Shown: positions 1 to 64,000 of the stretch, one piece after another
Numbering within the stretch: position 1 is the stretch's first letter
Layout of the letters: each line of letters opens with the position of its first letter
Origin: Bacillota bacterium
Lineage (GTDB): Bacteria > Bacillota_I > Bacilli_A > Izemoplasmatales > Hujiaoplasmataceae
Length of the DNA: 64,000 bases
Reading direction: 5' to 3'
Assembly: GCA_018818595.1 (NCBI GenBank)
Contig: JAHIRM010000036.1
Location: forward strand, 62,001 to 126,000
Program-made: the position numbers and the translations under genes
Notes under the pieces: model-generated
Seen by the model: the letters and a program-made list of their open reading frames with translations, nothing else
Database searches by the model: none
What the model was told of the DNA's origin: nothing

Positions 1-109
1 AAGTGCCTGTGTGTCCTATTGTTTTCATACTTAAAGATTTTCTTGCGATGTTTACAATATCATGACTTGTAAATCCTGTTGGTTTATCTATTAACAATAG
101 TCCATCCAT
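1..109 (-). CDS. truB: tRNA pseudouridine(55) synthase TruB, N-terminal part (cut by window edge)
   Basis: TruB converts U55 to pseudouridine in the T-loop of tRNAs. Only the first 36 codons are visible. They read MDGLLLIDKPTGFTSHDIVN and continue to a GHTGT motif, which is the conserved TruB N-terminus leading to the catalytic GxLDPxA loop just beyond the edge. The ATG at 107-109 is preceded by a GAGGTG ribosome site at 115-120. It lies 24 bases downstream of trxA on the same strand, so it is probably the third gene of a mutS2-trxA-truB unit. In related genomes truB is often followed by ribF, which cannot be seen here. The assignment rests on the motif alone but is specific. Confidence 0.9.
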   Translation of the reverse strand, partial: MDGLLLIDKPTGFTSHDIVNIARKSLSMKTIGHTGT

Positions 110-133
110 TTTTTCACCTCGAAACCCATGATT

Positions 134-442
134 TTATTCTTTGATTATTACTTTATGAAACCACATATTAAATTCTTCTTCATCTAGAGAACCACTAATT
201 CTCGAGATTTCTTTCCCGTTTACAAGATACAAAAGAACGGGAATTCCTTTAATATTAAACTTCTTCGCCAAATCGGTGTGTTCTTCTACATCGATTTGAA
301 TTACTTTCAAAAAAACATCTTTTTCAACTTCTAAAAGTGTTCTGTTTACTTTACGGCAAGTCCCGCACCATTTTGCACTAAATTCGACTAAATAAGATCC
401 ATGGTCTAAGTCAAAATTTGAATTTTTAGAATATTTTTCCAT
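134..442 (-). CDS. trxA: Thioredoxin-like protein
   Basis: This 102-residue single-domain thioredoxin fold protein is a likely cytoplasmic disulfide reductase. The redox motif is WCGTC with Cys26 and Cys29, a variant of the classic WCGPC in which Thr replaces Pro. The cis-proline loop appears as GIPVLLYL near residue 68. There is no signal peptide. The start ATG follows AGGAG, and the gene begins only 9 bases after the mutS2 stop, so it is probably co-transcribed with mutS2. The CGTC motif may alter redox potential, so a more specialised role than general thioredoxin is possible. Confidence 0.85.
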   Translation of the reverse strand: MEKYSKNSNFDLDHGSYLVEFSAKWCGTCRKVNRTLLEVEKDVFLKVIQIDVEEHTDLAKKFNIKGIPVLLYLVNGKEISRISGSLDEEEFNMWFHKVIIKE

Positions 443-451
443 AAATACTCC

Positions 452-2770
452 TTAATTAAAATAAATAACGGTGACTCCAGACCCGCCTTCGTTCATACCG
501 CCAGGTCTAAAACTTTTAATTTGTTTGTATTTTTTTACAGCTTCCTGAACGCCCTTGCGTAGAGCTCCTGTTCCATATCCATGGATAATATATGCAAATT
601 CTAAATTATTAACTAAACAATCATCGATGTATTTATCCAAAGAATCCATCGCTTCTTCAAATCTTTTTCCACGTAAATCCAATTCGACTCTTGCTATACT
701 TTCTTTGTGAATCGATACATGCGATTTTTTTTCTGATTTTGGACTGTTTTCGATAAATTCTAATTGATTTTCAGAAAAAACAGAAGAAAGGGCGCCCATT
801 TGAATTTCGTATTCTTGACTTCCTCGTTTTTTCATAACAATGCCAGATCTTTGATAAGGAACAACATTTACAATATCGCCAACACTTATCTTTTTGGTGT
901 TTAATTTTTGATAGTTAATAGCAGGCGTATTTAAATTTTTAACATCATGTTTTAATTTAGCTAATTCATGTTCTTTAAAATTCGCTGTTTTTTTCAATTC
1001 ATCTAATTCATTAATCAGTTCATATGCTTGTTTTTGAGCTTCTTCAATTGCCACTCTTTTTTCATGCTCTAAGTCTTTTATTAATTGATTTTGTTTGATT
1101 TTTGTCGAAGCAATTAATTGATCCACTTGATCATTTTTTTCTTTAACTTTTTGTTTTTCTTCTTTGTATTGTTTAATTTCATCATGAAGTTCTATGCTTT
1201 GACGTTCCAATTTCTTTATCAAATTAGACGTTTCATTATCAAAGGATAAAGAAATCGTTCTAGCTTTTTCAATAATTTCTTTTTCTAGCCCAAGTCTTAA
1301 AGCGATATCAAGTGCGTTAGAAGTTCCAGGAATTCCAATTTGAAGTCGATAGGTAGGTTTCAAAGAATCAATATCAAATTCCACAGAAGCATTTACAGTG
1401 TCTTCTAAATCATAAGCATATACTTTAAGCTCTGGGTAGTGAGTCGTTACCATACTAAAGACACTTTTCTTTCGAATATAGTCTAAAATACTTATCGCTA
1501 AAGAAGCTCCTTCTTTGGGGTCGGTTCCTGAACCAAGTTCATCGAGTAAAATTAAAGAATTTTTGCTTAATTTGCGTAAGATATATATGATCTTAGTAAT
1601 ATGAGATGAAAAAGTAGAAAGAGATTGTTCAATCGATTGTTCGTCTCCAATATCTGCAAATATATTCGAAAATACCATCGTTTTTGAACCGATGTCTACT
1701 GGAATAAGCAATCCTGCTTGAACCATGATAGAAAGCAATCCAAGTGTTTTTAATGCTACCGTTTTACCACCTGTATTTGGTCCCGTAATAACAATGGTAT
1801 GATATTTATGAAAATGTATGGTATTAGCCACAACCTCTTCTCTTGGAATTAATGGGTGCCTTGCATTGATTAATTCGATGGTTGATGAAGTGATGTCAAC
1901 GGATTCACAATCATTTTGAAGTGCATATTTTGCTTTACCAAAAATGATGTCAAGGGTCGTAAATATCAGTAAATTTTCTTCTAATGTTGAAGCTTCATTT
2001 GCGACTTCTTGGCTTAACCGATATAATATTTTTTCAATAGCATCTTGTTCTTCCATATACAAAGATTGAAGAGAATTATTGAGTTCGACACAAGCCATTG
2101 GTTCAATGAATACCGTTTCCTTACTTGCGGATTGGTCGTGAATAATTCCTTTAAATGAATTCTTATATTCTGCTTTTACAGGCAAAACCAAACGATTATT
2201 TCTGATTGTAATTAAAGTGTCTGTTAATTTTGTTTGTTCACTTCTTAAAAGCGAATTCATCTTTTCAGAAATCCTTTTGTCCGTAACTTGTATTTTTTTA
2301 CGAACGGATTGAAGTTCTGGTGAAGCGTCATCGTATATTTGACCAGTTTGATCAATTGAGGCATCAATCTCTTTTTTCACTCTTGGGTGAAGGATGATAT
2401 TTTCATAATAGGTATCAAGAGAAGTTGATGCTATGTCTAATTGTTTAATTTTTTTAATGTAATTTTTGTTTCTGGATTCGGCTTCAATAAAAGAAACAAA
2501 ATTCAATAATTCTTCAATTTGAAGTGTAGAGCCGATTTTTGCTCTTTTTATTGAATCTTTCACATTCAAAACACCTGTCATAGGTGTTTCGTCGTATCGT
2601 TCTATCATTGTTTTCGCTTGAGATACTTCCAAAAGCATACGTTCTATTTCTAATTGATCGCTTATAGGTTTTATTTCTAGAATTTCTTGTTTGCCCAAAT
2701 CGGTGCTAACATATTTTCGTAAAGTCAAAAGAATTTTCTGAAATTCTAGGATTTCTGCATCTGCATACAT
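452..2770 (-). CDS. mutS2: Endonuclease MutS2 (ribosome rescue / recombination suppressor)
   Basis: At 772 residues this has the normal length for MutS2. The order is an N-terminal MutS core and lever region, an ABC-type ATPase with Walker A GPNTGGKT near residue 330 and Walker B LILLDELGSGTDP near 410, a long coiled coil at roughly 510-630, and a C-terminal Smr domain with LDLRG and the HGYGTGALRKGV motif. MutS2 lacks the mismatch-binding domain of MutS; in related Firmicutes it acts on collided ribosomes or branched DNA. The ATG at 2768-2770 follows GAAGGTGAG. It is divergent from rnhC and heads a unit with trxA and truB. Confidence 0.95.
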   Translation of the reverse strand: MYADAEILEFQKILLTLRKYVSTDLGKQEILEIKPISDQLEIERMLLEVSQAKTMIERYDETPMTGVLNVKDSIKRAKIGSTLQIEELLNFVSFIEAESRNKNYIKKIKQLDIASTSLDTYYENIILHPRVKKEIDASIDQTGQIYDDASPELQSVRKKIQVTDKRISEKMNSLLRSEQTKLTDTLITIRNNRLVLPVKAEYKNSFKGIIHDQSASKETVFIEPMACVELNNSLQSLYMEEQDAIEKILYRLSQEVANEASTLEENLLIFTTLDIIFGKAKYALQNDCESVDITSSTIELINARHPLIPREEVVANTIHFHKYHTIVITGPNTGGKTVALKTLGLLSIMVQAGLLIPVDIGSKTMVFSNIFADIGDEQSIEQSLSTFSSHITKIIYILRKLSKNSLILLDELGSGTDPKEGASLAISILDYIRKKSVFSMVTTHYPELKVYAYDLEDTVNASVEFDIDSLKPTYRLQIGIPGTSNALDIALRLGLEKEIIEKARTISLSFDNETSNLIKKLERQSIELHDEIKQYKEEKQKVKEKNDQVDQLIASTKIKQNQLIKDLEHEKRVAIEEAQKQAYELINELDELKKTANFKEHELAKLKHDVKNLNTPAINYQKLNTKKISVGDIVNVVPYQRSGIVMKKRGSQEYEIQMGALSSVFSENQLEFIENSPKSEKKSHVSIHKESIARVELDLRGKRFEEAMDSLDKYIDDCLVNNLEFAYIIHGYGTGALRKGVQEAVKKYKQIKSFRPGGMNEGGSGVTVIYFN

Positions 2771-2836
2771 ATACTCACCTTCATTCTCTTCTATTTTAAC
2801 ACAAAATATGATAAAATATACCTAGGAGTTGAGACA

Positions 2837-3754
2837 ATGAATTATGTTTTTTCGATTGCAAAGTCTGATATTGATACTTTGCTTGAATATTATCAGGATG
2901 TAGTTTCAAAGAATTCCCAAGAACATGTTCTTGCTTTTTTTCAAAGTGATGAGGTTTCTATTACTATTTATAAATCCTTAAAAGTCATGCTACAAGGAAA
3001 AAATGCTAAAGACGAATATCTTATGTGGTCAGATCTTTTAGGATTTGAACCAATCCTTCAAGAAGAAACGAAGCCTAAGCCTTCTCATAACTCAAATGCC
3101 TTTCAACATAAAAATGCAATTGGAAGCGATGAAGTAGGCACAGGTGATTTTTTTGGTCCAGTGGTAGTTTGTGCTGCTTACGTTGGTAATTTGGATTTTG
3201 AATTCTTAGATAATCTTCATGTAAAAGATTCTAAAAAATTAAGTGATGATTTTATTTTAAAGATAGGCGAATCTTTAATTAAAAAGATTTCATATCAAGT
3301 AGTCATTCTTCCGAACCCCAAATTTAATGAATTAACCAATCAAGGCTACAACATGAATAAAATAAAAGCTTATTTGCATAATCATGCCATTCGTAAATTA
3401 TTAGCTAAAATCAATAAGCCATTTGAAATGGTTATTATCGATGAGTTTTGTTCAAAAGAACATTATTTTACTTATTTGAAAGATGTGGAAGCTTATTCAA
3501 ATATTACATTTTTACAAAAAGCGGAGGATCTACATCAAAGCGTTGCTGTAGCATCCATTATTGCTCGTTTTACTTTTTTAAAGGAAATGGATAAATTAAA
3601 CTCAACACTTGGAATCATTTTACCACTTGGTGCTGGAGTTGGTGTAGATCTTATTGGGAAACGAATTGCTTTGGAAAAAGGGTTTGGCATATTCCAAGAC
3701 ATCGCTAAAGTAAACTTCAAGAATTTTGAAAAAATTAAAAATTTAATGAAATAA
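2837..3754 (+). CDS. rnhC: Ribonuclease HIII
   Basis: RNase HIII removes RNA from RNA-DNA hybrids (R-loops, primers). The N-terminal 75 or so residues match the TBP-like substrate-binding domain typical of HIII. The catalytic domain begins with SDEVGTGDFFGP (Asp98, Glu99), followed by the acidic pair in VKDSKKLSD and IIDEF and by a conserved HQSVAVASIIAR helix. At 305 residues the length is normal. The ATG follows AGGAGTTGAG. It is the only plus-strand gene in the first 29 kb and ends in a shared terminator. The pairing with mutS2 as a divergent neighbour is common in Firmicutes. Confidence 0.93.
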   Translation: MNYVFSIAKSDIDTLLEYYQDVVSKNSQEHVLAFFQSDEVSITIYKSLKVMLQGKNAKDEYLMWSDLLGFEPILQEETKPKPSHNSNAFQHKNAIGSDEVGTGDFFGPVVVCAAYVGNLDFEFLDNLHVKDSKKLSDDFILKIGESLIKKISYQVVILPNPKFNELTNQGYNMNKIKAYLHNHAIRKLLAKINKPFEMVIIDEFCSKEHYFTYLKDVEAYSNITFLQKAEDLHQSVAVASIIARFTFLKEMDKLNSTLGIILPLGAGVGVDLIGKRIALEKGFGIFQDIAKVNFKNFEKIKNLMK

Positions 3755-3766
3755 CTTTGATTTAAT

Positions 3767-3801
3767 AAAAGAAGGTGACCCACAATGGTTCACCTTCTTT
3801 T
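3767..3801. terminator. Bidirectional intrinsic terminator
   Basis: A 12-bp perfect stem (AAAAGAAGGTGA at 3767-3778 pairing with TCACCTTCTTTT at 3790-3801) is flanked by A-rich and T-rich tracts. It can terminate rnhC on the plus strand and the ABC exporter operon on the minus strand. Confidence 0.85.
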
Positions 3802-3804
3802 ATT

Positions 3805-3933
3805 TTATTCGTCTTCTTTTTTATAATTCGGTTTCTCTTTTTTCTTTTCTTGGAGTTTTTTAAAGAACACTAATTTCAAATATCCAATTCCTACAACTCC
3901 TGCAGCAATTAATACCCACCAATACCAATCCAT
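3805..3933 (-). CDS. Small single-pass membrane protein (42 aa) at end of ABC exporter operon
   Basis: This short gene encodes 42 residues. An aromatic N-terminus (MDWYWW) leads into a hydrophobic segment of about 20 residues (VLIAAGVVGIGYLKLVFF), then a strongly basic and finally acidic tail rich in Lys and Glu. It looks like a one-helix membrane protein with the charged tail in the cytoplasm. An AGGAGGG ribosome site at 3939-3945 overlaps the stop codon of the upstream permease, so translation is probably coupled. I recognise no family. The position suggests an accessory subunit or small regulator of the exporter, which is inference. The strong ribosome site and spacing argue that it is real. 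Confidence 0.75.
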   Translation of the reverse strand: MDWYWWVLIAAGVVGIGYLKLVFFKKLQEKKKEKPNYKKEDE

Positions 3934-3943
3934 AAAATCCCTC

Positions 3944-4750
3944 CTATTTTAAGTTTGATTTTTTAATGAAAAATCGCAAACAAATCCCACCAAGGAAAAT
4001 GGTGTAAACCGCGCCAATTAGCAGATACATTCCATAAGACAAATCACTTGGATTTGTGCTAGACAAACTAATATTTAATAATGCTTTGACGGTCCAAAAA
4101 TTGGGAACAATTCCTAATATATATTGTTTTGCATCTTTAAAAGTGTCTAATAGTGTTAACAAGGGAACCATAATAATTATTCCGCTACTTTTCATGAAAG
4201 CAAATCCTTCAATTTTGTTTTTCGCGATTGCACCAATAATCATCGCGATAGTGGGAATTACAAGGCTCGCCACCAAGGAAAAAATGATGATTTGTCCATA
4301 AGATATGTTATCAAGCAGATTAACAGTTTGAGACAAGTAAACCACTTGATATTTATCGGTAGCTATTAATTTAAGTCCTCCTATCATGAACACATTTCCA
4401 AAAAATGCTAAAACATAAGTGTATGCAACTTTGAACATTGCATATCCTGATACCGTAACTGGAGTTACAGCAATGTTGATTAAGGTGTTTTCATCTTTGT
4501 TTTCGAGCAAGGAAAATCCAAGAAGAGCTCCCATGACAAATCCACCTAAAGACAAAATCACTACAAATCCAATCAAAAGTGTGATTGTCGTGCCATTAGA
4601 ATCTTGAGTAGAAGTTTTATCCAAAATTGCTGGTAGCAAAAAGCCACAAATAAATAGCATTAATATTGGATAAACTATCATGAAAATACTCATAGAATCT
4701 TTTAATATCATTTTAAATTCATATTTTAATAGACTAATATATTTTTTCAT
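3944..4750 (-). CDS. ABC-2 type transporter permease
   Basis: This 268-residue integral membrane protein has about six hydrophobic segments. It starts with a short cytoplasmic stretch (MKKYISLLKYEFKMILKD) typical of ABC-2 permeases. A segment after residue 60 is rich in Gly and hydrophobic residues and is followed by LLENKDENTLINIAVTPV, the amphipathic coupling-helix region seen in this family. It starts 2 bases after the other permease and is expected to form a heterodimeric channel with it, powered by the ATPase at 5462. The substrate is not evident; drugs, lipids or peptides are all possible for TetR-linked systems. Confidence 0.85.
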   Translation of the reverse strand: MKKYISLLKYEFKMILKDSMSIFMIVYPILMLFICGFLLPAILDKTSTQDSNGTTITLLIGFVVILSLGGFVMGALLGFSLLENKDENTLINIAVTPVTVSGYAMFKVAYTYVLAFFGNVFMIGGLKLIATDKYQVVYLSQTVNLLDNISYGQIIIFSLVASLVIPTIAMIIGAIAKNKIEGFAFMKSSGIIIMVPLLTLLDTFKDAKQYILGIVPNFWTVKALLNISLSSTNPSDLSYGMYLLIGAVYTIFLGGICLRFFIKKSNLK

Positions 4751-4752
4751 AA

Positions 4753-5469
4753 TTACCCCTCAATTGCGACTTTTACAAATCGTTTATACACAACAAGCGG
4801 ATAAAGGAGCGATGGAATTAAAATAAGGTAAAGAATAGATGCAATCGTCTTCCAGGTTTCTCCTTCTGCAAGTGCACTTTTAAATAAATATTGACCTGCA
4901 TAACTAGGAGAAAGCAATACTATGAAATCAATACTTGTTGGAATAATTTCTAACGCCACAAGTAATACTGGCAAAAAGAATAAAAGCATTAAACCCATAT
5001 ATCTTACCAGCATTCCCATAAAATCTTTTGCATTTAACGTAATTACAAATCCGATTGCAGTATGACTTAATATAATAATAACCATATAGAAAAATAGTAA
5101 TAATACATTCAATTCAATTTCGTGAAAGATAAGAGCAGCTCCTACTACTAGCACAAAAGAGATGGTTCCTACAACAATCGTTGAGACGATTTTAGCAATA
5201 AGCACCCAAAGGAGCGATACAGGTGAAACAAGTAATGCATTCATAGTTCCTTCTTGCTTTTCAAGATAAAAGGAAGCAGCAAGTAAAATAATGCTCATTA
5301 ATCCCGCATCCATTAGCACTAAAAATGGAAGTAACATTTTTACCGTTTCGATATCTGAAAAACCAATGATAATAACCCAAATGGCTGAAACAAGAACTCC
5401 AAAAAATAAAATTTTGTATTTGACTAGTCGAAAGAGTTCTCCTTTAATCAAATGCCATAATTTATTCAT
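4753..5469 (-). CDS. ABC-2 type transporter permease
   Basis: This 238-residue membrane protein has about six hydrophobic helices. Its N-terminus (MNKLWHLIKGELFRLVKYK) resembles that of the companion permease. The EKQEGTMNALLVSPVS motif near residue 70 is the characteristic coupling region of ABC-2 permeases. Its start overlaps the ATPase gene by 8 bases, so the three exporter genes are translationally linked. It is likely the second half of a heterodimeric efflux channel in the cytoplasmic membrane. Confidence 0.85.
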   Translation of the reverse strand: MNKLWHLIKGELFRLVKYKILFFGVLVSAIWVIIIGFSDIETVKMLLPFLVLMDAGLMSIILLAASFYLEKQEGTMNALLVSPVSLLWVLIAKIVSTIVVGTISFVLVVGAALIFHEIELNVLLLFFYMVIIILSHTAIGFVITLNAKDFMGMLVRYMGLMLLFFLPVLLVALEIIPTSIDFIVLLSPSYAGQYLFKSALAEGETWKTIASILYLILIPSLLYPLVVYKRFVKVAIEG

Positions 5470-6325
5470 GGTCTTTATCTCCTGTCACCTTAATAAAGAT
5501 GTCTTCCAGAGTTGTTTCGCCACTATGAATGGTTTCAATATCATGTTGTTTTAAAGCTTGTAAGAATAGATCGTTTTCTCCTATTTTTTCTAATGAAAAA
5601 GTTTCAGATAATAAATCGGTATCTTCATAATATTCTATTTTTACTTCTTTTTTCCCAAATCTCATTTTTAATTCTCGAACGGTAGATGTTTCGGTAATTT
5701 TACCAACATTCATAAATACAACATGATCACAAAGTTGTTCTACATCTCCCATGAGATGGGTTGTGATAAATACTGTTTTTCCTTGGGCTTTGAATTCTAA
5801 AATTAAGTCCTTTATAATTTTAGCATTTTTCGGGTCTAGTCCTGCAGTTGGTTCATCTAAGAATAAAACATCTGGATCATTTAAAAGAGCTCTTACAAAG
5901 TTAAGTCTTACTTTCATTCCCTTAGAAAAATCGCCAACCATTTGATTTCTTGCTTCAAACAAACCTACTTTAGTTAGTAATTCTTCATAATTAATGTTCT
6001 TTTTGTAAAGATTTGCAAAATACTTGAGATTTTCAAGTGCCGTTAGTTTATTAAAATGCACCGGCATTTCAAAACCAACGCCAACGTTTTCATAAAACTC
6101 TTTTTTGTAAGACTTTAAATCTTTTCCAAAATATAAAATTTCACCTTTATAATCTTCTAATAGCTTTGAAAGAATTTTTTGAGTAGTGGATTTCCCGGCT
6201 CCACTTGGTCCCAAAAGTCCAAACACTTTTCCTTGTTCTACTTCAAACGAAATCCCTTTAATGACATCTTCATTTCCTCTTGGGTAACGAAAACTTAACT
6301 CTTTCACTTCAAATACGTTTTTCAT
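5462..6325 (-). CDS. ABC transporter ATP-binding protein
   Basis: This 287-residue nucleotide-binding subunit has Walker A GPSGAGKST near residue 40, a signature-like DFSKGMKVRL near 133, Walker B DVLFLDEPTAGLDP near 157, and a switch His in FITTHLMGDVEQL. The signature is the FSKGM form common in multidrug and antibiotic exporters. After the ATPase core, about 80 residues form the usual C-terminal extension. It overlaps the end of tetR by 17 bases, which fits co-transcription with its regulator. Confidence 0.92.
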   Translation of the reverse strand: MKNVFEVKELSFRYPRGNEDVIKGISFEVEQGKVFGLLGPSGAGKSTTQKILSKLLEDYKGEILYFGKDLKSYKKEFYENVGVGFEMPVHFNKLTALENLKYFANLYKKNINYEELLTKVGLFEARNQMVGDFSKGMKVRLNFVRALLNDPDVLFLDEPTAGLDPKNAKIIKDLILEFKAQGKTVFITTHLMGDVEQLCDHVVFMNVGKITETSTVRELKMRFGKKEVKIEYYEDTDLLSETFSLEKIGENDLFLQALKQHDIETIHSGETTLEDIFIKVTGDKDHE

Positions 6326-6929
6326 TGTTTTTCTCCATTCCTCTCACGACTGTTTTTAAATATCGAATTGTATCTTCTCTAATGGAATTCAAATAATCTA
6401 TATCGAGTTCCCGGTTAATATAAGTCGTTTGAATTCCTGCAACAGCAATTTCAACATATTTTATTACATCTTCTTTTGTAAATTCATCTCTTATATTATC
6501 CATCGGGATGTCCTCAAAGAACATTCTCATACTTAGTTTCGTTAAATCACGAAGATGAGTTGCTACTAATGATTTAATCTCTCTTGGTGGATTTCCAGTT
6601 CCTTCCAGAAGAATCTTTGTATCGAAAGGATGTTTCTTGGAATACTCTAATTTCCATAAAATCATCTCTGTGATCTTTTCAAAAATATCACGAGTATTAG
6701 AATATGAAATCTCATTCATATGAAGAAGCATTCTTTCTAAAGATTTTTTGTATACTTCATAAAATAACATACTCTTTGAAATAAATATTTTAAAAATGGT
6801 TCCTTTTGAAACTCCTGCAATAGGATAAATTCGGTTAGTAGAAGCTTCTTTATACCCATAGGTTCCAAATTCAGATAAAGCAGCCTCTAAAATTTTTGTT
6901 CTTGATGATTTTTCTTTATTCAAAAACAT
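6309..6929 (-). CDS. TetR-family transcriptional regulator of the adjacent exporter
   Basis: The N-terminal helix-turn-helix is visible as SRTKILEAALSEFGTYGYKEASTNRIYPIAGVSKGTIFKIF (split here only in reading; roughly residues 8-48), the standard TetR_N pattern. The rest is a helical ligand-binding and dimerisation domain. An in-frame GTG at 6957 would add ten residues, but it lies inside the palindromic operator, so I prefer the ATG at 6927-6929. GGAGG is close to that ATG (2 bases), so the exact start is uncertain. As first gene of the operon it should repress itself and the exporter until a ligand binds. Confidence 0.85.
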   Translation of the reverse strand: MFLNKEKSSRTKILEAALSEFGTYGYKEASTNRIYPIAGVSKGTIFKIFISKSMLFYEVYKKSLERMLLHMNEISYSNTRDIFEKITEMILWKLEYSKKHPFDTKILLEGTGNPPREIKSLVATHLRDLTKLSMRMFFEDIPMDNIRDEFTKEDVIKYVEIAVAGIQTTYINRELDIDYLNSIREDTIRYLKTVVRGMEKNNEKRI

Positions 6930-6943
6930 CGCCTCCAAACCAG

Positions 6944-6959
6944 GTGACCATATGGTCAC
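6944..6959. promoter_or_regulatory. Putative TetR operator, perfect 16-bp palindrome
   Basis: The sequence GTGACCATATGGTCAC is a perfect palindrome lying directly downstream of the -10 box of tetR, about where transcription should start. Its size, symmetry and position are those of an autoregulatory TetR operator. Binding here would block the whole exporter operon. Confidence 0.75.
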
Positions 6960-6963
6960 TTAT

Positions 6964-6992
6964 ATTTTAATATGGTTTGAATTATTTGTCAA
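6964..6992 (-). promoter_or_regulatory. Sigma-A type promoter of the tetR-ABC operon
   Basis: On the minus strand a perfect -35 box TTGACA (6987-6992) is separated by 17 bases from TAAAAT (6964-6969). The predicted start falls at the upstream edge of the palindrome at 6944-6959. Confidence 0.8.
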
Positions 6993-7005
6993 TATCAAAA
7001 TAAAA

Positions 7006-7027
7006 AAAACCACAAAATTGTGGTTTT
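7006..7027 (-). terminator. Intrinsic terminator after rluD
   Basis: A 10-bp stem (AAAACCACAA / TTGTGGTTTT) overlaps the rluD stop codon and is followed on the minus strand by a run of eight T. It closes the long operon that begins near 14078. Confidence 0.8.
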
Positions 7028-7955
7028 AACTTGCTATTCCTGATTGTAAAGACTCAATCAAATCTGAAAATTCTTGTGGCAGTTCCCTAGTAAATTCCAT
7101 CCATTTCTTTGTAATCGGATGAGTAAACCCAATGGTTTTCGCATGAAGAAATTGACCAAATTCAGTTGCATTTTTATTTTTACCGTAGACATAGTCTCCT
7201 ACTAGAGGAAATTTAATGTAGGCAAAATGAACTCGTATTTGGTGCGTTCTTCCTGTTTCTAGTTGACACGACACAAGCGTCTTATCTGAAAAGCGTTTTA
7301 AAACTTCAAAATGCGTAACGGCTGATTTTCCTGAAGCGACAACTGCCATTTTCTTACGGTCTCTTGGATCTCTTGCAAGAGGGGCATCAATTGTTCCTCT
7401 TTGGTTCAAGATGACTCCATCTACTAATGCAATGTATTCTCTTTTTGTCGTTTTTTCTTTTAATTCATCTGCTAAAACTTGATGAGCATAATCGGTTTTA
7501 GCAACCATTAGTAATCCGCTCGTATCTTTATCTATTCGATGGACAATTCCTGGTCGGATATCACCATTGATGTTAGATAATTGATTTATATGGTAAAGAA
7601 GTGCGTTTACAAGAGTGTGTTCGTAGTGCCCTGGTGCGGGATGAGTCACCATTCCCGAAGGTTTATTCACGACTAATAAATAATCATCTTCATACACTAT
7701 GTCTAACGGAATGTTTTCAGCTTGAATATCTTGCTCAGTCAAAGGTATTTCTTCTAATTGAATAAAATCGCCGATTTTTACTTTATAGTTTGCTTTTACG
7801 GCTTTGCTATTGACTAAAACCGTTTGTAAAGCAATCATTTTTTGGACAGTTGTCCTCGATAATTCTTCATAAAGTTCCGATAGAAATTTATCGATTCTTA
7901 TTAGTGGATCTGTCTCTAAAATAGTATATTCTAAGTTTTCATTAAGTCGTTTCAT
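7026..7955 (-). CDS. rluD: RluD-family 23S rRNA pseudouridine synthase
   Basis: The 309 residues contain an N-terminal S4 RNA-binding domain (RIDKFLSELYEELSRTTVQKMI) and a pseudouridine synthase domain with the catalytic HRIDKDTSGLLMVAKT motif near residue 140, where the Asp attacks the uridine. The RLDxxTSG form marks the RluA/RluC/RluD branch. In Bacilli this gene typically follows lspA, exactly as here, with a 14-base overlap. It probably modifies uridines in helix 69 or nearby of 23S rRNA, although RluA and RluC-type specificity cannot be excluded from sequence alone. Confidence 0.9.
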   Translation of the reverse strand: MKRLNENLEYTILETDPLIRIDKFLSELYEELSRTTVQKMIALQTVLVNSKAVKANYKVKIGDFIQLEEIPLTEQDIQAENIPLDIVYEDDYLLVVNKPSGMVTHPAPGHYEHTLVNALLYHINQLSNINGDIRPGIVHRIDKDTSGLLMVAKTDYAHQVLADELKEKTTKREYIALVDGVILNQRGTIDAPLARDPRDRKKMAVVASGKSAVTHFEVLKRFSDKTLVSCQLETGRTHQIRVHFAYIKFPLVGDYVYGKNKNATEFGQFLHAKTIGFTHPITKKWMEFTRELPQEFSDLIESLQSGIAS

Positions 7956-8445
7956 TAGTTTTATTCCTTTTTGGTTCTAAAAAGAATTGATCAATTAAGA
8001 ACAATGCAATTCCAACATTTAAACACATATCCGCAAAATTAAAGACATAAATCCATATTCCTCTGAAATCGATAAAATCTATCACATAAGAGTGTATCGA
8101 TCGATCAAGGAAATTACCTAAAGTGCCCGCGATTAATAATGCCAAACTAAGTGTGTACCAAAATTTCTTTTTATTTTTAAAATCAGATTTCAAAAGCATG
8201 TATCCAAAAACGAATGTGGCAACAATCGCAGTAACTAAGAAAAAATACATTCCAAAAGTCGTATCTCCACCAAGTCCAAAAACGGCTCCTGTATTTTCCA
8301 CATAACTAAAATGAAAAAAATCTTGAATAATAGGAATGGTCTTTTCTGCTCCTACAGCATAGGATGCAAATGTATTCACAATCAGTAATTTTGATACTTG
8401 GTCTATTGTGACCAGCCCAATAACAATTAATATCCATACAATCAT
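7942..8445 (-). CDS. lspA: Lipoprotein signal peptidase (signal peptidase II)
   Basis: LspA removes the signal peptide of prolipoproteins in the membrane. The 167 residues show four transmembrane helices, an N-terminal DQVSK motif, the conserved NTGAVFG, GNFLDR...YVIDF and FNFADMCLN blocks, and the two catalytic aspartates in the last two. Two lipoproteins with lipoboxes lie elsewhere in the window (23317 and 45558), so substrates exist. It overlaps rluD by 14 bases. Confidence 0.95.
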   Translation of the reverse strand: MIVWILIVIGLVTIDQVSKLLIVNTFASYAVGAEKTIPIIQDFFHFSYVENTGAVFGLGGDTTFGMYFFLVTAIVATFVFGYMLLKSDFKNKKKFWYTLSLALLIAGTLGNFLDRSIHSYVIDFIDFRGIWIYVFNFADMCLNVGIALFLIDQFFLEPKRNKTNETT

Positions 8446-8458
8446 ACTGTTTCTCCTT

Positions 8459-8836
8459 CTATACTAAAAGTCTTGGGATAATAAATAAGATAAAAATTAA
8501 ACCAATCAATAGCACTAATCCGTTTAAGTATAACATAATTTTAAAAAATATTTTGTTTAAATTAATCTGTGATTCTGGTTTTTTTAATAACAACGCCTTT
8601 TTTGAAAATTTTAAAAAGACGATGACATACCCCATAGTAACCAAAATCATTAGTACTACAATTGTGTAAAGCAAGTACATATATACTAGCAATGCTTCTC
8701 CTAAAATAATATAGATGGGGATAAAGATTAAACTTGAAAACATCCAACCACCAAAAAATGCATCCAATATTTTTTTTAAACCAAATTCACTTCTTGCTTT
8801 TTTCCATTCTTCCATAAATGCTCTCATTTTATTCAC
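8459..8836 (-). CDS. Small integral membrane protein of unknown function
   Basis: This 125-residue protein has a short cytoplasmic N-terminus ([22 protein letters not shown]) and about three to four hydrophobic segments (roughly residues 29-48, 51-73 and 98-122) separated by a basic loop. I recognise no family. It overlaps the end of the YlbL-type protease gene by 8 bases and precedes lspA by 13 bases, so it is made together with membrane-protein processing factors. No catalytic motif is visible. Confidence 0.75.
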   Translation of the reverse strand: MNKMRAFMEEWKKARSEFGLKKILDAFFGGWMFSSLIFIPIYIILGEALLVYMYLLYTIVVLMILVTMGYVIVFLKFSKKALLLKKPESQINLNKIFFKIMLYLNGLVLLIGLIFILFIIPRLLV

Positions 8837-9887
8837 CTAATCCTTGTAAGTAATCGAGTACATCTTGAAAGGAAGCAACGGGTTGTAGCCAACCTGTTGG
8901 ATCTATCCCTAATTCATCACAAGAACGTAATGCCTCTATGTAATTGTCATAATAATACTCTTCATCCAAGAATGGTATAAAGAAGACGTCTACTTTATTT
9001 AAATACGCTGTGGCTATTTTTTGTTTTACTCCGCCAATGTATCCAACACTACCATCGTATTCAATGGTTCCAGTTCCTGCGATTTTTAGTCCATGAGTTA
9101 AATCCGTATCAGAAAGCATGTTATAAATCGATAACGTTTGAAGCAATCCACCTGATGGTCCGCCAATGTTTGATGAAACTTCTGTGTATTGAGGTGTCGT
9201 ATTTTCTTTATCGACGATATAGTAATTTTTTAATGTAATTCCAAATTTATTGGTATCTTCATTTTTAGTTAAATCAACCAAATATTCCATTCCTGCTTCA
9301 TTTTTAAATGTAAACGTATAGGTATCAAGCGAGGTAGTTCCAAGAGGAATTCCTTCAATGGTCGTAATGACTTCGTCTTGATCTCCTATGACTTGAATAA
9401 ACTCATCTCCAAACGCGATTTCATCGTAGTTTGATAAATAGGTTGCTTTTCCATAAACCATAATCGATTCAGTATAACTGATGTGAACGCCTGGGCTTTC
9501 TTCAGATTCTAGTTGAAGGTAAGCCACAATAATCGCTGCATCGACAGACGTGTATTTGTCGAGGTAACTTATCTCAATGATTTCTTGATTGGTATAATCA
9601 AGATTAGATCCAGATAATTCCCCAATGGTGGAATAAGGGCTAAAATATCCAATGATAAACTGAAAGAAAGTTGGTCGATTTAAATCCATAATGTAAGTCG
9701 TTGAGATGCTTCCTTCAATGACTTTATCGGAATTGTAATCAATTTCAATCATGTTCTCTACTTCAGATAAACCACCCGGTGAATACACAAAATAATTAAT
9801 TGGATAAAAAAGCAAAAACAGTAAGATGCAATAAGGTAAAATCAATAGTTTAATAGCAGGCCAAAATTTTTCAGTTAATTCATTCAC
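8829..9887 (-). CDS. YlbL/SepM-type membrane-anchored Lon-like (S16) protease
   Basis: The 352 residues begin with one transmembrane helix (residues about 12-33), followed by an extracytoplasmic region that includes a PDZ-like part around 150-205. The C-terminal S16 domain has the catalytic serine in [15 protein letters not shown] and the catalytic lysine in [13 protein letters not shown]. No AAA module is present, as expected for the YlbL/SepM group. In Bacillus subtilis YlbL degrades a division inhibitor after DNA damage, and in streptococci SepM trims a competence peptide; the substrate here is unknown. The start overlaps the stop of the deaminase gene upstream. Confidence 0.88.
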
Positions 9888-10356
9888 TAGTTGTCACCTT
9901 CAAATGATAATCTTTTAATTGCCTATAAGTTACCTTCGCTGCAAGAAATAGTTTTTTTGCAGCAATATCTACTTCAGAACCACTATATTTTTCAGATAAG
10001 AAAATCACTTCTTTGATGCCTGATTGAATAATGAGTTTTGCGCATTCATTGCATGGAAAAAGGGTCACATACATCCTGGATCCTTCTAAATCAACGGTTG
10101 AATTTAAAATAGCGTTTGGTTCTGCGTGTACGACGTAAGCGTATTTGGTGTTTAAAAAATTGCCTTCTCTTTCCCATGGGAAAACTGAGTCGTCACATCC
10201 TACTGGAAACCCATTGTATCCAATTCCGACGATTCTATTTTTTTGATTGACAATACAGGCGCCGACTTGACTTGAATCGTCTTTGCTTCTAAGGCTTGAT
10301 AAATAGGCAACTCCCATGAAATATTCATCCCAGGAAATATAATTAGTTCTTTTCAT
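9880..10356 (-). CDS. dCMP deaminase
   Basis: This 158-residue zinc enzyme deaminates dCMP to dUMP, feeding thymidylate synthesis. Zinc ligands appear as HAEPNAIL (His and catalytic Glu) and PCNECAKL (two Cys). The upstream [13 protein letters not shown] block is typical of ComEB-type dCMP deaminases and binds substrate. It overlaps psuG by 14 bases and the protease gene by 8, so it is embedded in the operon. A riboflavin-type deaminase is unlikely because the substrate block matches dCMP enzymes. Confidence 0.88.
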
Positions 10357-11269
10357 TTTCTTCCTCCATCAACGCATAACTTTTAGCTATGTTAGCTGCT
10401 AACTCACAATTATTATACACTAATTTAATATTGGCTTCTAAACTTTTACCTTTTGTAATCGAGGCAATCTTTTTTAGAAGAAATGGCGTAGTATCTTTGC
10501 CTTTAATTTCTAATTGATTCATTTCGATTAAAGCAGACTCAATAACATCGTCTATGATTTGTTTTGGAAATGAAAATTCTTCTGGAATGGGGTTTGCAAT
10601 AAAAACGCCTCCATGCAGACCTAAGTTCCATTTTGTTTTCACAAGATTGGCGATTTCTTGCGGAGTATCCAAACGATAATTCACAAAGAAATCCGATTCT
10701 CTTGTGTAAAAGGCTGGCAATATATTGGTTTGATACCCAATAACAGGTACCCCTTTGGTTTCCAGATATTCTAGCGTTTTTTCTAAATCTAAAATCGATT
10801 TTGCTCCTGCAGAAATGACACAAACATCGGTTTGTGATAATTCTTCTAGATCGGCTGAAATATCCATAGTGATTTCAGCATTTCGATGAACCCCACCGAT
10901 TCCTCCTGTTGCAAAAAAACGAATTCCAGCTAGTTTACAAGCTATCATCGTTGCAGAAACTGTAAGTGCTCCATTTTTTTTCATAGAAACAACATAAGGA
11001 ATATCTCTTCTACTTGTCTTAATAACCTCTTGGGTATTTTTTCCTATCAAAACAATTTCTTCTTTTGATAGTCCAATGGTAATGACTCCGTTTATAATCG
11101 CAATTGTTGCCGGAATCACTCCTTGCCTTCTTATGATGGCTTCACACTCTAAAGCGGTTTCTACGTTTTGAGGATAAGGCATCCCATGACTAATAATGGT
11201 AGATTCAAGTGCCACGATTCCTTGATGATTTAAAAGTGCATTCTTTACTTCTTCACTAATTTTAAACAA
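10343..11269 (-). CDS. psuG: Pseudouridine-5'-phosphate glycosidase
   Basis: PsuG splits pseudouridine 5'-phosphate into uracil and ribose 5-phosphate. Characteristic blocks are [16 protein letters not shown] near the N-terminus, [18 protein letters not shown], the active-site region [27 protein letters not shown], and [18 protein letters not shown]. The TTG at 11267-11269 is spaced 6 bases from an AGGTG ribosome site and is preferred over the upstream GTG at 11278, which lies inside that site. No psuK kinase is seen beside it, so pseudouridine phosphate must come from a distant kinase or from RNA breakdown. Confidence 0.9.
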
Positions 11270-11278
11270 TGAAATCAC

Positions 11279-11773
11279 CTACTTTAGTTCTTCAGGCTTT
11301 GCTAAATGCATTTTAATATGGCAATACCCTGTTGGATTTTTCTTAAGATAAGATTGGTGATTTTCTTCAGCGTCATAAAAGGCATTAACTGGTTTGATAT
11401 ACGTTTGAATTTCTTTTATATACTTTGGTTTAATTTTATCAAGATATTCTTTTATGAAAGCAAAATCGATTTCATCGAAAAAAAAGATTGCACTTCTATA
11501 TTGAAGACCATAATCATTCCCTTGAGAATTTTTTTGAGTGGGATCGATAATTCGAAAGAAATGCTCTAATACTTTATCAAGTGAAATAACTAGTTCATCG
11601 TATTCAATGTATACAGCTTCTACATGTCCTGAGCTATTGCATACATCGTGATAACTTGGGTTTTTTCCTTCTGCGTCAGTATATCCTACTTTGGTTTTTA
11701 GGATTCCTTTTAAGCGACTATAATAAGCTTCTATTCCCCAAAAACAGCCTCCAGCTAATATAATTCTTTTCAT
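11279..11773 (-). CDS. msrA: Peptide-methionine (S)-S-oxide reductase
   Basis: MsrA repairs oxidised methionine. The catalytic motif GGCFWGIEAYY places the reactive Cys at residue 10, and the conserved VGYTDAEGKNPSYHDVCNSSGHVEAV block binds the sulfoxide. At 164 residues it is a single MsrA domain with no MsrB fusion. It overlaps tcdA by 4 bases. The trxA-like gene at 134 could supply reducing power, which is inference. Confidence 0.93.
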   Translation of the reverse strand: MKRIILAGGCFWGIEAYYSRLKGILKTKVGYTDAEGKNPSYHDVCNSSGHVEAVYIEYDELVISLDKVLEHFFRIIDPTQKNSQGNDYGLQYRSAIFFFDEIDFAFIKEYLDKIKPKYIKEIQTYIKPVNAFYDAEENHQSYLKKNPTGYCHIKMHLAKPEELK

Positions 11774-12468
11774 ATTTTTTCCTCCATAGATAAAAATTGA
11801 TTGATGACAAAAGATGCTAATAAAAGCCCTGCGGCAGATGGAACAAAACTAGAAGATCCTAAACGAATGTCAGGGTTTTTTGTTTGTAAAGGTTTTTCTT
11901 TTGAAAACACTACTGGTAAAGATAAAGGGATATCACACAATCTAAGATGGGATCTTATGACTTTTGCAAGCGGACAAACTGAAGTTTTTGAAAGTGTTGC
12001 GATTTCAATTAATTCAGGATGAAGTTTGTTCGCAAATCCCATCGATGAAATGATCAGTTGGTTATGCAATATGGCTTTTTTTATTAAAGCGACTTTTGCT
12101 TCAACATCATCGATACAATCTACAATATAGTCAAAATCTAAATCTAAAAATGTATGTAAATTAGAAGCTGTTACTTTTTCTTTAAAAACAAAAACTTGAC
12201 ATAGTGGATTAATACTAGCAATTCTTGACTTCATGACATCTGCTTTGTATAATCCAATGGTATCTTCTAAAGCTAGAAGTTGACGATTCATGTTGGATGG
12301 TTCTATTACATCGTAATCTACTAAATAAAGTGTGCCAATTCCAGACCTCGAAAGAGCTTCTGCTGCAAACGATCCAACTCCTCCAAGTCCAAAAATGATC
12401 ACTTTTTTCGTGGCAATGTTTTGAAAATTTTTTTCACCGATTAAGGCGGAAAATCTTGAAAAACGCAT
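11770..12468 (-). CDS. tcdA: tRNA t6A37 dehydratase TcdA (ThiF/HesA family)
   Basis: The 232 residues form a single E1-like domain with the nucleotide motif GLGGVGSFAAEALSRSGI near residue 26, the DxDxIExSNMNRQ block and a DCIDDVEAKVALI segment. This is the TcdA/CsdL pattern, an enzyme that cyclises t6A at position 37 of ANN-decoding tRNAs. There is no C-terminal rhodanese domain and no MoeB/ThiF partner nearby, which supports TcdA over a sulfur-carrier adenylase. It shares an operon with msrA. Confidence 0.85.
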   Translation of the reverse strand: MRFSRFSALIGEKNFQNIATKKVIIFGLGGVGSFAAEALSRSGIGTLYLVDYDVIEPSNMNRQLLALEDTIGLYKADVMKSRIASINPLCQVFVFKEKVTASNLHTFLDLDFDYIVDCIDDVEAKVALIKKAILHNQLIISSMGFANKLHPELIEIATLSKTSVCPLAKVIRSHLRLCDIPLSLPVVFSKEKPLQTKNPDIRLGSSSFVPSAAGLLLASFVINQFLSMEEKI

Positions 12469-12489
12469 GAGGTCACCTCTAACAAATAA

Positions 12490-12506
12490 GGCTGCAACCG
12501 GCAGCC
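12490..12506 (-). terminator. GC-rich hairpin between the 146-aa gene and tcdA
   Basis: A 6-bp stem (GGCTGC / GCAGCC, loop AACCG) starts one base after the stop of the upstream gene. The minus-strand tail TTATTTGTT is weak, so it may attenuate rather than end transcription. The following gene has its own ribosome site. Confidence 0.4.
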
Positions 12507-12507
12507 A

Positions 12508-12948
12508 TCATTTTTTCTTCATATAATCAAAATTAAAAAATTTGCGTCCAAGCACAATTAGAATGAAAACAATAATCGCAAATAATACAACTAAAATGTT
12601 TGCAATGTAATCTCTATTTCCTCCTAAGTAATCATAAAAGACGATAAACCCTAATAAGCCAAAAGTACTAATAACCACTAAATAATAATATTCACTTCGA
12701 TATCCTGGTTTCACTTGCCTCTTTAAATAATCTTTCTTTAGAATGAGCACTATGGTTCCAATAAGGGTCAAACTAAAAACAAAAATAATAAGCCAGAAAA
12801 TAAACGTATTGATATTCAAAGTTTGATCTAACTCGAAAATGTAGGTAATGACTAAAATGATTGGCATAACCATCATCATCGTTGCATAAAATAAAATCGC
12901 ACTTATTTCATATAATGAGTAAATCTTAGCTTTTTTATTTACGATCAT
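12508..12948 (-). CDS. Small four-helix membrane protein of unknown function
   Basis: This 146-residue protein has about four hydrophobic segments (near residues 12-36, 46-68, 86-106 and 116-135) and basic ends. Its start overlaps the stop of the AI-2E permease gene by 4 bases, suggesting coupled translation. No known motif is visible and I cannot name a family. Transport partner or stress-membrane roles would be speculation. Confidence 0.7.
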   Translation of the reverse strand: MIVNKKAKIYSLYEISAILFYATMMMVMPIILVITYIFELDQTLNINTFIFWLIIFVFSLTLIGTIVLILKKDYLKRQVKPGYRSEYYYLVVISTFGLLGFIVFYDYLGGNRDYIANILVVLFAIIVFILIVLGRKFFNFDYMKKK

Positions 12949-14078
12949 GTCTTTCCGACACCACCTGTGGTTTCAACCTCTAATTTCTGGTTTTTTTGTT
13001 CTTTATAGAAGTTGTAGAAAACCCTTATGGATGCGGCAATTGGTGAAGCAAATACGACTCCTAATGTTCCAAAGAGAGAGCCAAAGAATAAAATAGAAAT
13101 GATAATGATAAGCGGATGCATTTCCAAATGATGCGCCATGATGATGGGTTGGAAAATGTTTCCTTCAATAAATTGTAAAACAACGTTCACCGATAAAACA
13201 AGTAAAGGTCCAGGACCACTACCTGCTATAAACGAATAAATAATAGGTGGAACAGCAGCTAAAATCATTCCAAAATAAGGAATAATATTGGTTATACCTA
13301 CTAAAAGTCCAAATACGAAGTAATATTTCAGCCCTATTAATTTATAAACAATCGTCGCAACGGAGCCAATAGCTATCATTAGAATAAGTTGACCTCGCAA
13401 ATACGCTCCAACGGTTTGATTTAATTTTGAACCTAATTCTGCCACGTTTTTTTCATGTTTTTGTGGAATAATCGAACGTAGTTTTTCGCCAATCATTTCA
13501 TAATCTAATAAGTAATAGATCAGAAGAATTGGTAAAATTAATACAACCGTAATAAGTGGTAAAGCGACATTAGATAAATAAGATATAATAGATGGAATCA
13601 CATTTTCAAGTGAATTTGCGATTAAATTGGTTTCTGAGATGTAATTATAAATTTGATCGTAAATATCCGTTCCAAGAATAAATTCTTGTCTTAAATCTAC
13701 GGTAATGTATTCAATGACTTTCAAGAAATCATTGTTAAAAAAGTTCGTGATTTCTGAAATGACAAATGGGGTGACAAAATAGAATAAAGAAAAAACAATT
13801 CCTACCGATAGTAAAAAAACAATCGCAAGAGATAATCCTCGTGGTCCAATTCCTTTTCTTTCTAAATACTTTACCAAAGGAAAAATGATTAAGGCAATCA
13901 AATAAGCTCCTGAAACAGGTACAACAACTGATTTAATGGCATCTAACATCCAGGTCCAAAGGTCGGAAAACTGAATGACCATAAAAAGTAGTGCAAGGCC
14001 AAGTAAGGCGATGACTAAAAATTTAATGATTCGATTTAGACGTTCATCGGAAATTGGTTTTTTCTTCAATCTTTTCAC
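12945..14078 (-). CDS. AI-2E family transporter
   Basis: The 377 residues fit the AI-2E/UPF0118 membrane family. An N-terminal pair of helices is followed by a soluble part around residues 125-165, then the conserved segments ILPILLIYYLLDYEMIGEKLRSIIP, GAYLRGQLILM and GITNIIPYFGMILAAVPPIIYS, and a last block IFFGSLFGTLGVVFASPIAASIRVF. Members export small molecules or exchange Na+/H+, so the name does not prove AI-2 transport. The start may be the GTG at 14076-14078 or the TTG three codons later. It leads the long operon to rluD. Confidence 0.88.
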   Translation of the reverse strand: MKRLKKKPISDERLNRIIKFLVIALLGLALLFMVIQFSDLWTWMLDAIKSVVVPVSGAYLIALIIFPLVKYLERKGIGPRGLSLAIVFLLSVGIVFSLFYFVTPFVISEITNFFNNDFLKVIEYITVDLRQEFILGTDIYDQIYNYISETNLIANSLENVIPSIISYLSNVALPLITVVLILPILLIYYLLDYEMIGEKLRSIIPQKHEKNVAELGSKLNQTVGAYLRGQLILMIAIGSVATIVYKLIGLKYYFVFGLLVGITNIIPYFGMILAAVPPIIYSFIAGSGPGPLLVLSVNVVLQFIEGNIFQPIIMAHHLEMHPLIIIISILFFGSLFGTLGVVFASPIAASIRVFYNFYKEQKNQKLEVETTGGVGKT

Positions 14079-14138
14079 TTCCCATCGAGATGTATTATAT
14101 CATAATTATATGTGAATCTATAGCGTTTTAAAGAAATC

Positions 14139-15455
14139 TTAACAATCTTCCTCGCAAGTAGAACATCCCCCACTACATTCGTGAGCTTCGTTTTGAATTG
14201 CGGAAACTAAATATTGATATAATTGAGATAATTTAACCGTTTCTTGAACAGCTGTTTTCGCATTTTTAACGTTGATTGACTCTTGATCAAATTCCGTTTC
14301 TCCAAAGATTAAATAATATTTTGGATTTTGTTTTTCAGCTTGTTTAAATTGCGCTTTTAATCCATGATCGAAAAAATCATAATCAATGATTAATCCACCA
14401 TGTCGTAAAGCCGTAATGATTTCAAGTGATTTAGCTTTTGCATGTTCTCCAATCGAAATCATAAATGCATGGATATAAGGAGCTGGCATAGTTTTATTTA
14501 AACTTTCTAGTGCTAACAATAATCGTTCCATCCCAAAAGCAAACCCTACAGCTGGAAAATCAGGCCCATCCAAGGATTTTACTAAATTATTGTATCTTCC
14601 GCCTCCACCAAGAGTTGCTTGAGCTCCAAGAGTTGGTAAATCAGCTTCAAGTTCAAAAACAGTGTGAGTGTAGTAATCCAATCCTCTTACAAGCGAAAGA
14701 TCTAACTCATACTCTATGTTCATTTGATCTAAAGCTCTAAGAACTTGAGAAAAATGGGTTTGCGCTGCTTCGGTTAAACAATCGGTTGGTTTAGGTGCTT
14801 CTTGCAACACCGGATTTTCTTTATCTATTTTACAATCTAAAACTCTAAGTGGATTATCTAAATAGCGTCGATTACAGTCTTCACATAAAGAACCAATTTT
14901 TGGCTCTAAGTAGGATAGTAGTGTTTTCTTGTATAATTCTTTGCTTTCTTCATCACCTAACGTATTTACTTTTACTTTTACATTTGGTAATTGGAGAGCT
15001 TTCAGAAATGTTGAAGCATAAGCAATCATTTCAGCGTCCATTAAAGGGGAATTAGATCCAAGTGCTTCTGCTCCAAATTGATAGAATTGACGTTGTCTGC
15101 CTTTTTGAGGACGCTCATAGCGAAACATGGGTCCATGGTAATAAAGCTTTAATGGCAAATTGCTTGAGGCATAAAGTTTGTTTTCAATAACACTTCTTAC
15201 GACAGGAGCTGTGCCTTCTGGTCGCAGGGTAATTTGTCTTTTGCCTCGATCTTCAAAATCATACGTTTCCTTTTTGATGATATCAGAGGTTTCACCTACG
15301 GATCGGTGAAATAATTCACTCGATTCAAAGATTGGGGTTCTGATTTCATCAAAATGGTAAAGTTTTGATACTTGATAAATGACACTTTCTAGATGTTGCC
15401 ACAGCGGGATTTGGTTTGGTAGTATATCATATGTTCCTTTTATTTTAGCAATCAT
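14139..15455 (-). CDS. hisS: Histidine--tRNA ligase with Cys-rich C-terminal tail
   Basis: HisRS charges tRNA-His. Class II motifs are clear: GTYDILP at the N-terminus, motif 2 RYERPQKGRQRQFYQFGAE, the histidine-binding LVRGLDYYTHTVFE, and motif 3 AVGFAFGMERLLLAL. The C-terminal anticodon-binding domain is normal, but the last 12 residues are a Cys cluster (Cys427, 431, 434, 438; C-x3-C-x2-C-x3-C). I do not expect this on a bacterial HisRS, and it could bind a metal. ATG follows AAAAGGAG. No T-box is seen upstream. Confidence 0.95.
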   Translation of the reverse strand: MIAKIKGTYDILPNQIPLWQHLESVIYQVSKLYHFDEIRTPIFESSELFHRSVGETSDIIKKETYDFEDRGKRQITLRPEGTAPVVRSVIENKLYASSNLPLKLYYHGPMFRYERPQKGRQRQFYQFGAEALGSNSPLMDAEMIAYASTFLKALQLPNVKVKVNTLGDEESKELYKKTLLSYLEPKIGSLCEDCNRRYLDNPLRVLDCKIDKENPVLQEAPKPTDCLTEAAQTHFSQVLRALDQMNIEYELDLSLVRGLDYYTHTVFELEADLPTLGAQATLGGGGRYNNLVKSLDGPDFPAVGFAFGMERLLLALESLNKTMPAPYIHAFMISIGEHAKAKSLEIITALRHGGLIIDYDFFDHGLKAQFKQAEKQNPKYYLIFGETEFDQESINVKNAKTAVQETVKLSQLYQYLVSAIQNEAHECSGGCSTCEEDC

Positions 15456-15472
15456 TTTATTCTCCTTTTATG

Positions 15473-15503
15473 AAAAAAATCGTCCTCTTTAGAAAAGGAC
15501 GAT
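15473..15503 (-). terminator. Intrinsic terminator after acpP
   Basis: On the minus strand the stem ATCGTCCT / AGGACGAT (15479-15486 with 15496-15503, nine-base loop) is followed by a run of T. It separates acpP from hisS. Confidence 0.75.
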
Positions 15504-15544
15504 ATCCTACGACAAGAGAGGTTATATTAACACTCTATCTATTT

Positions 15545-15805
15545 TTAAACAAAATATTTGTCGTTTACGTGTTCTAAAACGTAATCAACTAAATCAGAAA
15601 CATCATTCATTTTAGTAGCCGCTTCATCTGAAATTGAAACTAAAAATTCGCTTTCGATTTGGTTGAATAATTCTAATGCGTCTAAAGAGTCCGCACCAAA
15701 GTCATCAGCTAATCCAGCTTCTAAAACAACTTTTTCTGGTTTTACGCCTAATTCTTGTACGATAATTTCTTTTACTTTCTCAAAAATCATTTGTTTTTTA
15801 TCCAT
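15545..15805 (-). CDS. acpP: Acyl carrier protein
   Basis: This acidic 86-residue protein carries the phosphopantetheine site DSLDALEL with Ser40. The helical pattern and length are those of the acyl carrier protein of fatty acid and phospholipid synthesis. It has its own promoter at 15847-15875 and a terminator, so it is a single-gene unit. No fab gene lies nearby; together with plsY at 29342 it indicates phospholipid synthesis. Confidence 0.92.
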   Translation of the reverse strand: MDKKQMIFEKVKEIIVQELGVKPEKVVLEAGLADDFGADSLDALELFNQIESEFLVSISDEAATKMNDVSDLVDYVLEHVNDKYFV

Positions 15806-15846
15806 TGTTCTCCTCCAAAAGAATTCATTTACTTTTCTACAAAGTA

Positions 15847-15875
15847 ATTATATTAAATTTTGCCCTCTAAGTCAA
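15847..15875 (-). promoter_or_regulatory. Sigma-A type promoter of acpP
   Basis: On the minus strand TTGACT (15870-15875), a 17-base spacer and a perfect TATAAT (15847-15852) lie 42 bases upstream of the start codon. Confidence 0.8.
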
Positions 15876-15891
15876 ACGAAAGGGGAAAATT

Positions 15892-16335
15892 TTACATCTT
15901 TTCCAAAATGATGGTTACTGGACCATCATTTAGTAAAGAAACTTCCATTTCTTTGCCAAATTCACCAGTAAAAACTGGCTTCCCTAAATAAAAACTCATT
16001 CTTTCATTAAATAGTTGATACAAAGGTTTTGCAAGGTTGCCTGGTAAGGCTTCTGTAAAAGAGGGTCGATTCCCATCTTTTAAATCTCCATAAAGCGTAA
16101 ATTGAGAAACACTTAGAATATCATAGTTTTTCTCTTTAATCGATAAATTTAGTTTTCCAGTTTCATCTGGAAAAATTCTCAATTTACTGATTTTACTAGC
16201 AAGATAATCAATGGTTTCTAAGGTATCTGTATGTGTAAATCCTACAAAAAGCAAAATTCCTGAACCGATTTGGCTTATCAAGATATCGTTTATAGTTACA
16301 CTAGCTTGTTTTACTCTTTGACAAACGATTTTCAA
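15892..16335 (-). CDS. dtd: D-aminoacyl-tRNA deacylase
   Basis: Dtd removes D-amino acids wrongly attached to tRNA. The N-terminus KIVCQRVKQASVTIN and the motifs SQFTLYGDLKDGNRPSFTEA and the C-terminal cross-subunit NDGPVTIIL (Gly-Pro proofreading loop) are diagnostic. The TTG at 16333-16335 is well spaced from GAAAGGA and gives 147 residues; the TTG nine bases upstream abuts the ribosome site. The start lies about 3 bases downstream of the relA stop, so the pair is coupled, as in Bacilli. Confidence 0.92.
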   Translation of the reverse strand: MKIVCQRVKQASVTINDILISQIGSGILLFVGFTHTDTLETIDYLASKISKLRIFPDETGKLNLSIKEKNYDILSVSQFTLYGDLKDGNRPSFTEALPGNLAKPLYQLFNERMSFYLGKPVFTGEFGKEMEVSLLNDGPVTIILEKM

Positions 16336-16337
16336 GA

Positions 16338-18527
16338 TTAACAAATCCTTTCAATGGAGTAAATGCCTTTCACCTTTTGAATGTTGGAAATAACTTGGTC
16401 AAGTTCAAGCACATTGCCAATTTCCACTTTCATACGGATGATGCCTTCTTTTACTTTGTTCGTTTGAGCACTGACCTGATTAATCCTTGCTTTAGAAGAA
16501 GTCGCTGCATTGATGATTTCCGCTAAGACGTTGTCCCTATTCATTACGATAATTTTTAAAATGGTTTCATATTTTCTGGTAATATTTGATCCCCAAAAAA
16601 CATCAATTAGTCTTGCTTTATCAAAGCTTTCAACGTTTTTGCATACCACGCGATGAACAACAATTCCTGCGTTTTTTGTGACATACCCTACAATTTGATC
16701 TCCTAAAACTGGGTTACAACAATTCGCAAGTTTTACAGAAGGGTTGGTAAGTCCTTCTACAATGATATTGATGTCTGAATGAAGGGTTCTAAGTTTGCCT
16801 TGTTTTGCGGCTTCTGGTACTTTATTAATTTTTTCAATTAATTCTTCTTCGGTTAATGTTTCTTTTCCTAAAATGACATTGATAACATTGATTGGAGATA
16901 AAACGTTTTTACCAATCTCGTAGTATAAATCTTCTACAGATTTGACGCCTTTGTTTTCAAATAAATCTTTGCAGATTTTATCTGTTAAATTCAGTTGAAT
17001 TCTTTTATTTAGAATTTCTCGGTCTAAGTCAGCTTTACCGGTATCAACTAAAAAATCGCGTTTTTGTTTGTTTAAGAAATTCTTGATTTTACTTCTAGCA
17101 TTTGAAGTTTTTGCGATTTTTAACCAGTTATCATTTGGCCCAACAGCATTTTGTGAGGTTTTGATTTCAATGACATCACCTGTTTTTAAAGTATAATCAA
17201 GTGGTTGAATCTTCCCATTAACAATCGCTCCAACTGTTTTTTCACCAACTTTTGTATGAATACGAAAAGCAAAGTCAAGTGGAGTTGCTCCTGCAGATAA
17301 GTCAATAATATCTCCATTTGGAGTAAATACGTATACATTGGCATTTAAAATATCATCGGTAAAAATATTTAAGATTTCTTCTTCGGAATCGCTTTCTTCG
17401 GTATAACGAATGAGTTCAGAATACCATCTTAATTTCGAAGAAACGATGTCTTCAATGTTTTTACGACTTTGTCCAGACCCTTGTGTTTCTTTATATGCCC
17501 AGTGAGCCGCGACTCCCTTTTCCGCTATTTCGTCCATTTCTTTGGTTCTAATTTGGATTTCATAGATTTTCCCACGACTGACAACAGTAGTATGAAGAGA
17601 TTGGTACATGTTTGGTTTGGGCATGGCGATGTAATCTTTAAAACGGCCTGGAACGGGAATAAATTTTGAATGAACTATTCCAATTGCCCTGTAGCAGTCC
17701 GAGATGGTATCTACAATAATTCGTAAAGCAAGTAAATCATTGATTTCTTCAAAGTCTAAGTGTTTTGTCTGCATTTTACGGTAAACACTATGAATGTTTT
17801 TGATTCTTCCACTGATTTCAAAATGAAGATTTTCTTTTGTTAAAAGTTCATATACATCTTTTTCCATTAAATTGACATCAGCTTCTCGATTGCCCTTTTT
17901 ATCTCTTACCAGTTTTGATATTTCTTGGTATTCACTTGAATAAAGATATTTAAAGGCTAAATCTTCTAATTCTGCTTTTAATCGATACATTCCAAGTCGA
18001 TGAGCAATCGGTGCAAAAACGTCTAGCGTTTCTCGACTGATGCGCATTTGTCTTTCATGGTCAAGATGATAAAGAGTTCGCATGTTGTTTAATCTATCGG
18101 CTAATTTTACGAAAATGACTCGAATGTCTTTCGCCATTGCTAAAACCATTTTTTGATGATTTTTAACTTGTTGGGTGACTTTTGAGCCTTCGTATTGTAA
18201 TAAATGTAATTTGGTTAATCCTTCGACAATGTCTGCAACTTCTAGTCCAAATAACTCTTTGATTTCTTGATAAGTTGCGGTGGTATCTTCTAAGATATCA
18301 TGAAGCAATCCTGCAGCAATGGTATTAGGATCCACTCGGTATTCTGCAAGCGTTACAGCAACTTGTACTGGATGATTGATATAAGGTTCTCCAGATTTTC
18401 TTAATTGTCCGTCGTGTTTATCATAAGCATAGTCAAAAGCGCGCCTGATGAAATCGAGGTGCTCTGATCGGGATAAGTAAGGAGCGATTGCTTCTTTTAT
18501 AGGTAAATAAGCAGCTTCTCTTAACAA
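16338..18527 (-). CDS. relA: Bifunctional (p)ppGpp synthetase/hydrolase RelA/SpoT
   Basis: The 729 residues show the long RSH layout: an HD hydrolase domain with His76-Asp77 in LLHDILEDT and FVKLADRLNNMRTL, a synthetase domain with GRIKNIHSVYRKM and HTTVVSRGKIYEIQIRTKEMDEIAEKG, then TGS (VYVFTPNGDIIDL), helical, zinc-finger-like and C-terminal ACT domains. Both active sites look intact, so it should make and break the alarmone. A TTG start is spaced 8 bases from GGAGG. It lies in the recJ-apt-relA-dtd order typical of Firmicutes. Confidence 0.95.
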   Translation of the reverse strand: MLREAAYLPIKEAIAPYLSRSEHLDFIRRAFDYAYDKHDGQLRKSGEPYINHPVQVAVTLAEYRVDPNTIAAGLLHDILEDTTATYQEIKELFGLEVADIVEGLTKLHLLQYEGSKVTQQVKNHQKMVLAMAKDIRVIFVKLADRLNNMRTLYHLDHERQMRISRETLDVFAPIAHRLGMYRLKAELEDLAFKYLYSSEYQEISKLVRDKKGNREADVNLMEKDVYELLTKENLHFEISGRIKNIHSVYRKMQTKHLDFEEINDLLALRIIVDTISDCYRAIGIVHSKFIPVPGRFKDYIAMPKPNMYQSLHTTVVSRGKIYEIQIRTKEMDEIAEKGVAAHWAYKETQGSGQSRKNIEDIVSSKLRWYSELIRYTEESDSEEEILNIFTDDILNANVYVFTPNGDIIDLSAGATPLDFAFRIHTKVGEKTVGAIVNGKIQPLDYTLKTGDVIEIKTSQNAVGPNDNWLKIAKTSNARSKIKNFLNKQKRDFLVDTGKADLDREILNKRIQLNLTDKICKDLFENKGVKSVEDLYYEIGKNVLSPINVINVILGKETLTEEELIEKINKVPEAAKQGKLRTLHSDINIIVEGLTNPSVKLANCCNPVLGDQIVGYVTKNAGIVVHRVVCKNVESFDKARLIDVFWGSNITRKYETILKIIVMNRDNVLAEIINAATSSKARINQVSAQTNKVKEGIIRMKVEIGNVLELDQVISNIQKVKGIYSIERIC

Positions 18528-18563
18528 AAATGTTGCCTCCTTTGCTTTACCTTTTTGACTTGC

Positions 18564-19076
18564 TTAGTATTGGATTAAAACTTTAATGGGATAATCTTTT
18601 AGTTTGTCTCTGCCTTTTAAATCGATAAGTTCAATTAAAAAGCCAAGTCCTACGACTTTTGCGCCGGTTTCTTCTACTAATTTGATGGAAGCTTCCATGG
18701 TGCCACCTGTTGCGAGTAAGTCGTCCATAATAACGACGTTATCTCCCTTTTTAACGGCATCTTTGTGGATGCATAAGACATTACTTCCATACTCTAAATC
18801 GTAGGCGTAAGATAAAACTTCTCGAGGAAGTTTTCCGGGTTTTCTTACCGGTACAAAGCCCGCACTAAGCATGCAAGCAACTGGTGCACCGATAATGAAA
18901 CCTCTCGCGTCTGGTCCTACTACTACGTTTGCGTGTAAGCTTTTGGCAAAATCGGCTAATTCTTGTACTGCTTGATGAAAAGCAGCTCCATCACCGATTA
19001 ACGGAGTTATGTCCTTAAATTGAATGCCTTCAATTGGAAAATTTGGGACGTTTTTAATATAAGATTCAAAGTTCAT
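18564..19076 (-). CDS. apt: Adenine phosphoribosyltransferase
   Basis: Apt salvages adenine to AMP with PRPP. The 170 residues contain the PRPP-binding motif [17 protein letters not shown] near residue 120, the [14 protein letters not shown] loop near 55 and the N-terminal [15 protein letters not shown] block. The length is normal. The start lies 1 base downstream of the recJ stop, so it is probably translated with it. Confidence 0.95.
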
Positions 19077-19077
19077 G

Positions 19078-21174
19078 TTATGCCTCCAATAGGTTAAGTA
19101 GATATTTTTTTATAACGTAGATTGGTTCTGTATAAAGCCAATCAATCCTTTCTTTTAAAGCAACTAATTCAAGGTACTTTTTCGAACGGTTCAATTCTTG
19201 TTTTTCATTTGATGGAAGTCTAAAATATCCTTCTTCTGTTTTTTTAATAAATTCTAACTCAAGAAACACATCGACAATTCTTTTTAAAGCCCAAAGAGGA
19301 AGTTTTGTTTTTTCCTGGAGAATGAAAAACGAAATATTGTCATTTTCTGGAATCGCTTTGTAAATCATTGCGAGTGTTTCTTTCTTTAATACTTCATGAA
19401 GCGAAAACGTTTGTCTTGAAGGTAACAGATAAATGGTATCTGGTTTTTGATCTTGAAGTAACGTTTTTAAAGAATAATTCAAGCAAGTGTCATCATCAAT
19501 GGTTAATCCAACTGGTTTTAACCAAATAGCTCCTTCTTTATAAAAACTGGGATTCCTAAAATCAAGAACTTGAGTATGATTGCACTTCAAATCTTTTATC
19601 ATGATTTGAATCGATTGTTTTTTTCTCCAAGTGTTAATGTTTAATCCTCCAATTACCGAAATAATATCTTCTACTTCGAGTTGAAAATAATACTCTAAAC
19701 TATTAAACATTAACGCTTCATAGAGTAACCCAGACGTTTCAAGAGTTAATTTGGTGTGTTTATTTCCCAACTTTTGTTTGCCTTTTACGACTAAATTTTG
19801 AAATAAAAATTTAGCGGTAAAAAAAGATTTGTCTTGAAGTTTTTTAACGGTTTCCACATGGGTGTGACTTAAATCCACTTCCATATCCACTTCCAAAGAT
19901 AGATTATCTTTCGAAGACGTCATATTTAAAAATCCTTCTTTTAATAAACCAATGTTTTCTTTGGCAACTTGAAGTCCTGCTGCCTGAGAATGACCTCCGT
20001 ACTTTAGCAAAAGGTGTTGATTGCTTTCTAGCATTTTTAAAATATTGTCTCCACCAAAACTTCTCATAGATCCTTTGCCAATACCGTCTTCGTCTAATGT
20101 AATAACGCAAGTGGATTTCTGATATTTTTCAGCTATTTTTTGAGCACAAATTCCAATAATCCCTTCGTGTAGCAACAAAGAAGATATAACCAACACGTCA
20201 TCTTCTTCGTTGACAAGTTTTTCACATAGTGCAAAAGCTTCTTCGGTTAAATCTTTTCGAAAGGCATGATTTTCTTCTATCTGCAAAATTAAATTGTTGA
20301 CTTCAAGTTCAGAATCAGTAACCAGCAACTTTACAGCTTCAAGCGCTTTTCCAAGTCGCCCAGAACTATTTATTTTGGGAGCGATTTTAAAAGCAACAGC
20401 TGTTTCATTGATGATATCTAAATGAGAAAACTCAATTAGCTTTTTTAACCCTAAGTTTTTTGTTTTTCGCAATTGAGCAATTCCTAAGTTCACCATTGCT
20501 TGATTTTCGTTTTCTAAGGGCATTAAATCCGCTATGGTACCAATCATAACCAAATCCATATATTCGACGAGGGGATCGTTTAAAAGGGCGCTAGCAAGCT
20601 TGTATGCGACCATGACTCCTGCGATTTCTTTAAAAGGGTAGTTTTCACTTAATTTGGTGTGAAGGATTTGAAAGGCATCTGGTAACTCATCTTTTATTTC
20701 GTGATGATCGGTAATAATGGTGTCAATGGATGCATCGTTTAACCTCTTGACTTCATCATTACAAGTAATACCATTGTCCACTGTAATGACAAGTTGATAG
20801 TTGTCTTTAATGATTTTTTCCACCGCTCTTGGATTTAATCCATATCCATCCACAAATCGATTCGGCAAATCATAATAGACGTTTGCCTTCATCCGTTTTA
20901 AAGAACGATATAATACAGAAATAGCTGTGACTCCATCGCAATCATAATCGCCATAGATTAATATTTTTTCTGAGGCGGAGATTGCTTTTAAAATTCGGGC
21001 TACGGCTCTGTCCATTCCCTTTAGTAAAAAAGGATCAATTAACATTTCTTGTCCCATAGAGAAAAAGTGATCGGGATCGTCGATTCCTCTGTTTTTGAGT
21101 ATCACTTCGTAAATTGAATCATTGGGAACGATTCCTTTTTGAAGAATATTCCATCTGTATTTGGCCTTTAACAA
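19078..21174 (-). CDS. recJ: Single-stranded-DNA-specific exonuclease RecJ
   Basis: RecJ degrades single-stranded DNA 5' to 3' in recombination and repair. The DHH phosphoesterase motifs are [16 protein letters not shown] near residue 80 and [11 protein letters not shown] near 155, followed by a DHHA1 domain with the [13 protein letters not shown] motif near 388 and an OB-type region. At 698 residues it has the Firmicutes-type C-terminal extension. The TTG start is spaced from GAGTGA. Confidence 0.93.
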
Positions 21175-21248
21175 GAAAAATCACTCTTTTCTTAATATGT
21201 TATTATACAAAAAATGTATTTTTTTGCATAGGGTGAATCAAAAATTAA

Positions 21249-22067
21249 CTAAAATTTTAGCGAAATATCTAAAGATTGATACGAATGAGTGAGTTGACCT
21301 ACCGAAATATAGTCAACTCCCGTCTTTGACACTTCTTCAATTCGATCAAGTGTCATATTTCCACTCGCTTCTAGTTTCTTTTTGTTTTGATTTAATGAAA
21401 CACATTTTTTCATGTTTTCTAGTGACATATTATCGAGCATGATGATATCGCATGGTGTGTATAAGGCTTCGATAAATCCCTCTATAGTTTCTACTTCCAC
21501 TTCTATTTTCATCGAGGAAGGAATTTTACTTTTTACTATTTCAACTGCACGAGTTATCGAAGCAGCAGCTTGAATGTGATTGTCTTTTAACATAACCATT
21601 TCTGACAAATTCATTCTATGATTTTTCCCGCCACCATCTAGCACAGCTTGTTTTTCTAAAATTCTTAGTGTAGGAGTCGTTTTTCTCGTATCTAAAATCA
21701 TAGCGTTTGTTCCCTTTGTCTTCTCGACAAATTTAGCAGTAAGCGTTGCGATTCCTGACATGCGTTGTAAAAAATTAAGTGCGACTCTTTCTGCTTTTAA
21801 AATGGATTTAGTACGCCCTTTTACCAAAGCGATAACTTCTCCTTTTGACACGTGGCATGAGTCTTTGAATAAAACAGTAAATTCAAGGCTTGGATCCACT
21901 TCTAAGAACGTGAGTTGACAGATGTTCATGCCTGAAAGAACGCCAGATTCTTTGGCGATAAGGCGAGCTTCAGAGATTTCGTCTTTAAACAAAGAATCGG
22001 TTGAAATATCTCCATGAGGCATATCTTCTTTTAAAGCGTTTTTAATGAGTTGAATGGTTGAATTCAT
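21249..22067 (-). CDS. nadC: Nicotinate-nucleotide pyrophosphorylase (quinolinate phosphoribosyltransferase)
   Basis: NadC makes nicotinate mononucleotide from quinolinate and PRPP. The 272 residues include DTRKTTPTLRILEKQAVLDGGGKNHRMNLSEMVMLKDNH, spread over residues about 130-170, the signature active site, and VEVETIEGFIEAL and IMLDNMSLE near the C-terminus. nadA and nadB are not next to it, so quinolinate would have to be made elsewhere or acquired. It overlaps the upstream regulator gene by 4 bases (ATGA), so the two are expressed together. Confidence 0.92.
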   Translation of the reverse strand: MNSTIQLIKNALKEDMPHGDISTDSLFKDEISEARLIAKESGVLSGMNICQLTFLEVDPSLEFTVLFKDSCHVSKGEVIALVKGRTKSILKAERVALNFLQRMSGIATLTAKFVEKTKGTNAMILDTRKTTPTLRILEKQAVLDGGGKNHRMNLSEMVMLKDNHIQAAASITRAVEIVKSKIPSSMKIEVEVETIEGFIEALYTPCDIIMLDNMSLENMKKCVSLNQNKKKLEASGNMTLDRIEEVSKTGVDYISVGQLTHSYQSLDISLKF

Positions 22068-23158
22068 GATTCTTCTCCTAAATCAAAATTTAATTGTGTC
22101 GTAATGGTTTTCTTTTGTTCTTTTTGATATAATTTTACCCACTTTGCACTTCTTCCTTTGCCAAGTGGTCGAATTTTGTTTTCTTCTTGAAGTCGTTTTA
22201 ACGTTCGATTAATGGTTGAATCAGAAATCAAAGGGTGTTTTAGTCTAATGTCTTCTTTGGAAAAGACTTCAGAAAGTTTATCAATTGTATTTTCGATGTA
22301 ATCTGATTTTGAGATTTCAAGTGATGATTCGTATTGATAATCTCTTGCATAATCGGACAAATCAATATACAACTGGTAATAGTGTTTTAAAATAAATCGG
22401 TGCAATGGCATCATTTCGGAAAAACCTTCCGACCATCCAAATTTGGTTTTATCTAATGCTGCTTTAAACTCGGTGATGTTAAGTAGTAACTTGCTAAAGA
22501 AAGACACGTATTTGGTTACTAAAAGTCCTTCTTGCATACATAAAATATAAATAATTAATAATGCTATGATATCATTTTCTTGAATTTTATAGATCTCCAT
22601 GTTTAAAAAATCAATTGCAAAATTTAAATAGAGAAATGTGGATTCATATAAATTCGTTTTTTTCAGTTCTTCTAATTTTTTAATTAATTCTTCGAGGTGC
22701 TCTCTTCTTGAAACTGATTCACTGGTTAGTAAAGAATGTTTTTGTCTTTCTAGTTTTCTATATTGTAATTTTTCTGGACCATATACGTCTTTAAAGAGCC
22801 ACTTTACTAAATCATTTATTTCTGTAACAGACAAATGAAATGGTTCTGAATGTGCAGAGTGAATCATCAAAAAAATTGCTAGAATGTTTTTATAAAGTGA
22901 TTCAGCTTTGTTTTTTGGTACAGTGGAATCAAGTTGTAAGGTTCTAAGTCTCGATTCTTGAATTTTATAATCTGTAAAAAAGCATTTATAAAAAGAGTAG
23001 GCTTCTTGGTAGGCTACTTGCTTACTGATAAAATCAAAATCTGGTTTAAACAAACTTTGATAAAAATCATTTTTTCCCATTTGATAATATAGTTTTAACG
23101 TACTAATGAAGATATCATTTGGTATTGGTGTTCTCGATAAATTGCTCATACAGTTCAT
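22064..23158 (-). CDS. Fic-fold protein lacking the catalytic motif, with C-terminal winged helix; likely regulator
   Basis: The 364 residues are mostly helical. From memory of Fic proteins, residues about 185-270 follow the pattern of the Fic core helices and the GLL...YVSFFSK segment after the active site. The HPFxxGNGR motif that should precede them is absent; the region reads MEIYKIQENDIIA. The C-terminus (about 300-345) matches the winged helix found at the end of one Fic subfamily, with FSKEDIR...ISDSTINRTLKRL and GKGRSAKWVKL. This suggests a protein that has lost AMP transfer and works as a DNA-binding regulator, perhaps of nadC, which it overlaps by 4 bases. The family call is from pattern, not a search. 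Confidence 0.6.
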   Translation of the reverse strand: MNCMSNLSRTPIPNDIFISTLKLYYQMGKNDFYQSLFKPDFDFISKQVAYQEAYSFYKCFFTDYKIQESRLRTLQLDSTVPKNKAESLYKNILAIFLMIHSAHSEPFHLSVTEINDLVKWLFKDVYGPEKLQYRKLERQKHSLLTSESVSRREHLEELIKKLEELKKTNLYESTFLYLNFAIDFLNMEIYKIQENDIIALLIIYILCMQEGLLVTKYVSFFSKLLLNITEFKAALDKTKFGWSEGFSEMMPLHRFILKHYYQLYIDLSDYARDYQYESSLEISKSDYIENTIDKLSEVFSKEDIRLKHPLISDSTINRTLKRLQEENKIRPLGKGRSAKWVKLYQKEQKKTITTQLNFDLGEES

Positions 23159-23175
23159 AAAATCACCCTTTAAAT

Positions 23176-23204
23176 ATTATATCATATCTAAATATAAATG
23201 ATAT
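23176..23204 (-). promoter_or_regulatory. Promoter region of the Fic-like/nadC operon with overlapping dyad
   Basis: A perfect minus-strand -10 box TATAAT (23176-23181) has no good -35 box. It is overlapped by an inverted repeat, ATATCAT (23179-23185) and ATGATAT (23198-23204) with a 12-base centre. A weak promoter under a dyad suggests a regulated start; the encoded winged-helix protein is the obvious candidate to bind it, but that is inference. Confidence 0.45.
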
Positions 23205-23276
23205 CGATTCAAGTGAAATTTAATTATTTTCTTCTTTAAACATATTCAAAACGCGATAAGTGACGTCGTTTTATAG

Positions 23277-23301
23277 AAAAAACGGCCTATAGCCGTTTTT
23301 T
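23277..23301 (-). terminator. Intrinsic terminator after the repeat lipoprotein gene
   Basis: A 10-bp stem (AAAAAACGGC / GCCGTTTTTT, five-base loop) followed by T on the minus strand ends the lipoprotein transcript. Confidence 0.85.
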
Positions 23302-23316
23302 AAATATATTCATCTA

Positions 23317-24576
23317 TTACTCCGAAAGAAGAGCGAGAGCTTCCGTAAAATAACTGTGGTTAAGTGTAAAATCAAAAGTTGAGTTGAGCCAAGTTTCATC
23401 GGTAATTTGAAGGGATGTAGCTAAAGTCGCTTCTTCTAAGGTAACGGTTAAGTTTGAACTGATTACATAATATAGATTGGTCTTTACACTTTCTAAATTA
23501 CTTATACCAACAACGTTATTTAACTCAAGAATTTGTGTTTCTGTTTCTTCAATAGTAACATCACTTATACCAAGTGAATCTTCAAGTGTTGAATTCCAAC
23601 TTTCTCCTAAGAAAGAACCAAAATAGATGGATTCCCCTGAAACACTGACTGAAGTTGAAGCAATGTTATCTTTTACAACGCTGTATTGACTATATCCTAC
23701 TATTCCACCAATTGAAGTATTTGTACCGTTTGAAGTAACTTCTATATTAGAAAACACTAGGTTTCGGGCGATTAAAATATCGGTAGAATCTACGAATTCT
23801 TCATAGCCAATTAAAATGCCTCCATAATGGTGGCCAATTAAACCACCAACATATGCCCTATAAATGTTTGTCTTTGCTGTAATACCTACATTCACAAAAG
23901 AATCTAATACTTCTGAGTTATAGGCTTTTCCAATTAATCCTCCCGCAAACAAGAAATTGGGACAAGTTGCATCAATGGAACCTTCAGCATAGATACCAGA
24001 AATCGTATTGGGAACAAATTCTTCAGCAATCATGGTAGCGGTAATGTTAGCACTTGTAAATCCTGCAAGCAATCCAACATAAGTATTCCCAGAAGTACTT
24101 GTAATGGTGATGTCCCCACTAACGGTTACGTTTGTAACATCTCCAGTTGTAGAGCCTGCAAGTAGTCCAGCATAACTAATAAAATTAGACGAATAGGCAA
24201 TGCTTGCTTGATCAAGTGTTAAATTTAAAATGTTTCCTGAAATAGATGCGAATAATCCATTATAGTAATCGTTTTTGTTGGTAATACTCATATTAGAAAT
24301 AGTAAATCCATTTCCATCAAATGTTCCATCATAAGGAGTTAAGTAACTGCCAAGCGGAATCCATTCGATATCTTGTAAATCTAAATCATTCATTAAAATG
24401 TATGATTTACTCATGTCAATCGATTGAAGTTCTAAAACAGTATATATTTCGTAAATGGTAGTATCTTCTTCGGTTGTGATGGTCGTGACCGTGGTAGTTG
24501 TCGTGCTTCCAAAATCACACCCAACTAAAAAAAGCGTCACTCCAATCACTAAAATACTTAAAATGATTTTTTTCAT
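23317..24576 (-). CDS. Surface lipoprotein with GLUG-like beta repeats
   Basis: The 419-residue protein starts with a lipoprotein signal (KKIILSILVIGVTLFLVGC), with Cys20 as the expected lipidated residue. A Thr-rich linker follows (CDFGSTTTTTVTTITTEEDTT). The body has repeated short units ending in GLFA, GLLAG, GGLIGK, GGLIGH and GGIVGY, spaced 35-60 residues apart, typical of GLUG-like beta-helix repeats in surface adhesins. An N-terminal segment about a mapped definition (DLQDIEWIPLGSYLTPYDGTFDGNGFTISNM) is often found before such repeats. Ligand unknown; adhesion to a host or particle is plausible. Confidence 0.75.
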   Translation of the reverse strand: MKKIILSILVIGVTLFLVGCDFGSTTTTTVTTITTEEDTTIYEIYTVLELQSIDMSKSYILMNDLDLQDIEWIPLGSYLTPYDGTFDGNGFTISNMSITNKNDYYNGLFASISGNILNLTLDQASIAYSSNFISYAGLLAGSTTGDVTNVTVSGDITITSTSGNTYVGLLAGFTSANITATMIAEEFVPNTISGIYAEGSIDATCPNFLFAGGLIGKAYNSEVLDSFVNVGITAKTNIYRAYVGGLIGHHYGGILIGYEEFVDSTDILIARNLVFSNIEVTSNGTNTSIGGIVGYSQYSVVKDNIASTSVSVSGESIYFGSFLGESWNSTLEDSLGISDVTIEETETQILELNNVVGISNLESVKTNLYYVISSNLTVTLEEATLATSLQITDETWLNSTFDFTLNHSYFTEALALLSE

Positions 24577-24648
24577 CTTTATGCTCCATTCTGTCTTTCA
24601 TTTCTGTTTTATATATTATATACGGTAAGTGTGTCTAATATGTGAATA

Positions 24649-27294
24649 TTAAAATAAGGTTTGTTGAACGATGTATTCATCGTCCTCTTCCTCTTCCTCT
24701 TCTTCAGCTTTTTTTTCAGAAGAAGGAGTATTACTTGAAATAATTTTTTCTAATTCTAAAAAGATATTATCATCTATTTCTTCTTTGGTTTCTTCTTCAA
24801 TGATTCCGGATTCAGAATCTTTTAAGAGTTTGTTTAAAATCCGGTTGGTTTCTTTTTGTTGGTTTTTATCCATTTGTAAAAACAATGGAATGGCCTCTTT
24901 TTCAAGATAAGGAATACCATGTTCAAATCGATCTGATTTTAAATCGACTCCTGGAATGACTAAACTATCTTTATTTGTGATAATTCGAAATGTAATGAAT
25001 TCTTTCAATCGAAAAACATTTTCACAAATCATTCCTACGAACTCGTAAGGATTGGTCTTCACATGTTTTAAATAAAGTTTTCCTTTTGCAGGTCGGTGAC
25101 CTCTTTCGATGTTTTGCACAAATTCGCGTTTTAATCCTCCGCGATTGGTCAAAAGCAAAATTTCATCTTTGCTAATTAAAGAAGCAAACTTAGCGCCAAT
25201 TAAGACATCATCACGTAAATTCATTCCTTTTACGCCTCTTGCGCTTAAGCTTTGAATAGGAACTTCGCTTTCTTCATATTTTAAGAGATATCCCTTTTCA
25301 GATGCAACAATTACATCGGTATCGTATGGTTCTTTTAAATCAATCGATACTAAGTTATTGATTTTACTTGCTTGCATACAGTTGTATGTCTTATTAAAAC
25401 GAATTTGTTGAAATTCAGAAAGATTGACTTGTTTAATTTGACCTTCTTGGTTTGCTAAAAGGATAGTGGTTATAATATCAAAATCCGAAATGACGATGAA
25501 ATCAATCAAGGTTTCTTCGTCCATTAAAGGAGCATATATTCCAATAAATTCTCCTAAATCTCTCCATTTCATATCTGGGATTTTATAGACAGGGATGTTG
25601 ATGTAATTCCCAAGATTTGTAAAAATAAGTAATGTTTCTCTGGTATTAACGACTTGTTGTTTCAAAATATAGTCTTCTTGTTTTAATCCAGGTTCAGCAT
25701 TCGTTGCTTGAAAAGATTTTAAAGAAGAGCGTTTAATGTATCCGTCTTTGGTTACCATAACAACAACGTTTTCGTTTTCGATTAATTCTTGTTCATCAAT
25801 TTCAACTTTTTTTATTTCTTCGATGATTTGACTTCTTCTTGGTGATGGAAAACGTTCGTTTAATTCACTTAATTCTTTAACAATAACGTTTTCGAGTTCT
25901 AATTCGTTGTTTAAGATTTTGCTTAATCCACTAATTACTTTTTGCAATTCATGATGTTCTTTTCTCATTTCATCGACATCAGTGGTTGATAGGCGATATA
26001 GTTGTAAGGACACAATAGCATCTGCTTGAGCTTCAGAAAAATCAAAGGCGTTTACTAGTTTATCGATGGCGTCTTTTTTTCCTAAAGAAGCTCGAATCAA
26101 GCGAATCACTTCATCGAGCACGTCTACCATCATCAAAAAGCCTTCCACAATGTGTTTTCTTTTTTCTGCTCTTCTTAATTCATAGTTTGAACGATTTCTA
26201 ATGACTTCTTTTTGATGTTGAATATAACTATCTAAAATTTCAATCAATGAAAGTTGTTTTGGACTTTTTTGATCAATTGCAACAACATTATAGTTAAAAG
26301 CAACACTTAAGTCCGTGTTTTTTAAGAGATAAGCTAAAACAACTTCAGACGAAATCTCTTTTTTTATGTCGATGACAATTCTTAAGCCTTCTCGATCGGA
26401 TTCGTCTCTTACTTCAATAATTCCATCGATTTTTTTCTTAATCTTAATATCATCTATTTTTCGTACTAAGTCAGATTTGTTGACTTCATAAGGAATTTCA
26501 GTAACAATTAAAGCAGTTTCTGTCACTTCCACTTTGCTTTTGATAATGATGCGACCTTTTCCAGTTTCAAACGCTTTTTTGATTTCATCAATGCCTTCAA
26601 CAATAGCTCCTGTTGGAAAATCAGGCCCCTTCATGATTTCTACTAAATCCGAAACAGTAGCGTTTGGATGAACAATTTTATAGATTGCGGCTTGAAGAAC
26701 TTCATTTAAGTTGTGAGGAGGGATGTTGGTTGCATAACCCGTTGCCATTCCCATGCCACCATTTACCAAAAGATTTGGAAATTTAGCTGGTAAAACGACT
26801 GGTTCATATTCTTCATCATCGAAATTTGGGATGAATTTTACGGTGCGTTTGTCAATGTCTTTTAATAAACTTTCCGCAAAAGGAGTAAGTCTTGCTTCTG
26901 TATAACGCATGGCAGCTGCAGGGTCATTATCAATGGACCCATTGTTTCCATGCATGTCAATTAGTAAGGTGCCCATTTTCCAAGTTTGACTCATTCGAAC
27001 CATGGCGTCGTATACGGATGTATCTCCATGAGGATGGAATTTACCAATGACTTCTCCAACGATTCTAGCTGACTTTTTATAGGGTTTGTCTGAAGCCATG
27101 CCTAAAGCATGCATAGCATATAAAATCCTTCTTTGAACTGGTTTTAGGCCATCTCTTACATCAGGTAAGGCTCTATCTTGGATAATGTATTTTGAATATT
27201 TACCAAAACGATCACCTATAATGGATTCTAGATTTTCGGGGATGATTTTTTCGTCAAGAAAAACGTCAATCTTATTTTTAACAGATTTTGCCAT
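24649..27294 (-). CDS. parC: DNA topoisomerase IV subunit A
   Basis: This subunit carries the DNA-cleaving tyrosine. Tyr131 sits in AAAMRYTEARLTPFA, and the upstream IGKFHPHGDTSVYDAMVRM block matches GyrA/ParC. The C-terminal pinwheel domain follows from about residue 490. I call ParC rather than GyrA because the gene follows a ParE-like subunit and lacks a clear GyrA box (QRRGGKG). The last 60 residues are an unusually acidic tail with a run of seven Glu. The start overlaps the parE stop by 1 base (TAATG). Confidence 0.9.
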   Translation of the reverse strand: MAKSVKNKIDVFLDEKIIPENLESIIGDRFGKYSKYIIQDRALPDVRDGLKPVQRRILYAMHALGMASDKPYKKSARIVGEVIGKFHPHGDTSVYDAMVRMSQTWKMGTLLIDMHGNNGSIDNDPAAAMRYTEARLTPFAESLLKDIDKRTVKFIPNFDDEEYEPVVLPAKFPNLLVNGGMGMATGYATNIPPHNLNEVLQAAIYKIVHPNATVSDLVEIMKGPDFPTGAIVEGIDEIKKAFETGKGRIIIKSKVEVTETALIVTEIPYEVNKSDLVRKIDDIKIKKKIDGIIEVRDESDREGLRIVIDIKKEISSEVVLAYLLKNTDLSVAFNYNVVAIDQKSPKQLSLIEILDSYIQHQKEVIRNRSNYELRRAEKRKHIVEGFLMMVDVLDEVIRLIRASLGKKDAIDKLVNAFDFSEAQADAIVSLQLYRLSTTDVDEMRKEHHELQKVISGLSKILNNELELENVIVKELSELNERFPSPRRSQIIEEIKKVEIDEQELIENENVVVMVTKDGYIKRSSLKSFQATNAEPGLKQEDYILKQQVVNTRETLLIFTNLGNYINIPVYKIPDMKWRDLGEFIGIYAPLMDEETLIDFIVISDFDIITTILLANQEGQIKQVNLSEFQQIRFNKTYNCMQASKINNLVSIDLKEPYDTDVIVASEKGYLLKYEESEVPIQSLSARGVKGMNLRDDVLIGAKFASLISKDEILLLTNRGGLKREFVQNIERGHRPAKGKLYLKHVKTNPYEFVGMICENVFRLKEFITFRIITNKDSLVIPGVDLKSDRFEHGIPYLEKEAIPLFLQMDKNQQKETNRILNKLLKDSESGIIEEETKEEIDDNIFLELEKIISSNTPSSEKKAEEEEEEEDDEYIVQQTLF

Positions 27295-29234
27295 TATTCT
27301 TCCCCCTTAATCCTGAAGTTGTCTTCGCTTTCAAAGGAAACAAATGTATCAATCCACTCTTTTCTTGGTTCTACTTTGTCACCCATTAAAATGGATATTC
27401 TTTGGTCTGCGTCTGCTAAATCTTCAATTCGCACTTGAATCAAAGTTCTTGTTTGTGGATTCATGGTTGTATCCCAAAGTTGAGTGGCATTCATTTCACC
27501 AAGTCCTTTGTAGCGTTGAATATTATAATTCTTATATTTTTTACAGATTTCTTCTCTGTCATCTTCGTTCCATGCGTAAGTAATCTCTTCTTTTCGACCT
27601 AGTTTTGATATTTTGTAAAGAGGGGGTAGGGCAATATAGAGTTTTCCTGATTCTACAAGTGGACGCATATATCTAAAAAAGAATGTAATAAGTAATACTT
27701 GGATATGTGCTCCATCTGTATCGGCATCGGTCATAATGATTACTTTATTATAATTGGATTTTGAAGCTAAAAACTCGCTTCCAAGTCCTGCTCCTATTGT
27801 TGAAATAATGGTTCCAATTTCTTCGTTTTTTAATACGTCTTCCATTTTTTGTTTTTCAGAGTTAATTACTTTTCCTCTTAAAGGAAGTATGGCTTGGAAG
27901 AGTCGGTTTCTACCTTGTTTTGCGGAACCTCCGGCGGAATCTCCTTCCACTAAGAAAAGTTCATTGATTTTAGGGTTTTTCGAAGTAGCAGGGGATAATT
28001 TTCCTGATAAAATGGTTTCTTTCTTAGCGATTTTCTTTACTAGTCTTGCGTCTTCTCTTGCTTTTCTAGCTGCATCACGAGCGTTTCTTGCGTTTATAGC
28101 TTTTTCTATTAAAGTAGCCGCAATTTGTGGGTTTTCAGTCATATAGATGTTAAATTTTTCGTAGACGACATTTTCAACACAGGGTCTTGCTTCTGGTGAA
28201 CCTAATTTGTTTTTTGTTTGTCCTTCAAATTGCAAAAGATTTTCAGGAATCCGTACTGAAATAATAACGGTTAATCCTTCTCTAATATCAGCACCTTCAA
28301 GTCCTTGATCTTTATCTTTTAACATGCCCATTTTTCTGGCATAATCATTAAATACTTTGGTAAAAGCAGATTTAAATCCCGTTTCATGAGTTCCACCATC
28401 TTTGGTTCTGACATTGTTCACAAAAGAGATGATGTTTTCAGAATATGCATTCGAATATTGAAAAGAAAGTTCTATTTCTATTTCATTAGAAGATCCTTCA
28501 AAATAAACGGTGTCGTGAACTGGCGTTTTTTGTTGATTGATTAAATCAACATATGCTTTAATACCATCTTCATAATAATACGATTCTTTTTGTTTAGACC
28601 GTTCATCAATTAACTGCATTTTTAATCCTTTGATTAAAAAGGCGCTTTCACGAATTCGCTCTTCAAGGGTTTGAAAATGAAATAGGGTTGTAGAAAAAAT
28701 GGTTGGATCTGGTTTAAACCAAACTTCAGTACCTGATTTTTTGGTTTCTCCAATCACAATCAATTCTTTTACTTTTTTTCCACCATTTTCAAAACGCATC
28801 TGATACATTAATCCGTCTCGATGTACTGTAACCTCTAAAAATTCACTTAAAGCATTGACAACAGAAGCTCCTACTCCATGTAGTCCTCCTGATACTTTAT
28901 AAACCCCACTAGTACCAAATTTGCCACCTGCGTGAAGTTTTGTAAAAATGACTTCAACGGCTGAAACTCCTGATTGATGCATATCAACAGGCATTCCTCT
29001 TGCATCATCTATAACTAAAATAGAGTTATCTTCTTTGACAACTACTTTTATATTTTTACCAAACCCTGCAAGGACTTCATCAATCGAGTTATCGATGACT
29101 TCCCAAACGAGATGATGTAGTCCTCTAGCATCGGTGGAACCAACATACATTCCTGGACGTTTTCTGACCGCTTCTAATCCTTCGAGTATTTGAATGGACT
29201 GGGCGTTATATTGTTCTGTGATTTTAGCACTCAT
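27294..29234 (-). CDS. parE: DNA topoisomerase IV subunit B
   Basis: This ATPase subunit pairs with ParC. The GHKL ATPase motifs are visible (RPGMYVGSTDARGLHHLVWEVIDNSIDE, LVIDDARGMPVD, VSGGLHGVGASVVNALS), then the transducer, then the TOPRIM block with EGDSAGGSAKQGR and ADTDGAHIQ. The KVINSEKQK segment after the TOPRIM motif fits ParE better than GyrB. The ATG at 29232-29234 is spaced 8 bases from GGGG; the ATG at 29240 is too close. It lies first in a parE-parC operon. Confidence 0.92.
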   Translation of the reverse strand: MSAKITEQYNAQSIQILEGLEAVRKRPGMYVGSTDARGLHHLVWEVIDNSIDEVLAGFGKNIKVVVKEDNSILVIDDARGMPVDMHQSGVSAVEVIFTKLHAGGKFGTSGVYKVSGGLHGVGASVVNALSEFLEVTVHRDGLMYQMRFENGGKKVKELIVIGETKKSGTEVWFKPDPTIFSTTLFHFQTLEERIRESAFLIKGLKMQLIDERSKQKESYYYEDGIKAYVDLINQQKTPVHDTVYFEGSSNEIEIELSFQYSNAYSENIISFVNNVRTKDGGTHETGFKSAFTKVFNDYARKMGMLKDKDQGLEGADIREGLTVIISVRIPENLLQFEGQTKNKLGSPEARPCVENVVYEKFNIYMTENPQIAATLIEKAINARNARDAARKAREDARLVKKIAKKETILSGKLSPATSKNPKINELFLVEGDSAGGSAKQGRNRLFQAILPLRGKVINSEKQKMEDVLKNEEIGTIISTIGAGLGSEFLASKSNYNKVIIMTDADTDGAHIQVLLITFFFRYMRPLVESGKLYIALPPLYKISKLGRKEEITYAWNEDDREEICKKYKNYNIQRYKGLGEMNATQLWDTTMNPQTRTLIQVRIEDLADADQRISILMGDKVEPRKEWIDTFVSFESEDNFRIKGEE

Positions 29235-29261
29235 GCACATGACCCCTTTTTCTTCACTTCT

Positions 29262-29270
29262 ATTATAACA
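29262..29270 (-). promoter_or_regulatory. Extended -10 promoter of parE-parC
   Basis: On the minus strand TGTTATAAT (TGn followed by TATAAT) lies about 30 bases before the start codon. No good -35 box is seen, consistent with an extended -10 promoter. Confidence 0.55.
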
Positions 29271-29307
29271 AACTTTTACAAATATATCTTTCTTTTTTAC
29301 GATTTCA

Positions 29308-29316
29308 TGGTATAAT
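29308..29316 (+). promoter_or_regulatory. Extended -10 promoter of plsY
   Basis: TGGTATAAT on the plus strand is an extended -10 element 26 bases before the plsY start codon. The two promoters of this divergent pair lie about 40 bases apart. Confidence 0.6.
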
Positions 29317-29341
29317 TTTCAAGATTACGGAGGTTTTTAAA

Positions 29342-29992
29342 ATGATTGGTATATTGTTTGTAATTTTGGCGTATTTACTCGGTTCAATACCGTTTTCCTA
29401 TATACTTGGTATTTTGATTAAAGGCAAAGATATTCGAAAATTTGGTAGTGGTAATTTAGGAACTACCAATGCATTTCGTGTTCTAGGAAAACCGATTGGT
29501 TTTACAGTTTTAATCCTTGACACATGTAAAAGTGGGCTTTTAGTTGCTTTGATGCTTTATACAAATTTATTTTCGGGTCTTGAGTTGTTTCACCCTTTGG
29601 TTTATGGCTTAGCTTCAGTCATTGGGCATGTATATCCGATTTGGTTTAAATTTAAAGGCGGAAAGGGAGTTGCTTCATCTTTCGGATTATTAATTGCTTA
29701 TAATCCTTGGATTGGTGTCATAATTCTTCCTGTCTTCTTGATTACCGAATATTGTTCGAGATATGTTTCTGTATCTTCAACCGTCTCTGCGTTATTAACT
29801 CTTTTCTTGGTGGTGGTTTTGCACTTTACTTACCAGGCAGATTTGGTTCTTGTCATTATCACGTTGCTTGCCGTTTCAATTATAATCATTCGACATAGAG
29901 GAAATTACGTTCGCTTAAAAAATGGTACAGAAAATCGAGTAAAACTTTTTGATAAGTTAGACTTATTTCTTAAAAAAAACAAAGATAAATAA
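29342..29992 (+). CDS. plsY: Glycerol-3-phosphate acyltransferase PlsY
   Basis: PlsY transfers an acyl group from acyl phosphate to glycerol 3-phosphate, the first step of phospholipid synthesis. The 216 residues have about five membrane helices and the conserved loops IRKFGSGNLGTTNAFRVLG near residue 32, GHVYPIWFKFKGGKGVASSFG near 96 and IRHRGNYVRLKNGTE near 180. The ATG follows GGAGG. It is divergent from parE, an arrangement seen in other Firmicutes. Confidence 0.95.
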   Translation: MIGILFVILAYLLGSIPFSYILGILIKGKDIRKFGSGNLGTTNAFRVLGKPIGFTVLILDTCKSGLLVALMLYTNLFSGLELFHPLVYGLASVIGHVYPIWFKFKGGKGVASSFGLLIAYNPWIGVIILPVFLITEYCSRYVSVSSTVSALLTLFLVVVLHFTYQADLVLVIITLLAVSIIIIRHRGNYVRLKNGTENRVKLFDKLDLFLKKNKDK

Positions 29993-29996
29993 GAAG

Positions 29997-30035
29997 AAAA
30001 GAGAGTGTAATCACATGTGTGATTCACTCTCTTTT
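29997..30035. terminator. Bidirectional terminator between plsY and the TrkA-C gene
   Basis: A long stem (AAAAGAGAGTG and AATCACA pairing with TGTGATT and CACTCTCTTTT, one bulged T) has A-tract and T-tract flanks and serves convergent genes on both sides. Confidence 0.8.
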
Positions 30036-30053
30036 TACTATTATTTAAAAATT

Positions 30054-30812
30054 TTACTCTTTGATTTCATCAGAATGATCCAATTTTAAGAAAACATTTT
30101 TAATATTTTTACTTTCGCCAAAAACAACTACTAAATCTCCAGCCATAATTTGATCGTCTCCATTGATTCCAGTCTTAATATGGCCATTTCTTTTAATCGC
30201 CAACACTTGAATTCCATGGAGTAATTTAATTTGATTTTGCGCTAAAGTTACGCCATCGCAGATTTTTGGAAGATATGTGATGAACACTTCTGCAATGACA
30301 TTTTGATCATAATTATCTAATACTTCAATGACATTTGTCTTTTTTCCAAACAAGAATTTAATTGCTATTTTTTCGGTTATTTTTCTAGCAAATTTTTCGA
30401 CAAATTTAATTTTACTAAAAACAAAAAGAAAGACAATAAACGCAGCTAACAGAATCACAAATTTCCAAATATCTTGTGAAGCTGATGTGGATAAAGTCAT
30501 AAAAACATTGACAAGCATCGAAATCACTGCGACCGTCAATAAATACCCAAAAAACATCGTAAAACTCGCAAGCTTTCTTCGGTAACGATTGCTTACAATT
30601 AATTCAGCCTCTTGAGTTGTAAATCCGCTATTGGTTAATAACGAAATCACTTGAAATTTGGCTTTTGATTTTGATAATCCCGTTAATCGAAATAACACCG
30701 AAAATAGCTCTATAAACAAGAAATATACCAGTGTTATTACAATACTAAGAAGTAATAAAGCATCTATATCCATAAGTATGTTGTAATATATTACTATTAC
30801 TTCTCCTTTCAA
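30054..30812 (-). CDS. Membrane protein with C-terminal TrkA-C (RCK_C) domain
   Basis: Three hydrophobic helices (near residues 18-38, 82-103 and 115-134) flank a conserved cytoplasmic loop, GLSKSKAKFQVISLLTNSGFTTQEAELI. The C-terminal 80 residues have the TrkA-C pattern, with IKLLHGIQVLAIKRNGH and INGDDQIMAGDLVVVFGE. There is no Rossmann RCK_N domain and no channel filter, so it is probably a nucleotide- or ligand-sensing membrane protein rather than a K+ channel. The TTG start at 30812 has a weak ribosome site; the ATG at 30771-30773 also fits the family, so the start is uncertain. Confidence 0.7.
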   Translation of the reverse strand: MKGEVIVIYYNILMDIDALLLLSIVITLVYFLFIELFSVLFRLTGLSKSKAKFQVISLLTNSGFTTQEAELIVSNRYRRKLASFTMFFGYLLTVAVISMLVNVFMTLSTSASQDIWKFVILLAAFIVFLFVFSKIKFVEKFARKITEKIAIKFLFGKKTNVIEVLDNYDQNVIAEVFITYLPKICDGVTLAQNQIKLLHGIQVLAIKRNGHIKTGINGDDQIMAGDLVVVFGESKNIKNVFLKLDHSDEIKE

Positions 30813-30855
30813 TAAATGTTTTTATTCTTTTTATGATTATGAATAAAACCGAAAT

Positions 30856-31083
30856 TTATTTTGCTTGTTTCATAGAAACCATTACTTGTCTAACTTGTTT
30901 TTCAGATGGGGTTCTTCCCATTTGCGACATCATTGCACGAACCATAGGCTCACTAATGGGGGGGTTCTTTTCAAGGTAACTTTTAAAATATTTTCTACTT
31001 AAAAAAAATCCAACTACTAATCCCACTAAAAGGGTAACGATTGGCAAGACGATTTGTAACCATACTGGCAGCATTTTAATCAC
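30856..31083 (-). CDS. yneF: YneF family (UPF0154) membrane protein
   Basis: This 75-residue protein has one N-terminal transmembrane helix and a basic tail with the family block NPPISEPMVRAMMSQMGRTPSEKQVRQVM. That block is highly conserved in Bacilli and mollicutes, where the function is not established. The ATG follows an AAGGAGTG ribosome site. It sits alone between the TrkA-C gene and the ferredoxin gene. Confidence 0.88.
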   Translation of the reverse strand: MIKMLPVWLQIVLPIVTLLVGLVVGFFLSRKYFKSYLEKNPPISEPMVRAMMSQMGRTPSEKQVRQVMVSMKQAK

Positions 31084-31195
31084 TCCTTCTTATCAAGGTT
31101 AATTGTATCAAAAATACCCCGTTAAATCAAGAAATATTATTTATTTCACTTAGTGGAACTATGAATGATATTTTGTAAAATTTATCAATTAAAAC

Positions 31196-31224
31196 TTTAC
31201 AAATCAAGCAATGATTGATACAAT
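31196..31224 (+). promoter_or_regulatory. Sigma-A type promoter of the ferredoxin gene
   Basis: TTTACA (31196-31201), a 17-base spacer and TACAAT (31219-31224) precede the plus-strand ferredoxin gene by 40 bases. Confidence 0.75.
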
Positions 31225-31264
31225 ATGAAAGAAGAGTTTTTTTATAAGTGAGGGAGGGAAAATA

Positions 31265-31432
31265 ATGCCAAGAAAAATCTTGGATACATGCATCGCTTGC
31301 GGGACTTGTAAAGAAGATTGTCCAGTAGATTGCATTACAGCTGGAGATATTTATGTGATTGATCCTGAACAATGTATTGACTGTGGCGTATGCGAAGTCA
31401 ATTGTCCAGTTGATTGTATTATTGCTGAATAA
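31265..31432 (+). CDS. 2[4Fe-4S] ferredoxin
   Basis: The 55 residues carry two CxxCxxCxxxCP clusters (CIACGTCKEDCP and CIDCGVCEVNCP), the classic clostridial-type ferredoxin that shuttles electrons between low-potential enzymes. The ATG is preceded by GAGGGAGGG. It has its own promoter and terminator, so it is a single-gene unit. An open frame of similar length on the opposite strand is only its shadow. The presence of such a ferredoxin suggests anaerobic redox metabolism. Confidence 0.95.
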   Translation: MPRKILDTCIACGTCKEDCPVDCITAGDIYVIDPEQCIDCGVCEVNCPVDCIIAE

Positions 31433-31450
31433 CTAAATTTAAATATAAAC

Positions 31451-31479
31451 AAAAAATAGCGAAAATTCCGCTATTTTTT
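31451..31479. terminator. Bidirectional terminator between ferredoxin and marR
   Basis: An 11-bp stem (AAAAAATAGCG / CGCTATTTTTT, seven-base loop) is flanked by A and T tracts, serving the plus-strand ferredoxin gene and the minus-strand marR gene. Confidence 0.85.
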
Positions 31480-31493
31480 TGTTTTGGAAATAT

Positions 31494-31925
31494 CTATTTT
31501 TTGAAATATGAGGAGACTCTTTTTAATGAGGCGATTAAGACTTCATCTTCTTCGATTTTTAAATCTTCAAAGACAGAATCAATCATCTTTTGGTGAAAAA
31601 CAGAGTGTACTTGTAAAACTTCGTTCGCCCTTGAATTTAGGGTGATTAGAACTTTTCTACGATCTAAATCGTCACGTTCGCGGTTGACATACCCTTTTTG
31701 AACGAGCGTATTAATGGCGGTAGTTGCAGAACCAACTGTAATTCCTAGTTTTGATGATATGTTTGTCATGGTAGGCTCATCTACATTAGATATGGCTTCA
31801 AGGACATGAACTTCACTCATAGAGAGTTTGATACCTTGTTGTTTTAAGGCTTCGCCTTCAATGGCTAAAATTCTATTAAAAATTTCGACCAATAATTCGT
31901 TTATAATTCGTTTAGCTTCCGTCAT
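31494..31925 (-). CDS. MarR-family transcriptional regulator
   Basis: The 143 residues have a winged helix with LSMSEVHVLEAISNVDEPTMTNISSKLGITVGSATTAINTLVQKGYVNRERDDLDRRKVLITL, the pattern of MarR/FabT-like proteins (about residues 34-95). The ATG at 31923-31925 is well spaced from AGGAGG at 31930-31935; a longer reading into the degV end has no ribosome site. In Firmicutes a MarR gene beside lipid genes is often FabT, but only degV (a fatty-acid binding protein) is adjacent, so a lipid role is inference. Confidence 0.85.
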   Translation of the reverse strand: MTEAKRIINELLVEIFNRILAIEGEALKQQGIKLSMSEVHVLEAISNVDEPTMTNISSKLGITVGSATTAINTLVQKGYVNRERDDLDRRKVLITLNSRANEVLQVHSVFHQKMIDSVFEDLKIEEDEVLIASLKRVSSYFKK

Positions 31926-31933
31926 AATTCCTC

Positions 31934-32785
31934 CTATAGTTTTTCGATATATCCAAGTCCCATTGTTTTGGGACCTGCATGACATCCAACAACTGGAGTA
32001 AGTGGAATCATTTTCACTTCTGAAATTCCATCTATTTCTTCAAGTTTTTCTTGAAGATCTAACATTTCTTCCATGTTATTGGTGTAAATGATAAAGATTT
32101 CAACTTTTTTTCCTTTAATATCATTTAAGAATTTTTCAAGCATTACTTCTCTTGCTTTTTGAGTCGTACGAATTTTATCGACCGTTACCACTTTTCCTTC
32201 TGCATTTACTTCAAGCAAAGGTTTCAGTTTCAGTAAAGAACCAAAAAAACCAGCTGCATTGGATAAACGACCGTTTTTTACTAAATATTTTAAAGTATCT
32301 ACTGTGACGTAAATACGATTATGATCTCGGATAAATTCTAAAGACGTTAAAATTTCACTTGATGATTTTCCTTCATTCGACATTTTTTTAGCAGTAGATG
32401 CCATTAAAGCTTCTACATAAGATACCGATAATGAATCAAAAACATGGACAACGGTATTTTCTAACATTTTAGCGGCTAAAACAGCGTTTTGATATGTACC
32501 GCTTAAATGTTTTGAAATCGTAATGATGATTAATTCATCATAACCAGAAGCGACCATTTCTTGATACATTTCGTAGATTTTGCCGGTAGATGTTTGAGCT
32601 GTTTTGATGTCTAGTTCGGGATTTTTGGTAATTCTTTCATAAAAATCGTCCGAATTGATTTCCACAAAATCTTCGTATTCTTTCTCTTCAATTAAGAGCA
32701 GAGAACGAAAGATTCTAATTTCTTTATCATGAACTAAATAATCAATTCCTGAATTTCCACATACTGCAATGCCAATTTTTCCCAT
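31934..32785 (-). CDS. DegV family (FakB-like) fatty acid-binding protein
   Basis: The 283 residues fit DegV/FakB proteins, which hold a fatty acid for FakA kinase to phosphorylate. Characteristic are IAVCGNSGIDY near the N-terminus, KTAQTSTGKIYEMYQE near 56, ITISKHLSGTYQNAVLAA near 83 and HAGPKTMGLGYI at the C-terminus. The N-terminal motif reads GNSGIDY where many members have DSTSDL, a deviation. It overlaps the ribosome site of marR, suggesting co-transcription and a shared lipid role with plsY. Confidence 0.9.
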   Translation of the reverse strand: MGKIGIAVCGNSGIDYLVHDKEIRIFRSLLLIEEKEYEDFVEINSDDFYERITKNPELDIKTAQTSTGKIYEMYQEMVASGYDELIIITISKHLSGTYQNAVLAAKMLENTVVHVFDSLSVSYVEALMASTAKKMSNEGKSSSEILTSLEFIRDHNRIYVTVDTLKYLVKNGRLSNAAGFFGSLLKLKPLLEVNAEGKVVTVDKIRTTQKAREVMLEKFLNDIKGKKVEIFIIYTNNMEEMLDLQEKLEEIDGISEVKMIPLTPVVGCHAGPKTMGLGYIEKL

Positions 32786-32837
32786 TATTTTTCTCCTTAG
32801 ATTGTTTTAACTTCAAATATTTTGAATTTCAAACCAT

Positions 32838-32866
32838 ATTGTACCATAGTCTTTTTTAGAAATCAA
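32838..32866 (-). promoter_or_regulatory. Promoter of degV-marR
   Basis: On the minus strand TTGATT (32861-32866), a 17-base spacer and TACAAT (32838-32843) with an upstream TGG (extended -10) lie 50 bases before the degV start. Confidence 0.7.
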
Positions 32867-32880
32867 GGGTAAAAAACAAA

Positions 32881-32905
32881 AAAAAGATGCGAAAAGCATC
32901 TTTTT
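32881..32905 (-). terminator. Intrinsic terminator after the nif3-like gene
   Basis: A 10-bp stem (AAAAAGATGC / GCATCTTTTT, loop GAAAA) followed on the minus strand by T-rich sequence overlaps the stop codon of the last gene of the glyS-to-nif3 operon. Confidence 0.85.
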
Positions 32906-33668
32906 AAATCGTAAGATAGGGGTCTGTATTCATTTCAGATATCATAAAGTCAATTTCTGGAAATTCGACTCTTAATTTTGAAGCAATGGCTTTTTTAAAG
33001 ATTTTTTCGGCATAGTGCCCTATGTCTAACACGCATTGACCAATTTGAAGGGCATCTAAGGCAGTATGATAGGTGACATCTCCTGTTAAATATACATCAC
33101 AGTTTTTACGTTTAGCCTGAAACAAATGAGCAGATCCAGATCCTCCAGAAATTCCAACTACTTTAATCGTTTTATCAAGAGAACCAATCAATCTTACTTG
33201 ATCAATTTCTAATTTCTTTTTGACAAATTGAATAAATTCCGTCATCGATGTTTCTTCAATTTCGCCATATCTGCCGATATTTTCTTCTTCATCAAGCAAT
33301 TTAGGAGATTGAATTTTTAAAATTTTTGCAAATTCATCGTTCATTCCGCCTGTTGCTAAATCATAATTGGTATGAATGGAATACACTGAGATATCTTGTT
33401 TAATTAAATGATGAATGATCCATCCACGAGGAGTATCGATTTGAACCGATAATAGCGGTTTAAATAGAAGTGGATGATGAGAAATAATCAATTGAACTTT
33501 TTTATCGATGGCTTCTTTTACTACTTCTTTTGTAACATCTAAGGTAATTAAACATTTTTTAATTTTTTTGTTAAGCGTTCCTACTTGTAGTCCAACATTG
33601 TCCCATTCATAGGCAAGCGTTTTAGGATAATAAGATTCTAAATATTTTATGACATCAATGGAATTCAT
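32904..33668 (-). CDS. Nif3-like dinuclear metal center hexameric protein
   Basis: The 254 residues match the Nif3/YbgI family, with the metal-binding LIISHHPLLFKPL near residue 60, an N-terminal WDNVGLQVG and a late DIGHYAEKI segment. It lacks the central insertion found in the 370-residue Bacillus homologue. Annotation as GTP cyclohydrolase I type 2 is common but not proven. It overlaps trmK by 4 bases; the trmK-nif3 pair next to rpoD is a conserved Firmicutes arrangement. Confidence 0.9.
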   Translation of the reverse strand: MNSIDVIKYLESYYPKTLAYEWDNVGLQVGTLNKKIKKCLITLDVTKEVVKEAIDKKVQLIISHHPLLFKPLLSVQIDTPRGWIIHHLIKQDISVYSIHTNYDLATGGMNDEFAKILKIQSPKLLDEEENIGRYGEIEETSMTEFIQFVKKKLEIDQVRLIGSLDKTIKVVGISGGSGSAHLFQAKRKNCDVYLTGDVTYHTALDALQIGQCVLDIGHYAEKIFKKAIASKLRVEFPEIDFMISEMNTDPYLTI

Positions 33669-34318
33669 TTTGTCAACTCCTTCAAAGCATTTAATCGTTT
33701 ATTAAGAAGCAATTTTGTGTCTTCTTGTTTTGTTTTTTTGACTGCGTTTTCAAGTTTTAATATCAAAGAATCGATGAATTCAAGAAATATTTGATTTTTT
33801 TGTTTCAAAATGATGGGACCAAACTCTTTTTCCATATCAGATAATTCCATGGTTCCATGAAGGCAAGCCATAATTTGATAGTGGATGGATTTATCTTGAA
33901 TATACATTTCATCTATGATTAAAAAATCGTTTTTTTGAAGCCAATCTCGAAGTAAAAAAGCATCTGAATTCGGGCCTAAAACAAGTCGCTTCACATTTGA
34001 TAAATCTGCTTTGGATAAAATAGAAGATATTAATTCTCCTCCCATTCCAAGCAAAGAGATGCAATCAACTTCTTTGGTTAAATGGCTTAATCCATCTGAT
34101 TCAATTACTTTAATGGATTGTGCGAGTCCTGCTTTCGTAATGTTTTGGATGGCATTTTCTAAAGGCTTTTTTTTATTGTCTGAGGCAATTGCTTTTTTTA
34201 CTTTATGAAGTAACACCGCTTGAATGGGTAAATAAGCGTGATCGGTTCCCACATCAGCTAAAACCTCAAACCCATCTATAAAAGATAAAGCGGCTTCTAG
34301 TCTAGGGCTTAAATGCAT
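33665..34318 (-). CDS. trmK: tRNA (adenine(22)-N1)-methyltransferase TrmK
   Basis: TrmK methylates A22 of tRNA. The 217 residues have the class I methyltransferase motif LADVGTDHAYLPI near residue 19, ASDNKKKPLENAIQNI, LLGMGGELISSIL and a VLGPNSDAFLLRDWL block, matching TrmK/YqfN. The C-terminal helical part is about 60 residues of coiled-coil-like sequence. It overlaps the rpoD stop by 1 base. Confidence 0.92.
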   Translation of the reverse strand: MHLSPRLEAALSFIDGFEVLADVGTDHAYLPIQAVLLHKVKKAIASDNKKKPLENAIQNITKAGLAQSIKVIESDGLSHLTKEVDCISLLGMGGELISSILSKADLSNVKRLVLGPNSDAFLLRDWLQKNDFLIIDEMYIQDKSIHYQIMACLHGTMELSDMEKEFGPIILKQKNQIFLEFIDSLILKLENAVKKTKQEDTKLLLNKRLNALKELTK

Positions 34319-35616
34319 TATTGTCTGCCGTTAGTAAAATCTTTTAATTTCTTGCTTCTAGATGGATGGCGTAATTTTCGAAGTGCTTTTGCTTCTATTT
34401 GACGAATTCTTTCTCTTGTAACTCCGAATTCTTTGCCTACTTCTTCTAAGGTTCTTGTTCTTCCATCTAATAATCCAAAACGCATTCTTAGGACTTTTTC
34501 TTCACGATCAGTTAACGTTTCTAGCACAGAATCTAGTTCTCTTTTTAACATTTCTTTTGATGTATATTCATAAGGTGTTAAGGTATCTGGATCTGGAATA
34601 AAATCGCCTAAAGAAGAGTCTTCTTCTTCACCAACTGGAGACTCAAGTGAAATCGGTTCTTGAGCTACTTTTTGGATAATTTGAACTTTTTCTACAGAAA
34701 TTTTCATTTCAGCTGCTACTTCATCTGGATGAGGTTCTCTTTTTAATTTTTGAGTTAAAGTGCGTTGGGTTCTAACTAATTTGTTGATTGTTTCGACCAT
34801 ATGAACTGGAATACGAATGGTTCTTGCTTGATCGGCAATGGCTCTGGTAATGGCTTGTCGAATCCACCAAGTAGCATACGTTGAAAACTTAAACCCTTTT
34901 GTGTGATCGAATTTATAAACGGCCTTCATTAGACCCATATTCCCTTCTTGAATCAAATCTAAAAATTGCATTCCTCGTCCTACGTATCTTTTTGCAATCG
35001 AAACAACAAGCCTTAGATTTGCTTCTACTAGTTTTTTCTCTGAGAATTCTCCTCGTTTGAATAATTCTTCAAATTCAGCTAATTCTTCTGTAGAAATGGA
35101 TTCACCATCTTTGACTTTTTGCTCGTAAATATCTTTTCCTTTACGCGAACGACTAATAATCGTTGCGAGTTCATACTCTTCATCAGAGGTTAAAAGTTCC
35201 ACTCGTCCAATTTCTTTTAAATACATGCGTACGGGATCGTCTACTTTAATAGATACATTCGAATCGAATTGTTTTTCCATCATTAATTCTTCTTCGATTT
35301 CTTTGGCATAATCAAAATCAATTAATTCTTCTTCTGGAATATCTTCATCAGACAATTCGTCTAAGTCGATAAAATCATCCTCTTCTTCTGAATTTTCTTC
35401 TTCGGGAGTTTTGGCTTCTTCCTCTTCTTCTAATTCATCGAGTTCTGATAAATCGATGTATTCATCTGGATTGATGCCTTCGGCTTCAAGTAAAAGTATT
35501 AATTCATCGTATAAAGGTGAAGTATCCTCTGCGTATTTTTTGACATCTTCAAGCGTTAAAAAACCTTGTTCTTCCCAAAGCTTAATTAAGATTTTAATTA
35601 TTTCGTTTTTTTCCAT
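34318..35616 (-). CDS. rpoD: RNA polymerase primary sigma factor
   Basis: The 432 residues carry all regions of a housekeeping sigma-70. An N-terminal 1.1-like region is followed by a very acidic stretch (about 55-110). Then come region 1.2 ([18 protein letters not shown]), region 2 ([32 protein letters not shown]), region 3 and region 4.2 ([27 protein letters not shown]). The many TTGACA/TATAAT promoters in this window fit its expected specificity. It overlaps dnaG by 19 bases. Confidence 0.96.
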
Positions 35617-37403
35617 AATGTATCCTTTCTTAAGGCGTCGATTTTGTGTTTTAATGTTTTGATTTTACTGTGAATTTCTAAATATTTTGATTGATCGGTC
35701 TTTTTATATTCTTCGGCTATTTTTTTTAATTCTTCTATTTCTAGTTCAATGTCTCTGCATTTTACCGTCATAATTAATTGAGTTAAATCCTCAAGACTAT
35801 AGGAATAGTTTTTATCTAATAGTCTGCTTTCGACTGTTTTTTGCTTTTGCGCACTAAATTGTTTTAATAATTGACGATCCATTTGCCCGTCTTTCTTTGT
35901 TTCGACGAGTTCAAGGATGTTAATTAAGATTTCTTTAATTAATGGGTCTTTTGCAAAATAGGAAGTCAATTCTCTATCGATAATTTCTCTAAACTCTTGT
36001 GACTTAAGATAATAATTCATTAAAGTTAGTTCTGCTTGATAATTTTTTTCCATGATAGCAACATCGGTAGACTTTGTTTTTCGGTTGTTTAAGGTTTGAG
36101 AGATGATTTTGGTTAATTGATAATGATGCAAATCACTTTTTATCGTTTCAAAATCTACTTGAATGTCTTCTGCTAAACGTTTTGTGTAAATCTCCATAAC
36201 CATTCCAGAATCTAATTTTATCAAATACTCAAACATGCTAAGTTTCAATTTTTCGATATTAGAAGCTTTTGAAAAATCGAGATCCTTTTTTAAATGTTGA
36301 TAATTAAATTCATGTACATCGATTTGATTGTTGGAAAGATAATGTGAAAAATCAGATTTTGAATATTTTTTTACATAGTCATCTGGATCTAATTCTTCAG
36401 GTAAAAGAATTAAACTCACATTCAAGTGTTGTGCCTCTAACACTTGAATGGCTTTGTGCATGGCTTCAAATCCAGCAGAATCTCCATCATAACATAATAA
36501 GACAGTGTCTGTATATTTTTTGATTAATTTGGCTTGCATTTCAGTTAGAGCAGTTCCCATAGAACAAACAGATTCCTTTATTCCTGCATTTACCGATGCA
36601 ATCACATCCATAAATCCTTCATAAAGAACAACTCTTTTTTCTCTTTTAATAAATGGAATGGCTCGATCTAAATTGTATAAAAATTCACCTTTTGTAAATA
36701 TTTTTGTAAAAGGTGAGTTCACGTATTTGGCTTCGAGTGGCAAATCTTGATAAATTCTTCCACTAAAGCCAACCACTTTTCCTAGCTCATTTCGAATCGG
36801 AAAAATAATCCGGTCTCGAAACAAATCATAATATCCTGCATCTGTACTCTTTTTAATTAATCCAATTTCTAAAAGATCGAGTGGTTCAAACTCTAAATGA
36901 AGTTGAAGATATAACGAATCAAATTCATTAGGAGCGTATCCCATCTCAAAATACTGAATGGTATGGATATCTAGACCTCGTTTGATTAAATAGTCAAGTG
37001 CTGTTTTACCTTTTTCTAAATTGGTTAAATTGATTTCATAGAACTTTGTGGCTTGTTCGTTGATACGATAATACCTCTCAAAATTAGAAGAAGGTTTTAT
37101 TTTTGTATCTGTTTCCATTTCAATGTGATATTTTTGGGCTAATTGTTCTAATGCTTCAACAAAAGAAATGTTTTTGTATTTTTGAAGAAATTGAACCGCG
37201 CCACCTTTCTCTCCACAACCAAAACAGTTGAAGATGTTTCTTTCTTTACTAACAAAAAAAGAAGGCGTTTTTTCACTATGAAATGGGCATAATCCTTTAA
37301 AGTTTTTGCCAGCAGGCTGTAAAGAGACGTAATCAGAGACGACGTCTACTATATCAGCCGTGTTTTGAATTAAGTCAATTGTTTTTTGGCTGATCATTGC
37401 CAC
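35598..37403 (-). CDS. dnaG: DNA primase
   Basis: DnaG makes RNA primers for replication. The 601 residues have the CHC2 zinc domain ([26 protein letters not shown]), the catalytic TOPRIM domain ([10 protein letters not shown] and [14 protein letters not shown]), and a C-terminal DnaB-binding domain. The GTG at 37401-37403 is 7 bases from GAAGG and is preferred; an ATG two codons later is possible. It lies 20 bases downstream of glyS and overlaps rpoD. Confidence 0.95.
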
Positions 37404-37423
37404 ATTTTCACCTTCTTATTGGT

Positions 37424-38800
37424 TTATTTGGTATGTTCTAAAAGATAATCTTTAACGTCTTTTAAAGGCAAACGAATTTGATTCATAGAATCTCTTTCCC
37501 GAATCGTCACCGTTTGATCAATTAAGGAATCGTTATCAATCGTGATGCAATAAGGAGTACCAATTGCATCTTGTCTTCGATAACGTTTTCCAATGTTTCC
37601 TGTGTCGTCGTAAACAACACCTACGTCTTGAAGAAGCATTTCATAGGTTTCAAAAGCAAGGTCGGTATGGTATTTTTTAATTAATGGTAACACGGCCGCT
37701 TTATAAGGTGCTAATTTTTTTGAGATATGTAAAACGGTTCTCATTTCTTTAGTTTGTGTAACTTCTTCTTCATCAAGTGAATCGCAAAGAAGGGCTAATA
37801 ATAATCGTTCTACTCCTAAAGAAGGCTCAATCACAAAAGGTAAATATTTTTCATTTGTTTCTGGATCAAGATATTCAAGACTTTCTTTTGAGTGTTCTTG
37901 ATGTTGTTTTAAATCGTAATCAGTACGAGAAGCAATTCCCCATAGTTCATCAAATCCCCAAGGGTACTTGTATAAGATATCGGTTGTTCCATTAGAGTAA
38001 AAAGATAATTTCTCTTCTGGGTGATCATATAATTTAATATTTTCTTCTTTTAATCCCAAATCCTTTAAAAAAGTTTTCGAGAAAATTTTCCAATAATCAA
38101 ACCATTTTAGTTCTGTGCCAGGAACACAAAAGAATTCCAGTTCCATTTGTTCAAATTCTCTCGTGCGAAACACGAAATTTCCAGGAGTGATTTCGTTTCG
38201 AAATGATTTTCCGATTTGTCCAATACCAAACGGAACTTTTTTTCTTGAAGTTCGTTGAACGTTTTTAAAATTCAAAAAAATTCCTTGAGCCGTTTCAGGT
38301 CTTAAATACAATTCGTTTTTCGAGTCTTCAACAACGCCTTGAGCTGTTTTAAACATCATATTAAATTCCCGAACCTCTGTATAGTTTAAAGCTCCACATA
38401 CAGGACAAGTAATTTTATGTTCTACAATATAATCGTATAATTTAGTATGGCTCCAACCACCGGCGTCAATTTCTCCTTTGGTAGCATTTTCGATTAATTT
38501 ATCTGCACGATGTCTTGATTTACAGTTTTTACAATCCATTAAAGGATCTTGAAATCCAGATACATGGCCACTTGCGACCCAAGTTTCAGGATTCAGTAAA
38601 ATGGCAGAATCAAGTCCAACATTTAAGGGATTCTTAGAGACAAAAGCGTCCCACCACGCCTTTTTAATGTTGTTTTTTAATTCTACTCCTAGTGGACCAT
38701 AATCCCAAGTATTCGCAAGACCTCCATAAATTTCAGAGCCTTGATAAATAAAACCATATTGTTTTGCATACGTGACAAGTTGTTCTAGTGTATAGTTCAA
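37424..38800 (-). CDS. glyS: Glycine--tRNA ligase (dimeric, single-chain type)
   Basis: This is the alpha2 type GlyRS. Class II motifs include [24 protein letters not shown] near the N-terminus, a zinc-ligand set (CKNCKSRH and CPVCG), motif 2 [14 protein letters not shown], motif 3 [12 protein letters not shown] and an anticodon-binding domain. The TTG at 38798-38800 is 9 bases from GAGAGG; the ATG beside the ribosome site is too close. No T-box is present in the short leader. It opens the glyS-dnaG-rpoD-trmK-nif3 operon. Confidence 0.95.
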
Positions 38801-38841
38801 ATAAATCATCCTCTCGAAAATAGGCATACTACTTCATTTTA

Positions 38842-38869
38842 ATTATATGCTTTCTTGTGAGAAAGTCAA
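38842..38869 (-). promoter_or_regulatory. Sigma-A type promoter of the glyS-dnaG-rpoD operon
   Basis: On the minus strand TTGACT (38864-38869), a 16-base spacer and a perfect TATAAT (38842-38847) lie 42 bases before the start. Confidence 0.8.
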
Positions 38870-38933
38870 GGTATATTGATTAATATAGAAAGATAACTAT
38901 TTGATTTTGAAAAGAAAAAAGCGGGCTTAAAGG

Positions 38934-39653
38934 TTAATATCCAATTAGTCCTTTTAGCACCGTTCTCGATTTGGTTTGAAAATTCAAATGGTAATCATAA
39001 TATAAATCCAGTAAATGTCTTAATTCTTTTAAAAGTGGTTCTTCGATAAAAGGTAACTCACTGGTTTGTAAGTCGAAATAGTAAAGCGTTTGAAAAAGAA
39101 GTAGCACTTCTTCTTTAAAACGAAGGGGTTCATGAAAATGCTCCTGGCAACACATGCCGCCTTCCTTAATAGAGAAAAATAAGTTCTCCTTTTTCCCACA
39201 AACAACGCATTGTTTGAAAAGAGGGTTTACCCCTAGTAAGTATAACAGTTTACTTTCAAACATATAAATATAGGGAATGTAATCTGGTGTTGTTTCAATC
39301 AAAATAAGAATCTTAAGTAAAAACATATAAAGTTTTTCGTGATCAAATTCGTTTTCAGAAAAATGATAGATTAATTCAAACAAATGCATCACATAGGTGT
39401 ATTTATTCAAATCGTTTTTGATAAGAGAATACTGCAAAATTAAAGAGGCATCTTTTAACACTTTTAGATTTTTCCCTTGGCAAAATACTTTTACTAAAGA
39501 GAGCGTTTCTGTCATACCTAAATAAGGACTATTTAGTTTATTTGCCCCGTGGACAAGAACACTTTTCAGTCCTTTTGCTGTATAAAGATAAATGATTTTG
39601 CTCGATTCTTTGTAATCGATTCTTTTTAAAATCAATCCTTCAAATTCTTCCAA
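38934..39653 (-). CDS. recO: DNA repair protein RecO
   Basis: RecO loads RecA at single-stranded gaps with RecR. The 239 residues start with an OB fold (MEEFEGLILKRIDYKESSKIIYLYTAKG) and have the zinc motif CVVCGKKENLFFSIKEGGMCCQEH near residue 150 and a helical C-terminus. It follows era by 11 bases, the common era-recO order of Firmicutes. Confidence 0.92.
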   Translation of the reverse strand: MEEFEGLILKRIDYKESSKIIYLYTAKGLKSVLVHGANKLNSPYLGMTETLSLVKVFCQGKNLKVLKDASLILQYSLIKNDLNKYTYVMHLFELIYHFSENEFDHEKLYMFLLKILILIETTPDYIPYIYMFESKLLYLLGVNPLFKQCVVCGKKENLFFSIKEGGMCCQEHFHEPLRFKEEVLLLFQTLYYFDLQTSELPFIEEPLLKELRHLLDLYYDYHLNFQTKSRTVLKGLIGY

Positions 39654-39664
39654 AAAAGCATCTC

Positions 39665-40561
39665 CTATTTATCACTATCAAGCTTGTATCCATAATTTTT
39701 GAGATAATGTTCTCGATTCCGCCAGTCAGCTTCAACCTTACAAAATAATTCGAGAAATACTTGCTTTTGAATCAAATTTTCAATGTCTTGTCTTGCAAGA
39801 GACCCAATTTGTTTTAGCATTTTCCCGTTTTTTCCAATAAGAATTCCTTTTTGAGATGTGCGTTCAACCACTATTATGGCACGTATATTCATAATTTTCT
39901 TTTTGCTTTTCATTTCCTCTAAATATACCATAACCGAGTGAGGAACTTCTTCTCTTGTTAATTCCAAGATTTTCTCTCGAATAAATTCTTGAATTAAAAA
40001 CGTTTCTGGTCGATCGGATATTTCACCATCCGGATAGAATTTAGGGCCTTCAGGAAGCATTTTTTTGATATCTAAAAGCAATAAAATCACATTATCGCCC
40101 TTTAAGGCAGAAATGGCGAAAACTCCAGCAAATTGAAATGCGTTTTTATAGATATCAATGGCACGTTGAAGTCGTTCATAGTCGGTAATAGTATCTAATT
40201 TATTGATAAGTAAGAATACAGGTGTTTTAATCGTTTCTAATTCTTTCAAAATAGCTAGATTACGTTCTAAGACATCATCATAAGCGTTAATCATTAATAA
40301 AACCAAATCAACGGTTTTTATGGTATTTAAGGCTGACTTTGTCATGTATTCTCCAAGTTTTGTTTTTGCTTCATGAATTCCTGGAGTATCCATAAAAATG
40401 ATTTGAGAATCAGCGTCATTATAAATTCCTGAGAATACATTTCTCGTTGTTTGAGGTTTACTTGAAACAATTGCCACTTTTTGTTTTAAAACTTGGTTTA
40501 AAAACGTCGATTTCCCGACGTTTGGTTCTCCTATTATCGTTACAAATCCAGACTTAAACAT
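39665..40561 (-). CDS. era: GTPase Era
   Basis: Era helps 16S rRNA maturation and 30S assembly. The 298 residues have the G1 motif GEPNVGKST, the DTPG loop FMDTPGIHEAK, the G4 motif NKLD and a C-terminal KH domain with GKNGKMLKQIGSLARQDIE. The length is standard. The cdd stop overlaps its start by 1 base (TAATG). Confidence 0.96.
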   Translation of the reverse strand: MFKSGFVTIIGEPNVGKSTFLNQVLKQKVAIVSSKPQTTRNVFSGIYNDADSQIIFMDTPGIHEAKTKLGEYMTKSALNTIKTVDLVLLMINAYDDVLERNLAILKELETIKTPVFLLINKLDTITDYERLQRAIDIYKNAFQFAGVFAISALKGDNVILLLLDIKKMLPEGPKFYPDGEISDRPETFLIQEFIREKILELTREEVPHSVMVYLEEMKSKKKIMNIRAIIVVERTSQKGILIGKNGKMLKQIGSLARQDIENLIQKQVFLELFCKVEADWRNREHYLKNYGYKLDSDK

Positions 40562-40953
40562 TAAAGATCCTCGTTTGTAAAACCAAAAGGTAATAATTCA
40601 ACATTTTTGACTACCTTCGTTTCACCTAAATTATTTGCTAAGACGACTTCGCTGTCGTCTTCCATTAATTCTCTCATGACTTGTCTACAAGCTCCACAAG
40701 GAGATACAAAATAATTGTGGTCGGTATAGACGACAATTCGTTTAATGTCTTCTTTTCGGACTCCATCAGAATATGCTGAAAATAAAGCACTTCTTTCCGC
40801 ACAATTTGCTAGTCCATAAGCTGCATTCTCAATATTTACTCCTTTATATGTTTTTCCGTTTTTTAGTTCTAAAACAGCAGAAACGGCAAATTTTGAATAA
40901 GGAGAATATGAATTAGGCAAATTATCAATTGCCATTTTTAAAATGTGTTCCAT
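40561..40953 (-). CDS. cdd: Cytidine deaminase
   Basis: Cdd converts cytidine and deoxycytidine to uridines. The 130 residues show the zinc site as NCAERSALFSAYSDG and PCGACRQVMREL, with the NSYSPYSKFAVSAVLEL start block. The ATG at 40951-40953 follows AGAGGTG at the right distance; upstream codons lack a ribosome site. It sits between ybeY and era, as in Bacilli. Confidence 0.94.
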   Translation of the reverse strand: MEHILKMAIDNLPNSYSPYSKFAVSAVLELKNGKTYKGVNIENAAYGLANCAERSALFSAYSDGVRKEDIKRIVVYTDHNYFVSPCGACRQVMRELMEDDSEVVLANNLGETKVVKNVELLPFGFTNEDL

Positions 40954-40957
40954 TGTA

Positions 40958-41386
40958 TCACCTCTTGTATTTTGTCTCATTTAAAATGTGTTCTTGTAAA
41001 TGATTCATTTCTATTTCTTCTTCTTTTAAAAGATGATCATACCCTAAGCAGTGTAAAAATCCATGAGTTGCTAAAAAGGCAAGTTCTCGTTCAAAAGAAT
41101 GTCCATAACTTTTGGCTTGTTCTATTGTTTTATCAATAGAGATAAATACATCACCTAGTTCAAATAAGTCATCACTATTTTCAAAACTTAACACATCAGT
41201 CGCTTGATCAATGTGACGATATAATAGATTCATCTCCTGGATGGATAAATCATTTAAAAGAATGACATTAATGATTTGATTTTCAGTGAGATTTAACGTA
41301 GAGTATGCTTGTTTTAGCACTTTTTTTATGACTACATTATATTTTTTTTCTTGATCGTATTGATTGATAATATTAATTTTTAGCAT
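40958..41386 (-). CDS. ybeY: Endoribonuclease YbeY
   Basis: YbeY is a metal-dependent RNase for 16S rRNA 3' end maturation and ribosome quality control. The zinc motif HGFLHCLGYDH holds the three histidines near residue 108. The ATG at 41384-41386 follows AAGAGGT; a longer reading from 41461 has no ribosome site and would run deep into phoH. It overlaps phoH by 14 bases. Confidence 0.93.
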   Translation of the reverse strand: MLKINIINQYDQEKKYNVVIKKVLKQAYSTLNLTENQIINVILLNDLSIQEMNLLYRHIDQATDVLSFENSDDLFELGDVFISIDKTIEQAKSYGHSFERELAFLATHGFLHCLGYDHLLKEEEIEMNHLQEHILNETKYKR

Positions 41387-42341
41387 TTTCAAACCTCTTA
41401 ATAATCGTTTGGACAAGTGGATGTCTAACAACGTCGATGTTTTCAAAATATAGAATTTCAATGTCTTTTACATTTTGCAAGATCTGAGATGCTTTAACAA
41501 GTCCAGATTCTACTCTATTTGGAAGATCACTTTGAGTAATGTCTCCTGTTACAACCATTTTCGAACCAAATCCTAATCTCGTTAAAAATAGTTTCATTTG
41601 GTTGATGGTTGTATTTTGGGCTTCATCTAAAATGACATAAGCATTCTCTAAGGTTCTACCCCTCATGTAAGCTAATGGAGCAATTTCAATAATACCTTTT
41701 TCGATTAATTCTTGTGTTTGCTTCAGTCCTAATATTTCATACATTGCATCGTATAACGGTCTTAAATACGGATCCACTTTCTCTTTTAAATCTCCTGGTA
41801 AAAACCCTAAGTTTTCGCCAGCTTCTACTGCAGGTCTCGTTAAAATTAATCGTTTAATGGTTCCTTCTTTTAATTTCTTTAATGCCAGTAAAACTGCTAA
41901 ATACGTTTTACCAGTTCCAGCGGGTCCAATCGCAAAAACAAGTGTGTTTTTTTCGATTAAATCTAAATAAACTCGTTGATTGATGGTTTTAGGATAGATT
42001 GGTTTTCCAGCAAATGTTTTGATAATTTCTTTTCTACTTAAAAACAAATCCAAAATGTCATCTGTCGAAACAGATGCTAACATGTTATGAATATAAATAA
42101 CGTCTCTTTCGTTGAACTGAAAATTACGTTTAACAAGTGTTGATAATATTGCTAAAATCTGTTTCATTTCAGTGATGATTTTTTCATCGCTAGTATCAAG
42201 CAGTAATTGAAAATTATTGGTATAGATTTCAATCCCATAAAGGTTTTGAAGAATTTTTATGTATTTGTCATTTGTGCCAAAAAGAGTTACCATTTCAGAG
42301 ACGCTTGAAAGGTTTAAATCTAGTTTTGTAAGATCAACCAT
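41373..42341 (-). CDS. phoH: PhoH family ATPase
   Basis: The 322-residue PhoH-like ATPase has Walker A GPAGTGKTYLAV near residue 139 and Walker B AYVILDEAQNTT near 232, with the family block VVTGDITQSDLPN. The C-terminal half is typical of PhoH proteins coupled to ybeY, thought to act in RNA metabolism. An extended -10 promoter lies just upstream. It heads phoH-ybeY-cdd-era-recO. Confidence 0.93.
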   Translation of the reverse strand: MVDLTKLDLNLSSVSEMVTLFGTNDKYIKILQNLYGIEIYTNNFQLLLDTSDEKIITEMKQILAILSTLVKRNFQFNERDVIYIHNMLASVSTDDILDLFLSRKEIIKTFAGKPIYPKTINQRVYLDLIEKNTLVFAIGPAGTGKTYLAVLLALKKLKEGTIKRLILTRPAVEAGENLGFLPGDLKEKVDPYLRPLYDAMYEILGLKQTQELIEKGIIEIAPLAYMRGRTLENAYVILDEAQNTTINQMKLFLTRLGFGSKMVVTGDITQSDLPNRVESGLVKASQILQNVKDIEILYFENIDVVRHPLVQTIIKRFENAKN

Positions 42342-42373
42342 CGAATAATCATCACTCCTTATGTTATGTCTAT

Positions 42374-42382
42374 ATTATACCA
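42374..42382 (-). promoter_or_regulatory. Extended -10 promoter of phoH operon
   Basis: The minus strand reads TGGTATAAT, a perfect extended -10 element, about 33 bases upstream of the phoH start codon. Confidence 0.6.
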
Positions 42383-42412
42383 TATTTTTTAATTGTTGTT
42401 TTTTTAAATGGG

Positions 42413-42445
42413 AAAAAAAGCACTTCAACATTGTGAAGTGCTTTT
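42413..42445 (-). terminator. Intrinsic terminator after rpsU
   Basis: A 12-bp stem (AAAAGCACTTCA / TGAAGTGCTTTT, six-base loop) is followed by T on the minus strand, just after the rpsU stop. Confidence 0.85.
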
Positions 42446-42449
42446 CTTA

Positions 42450-42623
42450 TTAACCTTTTCGGGTTTGGTTTTGTCGTTGTTTTAATTTTTTGGAAACGCT
42501 TGGTTTTAAATAATATTCTCTTTTGCGGGCTTCAGCAAGAGTTCCAGCGCGTGAAACATCACGTTTGAAACGACGTAAAGCGTCTTCTATGCTTTCATTT
42601 TCTCTTACGACGGTTTTAGCCAT
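42450..42623 (-). CDS. rpsU: 30S ribosomal protein S21
   Basis: The 57-residue basic protein begins [20 protein letters not shown] and continues with [26 protein letters not shown], matching S21 closely. It has a strong promoter, an AGGGGTG ribosome site and its own terminator. In many Firmicutes rpsU lies near phoH and ybeY, as here. Confidence 0.96.
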
Positions 42624-42656
42624 ATGCTTTCACCCCTTTTCTTTTTGCTATCTGTT

Positions 42657-42685
42657 ATTATACACAATAATTTAAAAAATGTAAA
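42657..42685 (-). promoter_or_regulatory. Sigma-A type promoter of rpsU
   Basis: On the minus strand TTTACA (42680-42685), a 17-base spacer and perfect TATAAT (42657-42662) lie 34 bases before the start codon. Confidence 0.8.
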
Positions 42686-42764
42686 CTAATTTTTTCTTAA
42701 AATGATTTTATTTTCATTAATATTATGGTATTATTTACTTAGTACGAAAAAGAGGTGATAATCA

Positions 42765-43451
42765 ATGATTTTTTTAGGACTTGCAAATGAATTAGGCTGG
42801 CAAAGTATCGTGATTATAGCGGTAGGAGTCATTTTGGTTATTATTTTTATGGCTGTTTTAATTAACAAAGGAAAATATCAAGCAAGGTATAAGAATTTTT
42901 ACAAACGAATGGATAAAGCCATCACAAAAAAATATAATGGTAATTTATTAAATGAATTATTAATTAACAATCTTTCTAAAGATCAAACCAATACATTTAA
43001 ATCTTTAAAACCTAAGGGGAAACGTAAGGCAAAAGGTTATTTTGAGTATTACTTCAAAAACTTGCCTGAACTTGTTATTTTAAAGAGTTTTATCTCTTCG
43101 GATAAAAATAAAAATCAATTGGTTATTCTTATTCTAGATGAATCTGATAAAGTGATTTATCGTTGGGACAAATCAAGAAAAGTATCTGGATTTATTAAAG
43201 CATCCAATAAATACCAAATGCTTACACCTTTTATTGGTTATTTGTATGAACTTCCTCTTCACATTCATGAAGGAGTTCCTTTTCGCTTTACAAACCACGA
43301 TAATGATTATTGTTTAAGTTATGATATCGTGAAGAATGCAAAAAAAATTAAACGCAAACAAAAACCTAAAAAACTTTCGAAAAAAGAAATGAAAGCTCAA
43401 GCAAAAATTGAAGCGATCAAACAAAAGAAATTAGCTAAAGCCAAACGATAA
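42765..43451 (+). CDS. Membrane-anchored basic protein of unknown function
   Basis: The 228-residue protein has one N-terminal transmembrane helix (about residues 14-35), then a soluble domain without a motif I recognise. That domain contains the aromatic segments FKSLKPKGKRKAKGYFEYYFKNL, split over residues about 79-101, and HIHEGVPFRFTNHDNDYCL. The last 35 residues are almost all Lys, Arg, Ala and Gln (KKIKRKQKPKKLSKKEMKAQ and onward), a highly basic tail likely in the cytoplasm. The ATG follows AGAGGTG. It stands alone, divergent from rpsU. A nucleic acid or membrane-surface role for the tail is speculation. Confidence 0.75.
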   Translation: MIFLGLANELGWQSIVIIAVGVILVIIFMAVLINKGKYQARYKNFYKRMDKAITKKYNGNLLNELLINNLSKDQTNTFKSLKPKGKRKAKGYFEYYFKNLPELVILKSFISSDKNKNQLVILILDESDKVIYRWDKSRKVSGFIKASNKYQMLTPFIGYLYELPLHIHEGVPFRFTNHDNDYCLSYDIVKNAKKIKRKQKPKKLSKKEMKAQAKIEAIKQKKLAKAKR

Positions 43452-43463
43452 CCGTTTGGCTTT
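43437..43463 (+). terminator. Intrinsic terminator of the 228-aa gene (likely bidirectional)
   Basis: The stem AAAGCCAAACG / CGTTTGGCTTT spans the stop codon and is followed by eight T, close to the end of convergent mtaB. Confidence 0.8.
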
Positions 43464-43466
43464 TTT

Positions 43467-44774
43467 TTAGATGATTTGTGCAAAACTTAATGGATAGTCT
43501 TCTTTTATGATTTGAAGAGTTACTTCATCTCCAATAGATATGTGCTGTCCTTTGAATTTTACAAAGATATAATTGGAAGTATGTCCAACAAAATAGCCGT
43601 CTTTTTCTTGTTCCACAATGACATTTATTGGAAGGTTTAAATTTTCTTTGATGAATTCTTTTGCTAAATCGCAACTTAAATCGATGAGTTGGTTGACTCG
43701 ATTTTTTTTGATAAGCGAGGGCACTTCTTCTTTTAAAAGAGCCGCGAGTGTTCCTGTTCTTTTGGAAAATCCAAAAACATGGAGTTCTTGAAAGTTTACT
43801 TTTTTAATGAATGAAATGGTATCTTGAAAATCAACTCCTGTTTCAGAGGGAAATCCCACAATGACATCCGTTGTGATAGCTACATTTTTAATTTTTTTAC
43901 GAATTAGTTCTACTTTTTGATAAAATTCTTGAAGCGTGTATTTTCGGTTCATCAGTTTTAAAATCTTATCCGATCCACTTTGCAAAGGAATGTGCAAATG
44001 ATTTACAATTTTCTTTGAAGTAGAAATAAAATCAATCAATTCAGGTGTTAGCTCACTTATTTCAATAGAAGAAATACGAATTCGTTTCAGATTTTGAACT
44101 TGTTCTAGTTCTTTTAGTAAATCTAAGAAAGAATACCCCTTCAGATCTTCTCCGTATCCTCCGGTATGAATACCGGTTAAAATCAGTTCTTTGTGTCCTT
44201 TTTGGACCAAAGATTGTGCTTCTTTTAAAATAATGCTTGCTGGTTTAGATCTTACTCTTCCTCTAGCAAAGGGGATGATGCAATAAGAACAATAGTTATT
44301 ACACCCATCTTGAATTTTTAAGAAAGCTCTTTGATGGTGAACAAAATCATCAATTTGTAACTCATCATACTTTTCGTTTTTCAAAAGTGGGTCTACTTTG
44401 TTTAAAGGGTATAAAATCTCTAAATACTCTTTTAAGTATTCACCGATCAAATCTCTATTTTTTGTTCCTAACACAATTTTTACACCAGGAATTTCTAATA
44501 TTTCCTTGGCTTTTAATTGTGTTAAGCAACCCATAACTATGGTTATGGCATTTGAATTAATACTTTGTGGATGTCTTATCATTTTGCGAGATTTGGCTTC
44601 ACCTGTATTTGTGACCATGCAAGTGTTAATGATGTAAATATCGCTAAATTGATTAAACTCGACTCTTTCATATCCTTCTTTTTGTAATAGTTCCCATACG
44701 GCTTCTGTTTCATATGAATTGACTTTACAACCAAGAGTTGTGAATGCAACTTTCATTTTAGTATTCCCATTCAT
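43467..44774 (-). CDS. mtaB: tRNA (N6-threonylcarbamoyladenosine(37)-C2)-methylthiotransferase MtaB
   Basis: MtaB adds a methylthio group to t6A37. The N-terminal TLGCKVNSYE and later NTCMVTNTG supply cluster ligands. The radical SAM site is CNNYCSYCIIPFARGRVRS near residue 148, and a C-terminal TRAM domain follows. With tcdA at 11770, two enzymes that change t6A37 lie in this window. The ATG at 44754-44756 is the family start; the ATG at 44774 is also possible. It overlaps rsmE. Confidence 0.92.
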   Translation of the reverse strand: MNGNTKMKVAFTTLGCKVNSYETEAVWELLQKEGYERVEFNQFSDIYIINTCMVTNTGEAKSRKMIRHPQSINSNAITIVMGCLTQLKAKEILEIPGVKIVLGTKNRDLIGEYLKEYLEILYPLNKVDPLLKNEKYDELQIDDFVHHQRAFLKIQDGCNNYCSYCIIPFARGRVRSKPASIILKEAQSLVQKGHKELILTGIHTGGYGEDLKGYSFLDLLKELEQVQNLKRIRISSIEISELTPELIDFISTSKKIVNHLHIPLQSGSDKILKLMNRKYTLQEFYQKVELIRKKIKNVAITTDVIVGFPSETGVDFQDTISFIKKVNFQELHVFGFSKRTGTLAALLKEEVPSLIKKNRVNQLIDLSCDLAKEFIKENLNLPINVIVEQEKDGYFVGHTSNYIFVKFKGQHISIGDEVTLQIIKEDYPLSFAQII

Positions 44775-45486
44775 AGCGAATAGCGCTAAGTATAAATAAC
44801 GATGCGGTTTCTGAACGTAAAATGTGTTTGCCTAAACTTACTATTTTAGCGTTTTTTGATTCCAAAAAGACAAGTTCATCTGAAGTAATACCACCTTCAG
44901 GTCCAATTAACACTAAAATGTTTTCAGATTTAGACATTGTTTTTAAAACGTTTTTTAGAAGAAAGGTGTCATCTGCTCTTTCATAACACACTAAAATAGA
45001 ATCATATTGATCAAATGGTAAATGATTGATTGATGTAAAATCATAGATGAAAGGCATCATGCATCTTTCGGATTGTTCAGATGCTTCTTTTACAATGGAA
45101 AGATAACGGCTTATTTTTTTATCTTCTCTTTCAGAATCAATTTTAATGATAGAACGTTTAAAAATAGTAGGAAATATGGCATAAATACCTAGTTCAGTTG
45201 CCTTTTCTAAAAACAATTCAAACCGGTCTTTTTTAATTAATGCTTGAGCAATTGTTATTTTATAATTGGCTCTAGAAGGCAAATGTGTTTCTTTAATCAA
45301 ACAAGTAACAAGATCTTTTTGAATTTGAATGATTTCACAAAGGTAGGTTTTTCCTTGTTCATCCAAAACATAGATTTCTTGTTTTTCTTTGTAACGCAAA
45401 ACATCTTTGATATGATGAACGTCATTTCCCATAATCAAAGCTTCATTGTTTCTGATTTGATTGTTTTTCACAAAATATCTTTGCAT
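44758..45486 (-). CDS. rsmE: 16S rRNA (uracil(1498)-N3)-methyltransferase RsmE
   Basis: RsmE methylates U1498. The SPOUT trefoil-knot region is seen as VLIGPEGGITSDELVFLE and LGKHILRSETASLFILSAI near the C-terminus. An N-terminal PUA-like domain includes the DVHHIKDVLRYKEKQEIYV block. The ATG at 45484-45486 follows GGGTGAT; the upstream GTG is within that site. It precedes mtaB, the usual order in Firmicutes. Confidence 0.93.
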   Translation of the reverse strand: MQRYFVKNNQIRNNEALIMGNDVHHIKDVLRYKEKQEIYVLDEQGKTYLCEIIQIQKDLVTCLIKETHLPSRANYKITIAQALIKKDRFELFLEKATELGIYAIFPTIFKRSIIKIDSEREDKKISRYLSIVKEASEQSERCMMPFIYDFTSINHLPFDQYDSILVCYERADDTFLLKNVLKTMSKSENILVLIGPEGGITSDELVFLESKNAKIVSLGKHILRSETASLFILSAIRYEWEY

Positions 45487-45533
45487 AAAATCACCCACTT
45501 AATGATAGCATATATTTCTTATTTTTTGGAAAA

Positions 45534-45559
45534 AAAATAACCGAAAATTCGGTTATTTT
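45534..45559 (-). terminator. Intrinsic terminator after the thioredoxin-like lipoprotein gene
   Basis: A 12-bp stem (AAAATAACCGAA / TTCGGTTATTTT) overlaps the stop codon and is followed by T-rich minus-strand sequence, separating this gene from rsmE. Confidence 0.8.
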
Positions 45560-46010
45560 AGAATTGATAGGTTCCATTTTGAATATCGATTAAAATTGCA
45601 GGTATTTGCGTGGCTCCTGAAAAATAGTAATTAGATACATTTGTCTCATCGATATCTTGATTTTTGATGATTAGAAAAACAGGTGTAACTACTTTCGTTT
45701 TTCCAACTTTATCTAGATATTCAGTTTGTAGGGAAGACGTCGCGTTATCCACGTTTAGAAAATATATGTGGTATTCTTCGTAAGTGTTCGCAAATTCCAA
45801 AACTGTTGATTTAATTGAAATGCAATTAATGCAAGTAGGGGAATAGATGTAAACAAAGTAAATATCATTTTCTTGACTGAATATTTCATCATAATCTAAA
45901 ATATAATCAAATTGATCATAGTCCATCCCATACGTAATGGTTGTTTTCTCGCAAGCTAATAAAGTGAAAAAGCTAAAAACGAGTATTGAGAAAAGCATTA
46001 TTTTTTTCAT
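45558..46010 (-). CDS. Thioredoxin-like lipoprotein
   Basis: The 150 residues start with a lipoprotein signal ending LLACEK, with Cys20 as the lipid site. The body has a thioredoxin-like CxxC motif in YIYSPTCINCISIKST (CINC) and a VVTPVFLIIKN segment that fits the cis-Pro loop. It should lie on the outer face of the membrane, as a thiol oxidoreductase for exported proteins. It follows jetC but has its own extended -10 promoter, so it is probably not part of that operon. JetD similarity is absent. Confidence 0.8.
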   Translation of the reverse strand: MKKIMLFSILVFSFFTLLACEKTTITYGMDYDQFDYILDYDEIFSQENDIYFVYIYSPTCINCISIKSTVLEFANTYEEYHIYFLNVDNATSSLQTEYLDKVGKTKVVTPVFLIIKNQDIDETNVSNYYFSGATQIPAILIDIQNGTYQF

Positions 46011-46040
46011 AAAGTACCCTCAAATAGTTTCATTAAAAAT

Positions 46041-46049
46041 ATTATAACA
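46041..46049 (-). promoter_or_regulatory. Extended -10 promoter of the lipoprotein gene
   Basis: The minus strand reads TGTTATAAT between the jetC stop and the lipoprotein start. I see no hairpin here, so readthrough from jetC also remains possible. Confidence 0.5.
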
Positions 46050-46076
46050 GACCCTTTGTGTTTTTTTTGTGAATTA

Positions 46077-49000
46077 TTAATACTTTTGAACAACTTCATA
46101 GGCTCTTGCGGCTTTTCCATCTCTTAAGGTTACTACGGTGGTATCTGTATATTTACTAAGTACTTCCATTTTTTGAGGAGGAGTCGCCAAAACAATTTGA
46201 ACAGGTAATTTTTGAATAAATTCCATCATAGATTTAATTCTTGATGTATCCATTTTATCAAAGACTTCATCAAATAAAATCAGTCCAATGGTATCTTGAA
46301 GATGGCCTCGTGAGGCTTGTTGGAACACACGTACAAAGGAAGCAATGGTCGCTACATAGAACGGAACTTGTGTTTCTCCACCTGATTTTTCTTTAAAGAC
46401 TTTTGAGTAAAGAATAATATCGCCAACTTCATTTCGAATCTTGATATCATAATCCATGTAGGTTCTGTAATCGGTGAATTTATTTATAGCTCCATTTGAA
46501 TTTAAATCTTCTGATGCTAAATTGATAAAGAGTTCTTCTAGTTGTCTTTGATATTTCATTTCGAAATCGTAGTTAAAGATTTCTCCACCTGTTTTCATCG
46601 ATTCATCGCTTAAAACCATGTCATAGTAATCGCCATATTCTTTGCTTTTTGGGAAGATGAATTCGTAAATGTCGTTTCCGAAATGAATGGTATGAAGAGT
46701 ATCATTTATTTTTTTAATTTCTTCTTGTGCCGACACAATGTAATTTCTTAATTTTGCAATAAAATCTTCTTTGAAGAGTTTCTCAGCAGCTTCTCTTGCT
46801 TCTCTCACTTTGCTTTCGTATTTTACGAGTTCAGATTTTACTAGTTTGTTCATTTCATCTAAGTAAGAATCCATATACTCTAAACCAAATTGATAACTTA
46901 AATTATAAAGGCTTGCATACTTAAACTGTTTTGTTTTTAAAGAATCTTCTAGATTTCTTAAATTCGATAACTCTACTTCAATTCTTGATTGATATTCTAT
47001 TACAACTTGTTTTGTGTCTTTTGTATTATCAAACTCTTGATGATATAACGCATAGGCTTGTTGGTCGATGGTTGGATTGCTTTGAGTTAATTCCAAACAT
47101 TCTTTTTTAAGAGTTGTAATTTTTTGTTCAAGATTTAATAAATCTTCTTGAGCCTTTAATTCATCTGAACTTAATTTACCGTTATCTTCGTATACTTTTC
47201 TTCGATTGGAATTAAATCCTCTCATTTCTTCTTTGATGTTTTCATATTCTACACGAATTTGATTGATGGTTTCCTTTGGTAAATTTTGTTTTTTCAAAAC
47301 CAAAGCTTTTCGTTTATCTTTTAGGACAGTAAGGGAGAAACTAGCTTGAATCATTTCAATTAATCCTTTTAAATTCAAACTTGAAATGGCGCTGTTTTCT
47401 TCTACAATCAAGTTGATTTGATTGGAAATTTCATTATATTTTTCTTTAGATGAAACAGCTTGTTTACGCCATTTTTCTAGTTGTTCTTCTTGTGCTTGTT
47501 TCCCAATAAATGGTTTTTCAGTATTCTTGTTTAGACTTCTGACTGTAAAGGAACGATAGACCATTCCCGATTTGGTAATAGCTTGAGGATGAGTTTCAAG
47601 TTCTAAGACATCTTTCACCATGATTAAGTTTCCGCAAACCATATTGATGTAATGTTTTGCGTCCACGTTTTCAGATGAAATGATGGAAGCTAAGGAGTCT
47701 TTTTGAACGTTGTCAAAATGTTGGATTTTTTTGGTATTTACAAGTCCAATTCCATAAATCGTTAATTGATCTTTTAATTTGTTATATACTTGGAGTGCCT
47801 CATCAAAGTAACGAGGTTCAACTATTAAATTAAATCGTTGTTGACCTAGATAATCTTCTACTGTGTTATGCCAAGAAGGATCTGTCACTTCTAGTAATTC
47901 TGCTAAAACATGGACAGAAATATCTACTCCATAGCGCTCTTTCACGCCAACTTCAATGCTTGATTGTAGTTTTTTCACCATTGGATTGTAACGCATTTTG
48001 TGATTTTCTAAATCTTTTAGAATTTGATAGATGTCATTAATTTCAGCAACAAGTGTTCTTCTTATTTCTTCTAATTTTCCTGATTCTTTGGTGTTTTCAT
48101 CGATAGTAGAAAGTAAATTTCTATCCATTTCAAGTAAATGAAGTTTTATTTTTTCATAGTTTGTTTCATTGATATTCATAAAATCAACTTTTGCTAAATC
48201 ATCATAGATCTTCTTTTTGTATTCGGATTTTAATTCAGCAATTACCGGTTTTACTTTATCGATTCTTCTGGTAAAGTATCGTTTAATTTCTTCTTGTTCA
48301 TCAATTTTTTGACCGAGACTTAAGATTTCTTTGTCGTAAAGTTCTCCCGCTTTGAATGTATCATCGTTTTGCAACATGGAATATATTTCTTTGCTTCTCT
48401 CGTCTAACAAATCGAGTTGATGATCTAAGTCTTGAATCATTTTTTTATTTTTATCTCTAGAAATATTGATTTTTTCTATGGCTTTGTTTTTGCGAGAAAT
48501 TTCTTCTTTTGTCGATTCCACATCGATCACTTTTAAGAAATACTCTAAGAATTGTTTTTGGTCTTGATTCTTTTGAATTTCTTCATACGTATCTTTGATT
48601 TCTTTTAAATCTAGGATTTTTTGTTTGATGATCTTTAAAGTGGCTTCTAGATCTCGATAAGCATGAATAGATTCCTTAATGGATTCTACATCTAAAGTCT
48701 TTTCTTCGAGCAAATAATGATAGATAAAATCTTTCACGTCCGCAATGGGTTTAAAAGCTAATGCTTTTGGAAGCAAAGAAAAGTATGTTTCATTGATTGA
48801 CCCAAATTTAGATCGAAATGCAAGTTTTGCTTCTCTTCGAGTTAGAAAAATTTTGTCAACTATTTTGGTTTTTTTGAAATTAACAGTTGTTAAAATTCTT
48901 CCTTCAGAATCCACAAACAATGACTCAATGATTTTTGACTCAAATTCATAGAAAATCACTTTAGGTGGTAGAACTTCTCCAAAGGCATCAATGACTGCTC

Positions 49001-49319
49001 CAACTGTAAAGTAAGTTTCTTTTGTTTCATCGTAAAATTCAAGAGCAACGTGACCTGTAATGTCCCCATCCCTTAGATATTCTTGATTGTCAATTCCAAG
49101 TTTGCATTTAACGTATCCTCTTAAATCCCGTTTGCTTTTTTCATTGGCTGCCAAATTAAAAATTTGATCTCCTGCAGTGATAACAAAAGCAATGGCATCC
49201 ACAATGGTTGATTTTCCAGTTGCGTTTTGTCCAGTAATTAAAGTGTTATTTTTAATGTAAATGGTTTCATTCGCAAAATAATGCCAATTGATTAAACGAA
49301 CTTTTGTGAGTTTTTTCAT
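46077..49319 (-). CDS. jetC: Wadjet/Mks SMC-like ATPase JetC (MukB-like)
   Basis: The 1080-residue SMC-type ATPase has an N-terminal ABC half with Walker A GQNATGKST (residues 30-38) after a VRLINWHYF start block. Two long coiled coils (about 225-450 and 610-880) flank a middle hinge-like region. The C-terminal half has the signature KSGGETQ near 979 and Walker B ILFDEVFDKMD near 1017. In Wadjet, JetC with JetA and JetB extrudes DNA loops, and JetD cuts plasmids. It starts 3 bases after jetB; no jetD follows. Confidence 0.88.
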   Translation of the reverse strand: MKKLTKVRLINWHYFANETIYIKNNTLITGQNATGKSTIVDAIAFVITAGDQIFNLAANEKSKRDLRGYVKCKLGIDNQEYLRDGDITGHVALEFYDETKETYFTVGAVIDAFGEVLPPKVIFYEFESKIIESLFVDSEGRILTTVNFKKTKIVDKIFLTRREAKLAFRSKFGSINETYFSLLPKALAFKPIADVKDFIYHYLLEEKTLDVESIKESIHAYRDLEATLKIIKQKILDLKEIKDTYEEIQKNQDQKQFLEYFLKVIDVESTKEEISRKNKAIEKINISRDKNKKMIQDLDHQLDLLDERSKEIYSMLQNDDTFKAGELYDKEILSLGQKIDEQEEIKRYFTRRIDKVKPVIAELKSEYKKKIYDDLAKVDFMNINETNYEKIKLHLLEMDRNLLSTIDENTKESGKLEEIRRTLVAEINDIYQILKDLENHKMRYNPMVKKLQSSIEVGVKERYGVDISVHVLAELLEVTDPSWHNTVEDYLGQQRFNLIVEPRYFDEALQVYNKLKDQLTIYGIGLVNTKKIQHFDNVQKDSLASIISSENVDAKHYINMVCGNLIMVKDVLELETHPQAITKSGMVYRSFTVRSLNKNTEKPFIGKQAQEEQLEKWRKQAVSSKEKYNEISNQINLIVEENSAISSLNLKGLIEMIQASFSLTVLKDKRKALVLKKQNLPKETINQIRVEYENIKEEMRGFNSNRRKVYEDNGKLSSDELKAQEDLLNLEQKITTLKKECLELTQSNPTIDQQAYALYHQEFDNTKDTKQVVIEYQSRIEVELSNLRNLEDSLKTKQFKYASLYNLSYQFGLEYMDSYLDEMNKLVKSELVKYESKVREAREAAEKLFKEDFIAKLRNYIVSAQEEIKKINDTLHTIHFGNDIYEFIFPKSKEYGDYYDMVLSDESMKTGGEIFNYDFEMKYQRQLEELFINLASEDLNSNGAINKFTDYRTYMDYDIKIRNEVGDIILYSKVFKEKSGGETQVPFYVATIASFVRVFQQASRGHLQDTIGLILFDEVFDKMDTSRIKSMMEFIQKLPVQIVLATPPQKMEVLSKYTDTTVVTLRDGKAARAYEVVQKY

Positions 49320-49322
49320 AAT

Positions 49323-49913
49323 TTATTCATCTCCCTCATCATTTCCAGATACTCTGTTAATGAGATCATATACATCGTTGATTTGATGTGTATTTATCGC
49401 TAATAGAATGGTTGGATAAATGACGACTTTTGTATTGCTTTGCGTAATATCACCAAGTGGTTCTATTAAATTAAACTTTTTATACATTCTAAGAATTGTT
49501 ACTAAATCTGTTTTGTTAATTTTCCGTTTTAGTTCTAAAGCATCATATTTTTGATGAATTTCGCTAATGGAGATAATGACATTATCATTAATCGATGTTT
49601 GGACTAAATGTTGATGATATAAAATCCGTAAAATAAGTAAGACGAGGGATTCTTCTTTTTTTAATTTTAACAAATTATGATGTTCTTTATGAACAAGCTG
49701 AATGGCCCCAGTTTCTCTATCAAGTAATATTTCAAAATTCATTACTTCAAAATATTCATCAAAATAATTTTTAAAACTTAAAACAAAGTAATATTGTTCC
49801 TTGTTATCTTTTTTATCTCTTGCTAAAAATCCTGTTGAAAGTAACTTATTACAGGTATCTGCGAAAAGTTGTTTTTGACCCATGTTTAAATTTTCATAGT
49901 TTTCTAAAATCAT
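49323..49913 (-). CDS. jetB: JetB, MukE-like subunit (DUF4194)
   Basis: The 196-residue protein lies between jetA and jetC and shows the winged-helix style of DUF4194/JetB proteins, with an N-terminal NMGQKQLFADTCNKLLSTGFLARD, EESLVLLILRILYHQHL near residue 90 and a second wing with KINKTDLVTILRMYKKFNLIEPLGD. Such proteins bridge the SMC heads to JetA. It starts 1 base after the jetA stop, so translation is coupled. Family membership is from context plus pattern. Confidence 0.82.
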   Translation of the reverse strand: MILENYENLNMGQKQLFADTCNKLLSTGFLARDKKDNKEQYYFVLSFKNYFDEYFEVMNFEILLDRETGAIQLVHKEHHNLLKLKKEESLVLLILRILYHQHLVQTSINDNVIISISEIHQKYDALELKRKINKTDLVTILRMYKKFNLIEPLGDITQSNTKVVIYPTILLAINTHQINDVYDLINRVSGNDEGDE

Positions 49914-49914
49914 G

Positions 49915-51309
49915 TTAATACCCCCTTATGATTTCAAAATCGGTTAATTGAAATCGCTTATGTTCTATCTCGTTTTCCAAAGGTTGGATGTAATAATTCA
50001 TTTCATCTCCTGCATACACTAAAATGTATAACAGTCTAAGTACCGCTTCATCGGACATATCACTTCGTAAAATCTCTGAAGCTTTAATGGTTGATTTCAC
50101 TAAGAAATAGTCGTTTAGATATTTTTTAATGACATCTTCACTGTAATTTGTTTCAAATTCCTTGTAAAAATCTTCTTGAAGTTGATTGGATGGTGTGATT
50201 TCATTTTCATAAAGAAACTGTGCATCAGCGTGTGAATAAGCGCCTCTTGGTGTATAAAGTGAATGTCCACTTATTTGTAAATTTGAAGAAAGAGTAAACA
50301 GTGGTTTGATCGCTTTAAGAGCTTGTTCTGATTTATGAATTTTAACTTTTGAAGCCGTATACCAAAGAATTCGGTTCAACTTTCCAATAATATTTTGATC
50401 ATCATTTAACAAGAATTTAATTTTTGCAATTGTTGTATTGACATATATTTTGTTTTTATTATCTATTTCATCAATGATAGAATTTATAGAATTATAAATA
50501 TCTATCATATCATCAATTTTTTTATTTGCTTTCACTCTTGCTAGTTCATAATTGTTATGAGATTTGATTAAATATTCTCTTGCAATTATTTCCATAATTA
50601 CGGGGTCTTGTTGATATTCTTCTAGTTTTTTAATGATTTGCATTTTGTATTTATTGACGTTATCGCTTGTTTTCAAGCGATAATATGCCTGATCTACTAG
50701 TTCGACCTTATAGTTAACTAACAAATGAATTAAATCTTTAATTTCTGAATTATCAATAATAGTTTTGATATAATACTTAAGTCTTGAATCTAATTTTCTG
50801 ATTTCTCTTACAAAAGCAATTGTATTCTTATAGATTTGATCAATTACCATTGCATATTCGACGTGTTCACTTGTAATCAAAGAGTAAACGGTGTAAATAT
50901 AACCTCTAAATTCATGGTTTTCTTCATCGTATCCATAAAACGTATCTTGAGAGATTGTTTTTAGCGCTTCAATAATCGTTATGGCATAATCTCTAAAGTT
51001 TAAAACTTCTACGTAATCATTGTTGACATCAATATCAATCCATTCACATTCTTCTAAACGTCTTAATATTTGATTCGCTTTATCTCTTATTGATGTTTCT
51101 TGATCAAAATCAGAATCTTCTCCTTCTTCCAAAGGATTCATTTCAAGATAATCCATGATTACTTGTTGTGCTATTTGTTTATCCATTCCTAAAATAGAGC
51201 CTTGTTCATAGGCTTTAAATATTTCAAATAATGAATTAACGTATAATTCTTGGTTTTTTCCAGATAATAAATTAAAAAACTTTTCCGGTATGATTTTAAA
51301 TAATTCCAT
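49915..51309 (-). CDS. jetA: JetA, kleisin-like subunit of a Wadjet/Mks complex (DUF5716)
   Basis: The 464 residues begin MELFKIIPEKFFNLLSGKNQ, then YVNSLFEIFKAYEQGSILGM, a start shared by Wadjet JetA-family proteins (former DUF5716). The protein is helical, with a coiled-coil-rich centre and a C-terminal SDEAVLRLLYILVYAGD block that may be the winged domain. It acts as the MukF-like kleisin linking JetB and the JetC heads. The ATG follows GAGGATG and the gene starts 17 bases after padR. Confidence 0.85.
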   Translation of the reverse strand: MELFKIIPEKFFNLLSGKNQELYVNSLFEIFKAYEQGSILGMDKQIAQQVIMDYLEMNPLEEGEDSDFDQETSIRDKANQILRRLEECEWIDIDVNNDYVEVLNFRDYAITIIEALKTISQDTFYGYDEENHEFRGYIYTVYSLITSEHVEYAMVIDQIYKNTIAFVREIRKLDSRLKYYIKTIIDNSEIKDLIHLLVNYKVELVDQAYYRLKTSDNVNKYKMQIIKKLEEYQQDPVIMEIIAREYLIKSHNNYELARVKANKKIDDMIDIYNSINSIIDEIDNKNKIYVNTTIAKIKFLLNDDQNIIGKLNRILWYTASKVKIHKSEQALKAIKPLFTLSSNLQISGHSLYTPRGAYSHADAQFLYENEITPSNQLQEDFYKEFETNYSEDVIKKYLNDYFLVKSTIKASEILRSDMSDEAVLRLLYILVYAGDEMNYYIQPLENEIEHKRFQLTDFEIIRGY

Positions 51310-51326
51310 CTTTTCACATCCTCACA

Positions 51327-51680
51327 TTATTTGTCTTCTCGTGAATATTCAAACCGACCACCAACGAGACTTGATAAAGTATTTTCAATCAATATCCAGT
51401 CTTTTCGAAACGATTTCAGTGTAGCAATACCATCGGGAGTAATTTGATAATAACGACGGCTCATGCCTTTTTTGTTTTTTTCTTTATAAGAAGAAATTTT
51501 GTCATCTTCTAAAAGTCTTTTTAATGCAAAATAAAGCGTAGCTTCCGTTAATTGAAAATGTTGGTCGCTTACGCTTTCTATAATTTTAGAAATTTCATAC
51601 CCATAACTATTGAATTTTGATAGAATGGACAAAATAATATAATCGGTAAATCCTCTTATGTATTCACCGCTATTCGTCAT
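51327..51680 (-). CDS. PadR-family transcriptional regulator
   Basis: The 117-residue protein has the PadR winged helix: DYIILSILSKFNSYGYEISKIIES, then QLTEATLYFALKRLLEDDKISSYKE and a RRYYQITPDGIATLK wing. A short helix after residue 95 should mediate dimer formation. It is first in the operon with jetA-B-C. A dyad with ATGTATA/TATACAT arms, the half-site type known for PadR proteins, lies just downstream of its promoter, so it likely represses itself and the jet genes. Confidence 0.9.
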   Translation of the reverse strand: MTNSGEYIRGFTDYIILSILSKFNSYGYEISKIIESVSDQHFQLTEATLYFALKRLLEDDKISSYKEKNKKGMSRRYYQITPDGIATLKSFRKDWILIENTLSSLVGGRFEYSREDK

Positions 51681-51710
51681 TATCTCACCCCCCTACACTA
51701 TATAATCACG

Positions 51711-51735
51711 TTATGTATATCGTGGTTATACATAA
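51711..51735. promoter_or_regulatory. Putative PadR operator
   Basis: The perfect inverted repeat TTATGTATA (51711-51719) and TATACATAA (51727-51735), with a 7-base centre, lies just downstream of the promoter and 30 bases before the padR start. PadR regulators are known to bind ATGTAT/ATACAT type dyads. Confidence 0.75.
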
Positions 51736-51744
51736 TCTGGTTAT

Positions 51745-51773
51745 ATTATAACTGATTAGGTATTGTTTGTAAA
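51745..51773 (-). promoter_or_regulatory. Sigma-A type promoter of padR-jetABC
   Basis: On the minus strand TTTACA (51768-51773), a 17-base spacer and perfect TATAAT (51745-51750). The predicted start lies at the edge of the PadR dyad. Confidence 0.8.
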
Positions 51774-51810
51774 TAATATTTTTCATTTTTTTAAAATTAA
51801 ATGCTAGAAA

Positions 51811-51845
51811 AGAAAAACTCACATGGTAGAATGTGAATTTTTTTT
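51811..51845 (-). terminator. Probable terminator after the radical SAM gene
   Basis: An imperfect hairpin (TCACAT pairing with ATGTGA, extended by A-T pairs across one mismatch) ends in a T run on the minus strand close to the stop of the radical SAM gene. Confidence 0.45.
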
Positions 51846-52734
51846 ATATATCTAGTGTTAATTGTTCTATTTTAGGTTTTTTAATAAAAGCTTCATTTAT
51901 GTCTTTCATTTTGTATAATATATTATACTTTTTGCATTCTTCTTTGAATACTTTTTTTAAATGGTTGGCACTTGGAGATAAACAGACATACTGGTCATGA
52001 AATTGCGTTTGATACATCTTTTTCTTTTCAGGAAACAATTCATCTAACCGCTCATAAAAGTACTCTCGTTGATTTTGTCTTAATGTTACTCCAAACATGG
52101 GGTAAATAAATTTCGCTTGATGAAGATGTGCTAAAAGGACAAGTTGTCTCACGTTTTCTTCTGTATCATTAATGAAAGGAAGAATTGGCATCATAAGAAT
52201 TCCAGCAAAAATATTTGCATAAGCAAGTTTTTCAAGTGTTTCAAATCGTTTCGAAGAAAAACAGACGTGAGGCTCAATTATTTTGCTTAATTCATCAGAG
52301 GCGGTCGTAATGGTAATTTGGACAATGACAGATTGGTTTTTATTTATTTCAGTCAGAAGATCAATATCTCGTTCAATTAAATTGCTTTTTGTCGCAATTG
52401 ATACTCCAAATTCGTATTTTTTAAATAACGAAAGTGCTTTTCTTGTTAATTCAAGTGATTGCTCGAGTGGATTATAGGGATCTGACATAGCTCCCATTCC
52501 AACAATTCCTTTACGCTTCTTTTTTGCAAGTTCGTTTTCTAATATGAAAAGAGCATTTTCTTTTATTTTAATTTCATCAAATTCTTCGATTTTGTAGCAA
52601 TCACTTCGGCTATCACAATAGATGCATCCATGGACACATCCTTTATACAGATTCATGTTATAATCTTGTGCAAACCACATGAAAGGATTTGCCCGGACTT
52701 TTTGAAGGATTGTTTTCGCTTTTATTTCTTTCAT
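51844..52734 (-). CDS. SPL family radical SAM protein
   Basis: The 296 residues have the radical SAM cluster motif GCVHGCIYCDSR near residue 32, the MGAMSDPYNPLE block near 80, a TKSNLIERDIDLL segment and GILMMPILPFINDTEEN. This is the Rv2578c/SplB-like group, related to spore photoproduct lyase, but true SplB has a final Cys and other residues that I do not see. Such genes are widespread in non-sporulating Firmicutes; substrate unknown. It is divergent from the zinc-ribbon cluster. Confidence 0.85.
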   Translation of the reverse strand: MKEIKAKTILQKVRANPFMWFAQDYNMNLYKGCVHGCIYCDSRSDCYKIEEFDEIKIKENALFILENELAKKKRKGIVGMGAMSDPYNPLEQSLELTRKALSLFKKYEFGVSIATKSNLIERDIDLLTEINKNQSVIVQITITTASDELSKIIEPHVCFSSKRFETLEKLAYANIFAGILMMPILPFINDTEENVRQLVLLAHLHQAKFIYPMFGVTLRQNQREYFYERLDELFPEKKKMYQTQFHDQYVCLSPSANHLKKVFKEECKKYNILYKMKDINEAFIKKPKIEQLTLDI

Positions 52735-52847
52735 CGATTTACCACCTAATATTTGTTTTACTTATTATATCAATCTTAAGAAGGAAACTCAAGCATCTAA
52801 ACTAAATGCATTCTATTGATTTTTTTGAATTATTTTCTAGAGAAAAC

Positions 52848-52876
52848 TTGACCAAAAATATATCAGATGGTACAAT
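52848..52876 (+). promoter_or_regulatory. Sigma-A type promoter of the zinc-ribbon cluster
   Basis: TTGACC (52848-52853), a 17-base spacer and TACAAT (52871-52876) precede the first zinc-ribbon gene by 61 bases. Confidence 0.75.
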
Positions 52877-52937
52877 GAATTTAATTTAAATTGATTTTTT
52901 TATTATTGAATCTAACTTTAATTTTGGAGGATGTTTT

Positions 52938-53243
52938 ATGGGGAAATTTTGTTCAAATTGTGGTTCACCAGTGGATGAAAATCAAGACGTTTGTTTGAAT
53001 TGTGGGAAATCATTGAATTATTCTTCTAAACAAAAAAACGTAATGGTTGAAAAAGGTAATACTACTATATTTGGTGTTTTAGGATTTTTCATTCCATTGG
53101 CAGGTCTTATTTTATTTGTTCTTTGGAAAGATGAAAGACCAAAAGCAGGAAAAGCAGCCATAACCGGTGCTGTTATTGGATTTATTCTTGCTGTTTGTTT
53201 TGGAGTTTTACTTGCGATGGCGGCCGCTACTGCAGGAATGTAA
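52938..53243 (+). CDS. Zinc-ribbon membrane protein, paralogue 1
   Basis: The 101 residues have an N-terminal zinc ribbon (FCSNCGSPV...CLNCGKSL, four Cys) in the first 27 residues. After a linker comes the core GVLGFFIPLAGLILFVLWKD, then ERPKAGKAA and a second hydrophobic helix. This suggests a cytoplasmic zinc ribbon with two membrane helices. It is the first of three paralogues in tandem, each with the same core. GGAGG precedes the ATG. Function unknown. Confidence 0.8.
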   Translation: MGKFCSNCGSPVDENQDVCLNCGKSLNYSSKQKNVMVEKGNTTIFGVLGFFIPLAGLILFVLWKDERPKAGKAAITGAVIGFILAVCFGVLLAMAAATAGM

Positions 53244-53291
53244 CTTGTAAGATTTTGTTTTAATTAAAAATATATTTTAAGGAGAAAATAC

Positions 53292-53597
53292 ATGGGAAAT
53301 TATTGTCCAAAATGTGGTTCACAAGTCACTGAGAATCAAGATTTTTGTTTAAACTGTGGTAAAGCGTTGTCTCATGATTCAAATGATTCCTCTTCAGGTT
53401 ACAGTGTAAATGAAGGTAGTACCATTGGATTTGGAGTACTAGGTTTTTTCATTCCATTAGCTGGAATTATACTGTTTATCATTTGGAAGGACAAACGTCC
53501 TAAAGCATCAAAAAGCGCTGGTATTGGTGCTGTTATTGGTTTTGTTGGAGCGATTATTTATGGAATATTGATGTGGGAATTGATGTCTTCCTTATAA
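53292..53597 (+). CDS. Zinc-ribbon membrane protein, paralogue 2
   Basis: At 101 residues this copy has the same layout: zinc ribbon YCPKCGSQV...CLNCGKAL, then GFGVLGFFIPLAGIILFIIW, KDKRPKASKSA and a C-terminal helix. The ribbon and core are well conserved, while the linker and C-terminus differ from paralogue 1, so duplication is not very recent. It lies 48 bases after paralogue 1 with its own AGGAG site. Confidence 0.8.
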   Translation: MGNYCPKCGSQVTENQDFCLNCGKALSHDSNDSSSGYSVNEGSTIGFGVLGFFIPLAGIILFIIWKDKRPKASKSAGIGAVIGFVGAIIYGILMWELMSSL

Positions 53598-53641
53598 AAA
53601 ATATTTACATGTAATTATTATTCTTATTTAGGAGATGAATT

Positions 53642-53998
53642 ATGGCTAAATTTTGTTCAAATTGTGGATCTCCAGTAAATGAAGATCAAGATGTTTGTTT
53701 AAAATGCGGGAAATCATTAAACACTGTTTCAAAAAAAACTTATGTGGAAGAAGATTCCACTGCCATTTACGGCGTATTAGGTTTTTTTGTCCCACTGGTT
53801 GGGCTTATTTTGTTTCTTCTTTGGCAAGACGAGAGACCAAAAGCCGCAAAATCAGCTGGAAAAGGTGCTTTAATTAGCGTCATAATTGGATGTGCAGTTG
53901 GGCTTATTTATCTAATTATTTTCTTAATTATTATTTTGACTGTTCCAAGCGATTTTATAAGTAGTTTTTCACACTTATCAATGTATTTGTTGCATTAA
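53642..53998 (+). CDS. Zinc-ribbon membrane protein, paralogue 3
   Basis: This 118-residue copy has the ribbon FCSNCGSPV...CLKCGKSL, the core YGVLGFFVPLVGLILFLLWQD, ERPKAAKSA and then a longer hydrophobic C-terminus (IIGCAVGLIYLIIFLIIILTV) with a short extra tail. It is closest to paralogue 1 in the ribbon and to paralogue 2 after the core. The AGGAG site precedes the ATG. Confidence 0.8.
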   Translation: MAKFCSNCGSPVNEDQDVCLKCGKSLNTVSKKTYVEEDSTAIYGVLGFFVPLVGLILFLLWQDERPKAAKSAGKGALISVIIGCAVGLIYLIIFLIIILTVPSDFISSFSHLSMYLLH

Positions 53999-54017
53999 TG
54001 AATTATAGGAGGATTTT

Positions 54018-54332
54018 ATGACAAAAAGAAACCTTGGTACGATGGTACTTCTTTACTTTATTACTTTTGGAATTTATCCGCTTTATTGGTATATTAAATT
54101 TCAAATGGAATTAAAACAACAAACCAATGAAGGGTTTGGCGGTTTAGGGCATTTTCTTGCTACAGTTTTCACTTTCGGGATTTATGAAATTTACTGGCAA
54201 TACGCTGCAGGAAAACGTTTAGCAAAATTAGGGCTTGAAGACAAATCTACTGTGTACTTGATTGTTGGGATATTTCTACCTTTTCTATTAAATCCATTTT
54301 TAATGCAAGACCAAGTTAATTCTTTAACTTAA
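54018..54332 (+). CDS. DUF4234 domain membrane protein
   Basis: The 104 residues start with KRNLGTMVLLYFITFGIYPLYWYIKF, the DUF4234 pattern (a GIYxxYW turn between two membrane helices). The turn is repeated as TFGIYEIYWQYAAGKRL, followed by a third hydrophobic helix. It is 19 bases after the third zinc-ribbon gene with its own AGGAGG site, so it is the last gene of the cluster. Zinc-ribbon and DUF4234 domains are sometimes fused in other bacteria, which supports a shared but unknown role. Confidence 0.82.
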   Translation: MTKRNLGTMVLLYFITFGIYPLYWYIKFQMELKQQTNEGFGGLGHFLATVFTFGIYEIYWQYAAGKRLAKLGLEDKSTVYLIVGIFLPFLLNPFLMQDQVNSLT

Positions 54333-54336
54333 TTAG

Positions 54337-54362
54337 AACGTCACTCTTTGGTGGCGTTTTTT
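54337..54362 (+). terminator. Intrinsic terminator after the DUF4234 gene
   Basis: The 8-bp stem AACGTCAC / GTGGCGTT (one T-G pair) is followed by six T on the plus strand. Confidence 0.75.
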
Positions 54363-54369
54363 CTTTAAA

Positions 54370-54395
54370 AAAAGCAACCAATTTTGGTTGCTTTT
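54370..54395 (-). terminator. Intrinsic terminator after dnaJ
   Basis: A 12-bp stem (AAAAGCAACCAA / TTGGTTGCTTTT, two-base loop) is followed by T on the minus strand and ends the hrcA-grpE-dnaK-dnaJ operon. Confidence 0.85.
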
Positions 54396-54403
54396 CATTT
54401 TAT

Positions 54404-55519
54404 TTATTTTTTAGAAAAATTAGATTTAAACTTTCCCCATTTTGATTTTGAAGATGGATCTTCTTCGAACCTAGATAATTGTTCAAATAATTTCCTTTGC
54501 TCTGTAGATAATTTAGATGGCGTCATAACTGAAATAATGACATGCTCGTCACCTTTCATTTTAGTTCTAACGTTTGGTGCACCTTTTCCACGTAATCGAA
54601 ACTTCGAATCACTTTGAGTGCCAGATGGGATTTTTAATAATACTTTTCCGTAAACGGTTGGTACTTCTATTTCTCCACCTAGTGCTGCTTGAGAAAAAGT
54701 AATAGGAATATTGATAATAATATCGTCGCCTTCGCGAACAAAGGTATCGGATGCTTTCACTTCGAATACAATGTATAAGTCACCATTATCTCCTCCGTTT
54801 GCCCCTTTATTACCAAATCCTTCTAAACGAATTTGTTGACCAGTTTCAATGCCTTCAGGAACCTTAATTTCAACTTCTTTGTTGATTTTTTCGACTCCCT
54901 CTCCATTACAAGTAGGACATTTATTGGTAATCTCTTTTCCAGTTCCTTTACATACCGGACAAGTCGTTCTCGTTTGTGTACGCCCAAACAAGGTTTGTGA
55001 TTCCATAATAACTGTTCCTGTTCCACGACACCTCGAACAAACATGTACATCTTTAGCCGAAGCCGCTCCCGTTCCATGACAAGTATGACATTCATCATAT
55101 ACTGGCACTTTGATTTTTTCTTTTTTACCAAAAATAGATTCTTCAAAAGTAATCGTCATTCGTCTTTGAATGTCTGCACCTTTTTGTTGTCTTGTTCTTG
55201 AACCTTGTTGAGGACGACCTCCTCCACCAAAAAAGGCAGAGAAAATATCGCCAAAATCAAATCCACCACCAGAGAAACCTCCATTACCAAAATTGGGGTT
55301 TGTCGCTTGATGACCAAATTGATCGTATTGTGCTCTTTTGGTTTCATCGCTTAAAACTTCATAAGCTTCTTGGACTTCTTTAAATTTGGCTTCCGTATTC
55401 TTTTCTGTTGATACATCTGGATGATATTTCTTTGCTAAATTTCGGTAAGCTTTTTTAATTGAGTCGTCAGTTGCTCCTTTTTGAACCCCTAAGACTTCGT
55501 AGTAATCGCGTTTCTCCAT
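54404..55519 (-). CDS. dnaJ: Chaperone protein DnaJ
   Basis: The 371 residues have the J domain with HPD (YHPD) near residue 34, a Gly-rich linker, four CxxCxGxG zinc repeats ([32 protein letters not shown]) and a C-terminal substrate-binding region. It stimulates DnaK. It ends the heat-shock operon and has a terminator. Confidence 0.97.
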
Positions 55520-55577
55520 ACCTTCACCTCAAAGACATGACAAAAAGCAGTTTCCTGCTTAATGTAATGCTTATTTT

Positions 55578-58048
<2,471 letters not shown>

Positions 58049-58056
58049 CGTTTTAT

Positions 58057-59070
58057 TTACTCCTCTTCGTATAATTTAGATATGTGTTTTGCTATAAATT
58101 TCATTAAAGGAATTACCTTTCGGTACTCCATTCTAGTAGGTCCTACTACTGAAATCGTGCCTTTTTCGCCTTCTTTTGTATGGTAAGTAGAGGAAACGAC
58201 TGTGCAATCTTGCATAGATGTCACTTGGTTTTCAGTTCCTATTTTTACCGATACGCCATCCCCATTTGTTTCAATGATTTTAAAGATTTCGTTGTTTTCA
58301 ATGGTTGTGATAAATTCTCTTAATTTTTGAATATCGTTAAATTCTGGTTGATATAGCATATTGGATTGTCCGGTTAAGTAATACTTCGTTTGTGCAAATT
58401 TAGAGAAAGCTTCAATAAATGAATCAACGATGGTTTCGCGATATTTTAAAAGTTCTTTGATTTTATGATGTTGAATTTCATAATGCAATTTTTCAGATAC
58501 TTTTGAAATTGGTGTATCAATTAAAAGTTCATTTAAAAGTTCGATCACTTTAACTAATTCTTCCATTTCAGTGTCTTCAGAAATAGTAATGTGTTTTGAT
58601 TCAACATAACCAAAGTTGGTTATCACAAGAATTAACGCTTGTGTATCTTTTAAAGGGATTAATGATACTTTTTTGACTTTTGAATGAAACGCATTTGGTC
58701 CTAAAGAGATTGCTGTACAATTGGTTGCTTGGCTTAAAAGATTAATCGCTTCTTTTATGATTTCATCTCGTTCGTTTTCTTTGTTTTCGAAAATTGTTTC
58801 GAATTCAAAAAATCCATCCGTTTCTTCATCTAAATTTTTTAAGATGGTTTCAATGTAATATCGATATCCTTTTTCGGAAGGAATTCTACCACTTGAAGTA
58901 TGAGTTTTTTCTAAATACCCTAAATCTTCAAGATCACTCATCTCATTTCGAATGGTCGCAGGTGAGACATCCATAAACTTAGATAAGCTTCTAGAACCAA
59001 TTGGTTCTGCGGTTTTAACGTATTCATCGACGATTAATTTTAAGACTAATTCTTGACGCTCAGAAAGCAT
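58057..59070 (-). CDS. hrcA: Heat-inducible transcription repressor HrcA
   Basis: HrcA represses chaperone operons by binding CIRCE. The 337 residues begin with a winged helix (MLSERQELVLKLIVDEYVKTAEPIGSRSL and DVSPATIRNEMSDLEDLGYL) and have the SSGRIPSEKGYRYY block, then a GAF-like domain. It is the first gene of the operon and controls itself through the two CIRCE sites upstream. Confidence 0.96.
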   Translation of the reverse strand: MLSERQELVLKLIVDEYVKTAEPIGSRSLSKFMDVSPATIRNEMSDLEDLGYLEKTHTSSGRIPSEKGYRYYIETILKNLDEETDGFFEFETIFENKENERDEIIKEAINLLSQATNCTAISLGPNAFHSKVKKVSLIPLKDTQALILVITNFGYVESKHITISEDTEMEELVKVIELLNELLIDTPISKVSEKLHYEIQHHKIKELLKYRETIVDSFIEAFSKFAQTKYYLTGQSNMLYQPEFNDIQKLREFITTIENNEIFKIIETNGDGVSVKIGTENQVTSMQDCTVVSSTYHTKEGEKGTISVVGPTRMEYRKVIPLMKFIAKHISKLYEEE

Positions 59071-59082
59071 AGGCTCACCCCT

Positions 59083-59109
59083 TTAGCACTCCAATATCTC
59101 GAATGCTAA
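59083..59109. promoter_or_regulatory. CIRCE operator 1 (proximal)
   Basis: TTAGCACTC, nine bases, GAATGCTAA; one base differs from the consensus dyad. It sits just after the -10 box and before hrcA. Confidence 0.93.
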
Positions 59110-59113
59110 TAAT

Positions 59114-59142
59114 ATTATACTAAAGCCTTTTAGCAATGTCAA
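59114..59142 (-). promoter_or_regulatory. Sigma-A type promoter of hrcA-grpE-dnaK-dnaJ
   Basis: On the minus strand TTGACA (59137-59142), a 17-base spacer and TATAAT (59114-59119), both perfect, lie between the two CIRCE elements; the -35 box is inside the distal one. Confidence 0.92.
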
Positions 59143-59156
59143 GCATTGAGTGCTAA
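59130..59156. promoter_or_regulatory. CIRCE operator 2 (distal, overlapping -35)
   Basis: TTAGCAATG, nine bases, GAGTGCTAA; one arm is consensus and the other has two changes. It overlaps the -35 box of the heat-shock promoter. Confidence 0.85.
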
Positions 59157-59206
59157 TTATTTTTATAATAAGAACGTTTTCATTAAAGATTCAATTTTTT
59201 GACAAA

Positions 59207-59243
59207 AAAAGATGATTTTTCTTTGATAGAAAAATCATCTTTT
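59207..59243 (-). terminator. Intrinsic terminator after the GGDEF/HD-GYP gene
   Basis: A 16-bp perfect stem (AAAAGATGATTTTTCT / AGAAAAATCATCTTTT, loop TTGAT) is followed by T on the minus strand. Confidence 0.85.
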
Positions 59244-59263
59244 GCGATATGTAATGTGCTTCT

Positions 59264-61282
59264 TTATTTTGTTTTCTTTTTTTGAAAGGACTCAACAAAT
59301 TTTTTAGCAATCATAGGATCAAATTGGGTTCCGGAGTTTTTCATGATTTCATCAATAGCAAATTCATGAGTCAATGAATCTCTGTAAGGTCTAGAAGATG
59401 TAATTGCATCATAAGCATCTGCGATGGCTATGATTCGGGCACGGTAAGGAATTTCTTTTCCTTTTAGCCCTTGAGGATATCCTGTTCCATCCCATCTTTC
59501 ATGGTGAGATAATATATCTTCTGAAAATTCAGCGTAATCTGCCGAAGCGGATAAAATTCGATACCCTATTTCTGGATGTCTTTTTATTTCATTCCATTCA
59601 TCGTTTGTCAGTTTACCTGGTTTATTAAGAATTGCTTCGTCAATCGCAATTTTTCCGATGTCATGAAGATTTCCAATAATCTTAAGTAAATTGATTTCAT
59701 CTTTTCTCATGCCTAAGATTTGACCTATTTTTTGACAATACTCAGAAACTCTTTTTGAATGGTACTCTTCTCTTGGATTTTTAACATGCAGTGTATTCAA
59801 AATAGTTTTTATCGCATCATTACGATTGCTTGATATCTCAAAGAGTTTGTGTTTATACATGTCATCTTCTGCAATTTTAAAGATTTCTTCGATTGGTGTA
59901 TTTCCTGCTTTTGTTTCAACACCAAATGCAACGGAAATATTCATGCCTTCTACTACTTGTTTTTCAATAGTGGCTTTGGCTTTTTCAATTAAATTCATTG
60001 CCTCTGATTTGTTAGTATTGGCGAGGAGTATTACAAATTCATCTCCACCAATTCGTGCGATAATTCCTTTATTTTTAAAGGATTCGAAGAGAGAATTAGC
60101 TACTGTTTTTAACAATAAATCTCCTGAATCATGCCCAAAGGCATCATTCATTATTTTTAAACCATTGATATCTGCCATGATGATAGAGATTGGTAAAAAA
60201 TCTTCTTGGTCCAAACGGACTAATTCTTCTGTGTAATATCGTCTATTTTTTAATCCGGTTAACGGATCATGATAACTTAAATACAAAATGGATTGTTCAA
60301 ATTCTTTTCTTTTTGTGACATCTTGGGAAAAAATGGTAACTCCAATAATCTCTTTTGAATCATTTCGAATCGGTGTATATAATTCTTCTAAAAATTTTCC
60401 TTTATTGGTTTCAACTTCAAATACTCTTGTAAATGATTCACCTTTTAAAGCTTTATCAATACAGGATTTTACTCGATAATTCATTGTATCATTCGAAATA
60501 TAATTCAGATAATGTTTGTCTTTTTCAATATCAACTTTGTAATATTTATTCATTGAATATTTATGAAAGTCATTATACACTAAGTATTTCCCTTCTAAAT
60601 CAAGAGCGAAGATTTCCATTGTTTTTGGAGAATCAATACTTGCTTGAAGCAAGATATGTTGACTTTTTGCTTGTTCTGAAAACATTAATCGTTGGCTTTG
60701 ATTGGTAAGGGAAATAGCTAAAATTGTGGTAAGTATAGGGAATAATCCTAAAAAGGCTGGTAAGATATTTGGAATAACTACGACTGCAGTTTCCCATGGA
60801 AGAGCTATTTGGCATAATATTGTAATAATATGAGCAAATAGTCCAAAGATATAGTACTCTAAAAAAATAGGCATTTTTGGTAAACGGTGACGGAATCGTC
60901 TCCAAAGCAATCCAAATCCAGCGGTTGTAACAATGGTTAAAACACCAGCATATACTCCTGATCCTCCAACAAAGATTCGGTATATTACAGCAATGCTTCC
61001 CGCAATGATGGTTGATAATACACCAAAAAACGCTCCTGTAATACTCAACAAGACACTTCTTGTATCAAATATAAGTCCTTCAGAAATTCTCCAAGGAAAC
61101 ATCATAATTAAAACCGCAAATCCACCGATTAACACTCCGATGAGAATTCTTTTTGTCGTGTTTTTCGTGTCTGGTAAAAAATCAGATGCCCCATAGATAA
61201 AAACAAGTGCAAATAATAGTATGGCGTTCTGAATTACTTCAGATACTGTAAAAAAAGTTTCACTTGCAAATACGTCAAGCAT
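59264..61282 (-). CDS. Membrane GGDEF/HD-GYP cyclic-di-GMP signalling protein
   Basis: The 672 residues have six hydrophobic helices in an N-terminal 5TM-LYT-like sensor (about 17-195), a PAS-like domain (about 210-325), a GGDEF domain with an intact GGDEF at 412-416, and an HD-GYP domain with His540-Asp541 and HHERWDGTGYP at 593-603. Both cyclase and phosphodiesterase sites look active. The RxxD inhibitory site before GGDEF is absent. A GGAGGAG site precedes the ATG. It stands alone with its own promoter and terminator. Confidence 0.9.
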   Translation of the reverse strand: MLDVFASETFFTVSEVIQNAILLFALVFIYGASDFLPDTKNTTKRILIGVLIGGFAVLIMMFPWRISEGLIFDTRSVLLSITGAFFGVLSTIIAGSIAVIYRIFVGGSGVYAGVLTIVTTAGFGLLWRRFRHRLPKMPIFLEYYIFGLFAHIITILCQIALPWETAVVVIPNILPAFLGLFPILTTILAISLTNQSQRLMFSEQAKSQHILLQASIDSPKTMEIFALDLEGKYLVYNDFHKYSMNKYYKVDIEKDKHYLNYISNDTMNYRVKSCIDKALKGESFTRVFEVETNKGKFLEELYTPIRNDSKEIIGVTIFSQDVTKRKEFEQSILYLSYHDPLTGLKNRRYYTEELVRLDQEDFLPISIIMADINGLKIMNDAFGHDSGDLLLKTVANSLFESFKNKGIIARIGGDEFVILLANTNKSEAMNLIEKAKATIEKQVVEGMNISVAFGVETKAGNTPIEEIFKIAEDDMYKHKLFEISSNRNDAIKTILNTLHVKNPREEYHSKRVSEYCQKIGQILGMRKDEINLLKIIGNLHDIGKIAIDEAILNKPGKLTNDEWNEIKRHPEIGYRILSASADYAEFSEDILSHHERWDGTGYPQGLKGKEIPYRARIIAIADAYDAITSSRPYRDSLTHEFAIDEIMKNSGTQFDPMIAKKFVESFQKKKTK

Positions 61283-61313
61283 ATATATCTCCTCCTTACC
61301 AGTATTTCATTCA

Positions 61314-61342
61314 ATTATACTTAATTTCCTTTGACTTTACAA
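61314..61342 (-). promoter_or_regulatory. Promoter of the GGDEF/HD-GYP gene
   Basis: On the minus strand TTGTAA (61337-61342), a 17-base spacer and perfect TATAAT (61314-61319) lie 31 bases before the start codon. Confidence 0.65.
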
Positions 61343-61381
61343 GGAACTATGCATTTTTGATTAAATGATTTCGTGTCCTAT

Positions 61382-62005
61382 TTACCGTGATAAATAGAAA
61401 TTTGTTTTTTTTATTTCTGACATTTTTCCTGATTGTCCATGACCTGGATAAATTAAGGTCTGATTTGATATCTTTTCTTTTAATTTTAGAATAGAATCAT
61501 TCATCATTTTTTGATTTCCTGTTTTTAAATCGGTTCTTCCAATGCTATCGGTAAATAGTGTATCTCCAGAAAAAAGAAATTTATCGATTAAATAACAAGA
61601 AGATCCAATTGTATGCCCTGGTGTGTGAAGAAGCGTAATTTCTTGATCTTCAAACAAGATCTTGGAATTGTCTTGTAAATACTTCACTTCTTGTTCTGGC
61701 TTTAATGTAAAGCTAGAATGAAACGATTTCGCATAATTAAAGGATTCATCAAATAAATTTTGTTTATCGAGTTCATGAATATAGATAACAAACTTCGAAT
61801 GCTTTTGCAATAATTTAATGTCTCTTAAATGATCGAAATGTCCATGAGTTAATAATACCATTTGTAGTTCAAAATTAGACGTTGATAAATACTCAAGGAT
61901 TTGTGCACCGTTAAAACCTGGATCAATTACAATTGCCTTGTTTTTTTTCACAAGAACGTATGTGTTTTCGAATGCGATGTTTTGATTAAATACTTGAATT
62001 TTCAT
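61382..62005 (-). CDS. Metallo-beta-lactamase fold hydrolase (glyoxalase II-like)
   Basis: The 207 residues have the metal motif THGHFDHLRDI near residue 54, HTPGHTIGSSCYLI near 130 and FSGDTLFTDSIGRTDL near 150, with a C-terminal YPGHGQ. This is the small GloB-like/YqgX group, which hydrolyses thioesters such as S-lactoylglutathione analogues; the substrate is not certain. It overlaps the ROK kinase stop by 4 bases, the same pairing seen in Bacilli. Confidence 0.88.
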   Translation of the reverse strand: MKIQVFNQNIAFENTYVLVKKNKAIVIDPGFNGAQILEYLSTSNFELQMVLLTHGHFDHLRDIKLLQKHSKFVIYIHELDKQNLFDESFNYAKSFHSSFTLKPEQEVKYLQDNSKILFEDQEITLLHTPGHTIGSSCYLIDKFLFSGDTLFTDSIGRTDLKTGNQKMMNDSILKLKEKISNQTLIYPGHGQSGKMSEIKKTNFYLSR

Positions 62006-62937
62006 TCTTTCACCATGTATGCTGCACCATATATCCCTGCATCATTTCCTAACGTTGCTATTTTGAAAGTCGTGTGAAGAATAAACGGCTTAACGTATTT
62101 ATAATAATGTTGTTCTATTTTTTGAATTAAAAAATCACCTGCATTGGAAACGCCACCACCTATAACAAAGATTCCAGGATCAATCACATAAGTAATTAAT
62201 GCCATAGCATAGGCTAAATAATCCATGGATTCATCAGCGATTCTGTTTGCAAGGATATCGCCCATTTTAGCAAAATCAATTACTTTCTTAGCGCTTAACT
62301 TTTTAACAAATCGTAAGAGGCTATCTTCAAGGGAGTTCGCTAAGTGAATTTGTGCAAGACTGACAATTCCAGTAGCTGAGGCTACTGTCTCAAGACAACC
62401 TTGTTTTCCACAATTACATAGTATTTGATTAGTAGAATCAATCACCATGTGACCCAATTCTCCTGCAAATCCGTTGTATCCTTCCACGATACTTCCGTTG
62501 ATAATAATTCCGCTTCCAATTCCTGTACCTAGCGTAAACATACAAACATTGTCATATCCTTTAGCAATCCCTTGGAACCGCTCTCCTGCTGCCGCAAGAT
62601 TAGCGTCATTAGCGACTTTAATCCTTAAAGAATACGCTTTCTTTAAGTGCTTAGAAAATTCGCTTGTTACATCTACTTCTTTCCAACCTAAATTAACACA
62701 ATGAATGACTTTATTATTTTGGACAGGTCCTGGAACACCAAAACCAATTCCATTTACTTCTTCTAAATTATATTTTTTTTCAATCGCTTGAGCAATTTCT
62801 GTTAAAATATGATTTCCGTTTTCGGTTTTGTTTGAAGGAATCGCCCACTTTTCAAGTAGAATACCTTCTAAATTAAATAAACCGATTTTAATGGAAGTTC
62901 CACCGATATCGATTCCTATAAGATATTTTTTCATCAT
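62002..62937 (-). CDS. glcK: ROK family glucokinase
   Basis: The 311 residues have the ATP motif GIDIGGTSIKIGLFN, the substrate block GFAGELGHMVI and the zinc ROK motif CNCGKQGCLETVAS near residue 155. In this place beside a GloB-like gene it matches Bacillus GlcK, the enzyme that phosphorylates glucose. It lacks a helix-turn-helix domain, so it is a kinase rather than a ROK repressor. Two adjacent ATG codons are possible starts. Confidence 0.88.
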   Translation of the reverse strand: MMKKYLIGIDIGGTSIKIGLFNLEGILLEKWAIPSNKTENGNHILTEIAQAIEKKYNLEEVNGIGFGVPGPVQNNKVIHCVNLGWKEVDVTSEFSKHLKKAYSLRIKVANDANLAAAGERFQGIAKGYDNVCMFTLGTGIGSGIIINGSIVEGYNGFAGELGHMVIDSTNQILCNCGKQGCLETVASATGIVSLAQIHLANSLEDSLLRFVKKLSAKKVIDFAKMGDILANRIADESMDYLAYAMALITYVIDPGIFVIGGGVSNAGDFLIQKIEQHYYKYVKPFILHTTFKIATLGNDAGIYGAAYMVKE

Positions 62938-63019
62938 TTCAACCTCTGTTTCATTATATCATGATTTTTAATAGAGTTAAAGGGGCATGCATTAAGACAA
63001 ATAGGTAAAAAAAGAAAAA

Positions 63020-63038
63020 AACTTCAAAAATTGAAGTT
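63020..63038 (-). terminator. Intrinsic terminator after rpmG
   Basis: A small stem (AACTTCAA / TTGAAGTT, loop AAA) overlaps the rpmG stop and is followed by T-rich minus-strand sequence. Confidence 0.65.
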
Positions 63039-63186
63039 ATTTCTTTTCCTTATGAACGGTTTGTTTTCCACAACGTGGGCAAAACTTTTTAACTTCCATC
63101 CGATCCGGATGAGTTGTTTTATTCTTTGTAAGTGTATAGTTTTCATCTTTACATTCTGTACACTTTAAGGTAAATTGTACTCTCAT
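63037..63186 (-). CDS. rpmG: 50S ribosomal protein L33
   Basis: The 49-residue protein has LKCTEC and CPRCG zinc pairs, so it is the zinc-binding (C+) form of L33, with the [19 protein letters not shown] block. Zinc-regulated duplicates exist in some bacteria, but no other copy is in this window. The start ATG follows GGAGG. Confidence 0.95.
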
Positions 63187-63271
63187 ATCAAATCCTCCAA
63201 TCAGTCACTAATATATTCTATAATTTATCTGGTGAAAAATCAAGTAAAAGATGTTTCAAAGGTGTGTTTTT

Positions 63272-64000
63272 CTATTTTTTAGGAGGTATTGGGAAAAAGG
63301 GAGAAGTTTTTTTGGCATATTCTTGAAATTCTGGGTTATTTTGGTATTTTTTTTCAAGCAAAGGAATGCCTGAAACAAATAGTAAAAGATAACTAATGAG
63401 TAAAGGACTTACAATCGCTATAATTCCTAACGTGGTACTAAGAACCATTACCCATAAACTCCACCAAATTAATGTTTCACCAAAATAGTTAGGATGTCTT
63501 GTAAATTTCCACAAACCAGATGTCATAATGTGTCCTTTGTTTTCGGGCTTTGATAGAAAATGTCGTAATTGATAATCTCCGATTCCTTCAAATAATAACC
63601 CGATAAGAAAAAGAACTCCTCCAACGATTATCCAAGTAAGATGGACTGTTGTTTTTGAAGTATAGGCCGCATAGATTGGAAAAGCAATTATCATCATAAA
63701 GAATGCTTGAGACATAAACACTTTAAAGAATGCTTGAAGTCTTGGGGATTTATCTTCCCATTTTTTTCTCATTTCAACGTAGCGGAAATCTTCAGGTTTT
63801 TTGAAATTTCTAATCGAAATGTATAAGAATAATCTTAATCCCCAAAGAGTAATCAATAAACTAATCACGACTTGAAGCAAGGTAAGATTGCTTGTAAAAA
63901 TAACATAAATAAAACTATAAAGACTTATAACAACAAATCCTAATCCCCAACCAATGTCAACAATTGAATTGTTGTTATGTTTTTGGGCAATTATAAAGAA
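63272..64000 (-). CDS. DUF1295 membrane protein, 5' end cut by window edge
   Basis: The frame is open from the stop at 63272 to the right edge, giving at least 242 residues. The visible N-terminal part, beginning about 15 codons from the edge, has NNNSIVDIGWGLGFV, a DUF1295 start block. Later come PRLQAFFKVFMSQAFFMM, the GLWKFTRHPNYFGETLIWW motif and a basic C-terminus. DUF1295 proteins resemble steroid reductases and isoprenylcysteine methyltransferases; the bacterial role is unclear. A TTG at 63878-63880 is an internal codon, not the true start. Confidence 0.88.
   Translation of the reverse strand, partial: FFIIAQKHNNNSIVDIGWGLGFVVISLYSFIYVIFTSNLTLLQVVISLLITLWGLRLFLYISIRNFKKPEDFRYVEMRKKWEDKSPRLQAFFKVFMSQAFFMMIIAFPIYAAYTSKTTVHLTWIIVGGVLFLIGLLFEGIGDYQLRHFLSKPENKGHIMTSGLWKFTRHPNYFGETLIWWSLWVMVLSTTLGIIAIVSPLLISYLLLFVSGIPLLEKKYQNNPEFQEYAKKTSPFFPIPPKK

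What the first reader, a model, noticed from the sequence alone, without database searches (positions are those of the whole stretch)
46077..51773. JetA-JetB-JetC SMC operon under a PadR regulator, without JetD
A PadR gene, a kleisin-like JetA (DUF5716 type), JetB (DUF4194 type) and an SMC ATPase JetC lie in one compact operon with 17-, 1- and 3-base gaps. The nuclease JetD, which does the plasmid cutting in Wadjet, is not in the window: upstream is a radical SAM gene and downstream a thioredoxin-like lipoprotein with its own promoter. The subunits appear intact (Walker A, signature and Walker B visible), so this is probably a working complex for DNA loop extrusion. It may be a chromosome organiser, a plasmid restrictor that uses an unlinked nuclease, or a defence system with a new effector.
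Basis: partly seen in the sequence, partly recalled or inferred. Interest (0 to 1): 0.75.

Follow-up and report, generated by a model that had tools for sequence, protein, structure and literature searches.

The report
Nuclease-free JetABC as sole SMC complex
A wall-less bacterium and nearly all of its family carry the DNA-loop-making part of the Wadjet plasmid-defence machine without its cutting part, while the standard chromosome-organising complex (SMC-ScpAB) cannot be found in their genomes, so the defence-type machine has probably become their only chromosome organiser.

Summary
Confirmed: window 46077-51680 (minus strand) encodes PadR-JetA-JetB-JetC with gaps of 17, 1 and 3 bases. All three Jet proteins match Wadjet type I models strongly (JetC E=3e-296); JetC keeps its ATPase motifs. 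JetD is absent from the window, the genome, and all 90 genomes searched in the order.

New: this is a family-wide operon among housekeeping genes (dnaK-dnaJ-(rSAM)-padR-jetABC-(trx)-rsmE-mtaB). JetA is found in 30 of 34 family genomes and 7 of 7 of a second family. The order lacks canonical SMC-ScpAB (ScpA 0/90, ScpB 0/90, SMC 1/90, probably contamination). Across 395 genomes of the class, 97 of 99 with JetA but no JetD also lack ScpA. Nuclease-free, SMC-less JetABC arose at least twice (JetA tree).

Best explanation: nuclease-free JetABC is the only SMC complex here and acts as a chromosome condensin, as MukBEF does in enterobacteria. Function is inferred, not shown. The third family of the order (Izemoplasmataceae) has neither complex, so indispensability is not shown. 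A conserved 15-bp repeat array after the -10 box in all 18 family loci is probably the PadR operator.

The parts
51745..51773 (-). Operon promoter TTTACA-17-TATAAT
   Evidence: 11 of 12 consensus matches; TTTACA and TATAAT-like hexamers recur upstream of padR in most of the 18 family loci. Consensus match only.
51700..51746 (.). 15-bp periodic repeat array (at least 3 units, about ATAANCANNTTATGT) overlapping the transcription start; probable PadR operator
   Evidence: 15-bp spacing of ATAA recurs in all 18 family loci; self-match at lag 15 is 0.60 against 0.25-0.43 at other lags; 20-nt inverted repeat 85% complementary; pattern found only here in the window, expected 0.01.
51327..51680 (-). 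PadR family regulator, 117 aa
   Evidence: PF03551 3.8e-17; precedes JetA in all 18 family loci, not found at the f3 and f22 loci.
49915..51309 (-). JetA kleisin, 464 aa
   Evidence: PF18982 5.2e-75; PADLOC JetA1 2e-107.
49323..49913 (-). JetB KITE subunit, 196 aa
   Evidence: PF13835 3.4e-26; PADLOC JetB1 9.8e-60.
46077..49319 (-). JetC SMC ATPase, 1080 aa
   Evidence: PADLOC JetC1 3e-296 over 1-1071; end-to-end profile match to solved JetC chains; ATPase motifs invariant.

Best explanation
The operon encodes a complete SMC complex of Wadjet type I kind (JetC motor, JetA kleisin, JetB KITE) that works without the JetD nuclease. It is the only SMC complex detectable in this genome and most likely does the housekeeping work that SMC-ScpAB does elsewhere: ATP-driven loop extrusion on the chromosome that compacts it and helps to segregate it. 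A PadR regulator encoded first in the operon probably limits the amount of complex by binding the 15-bp repeat array that overlaps the transcription start. Shown from sequence: intact subunits, absence of JetD, absence of SMC-ScpAB, near-universal presence and fixed position in the family. Inferred: loop extrusion, chromosomal role, autoregulation.
For: JetA in 30/34 genomes of the family and 7/7 of family f3, JetB in the same genomes, JetC-type AAA_29 at E about 1e-18 in the same genomes. JetD_C 0/90. ScpA 0/90, ScpB 0/90 over cut-off, SMC 1/90 over cut-off on a 4.6 kb contig, with working controls. Class of 395 genomes: 97 of 99 JetA+JetD- genomes lack ScpA, 11 of 19 JetA+JetD+ genomes have it; 0 of 47 sampled JetA+ScpA- genomes outside the order have SMC over cut-off. 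Conserved housekeeping neighbourhood. JetC distances follow DnaJ distances, r 0.88, and JetABC is better conserved than neighbouring MtaB and RsmE. Genomes G412 and G224 carry both JetABCD and a nuclease-free JetABC in different clades. Precedents: MukBEF replaced SMC-ScpAB in enterobacteria; MksBEF of P. aeruginosa, thought to be JetABCD minus JetD, acts on the chromosome (PMC10586767).
Against: No functional data. Izemoplasmataceae (f2, 0/49, including complete genomes) have neither complex, and 32 of 33 sampled genomes of the class that lack both ScpA and JetA also lack SMC, so JetABC is not indispensable after SMC loss. Haloplasma-type genomes (f10) carry SMC-ScpAB, JetABCD and nuclease-free JetABC together, so nuclease-free JetABC can have a role beside SMC. 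The counts are of related genomes.
Confidence: 0.72

Rival explanations
1. Plasmid or phage defence in which JetABC activates an unlinked or unrecognised nuclease.
For: All three subunits match defence-system models; nucleases other than JetD_C were not searched genome-wide.
Against: No JetD_C in 90 genomes of the order; JetD is directly linked to JetC in the 9 JetD-bearing loci examined; near-universal presence in one fixed housekeeping position is unlike the patchy pattern of defence genes; no conserved partner gene.
Confidence: 0.1
2. Nuclease-free restriction: JetABC extrudes and silences or mis-segregates small circular DNA without cutting it.
For: Wadjet cores sense small circular DNA by extrusion (PMC10586767); the core here is intact.
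Against: Does not explain why 97 of 99 JetA+JetD- genomes lack ScpA, nor the vertical, housekeeping pattern.
Confidence: 0.07
3. An auxiliary role in DNA repair or replication restart rather than bulk chromosome organisation.
For: SMC-like proteins such as RecN and SbcC act in repair (general knowledge); co-existence of nuclease-free JetABC with SMC in f10 suggests that auxiliary roles exist.
Against: RecN-sized and SbcC-like proteins are present anyway in the order, and the association with absence of SMC-ScpAB is then unexplained.
Confidence: 0.07
4. A decaying remnant of a Wadjet system after loss of JetD.
For: JetD is gone from the whole order.
Against: All three genes are full length with invariant catalytic motifs and about 65-70% identity across the family, more than neighbouring RsmE and MtaB; only one JetA of the order search (G007) shows internal stops.
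Confidence: 0.03

Closest known systems
Wadjet type I (JetABCD / EptABCD / MksBEFG)
   Same: JetA, JetB and JetC families, gene order A-B-C, subunit lengths, end-to-end match to solved JetC chains.
   Different: No JetD in operon, genome or order; fixed housekeeping location and near-universal presence; PadR with a repeat array in front.
MksBEF of Pseudomonas aeruginosa (nuclease-free)
   Different: JetB is over the DUF4194 cut-off and below the MksE cut-off (23 bits against 27); SMC-ScpAB is missing here, which I recall from general knowledge is not so in P. aeruginosa.
MukBEF of enterobacteria
   Same: A non-SMC-ScpAB complex as the sole chromosome condensin, having replaced SMC-ScpAB (PMC10586767).
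   Different: Different protein families; only a partial, weaker profile match of JetC to MukB heads.
SMC-ScpAB
   Same: Proposed cellular role.
   Different: All three subunits are of other families and are missing from the order.

Membership tests
Wadjet (JetABCD) plasmid defence | JetA, JetB and JetC in one operon | tested here: met
Wadjet (JetABCD) plasmid defence | JetD nuclease in the operon or genome | tested here: not met
   JetD_C absent from own genome and order; JetD profile finds nothing in the window. JetD N-terminal domain DUF3322 was not searched.
Wadjet (JetABCD) plasmid defence | Restriction of small circular plasmids | not testable with these tools
   Needs an experiment.
MukBEF/MksBEF condensins | MksE family KITE over the curated cut-off | tested here: not met
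   MksE 23 bits, cut-off 27.
MukBEF/MksBEF condensins | Kleisin, KITE and SMC subunits without a nuclease | tested here: met
SMC-ScpAB | SMC, ScpA and ScpB over curated cut-offs | tested here: not met
   JetC scores 32.6 bits against a cut-off of 567 for SMC_prok_B; ScpA and ScpB absent.
Housekeeping condensin (by function) | Near-universal presence and fixed position in the lineage | tested here: met
   30/34 and 7/7 genomes; conserved neighbourhood. Absent from the third family f2 (0/49).
Housekeeping condensin (by function) | Loop extrusion and a role in chromosome segregation | not testable with these tools
   Needs Hi-C, gene removal and single-molecule assays.

The most novel reading that the evidence does not exclude
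In at least two separate lineages of Bacilli (the clade of the window's family with f3 and f22, and the family f12 that contains a phytoplasma) a defence-type JetABC lost its nuclease and became the only chromosome condensin where SMC-ScpAB was lost, so that whole families of bacteria run their chromosomes on disarmed immune machinery.
Probability: 0.5. Interest if true: 0.85.

Novelty: new variant of a known kind. Interest (0 to 1): 0.74.

Why it matters
SMC-ScpAB is treated as a near-universal bacterial chromosome organiser and Wadjet as a defence accessory. Here a whole family, and by the same pattern several others of the class, has no SMC-ScpAB but an intact, nuclease-free Wadjet core. 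This makes the proposal that Wadjet-like defence complexes gave rise to chromosome condensins testable in cultured organisms with complete genomes. It also warns that annotation tools will call these operons defence systems (PADLOC models match all three subunits) when they probably are not.

Tried and rejected
Unlinked JetD: JetD_C searched in the own genome, order and class; none in the order. Conserved new effector after JetC: downstream genes differ by family (SepF, a sugar nucleotidyltransferase, PTS enzyme I type, a C1-like peptidase, an acyltransferase, GGGtGRT). Hidden SMC-ScpAB: three models, one SMC hit over cut-off on a 4.6 kb contig of G076, read as contamination. Candidate SMC-like ORFs in f2 proved to be SbcC-like and a coiled-coil lipoprotein. 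Loss of the JetD-contacting N-terminus of JetB: it is shorter in f1, f3, f22 and others, but f12 and f10 nuclease-free proteins keep an extension and start codons are uncertain, so it is only suggestive. Two scripts failed on file parsing and two calls on bad arguments. No paper in the held library that I found describes JetABC replacing SMC-ScpAB in Bacilli or Mollicutes; preprints and most subscription papers are not held. No structure prediction was run: the sequence matches were already decisive for the folds.

Full report
WHAT IS THERE. On the minus strand the window holds PadR (51327-51680), JetA (49915-51309), JetB (49323-49913) and JetC (46077-49319), with gaps of 17, 1 and 3 bases. 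All three Jet proteins match Pfam and PADLOC type I models over nearly their whole length: JetA 5.2e-75 and 2e-107, JetB 3.4e-26 and 9.8e-60, JetC 3e-296. A profile from 14 JetC proteins aligns end to end with solved JetC chains 9qxt, 8as8 and 8dk2, and Walker A, signature and Walker B residues are invariant in those 14.

NO NUCLEASE. JetD_C (PF09983) is absent from the own genome of 1.87 Mb, 95% complete, and from all 90 genomes of the order. The same model finds JetD in other genomes of the class (26 over cut-off), and in the 9 loci examined where it accompanies a JetABC it lies directly behind JetC. So absence here is not a blind spot of the model.

NOT A DEFENCE ISLAND. In the family (f1) the operon sits in dnaK-dnaJ-(rSAM)-padR-jetABC-(thioredoxin lipoprotein)-rsmE-mtaB, with local variation, in most of the 18 loci examined, the window included; hrcA and grpE lie before dnaK in the window. 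In f3 the operon also lies near dnaJ in two of three loci. Further out the window carries era, phoH, dnaG, sigA, a topoisomerase subunit pair, recJ, rel and hisS. Ten large window proteins scanned against PADLOC gave one match, on the Rel protein.

WHO CARRIES IT. Contig lengths identify members: G006 (1,808,583 bp) is Hujiaoplasma nucleasis zrk29, G008 (1,648,168 bp) is Mycoplasmatota bacterium zrk2, G079 (1,958,905 bp) is Xianfuyuplasma coldseepsis zrk13. The window therefore belongs to the family of H. nucleasis (Hujiaoplasmataceae) in Izemoplasmatales, and f2 is Izemoplasmataceae. JetA is in 30 of 34 f1 genomes, 7 of 7 f3 and 0 of 49 f2. Two f1 genomes without JetA still show JetB (G016) or a partial JetC (G022); the remaining two (G014, G020) are drafts of 200 or more contigs.

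NO SMC-ScpAB. In the same 90 genomes ScpA has no match, ScpB none over cut-off, and SMC one, on a 4.6 kb contig of G076 that I read as contamination. Controls rang as expected. Thus in f1 and f3 the nuclease-free JetABC is the only SMC complex found. The class shows the same pattern: among 395 genomes, JetA+ScpA+ 13, JetA+ScpA- 105, JetA-ScpA+ 169, neither 108 (Fisher p 2e-21, overstated because genomes are related); 97 of 99 JetA+JetD- genomes lack ScpA, whereas 11 of 19 JetA+JetD+ genomes have it. None of 47 sampled JetA+ScpA- genomes outside the order has SMC over the cut-off.

EVOLUTION. A JetA tree (careful method) puts f1, f3 and f22 in one clade (100/100), with f3 next to f1 (86/83). 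The nuclease-free JetA of f12 falls apart from it, among JetD-bearing and SMC-accompanied copies, so nuclease-free, SMC-less JetABC arose at least twice. The quick JetC tree forces five changes but includes long branches. f12 includes G426, whose length of 750,803 bp is that of the jujube witches'-broom phytoplasma. Genomes G412 and G224 carry both a JetABCD and a nuclease-free JetABC, in different clades. Within f1, JetC distances follow DnaJ distances (r 0.88), and JetABC is better conserved than neighbouring MtaB and RsmE. Together this speaks for vertical inheritance in f1 and f3.

HOW IT PROBABLY WORKS. JetC dimers bridged by JetA and JetB extrude DNA loops using ATP, as proposed for Wadjet and shown for other SMC complexes. 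Without JetD, completing a circle causes no cut, and the motor serves the chromosome. This step is inferred; published support is that MksBEF of P. aeruginosa, held to be JetABCD minus JetD, acts on the chromosome, and that MukBEF replaced SMC-ScpAB in enterobacteria (PMC10586767). In the f22 locus L146 a SepF gene overlaps the end of jetC by 4 bases, which suits a link with cell division.

REGULATION. The promoter TTTACA-17-TATAAT (51773-51745) is followed at once by at least three 15-bp units of about ATAANCANNTTATGT. The 15-bp ATAA spacing recurs in all 18 family loci; self-match at lag 15 is 0.60 against 0.25-0.43 at other lags; the pattern occurs nowhere else in the window, with 0.01 expected. 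PadR directly precedes JetA in all of these loci but was not found at the f3 and f22 loci. I infer a PadR operator and negative autoregulation, particular to the family.

WHAT STANDS AGAINST IT. Izemoplasmataceae have neither complex, and so do many other ScpA-less genomes of the class. JetABC is therefore not indispensable across the order, and loss of SMC alone does not explain its retention. Haloplasma-type genomes have SMC-ScpAB, JetABCD and nuclease-free JetABC together. All functional statements rest on distribution and context.

VERDICT. It should not be filed as a Wadjet defence system, since JetD was tested for and not found. It is a new variant of a known kind: a disarmed Wadjet core as the only SMC complex of a bacterial family.

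Noticed in passing
Genomes G034-G082 (f2, Izemoplasmataceae), for example complete genome G079 (X. coldseepsis zrk13): No JetA, JetB, ScpA or ScpB, no SMC over cut-off (except the G076 contig) and no JetC-grade AAA_29 match: bacteria with 1-2 Mb genomes and no SMC-type condensin that these models can find. Many ScpA-less, JetA-less genomes of families f7, f9, f16 and f18 look the same.
   Followed up: partly
window 51700-51746: 15-bp periodic repeat array after the -10 box of padR-jetABC, conserved in 18 loci; an unusual tandem layout for a PadR operator. Whether it occurs elsewhere in the genome was not tested.
   Followed up: partly
L146:12332-12676 (f22, probably Anaeroplasmataceae): Cell-division gene sepF overlaps the end of jetC by 4 bases; genes of similar size (110-118 aa) follow jetC in L145, L152 and L154 but were not scanned.
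   Followed up: partly
L141:7118-8491 (G426, length of the jujube witches'-broom phytoplasma): A phytoplasma genome of 0.75 Mb keeps a full-length, diverged JetA, but jetB and jetC are not next to it and no JetC-sized SMC-like frame appeared in the SMC search.
   Followed up: partly
L156-L163 (f10, Haloplasma-type genomes G096, G117, G126, G134, G142): Genomes with SMC-ScpAB and nuclease-free JetABC, several also with JetABCD: a possible intermediate state in which both kinds coexist.
   Followed up: partly
L035 (G076 contig C29, 4576 bases): The only full-length canonical SMC of the order search (1006 bits) lies on a 4.6 kb contig holding little else; probably contamination of the draft genome.
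   Followed up: partly
window 52938-54332: Three adjacent paralogous small proteins with a CxxC zinc-ribbon start and membrane segments, plus a fourth small membrane protein, between dnaJ and the radical SAM gene on the opposite strand.
   Followed up: no
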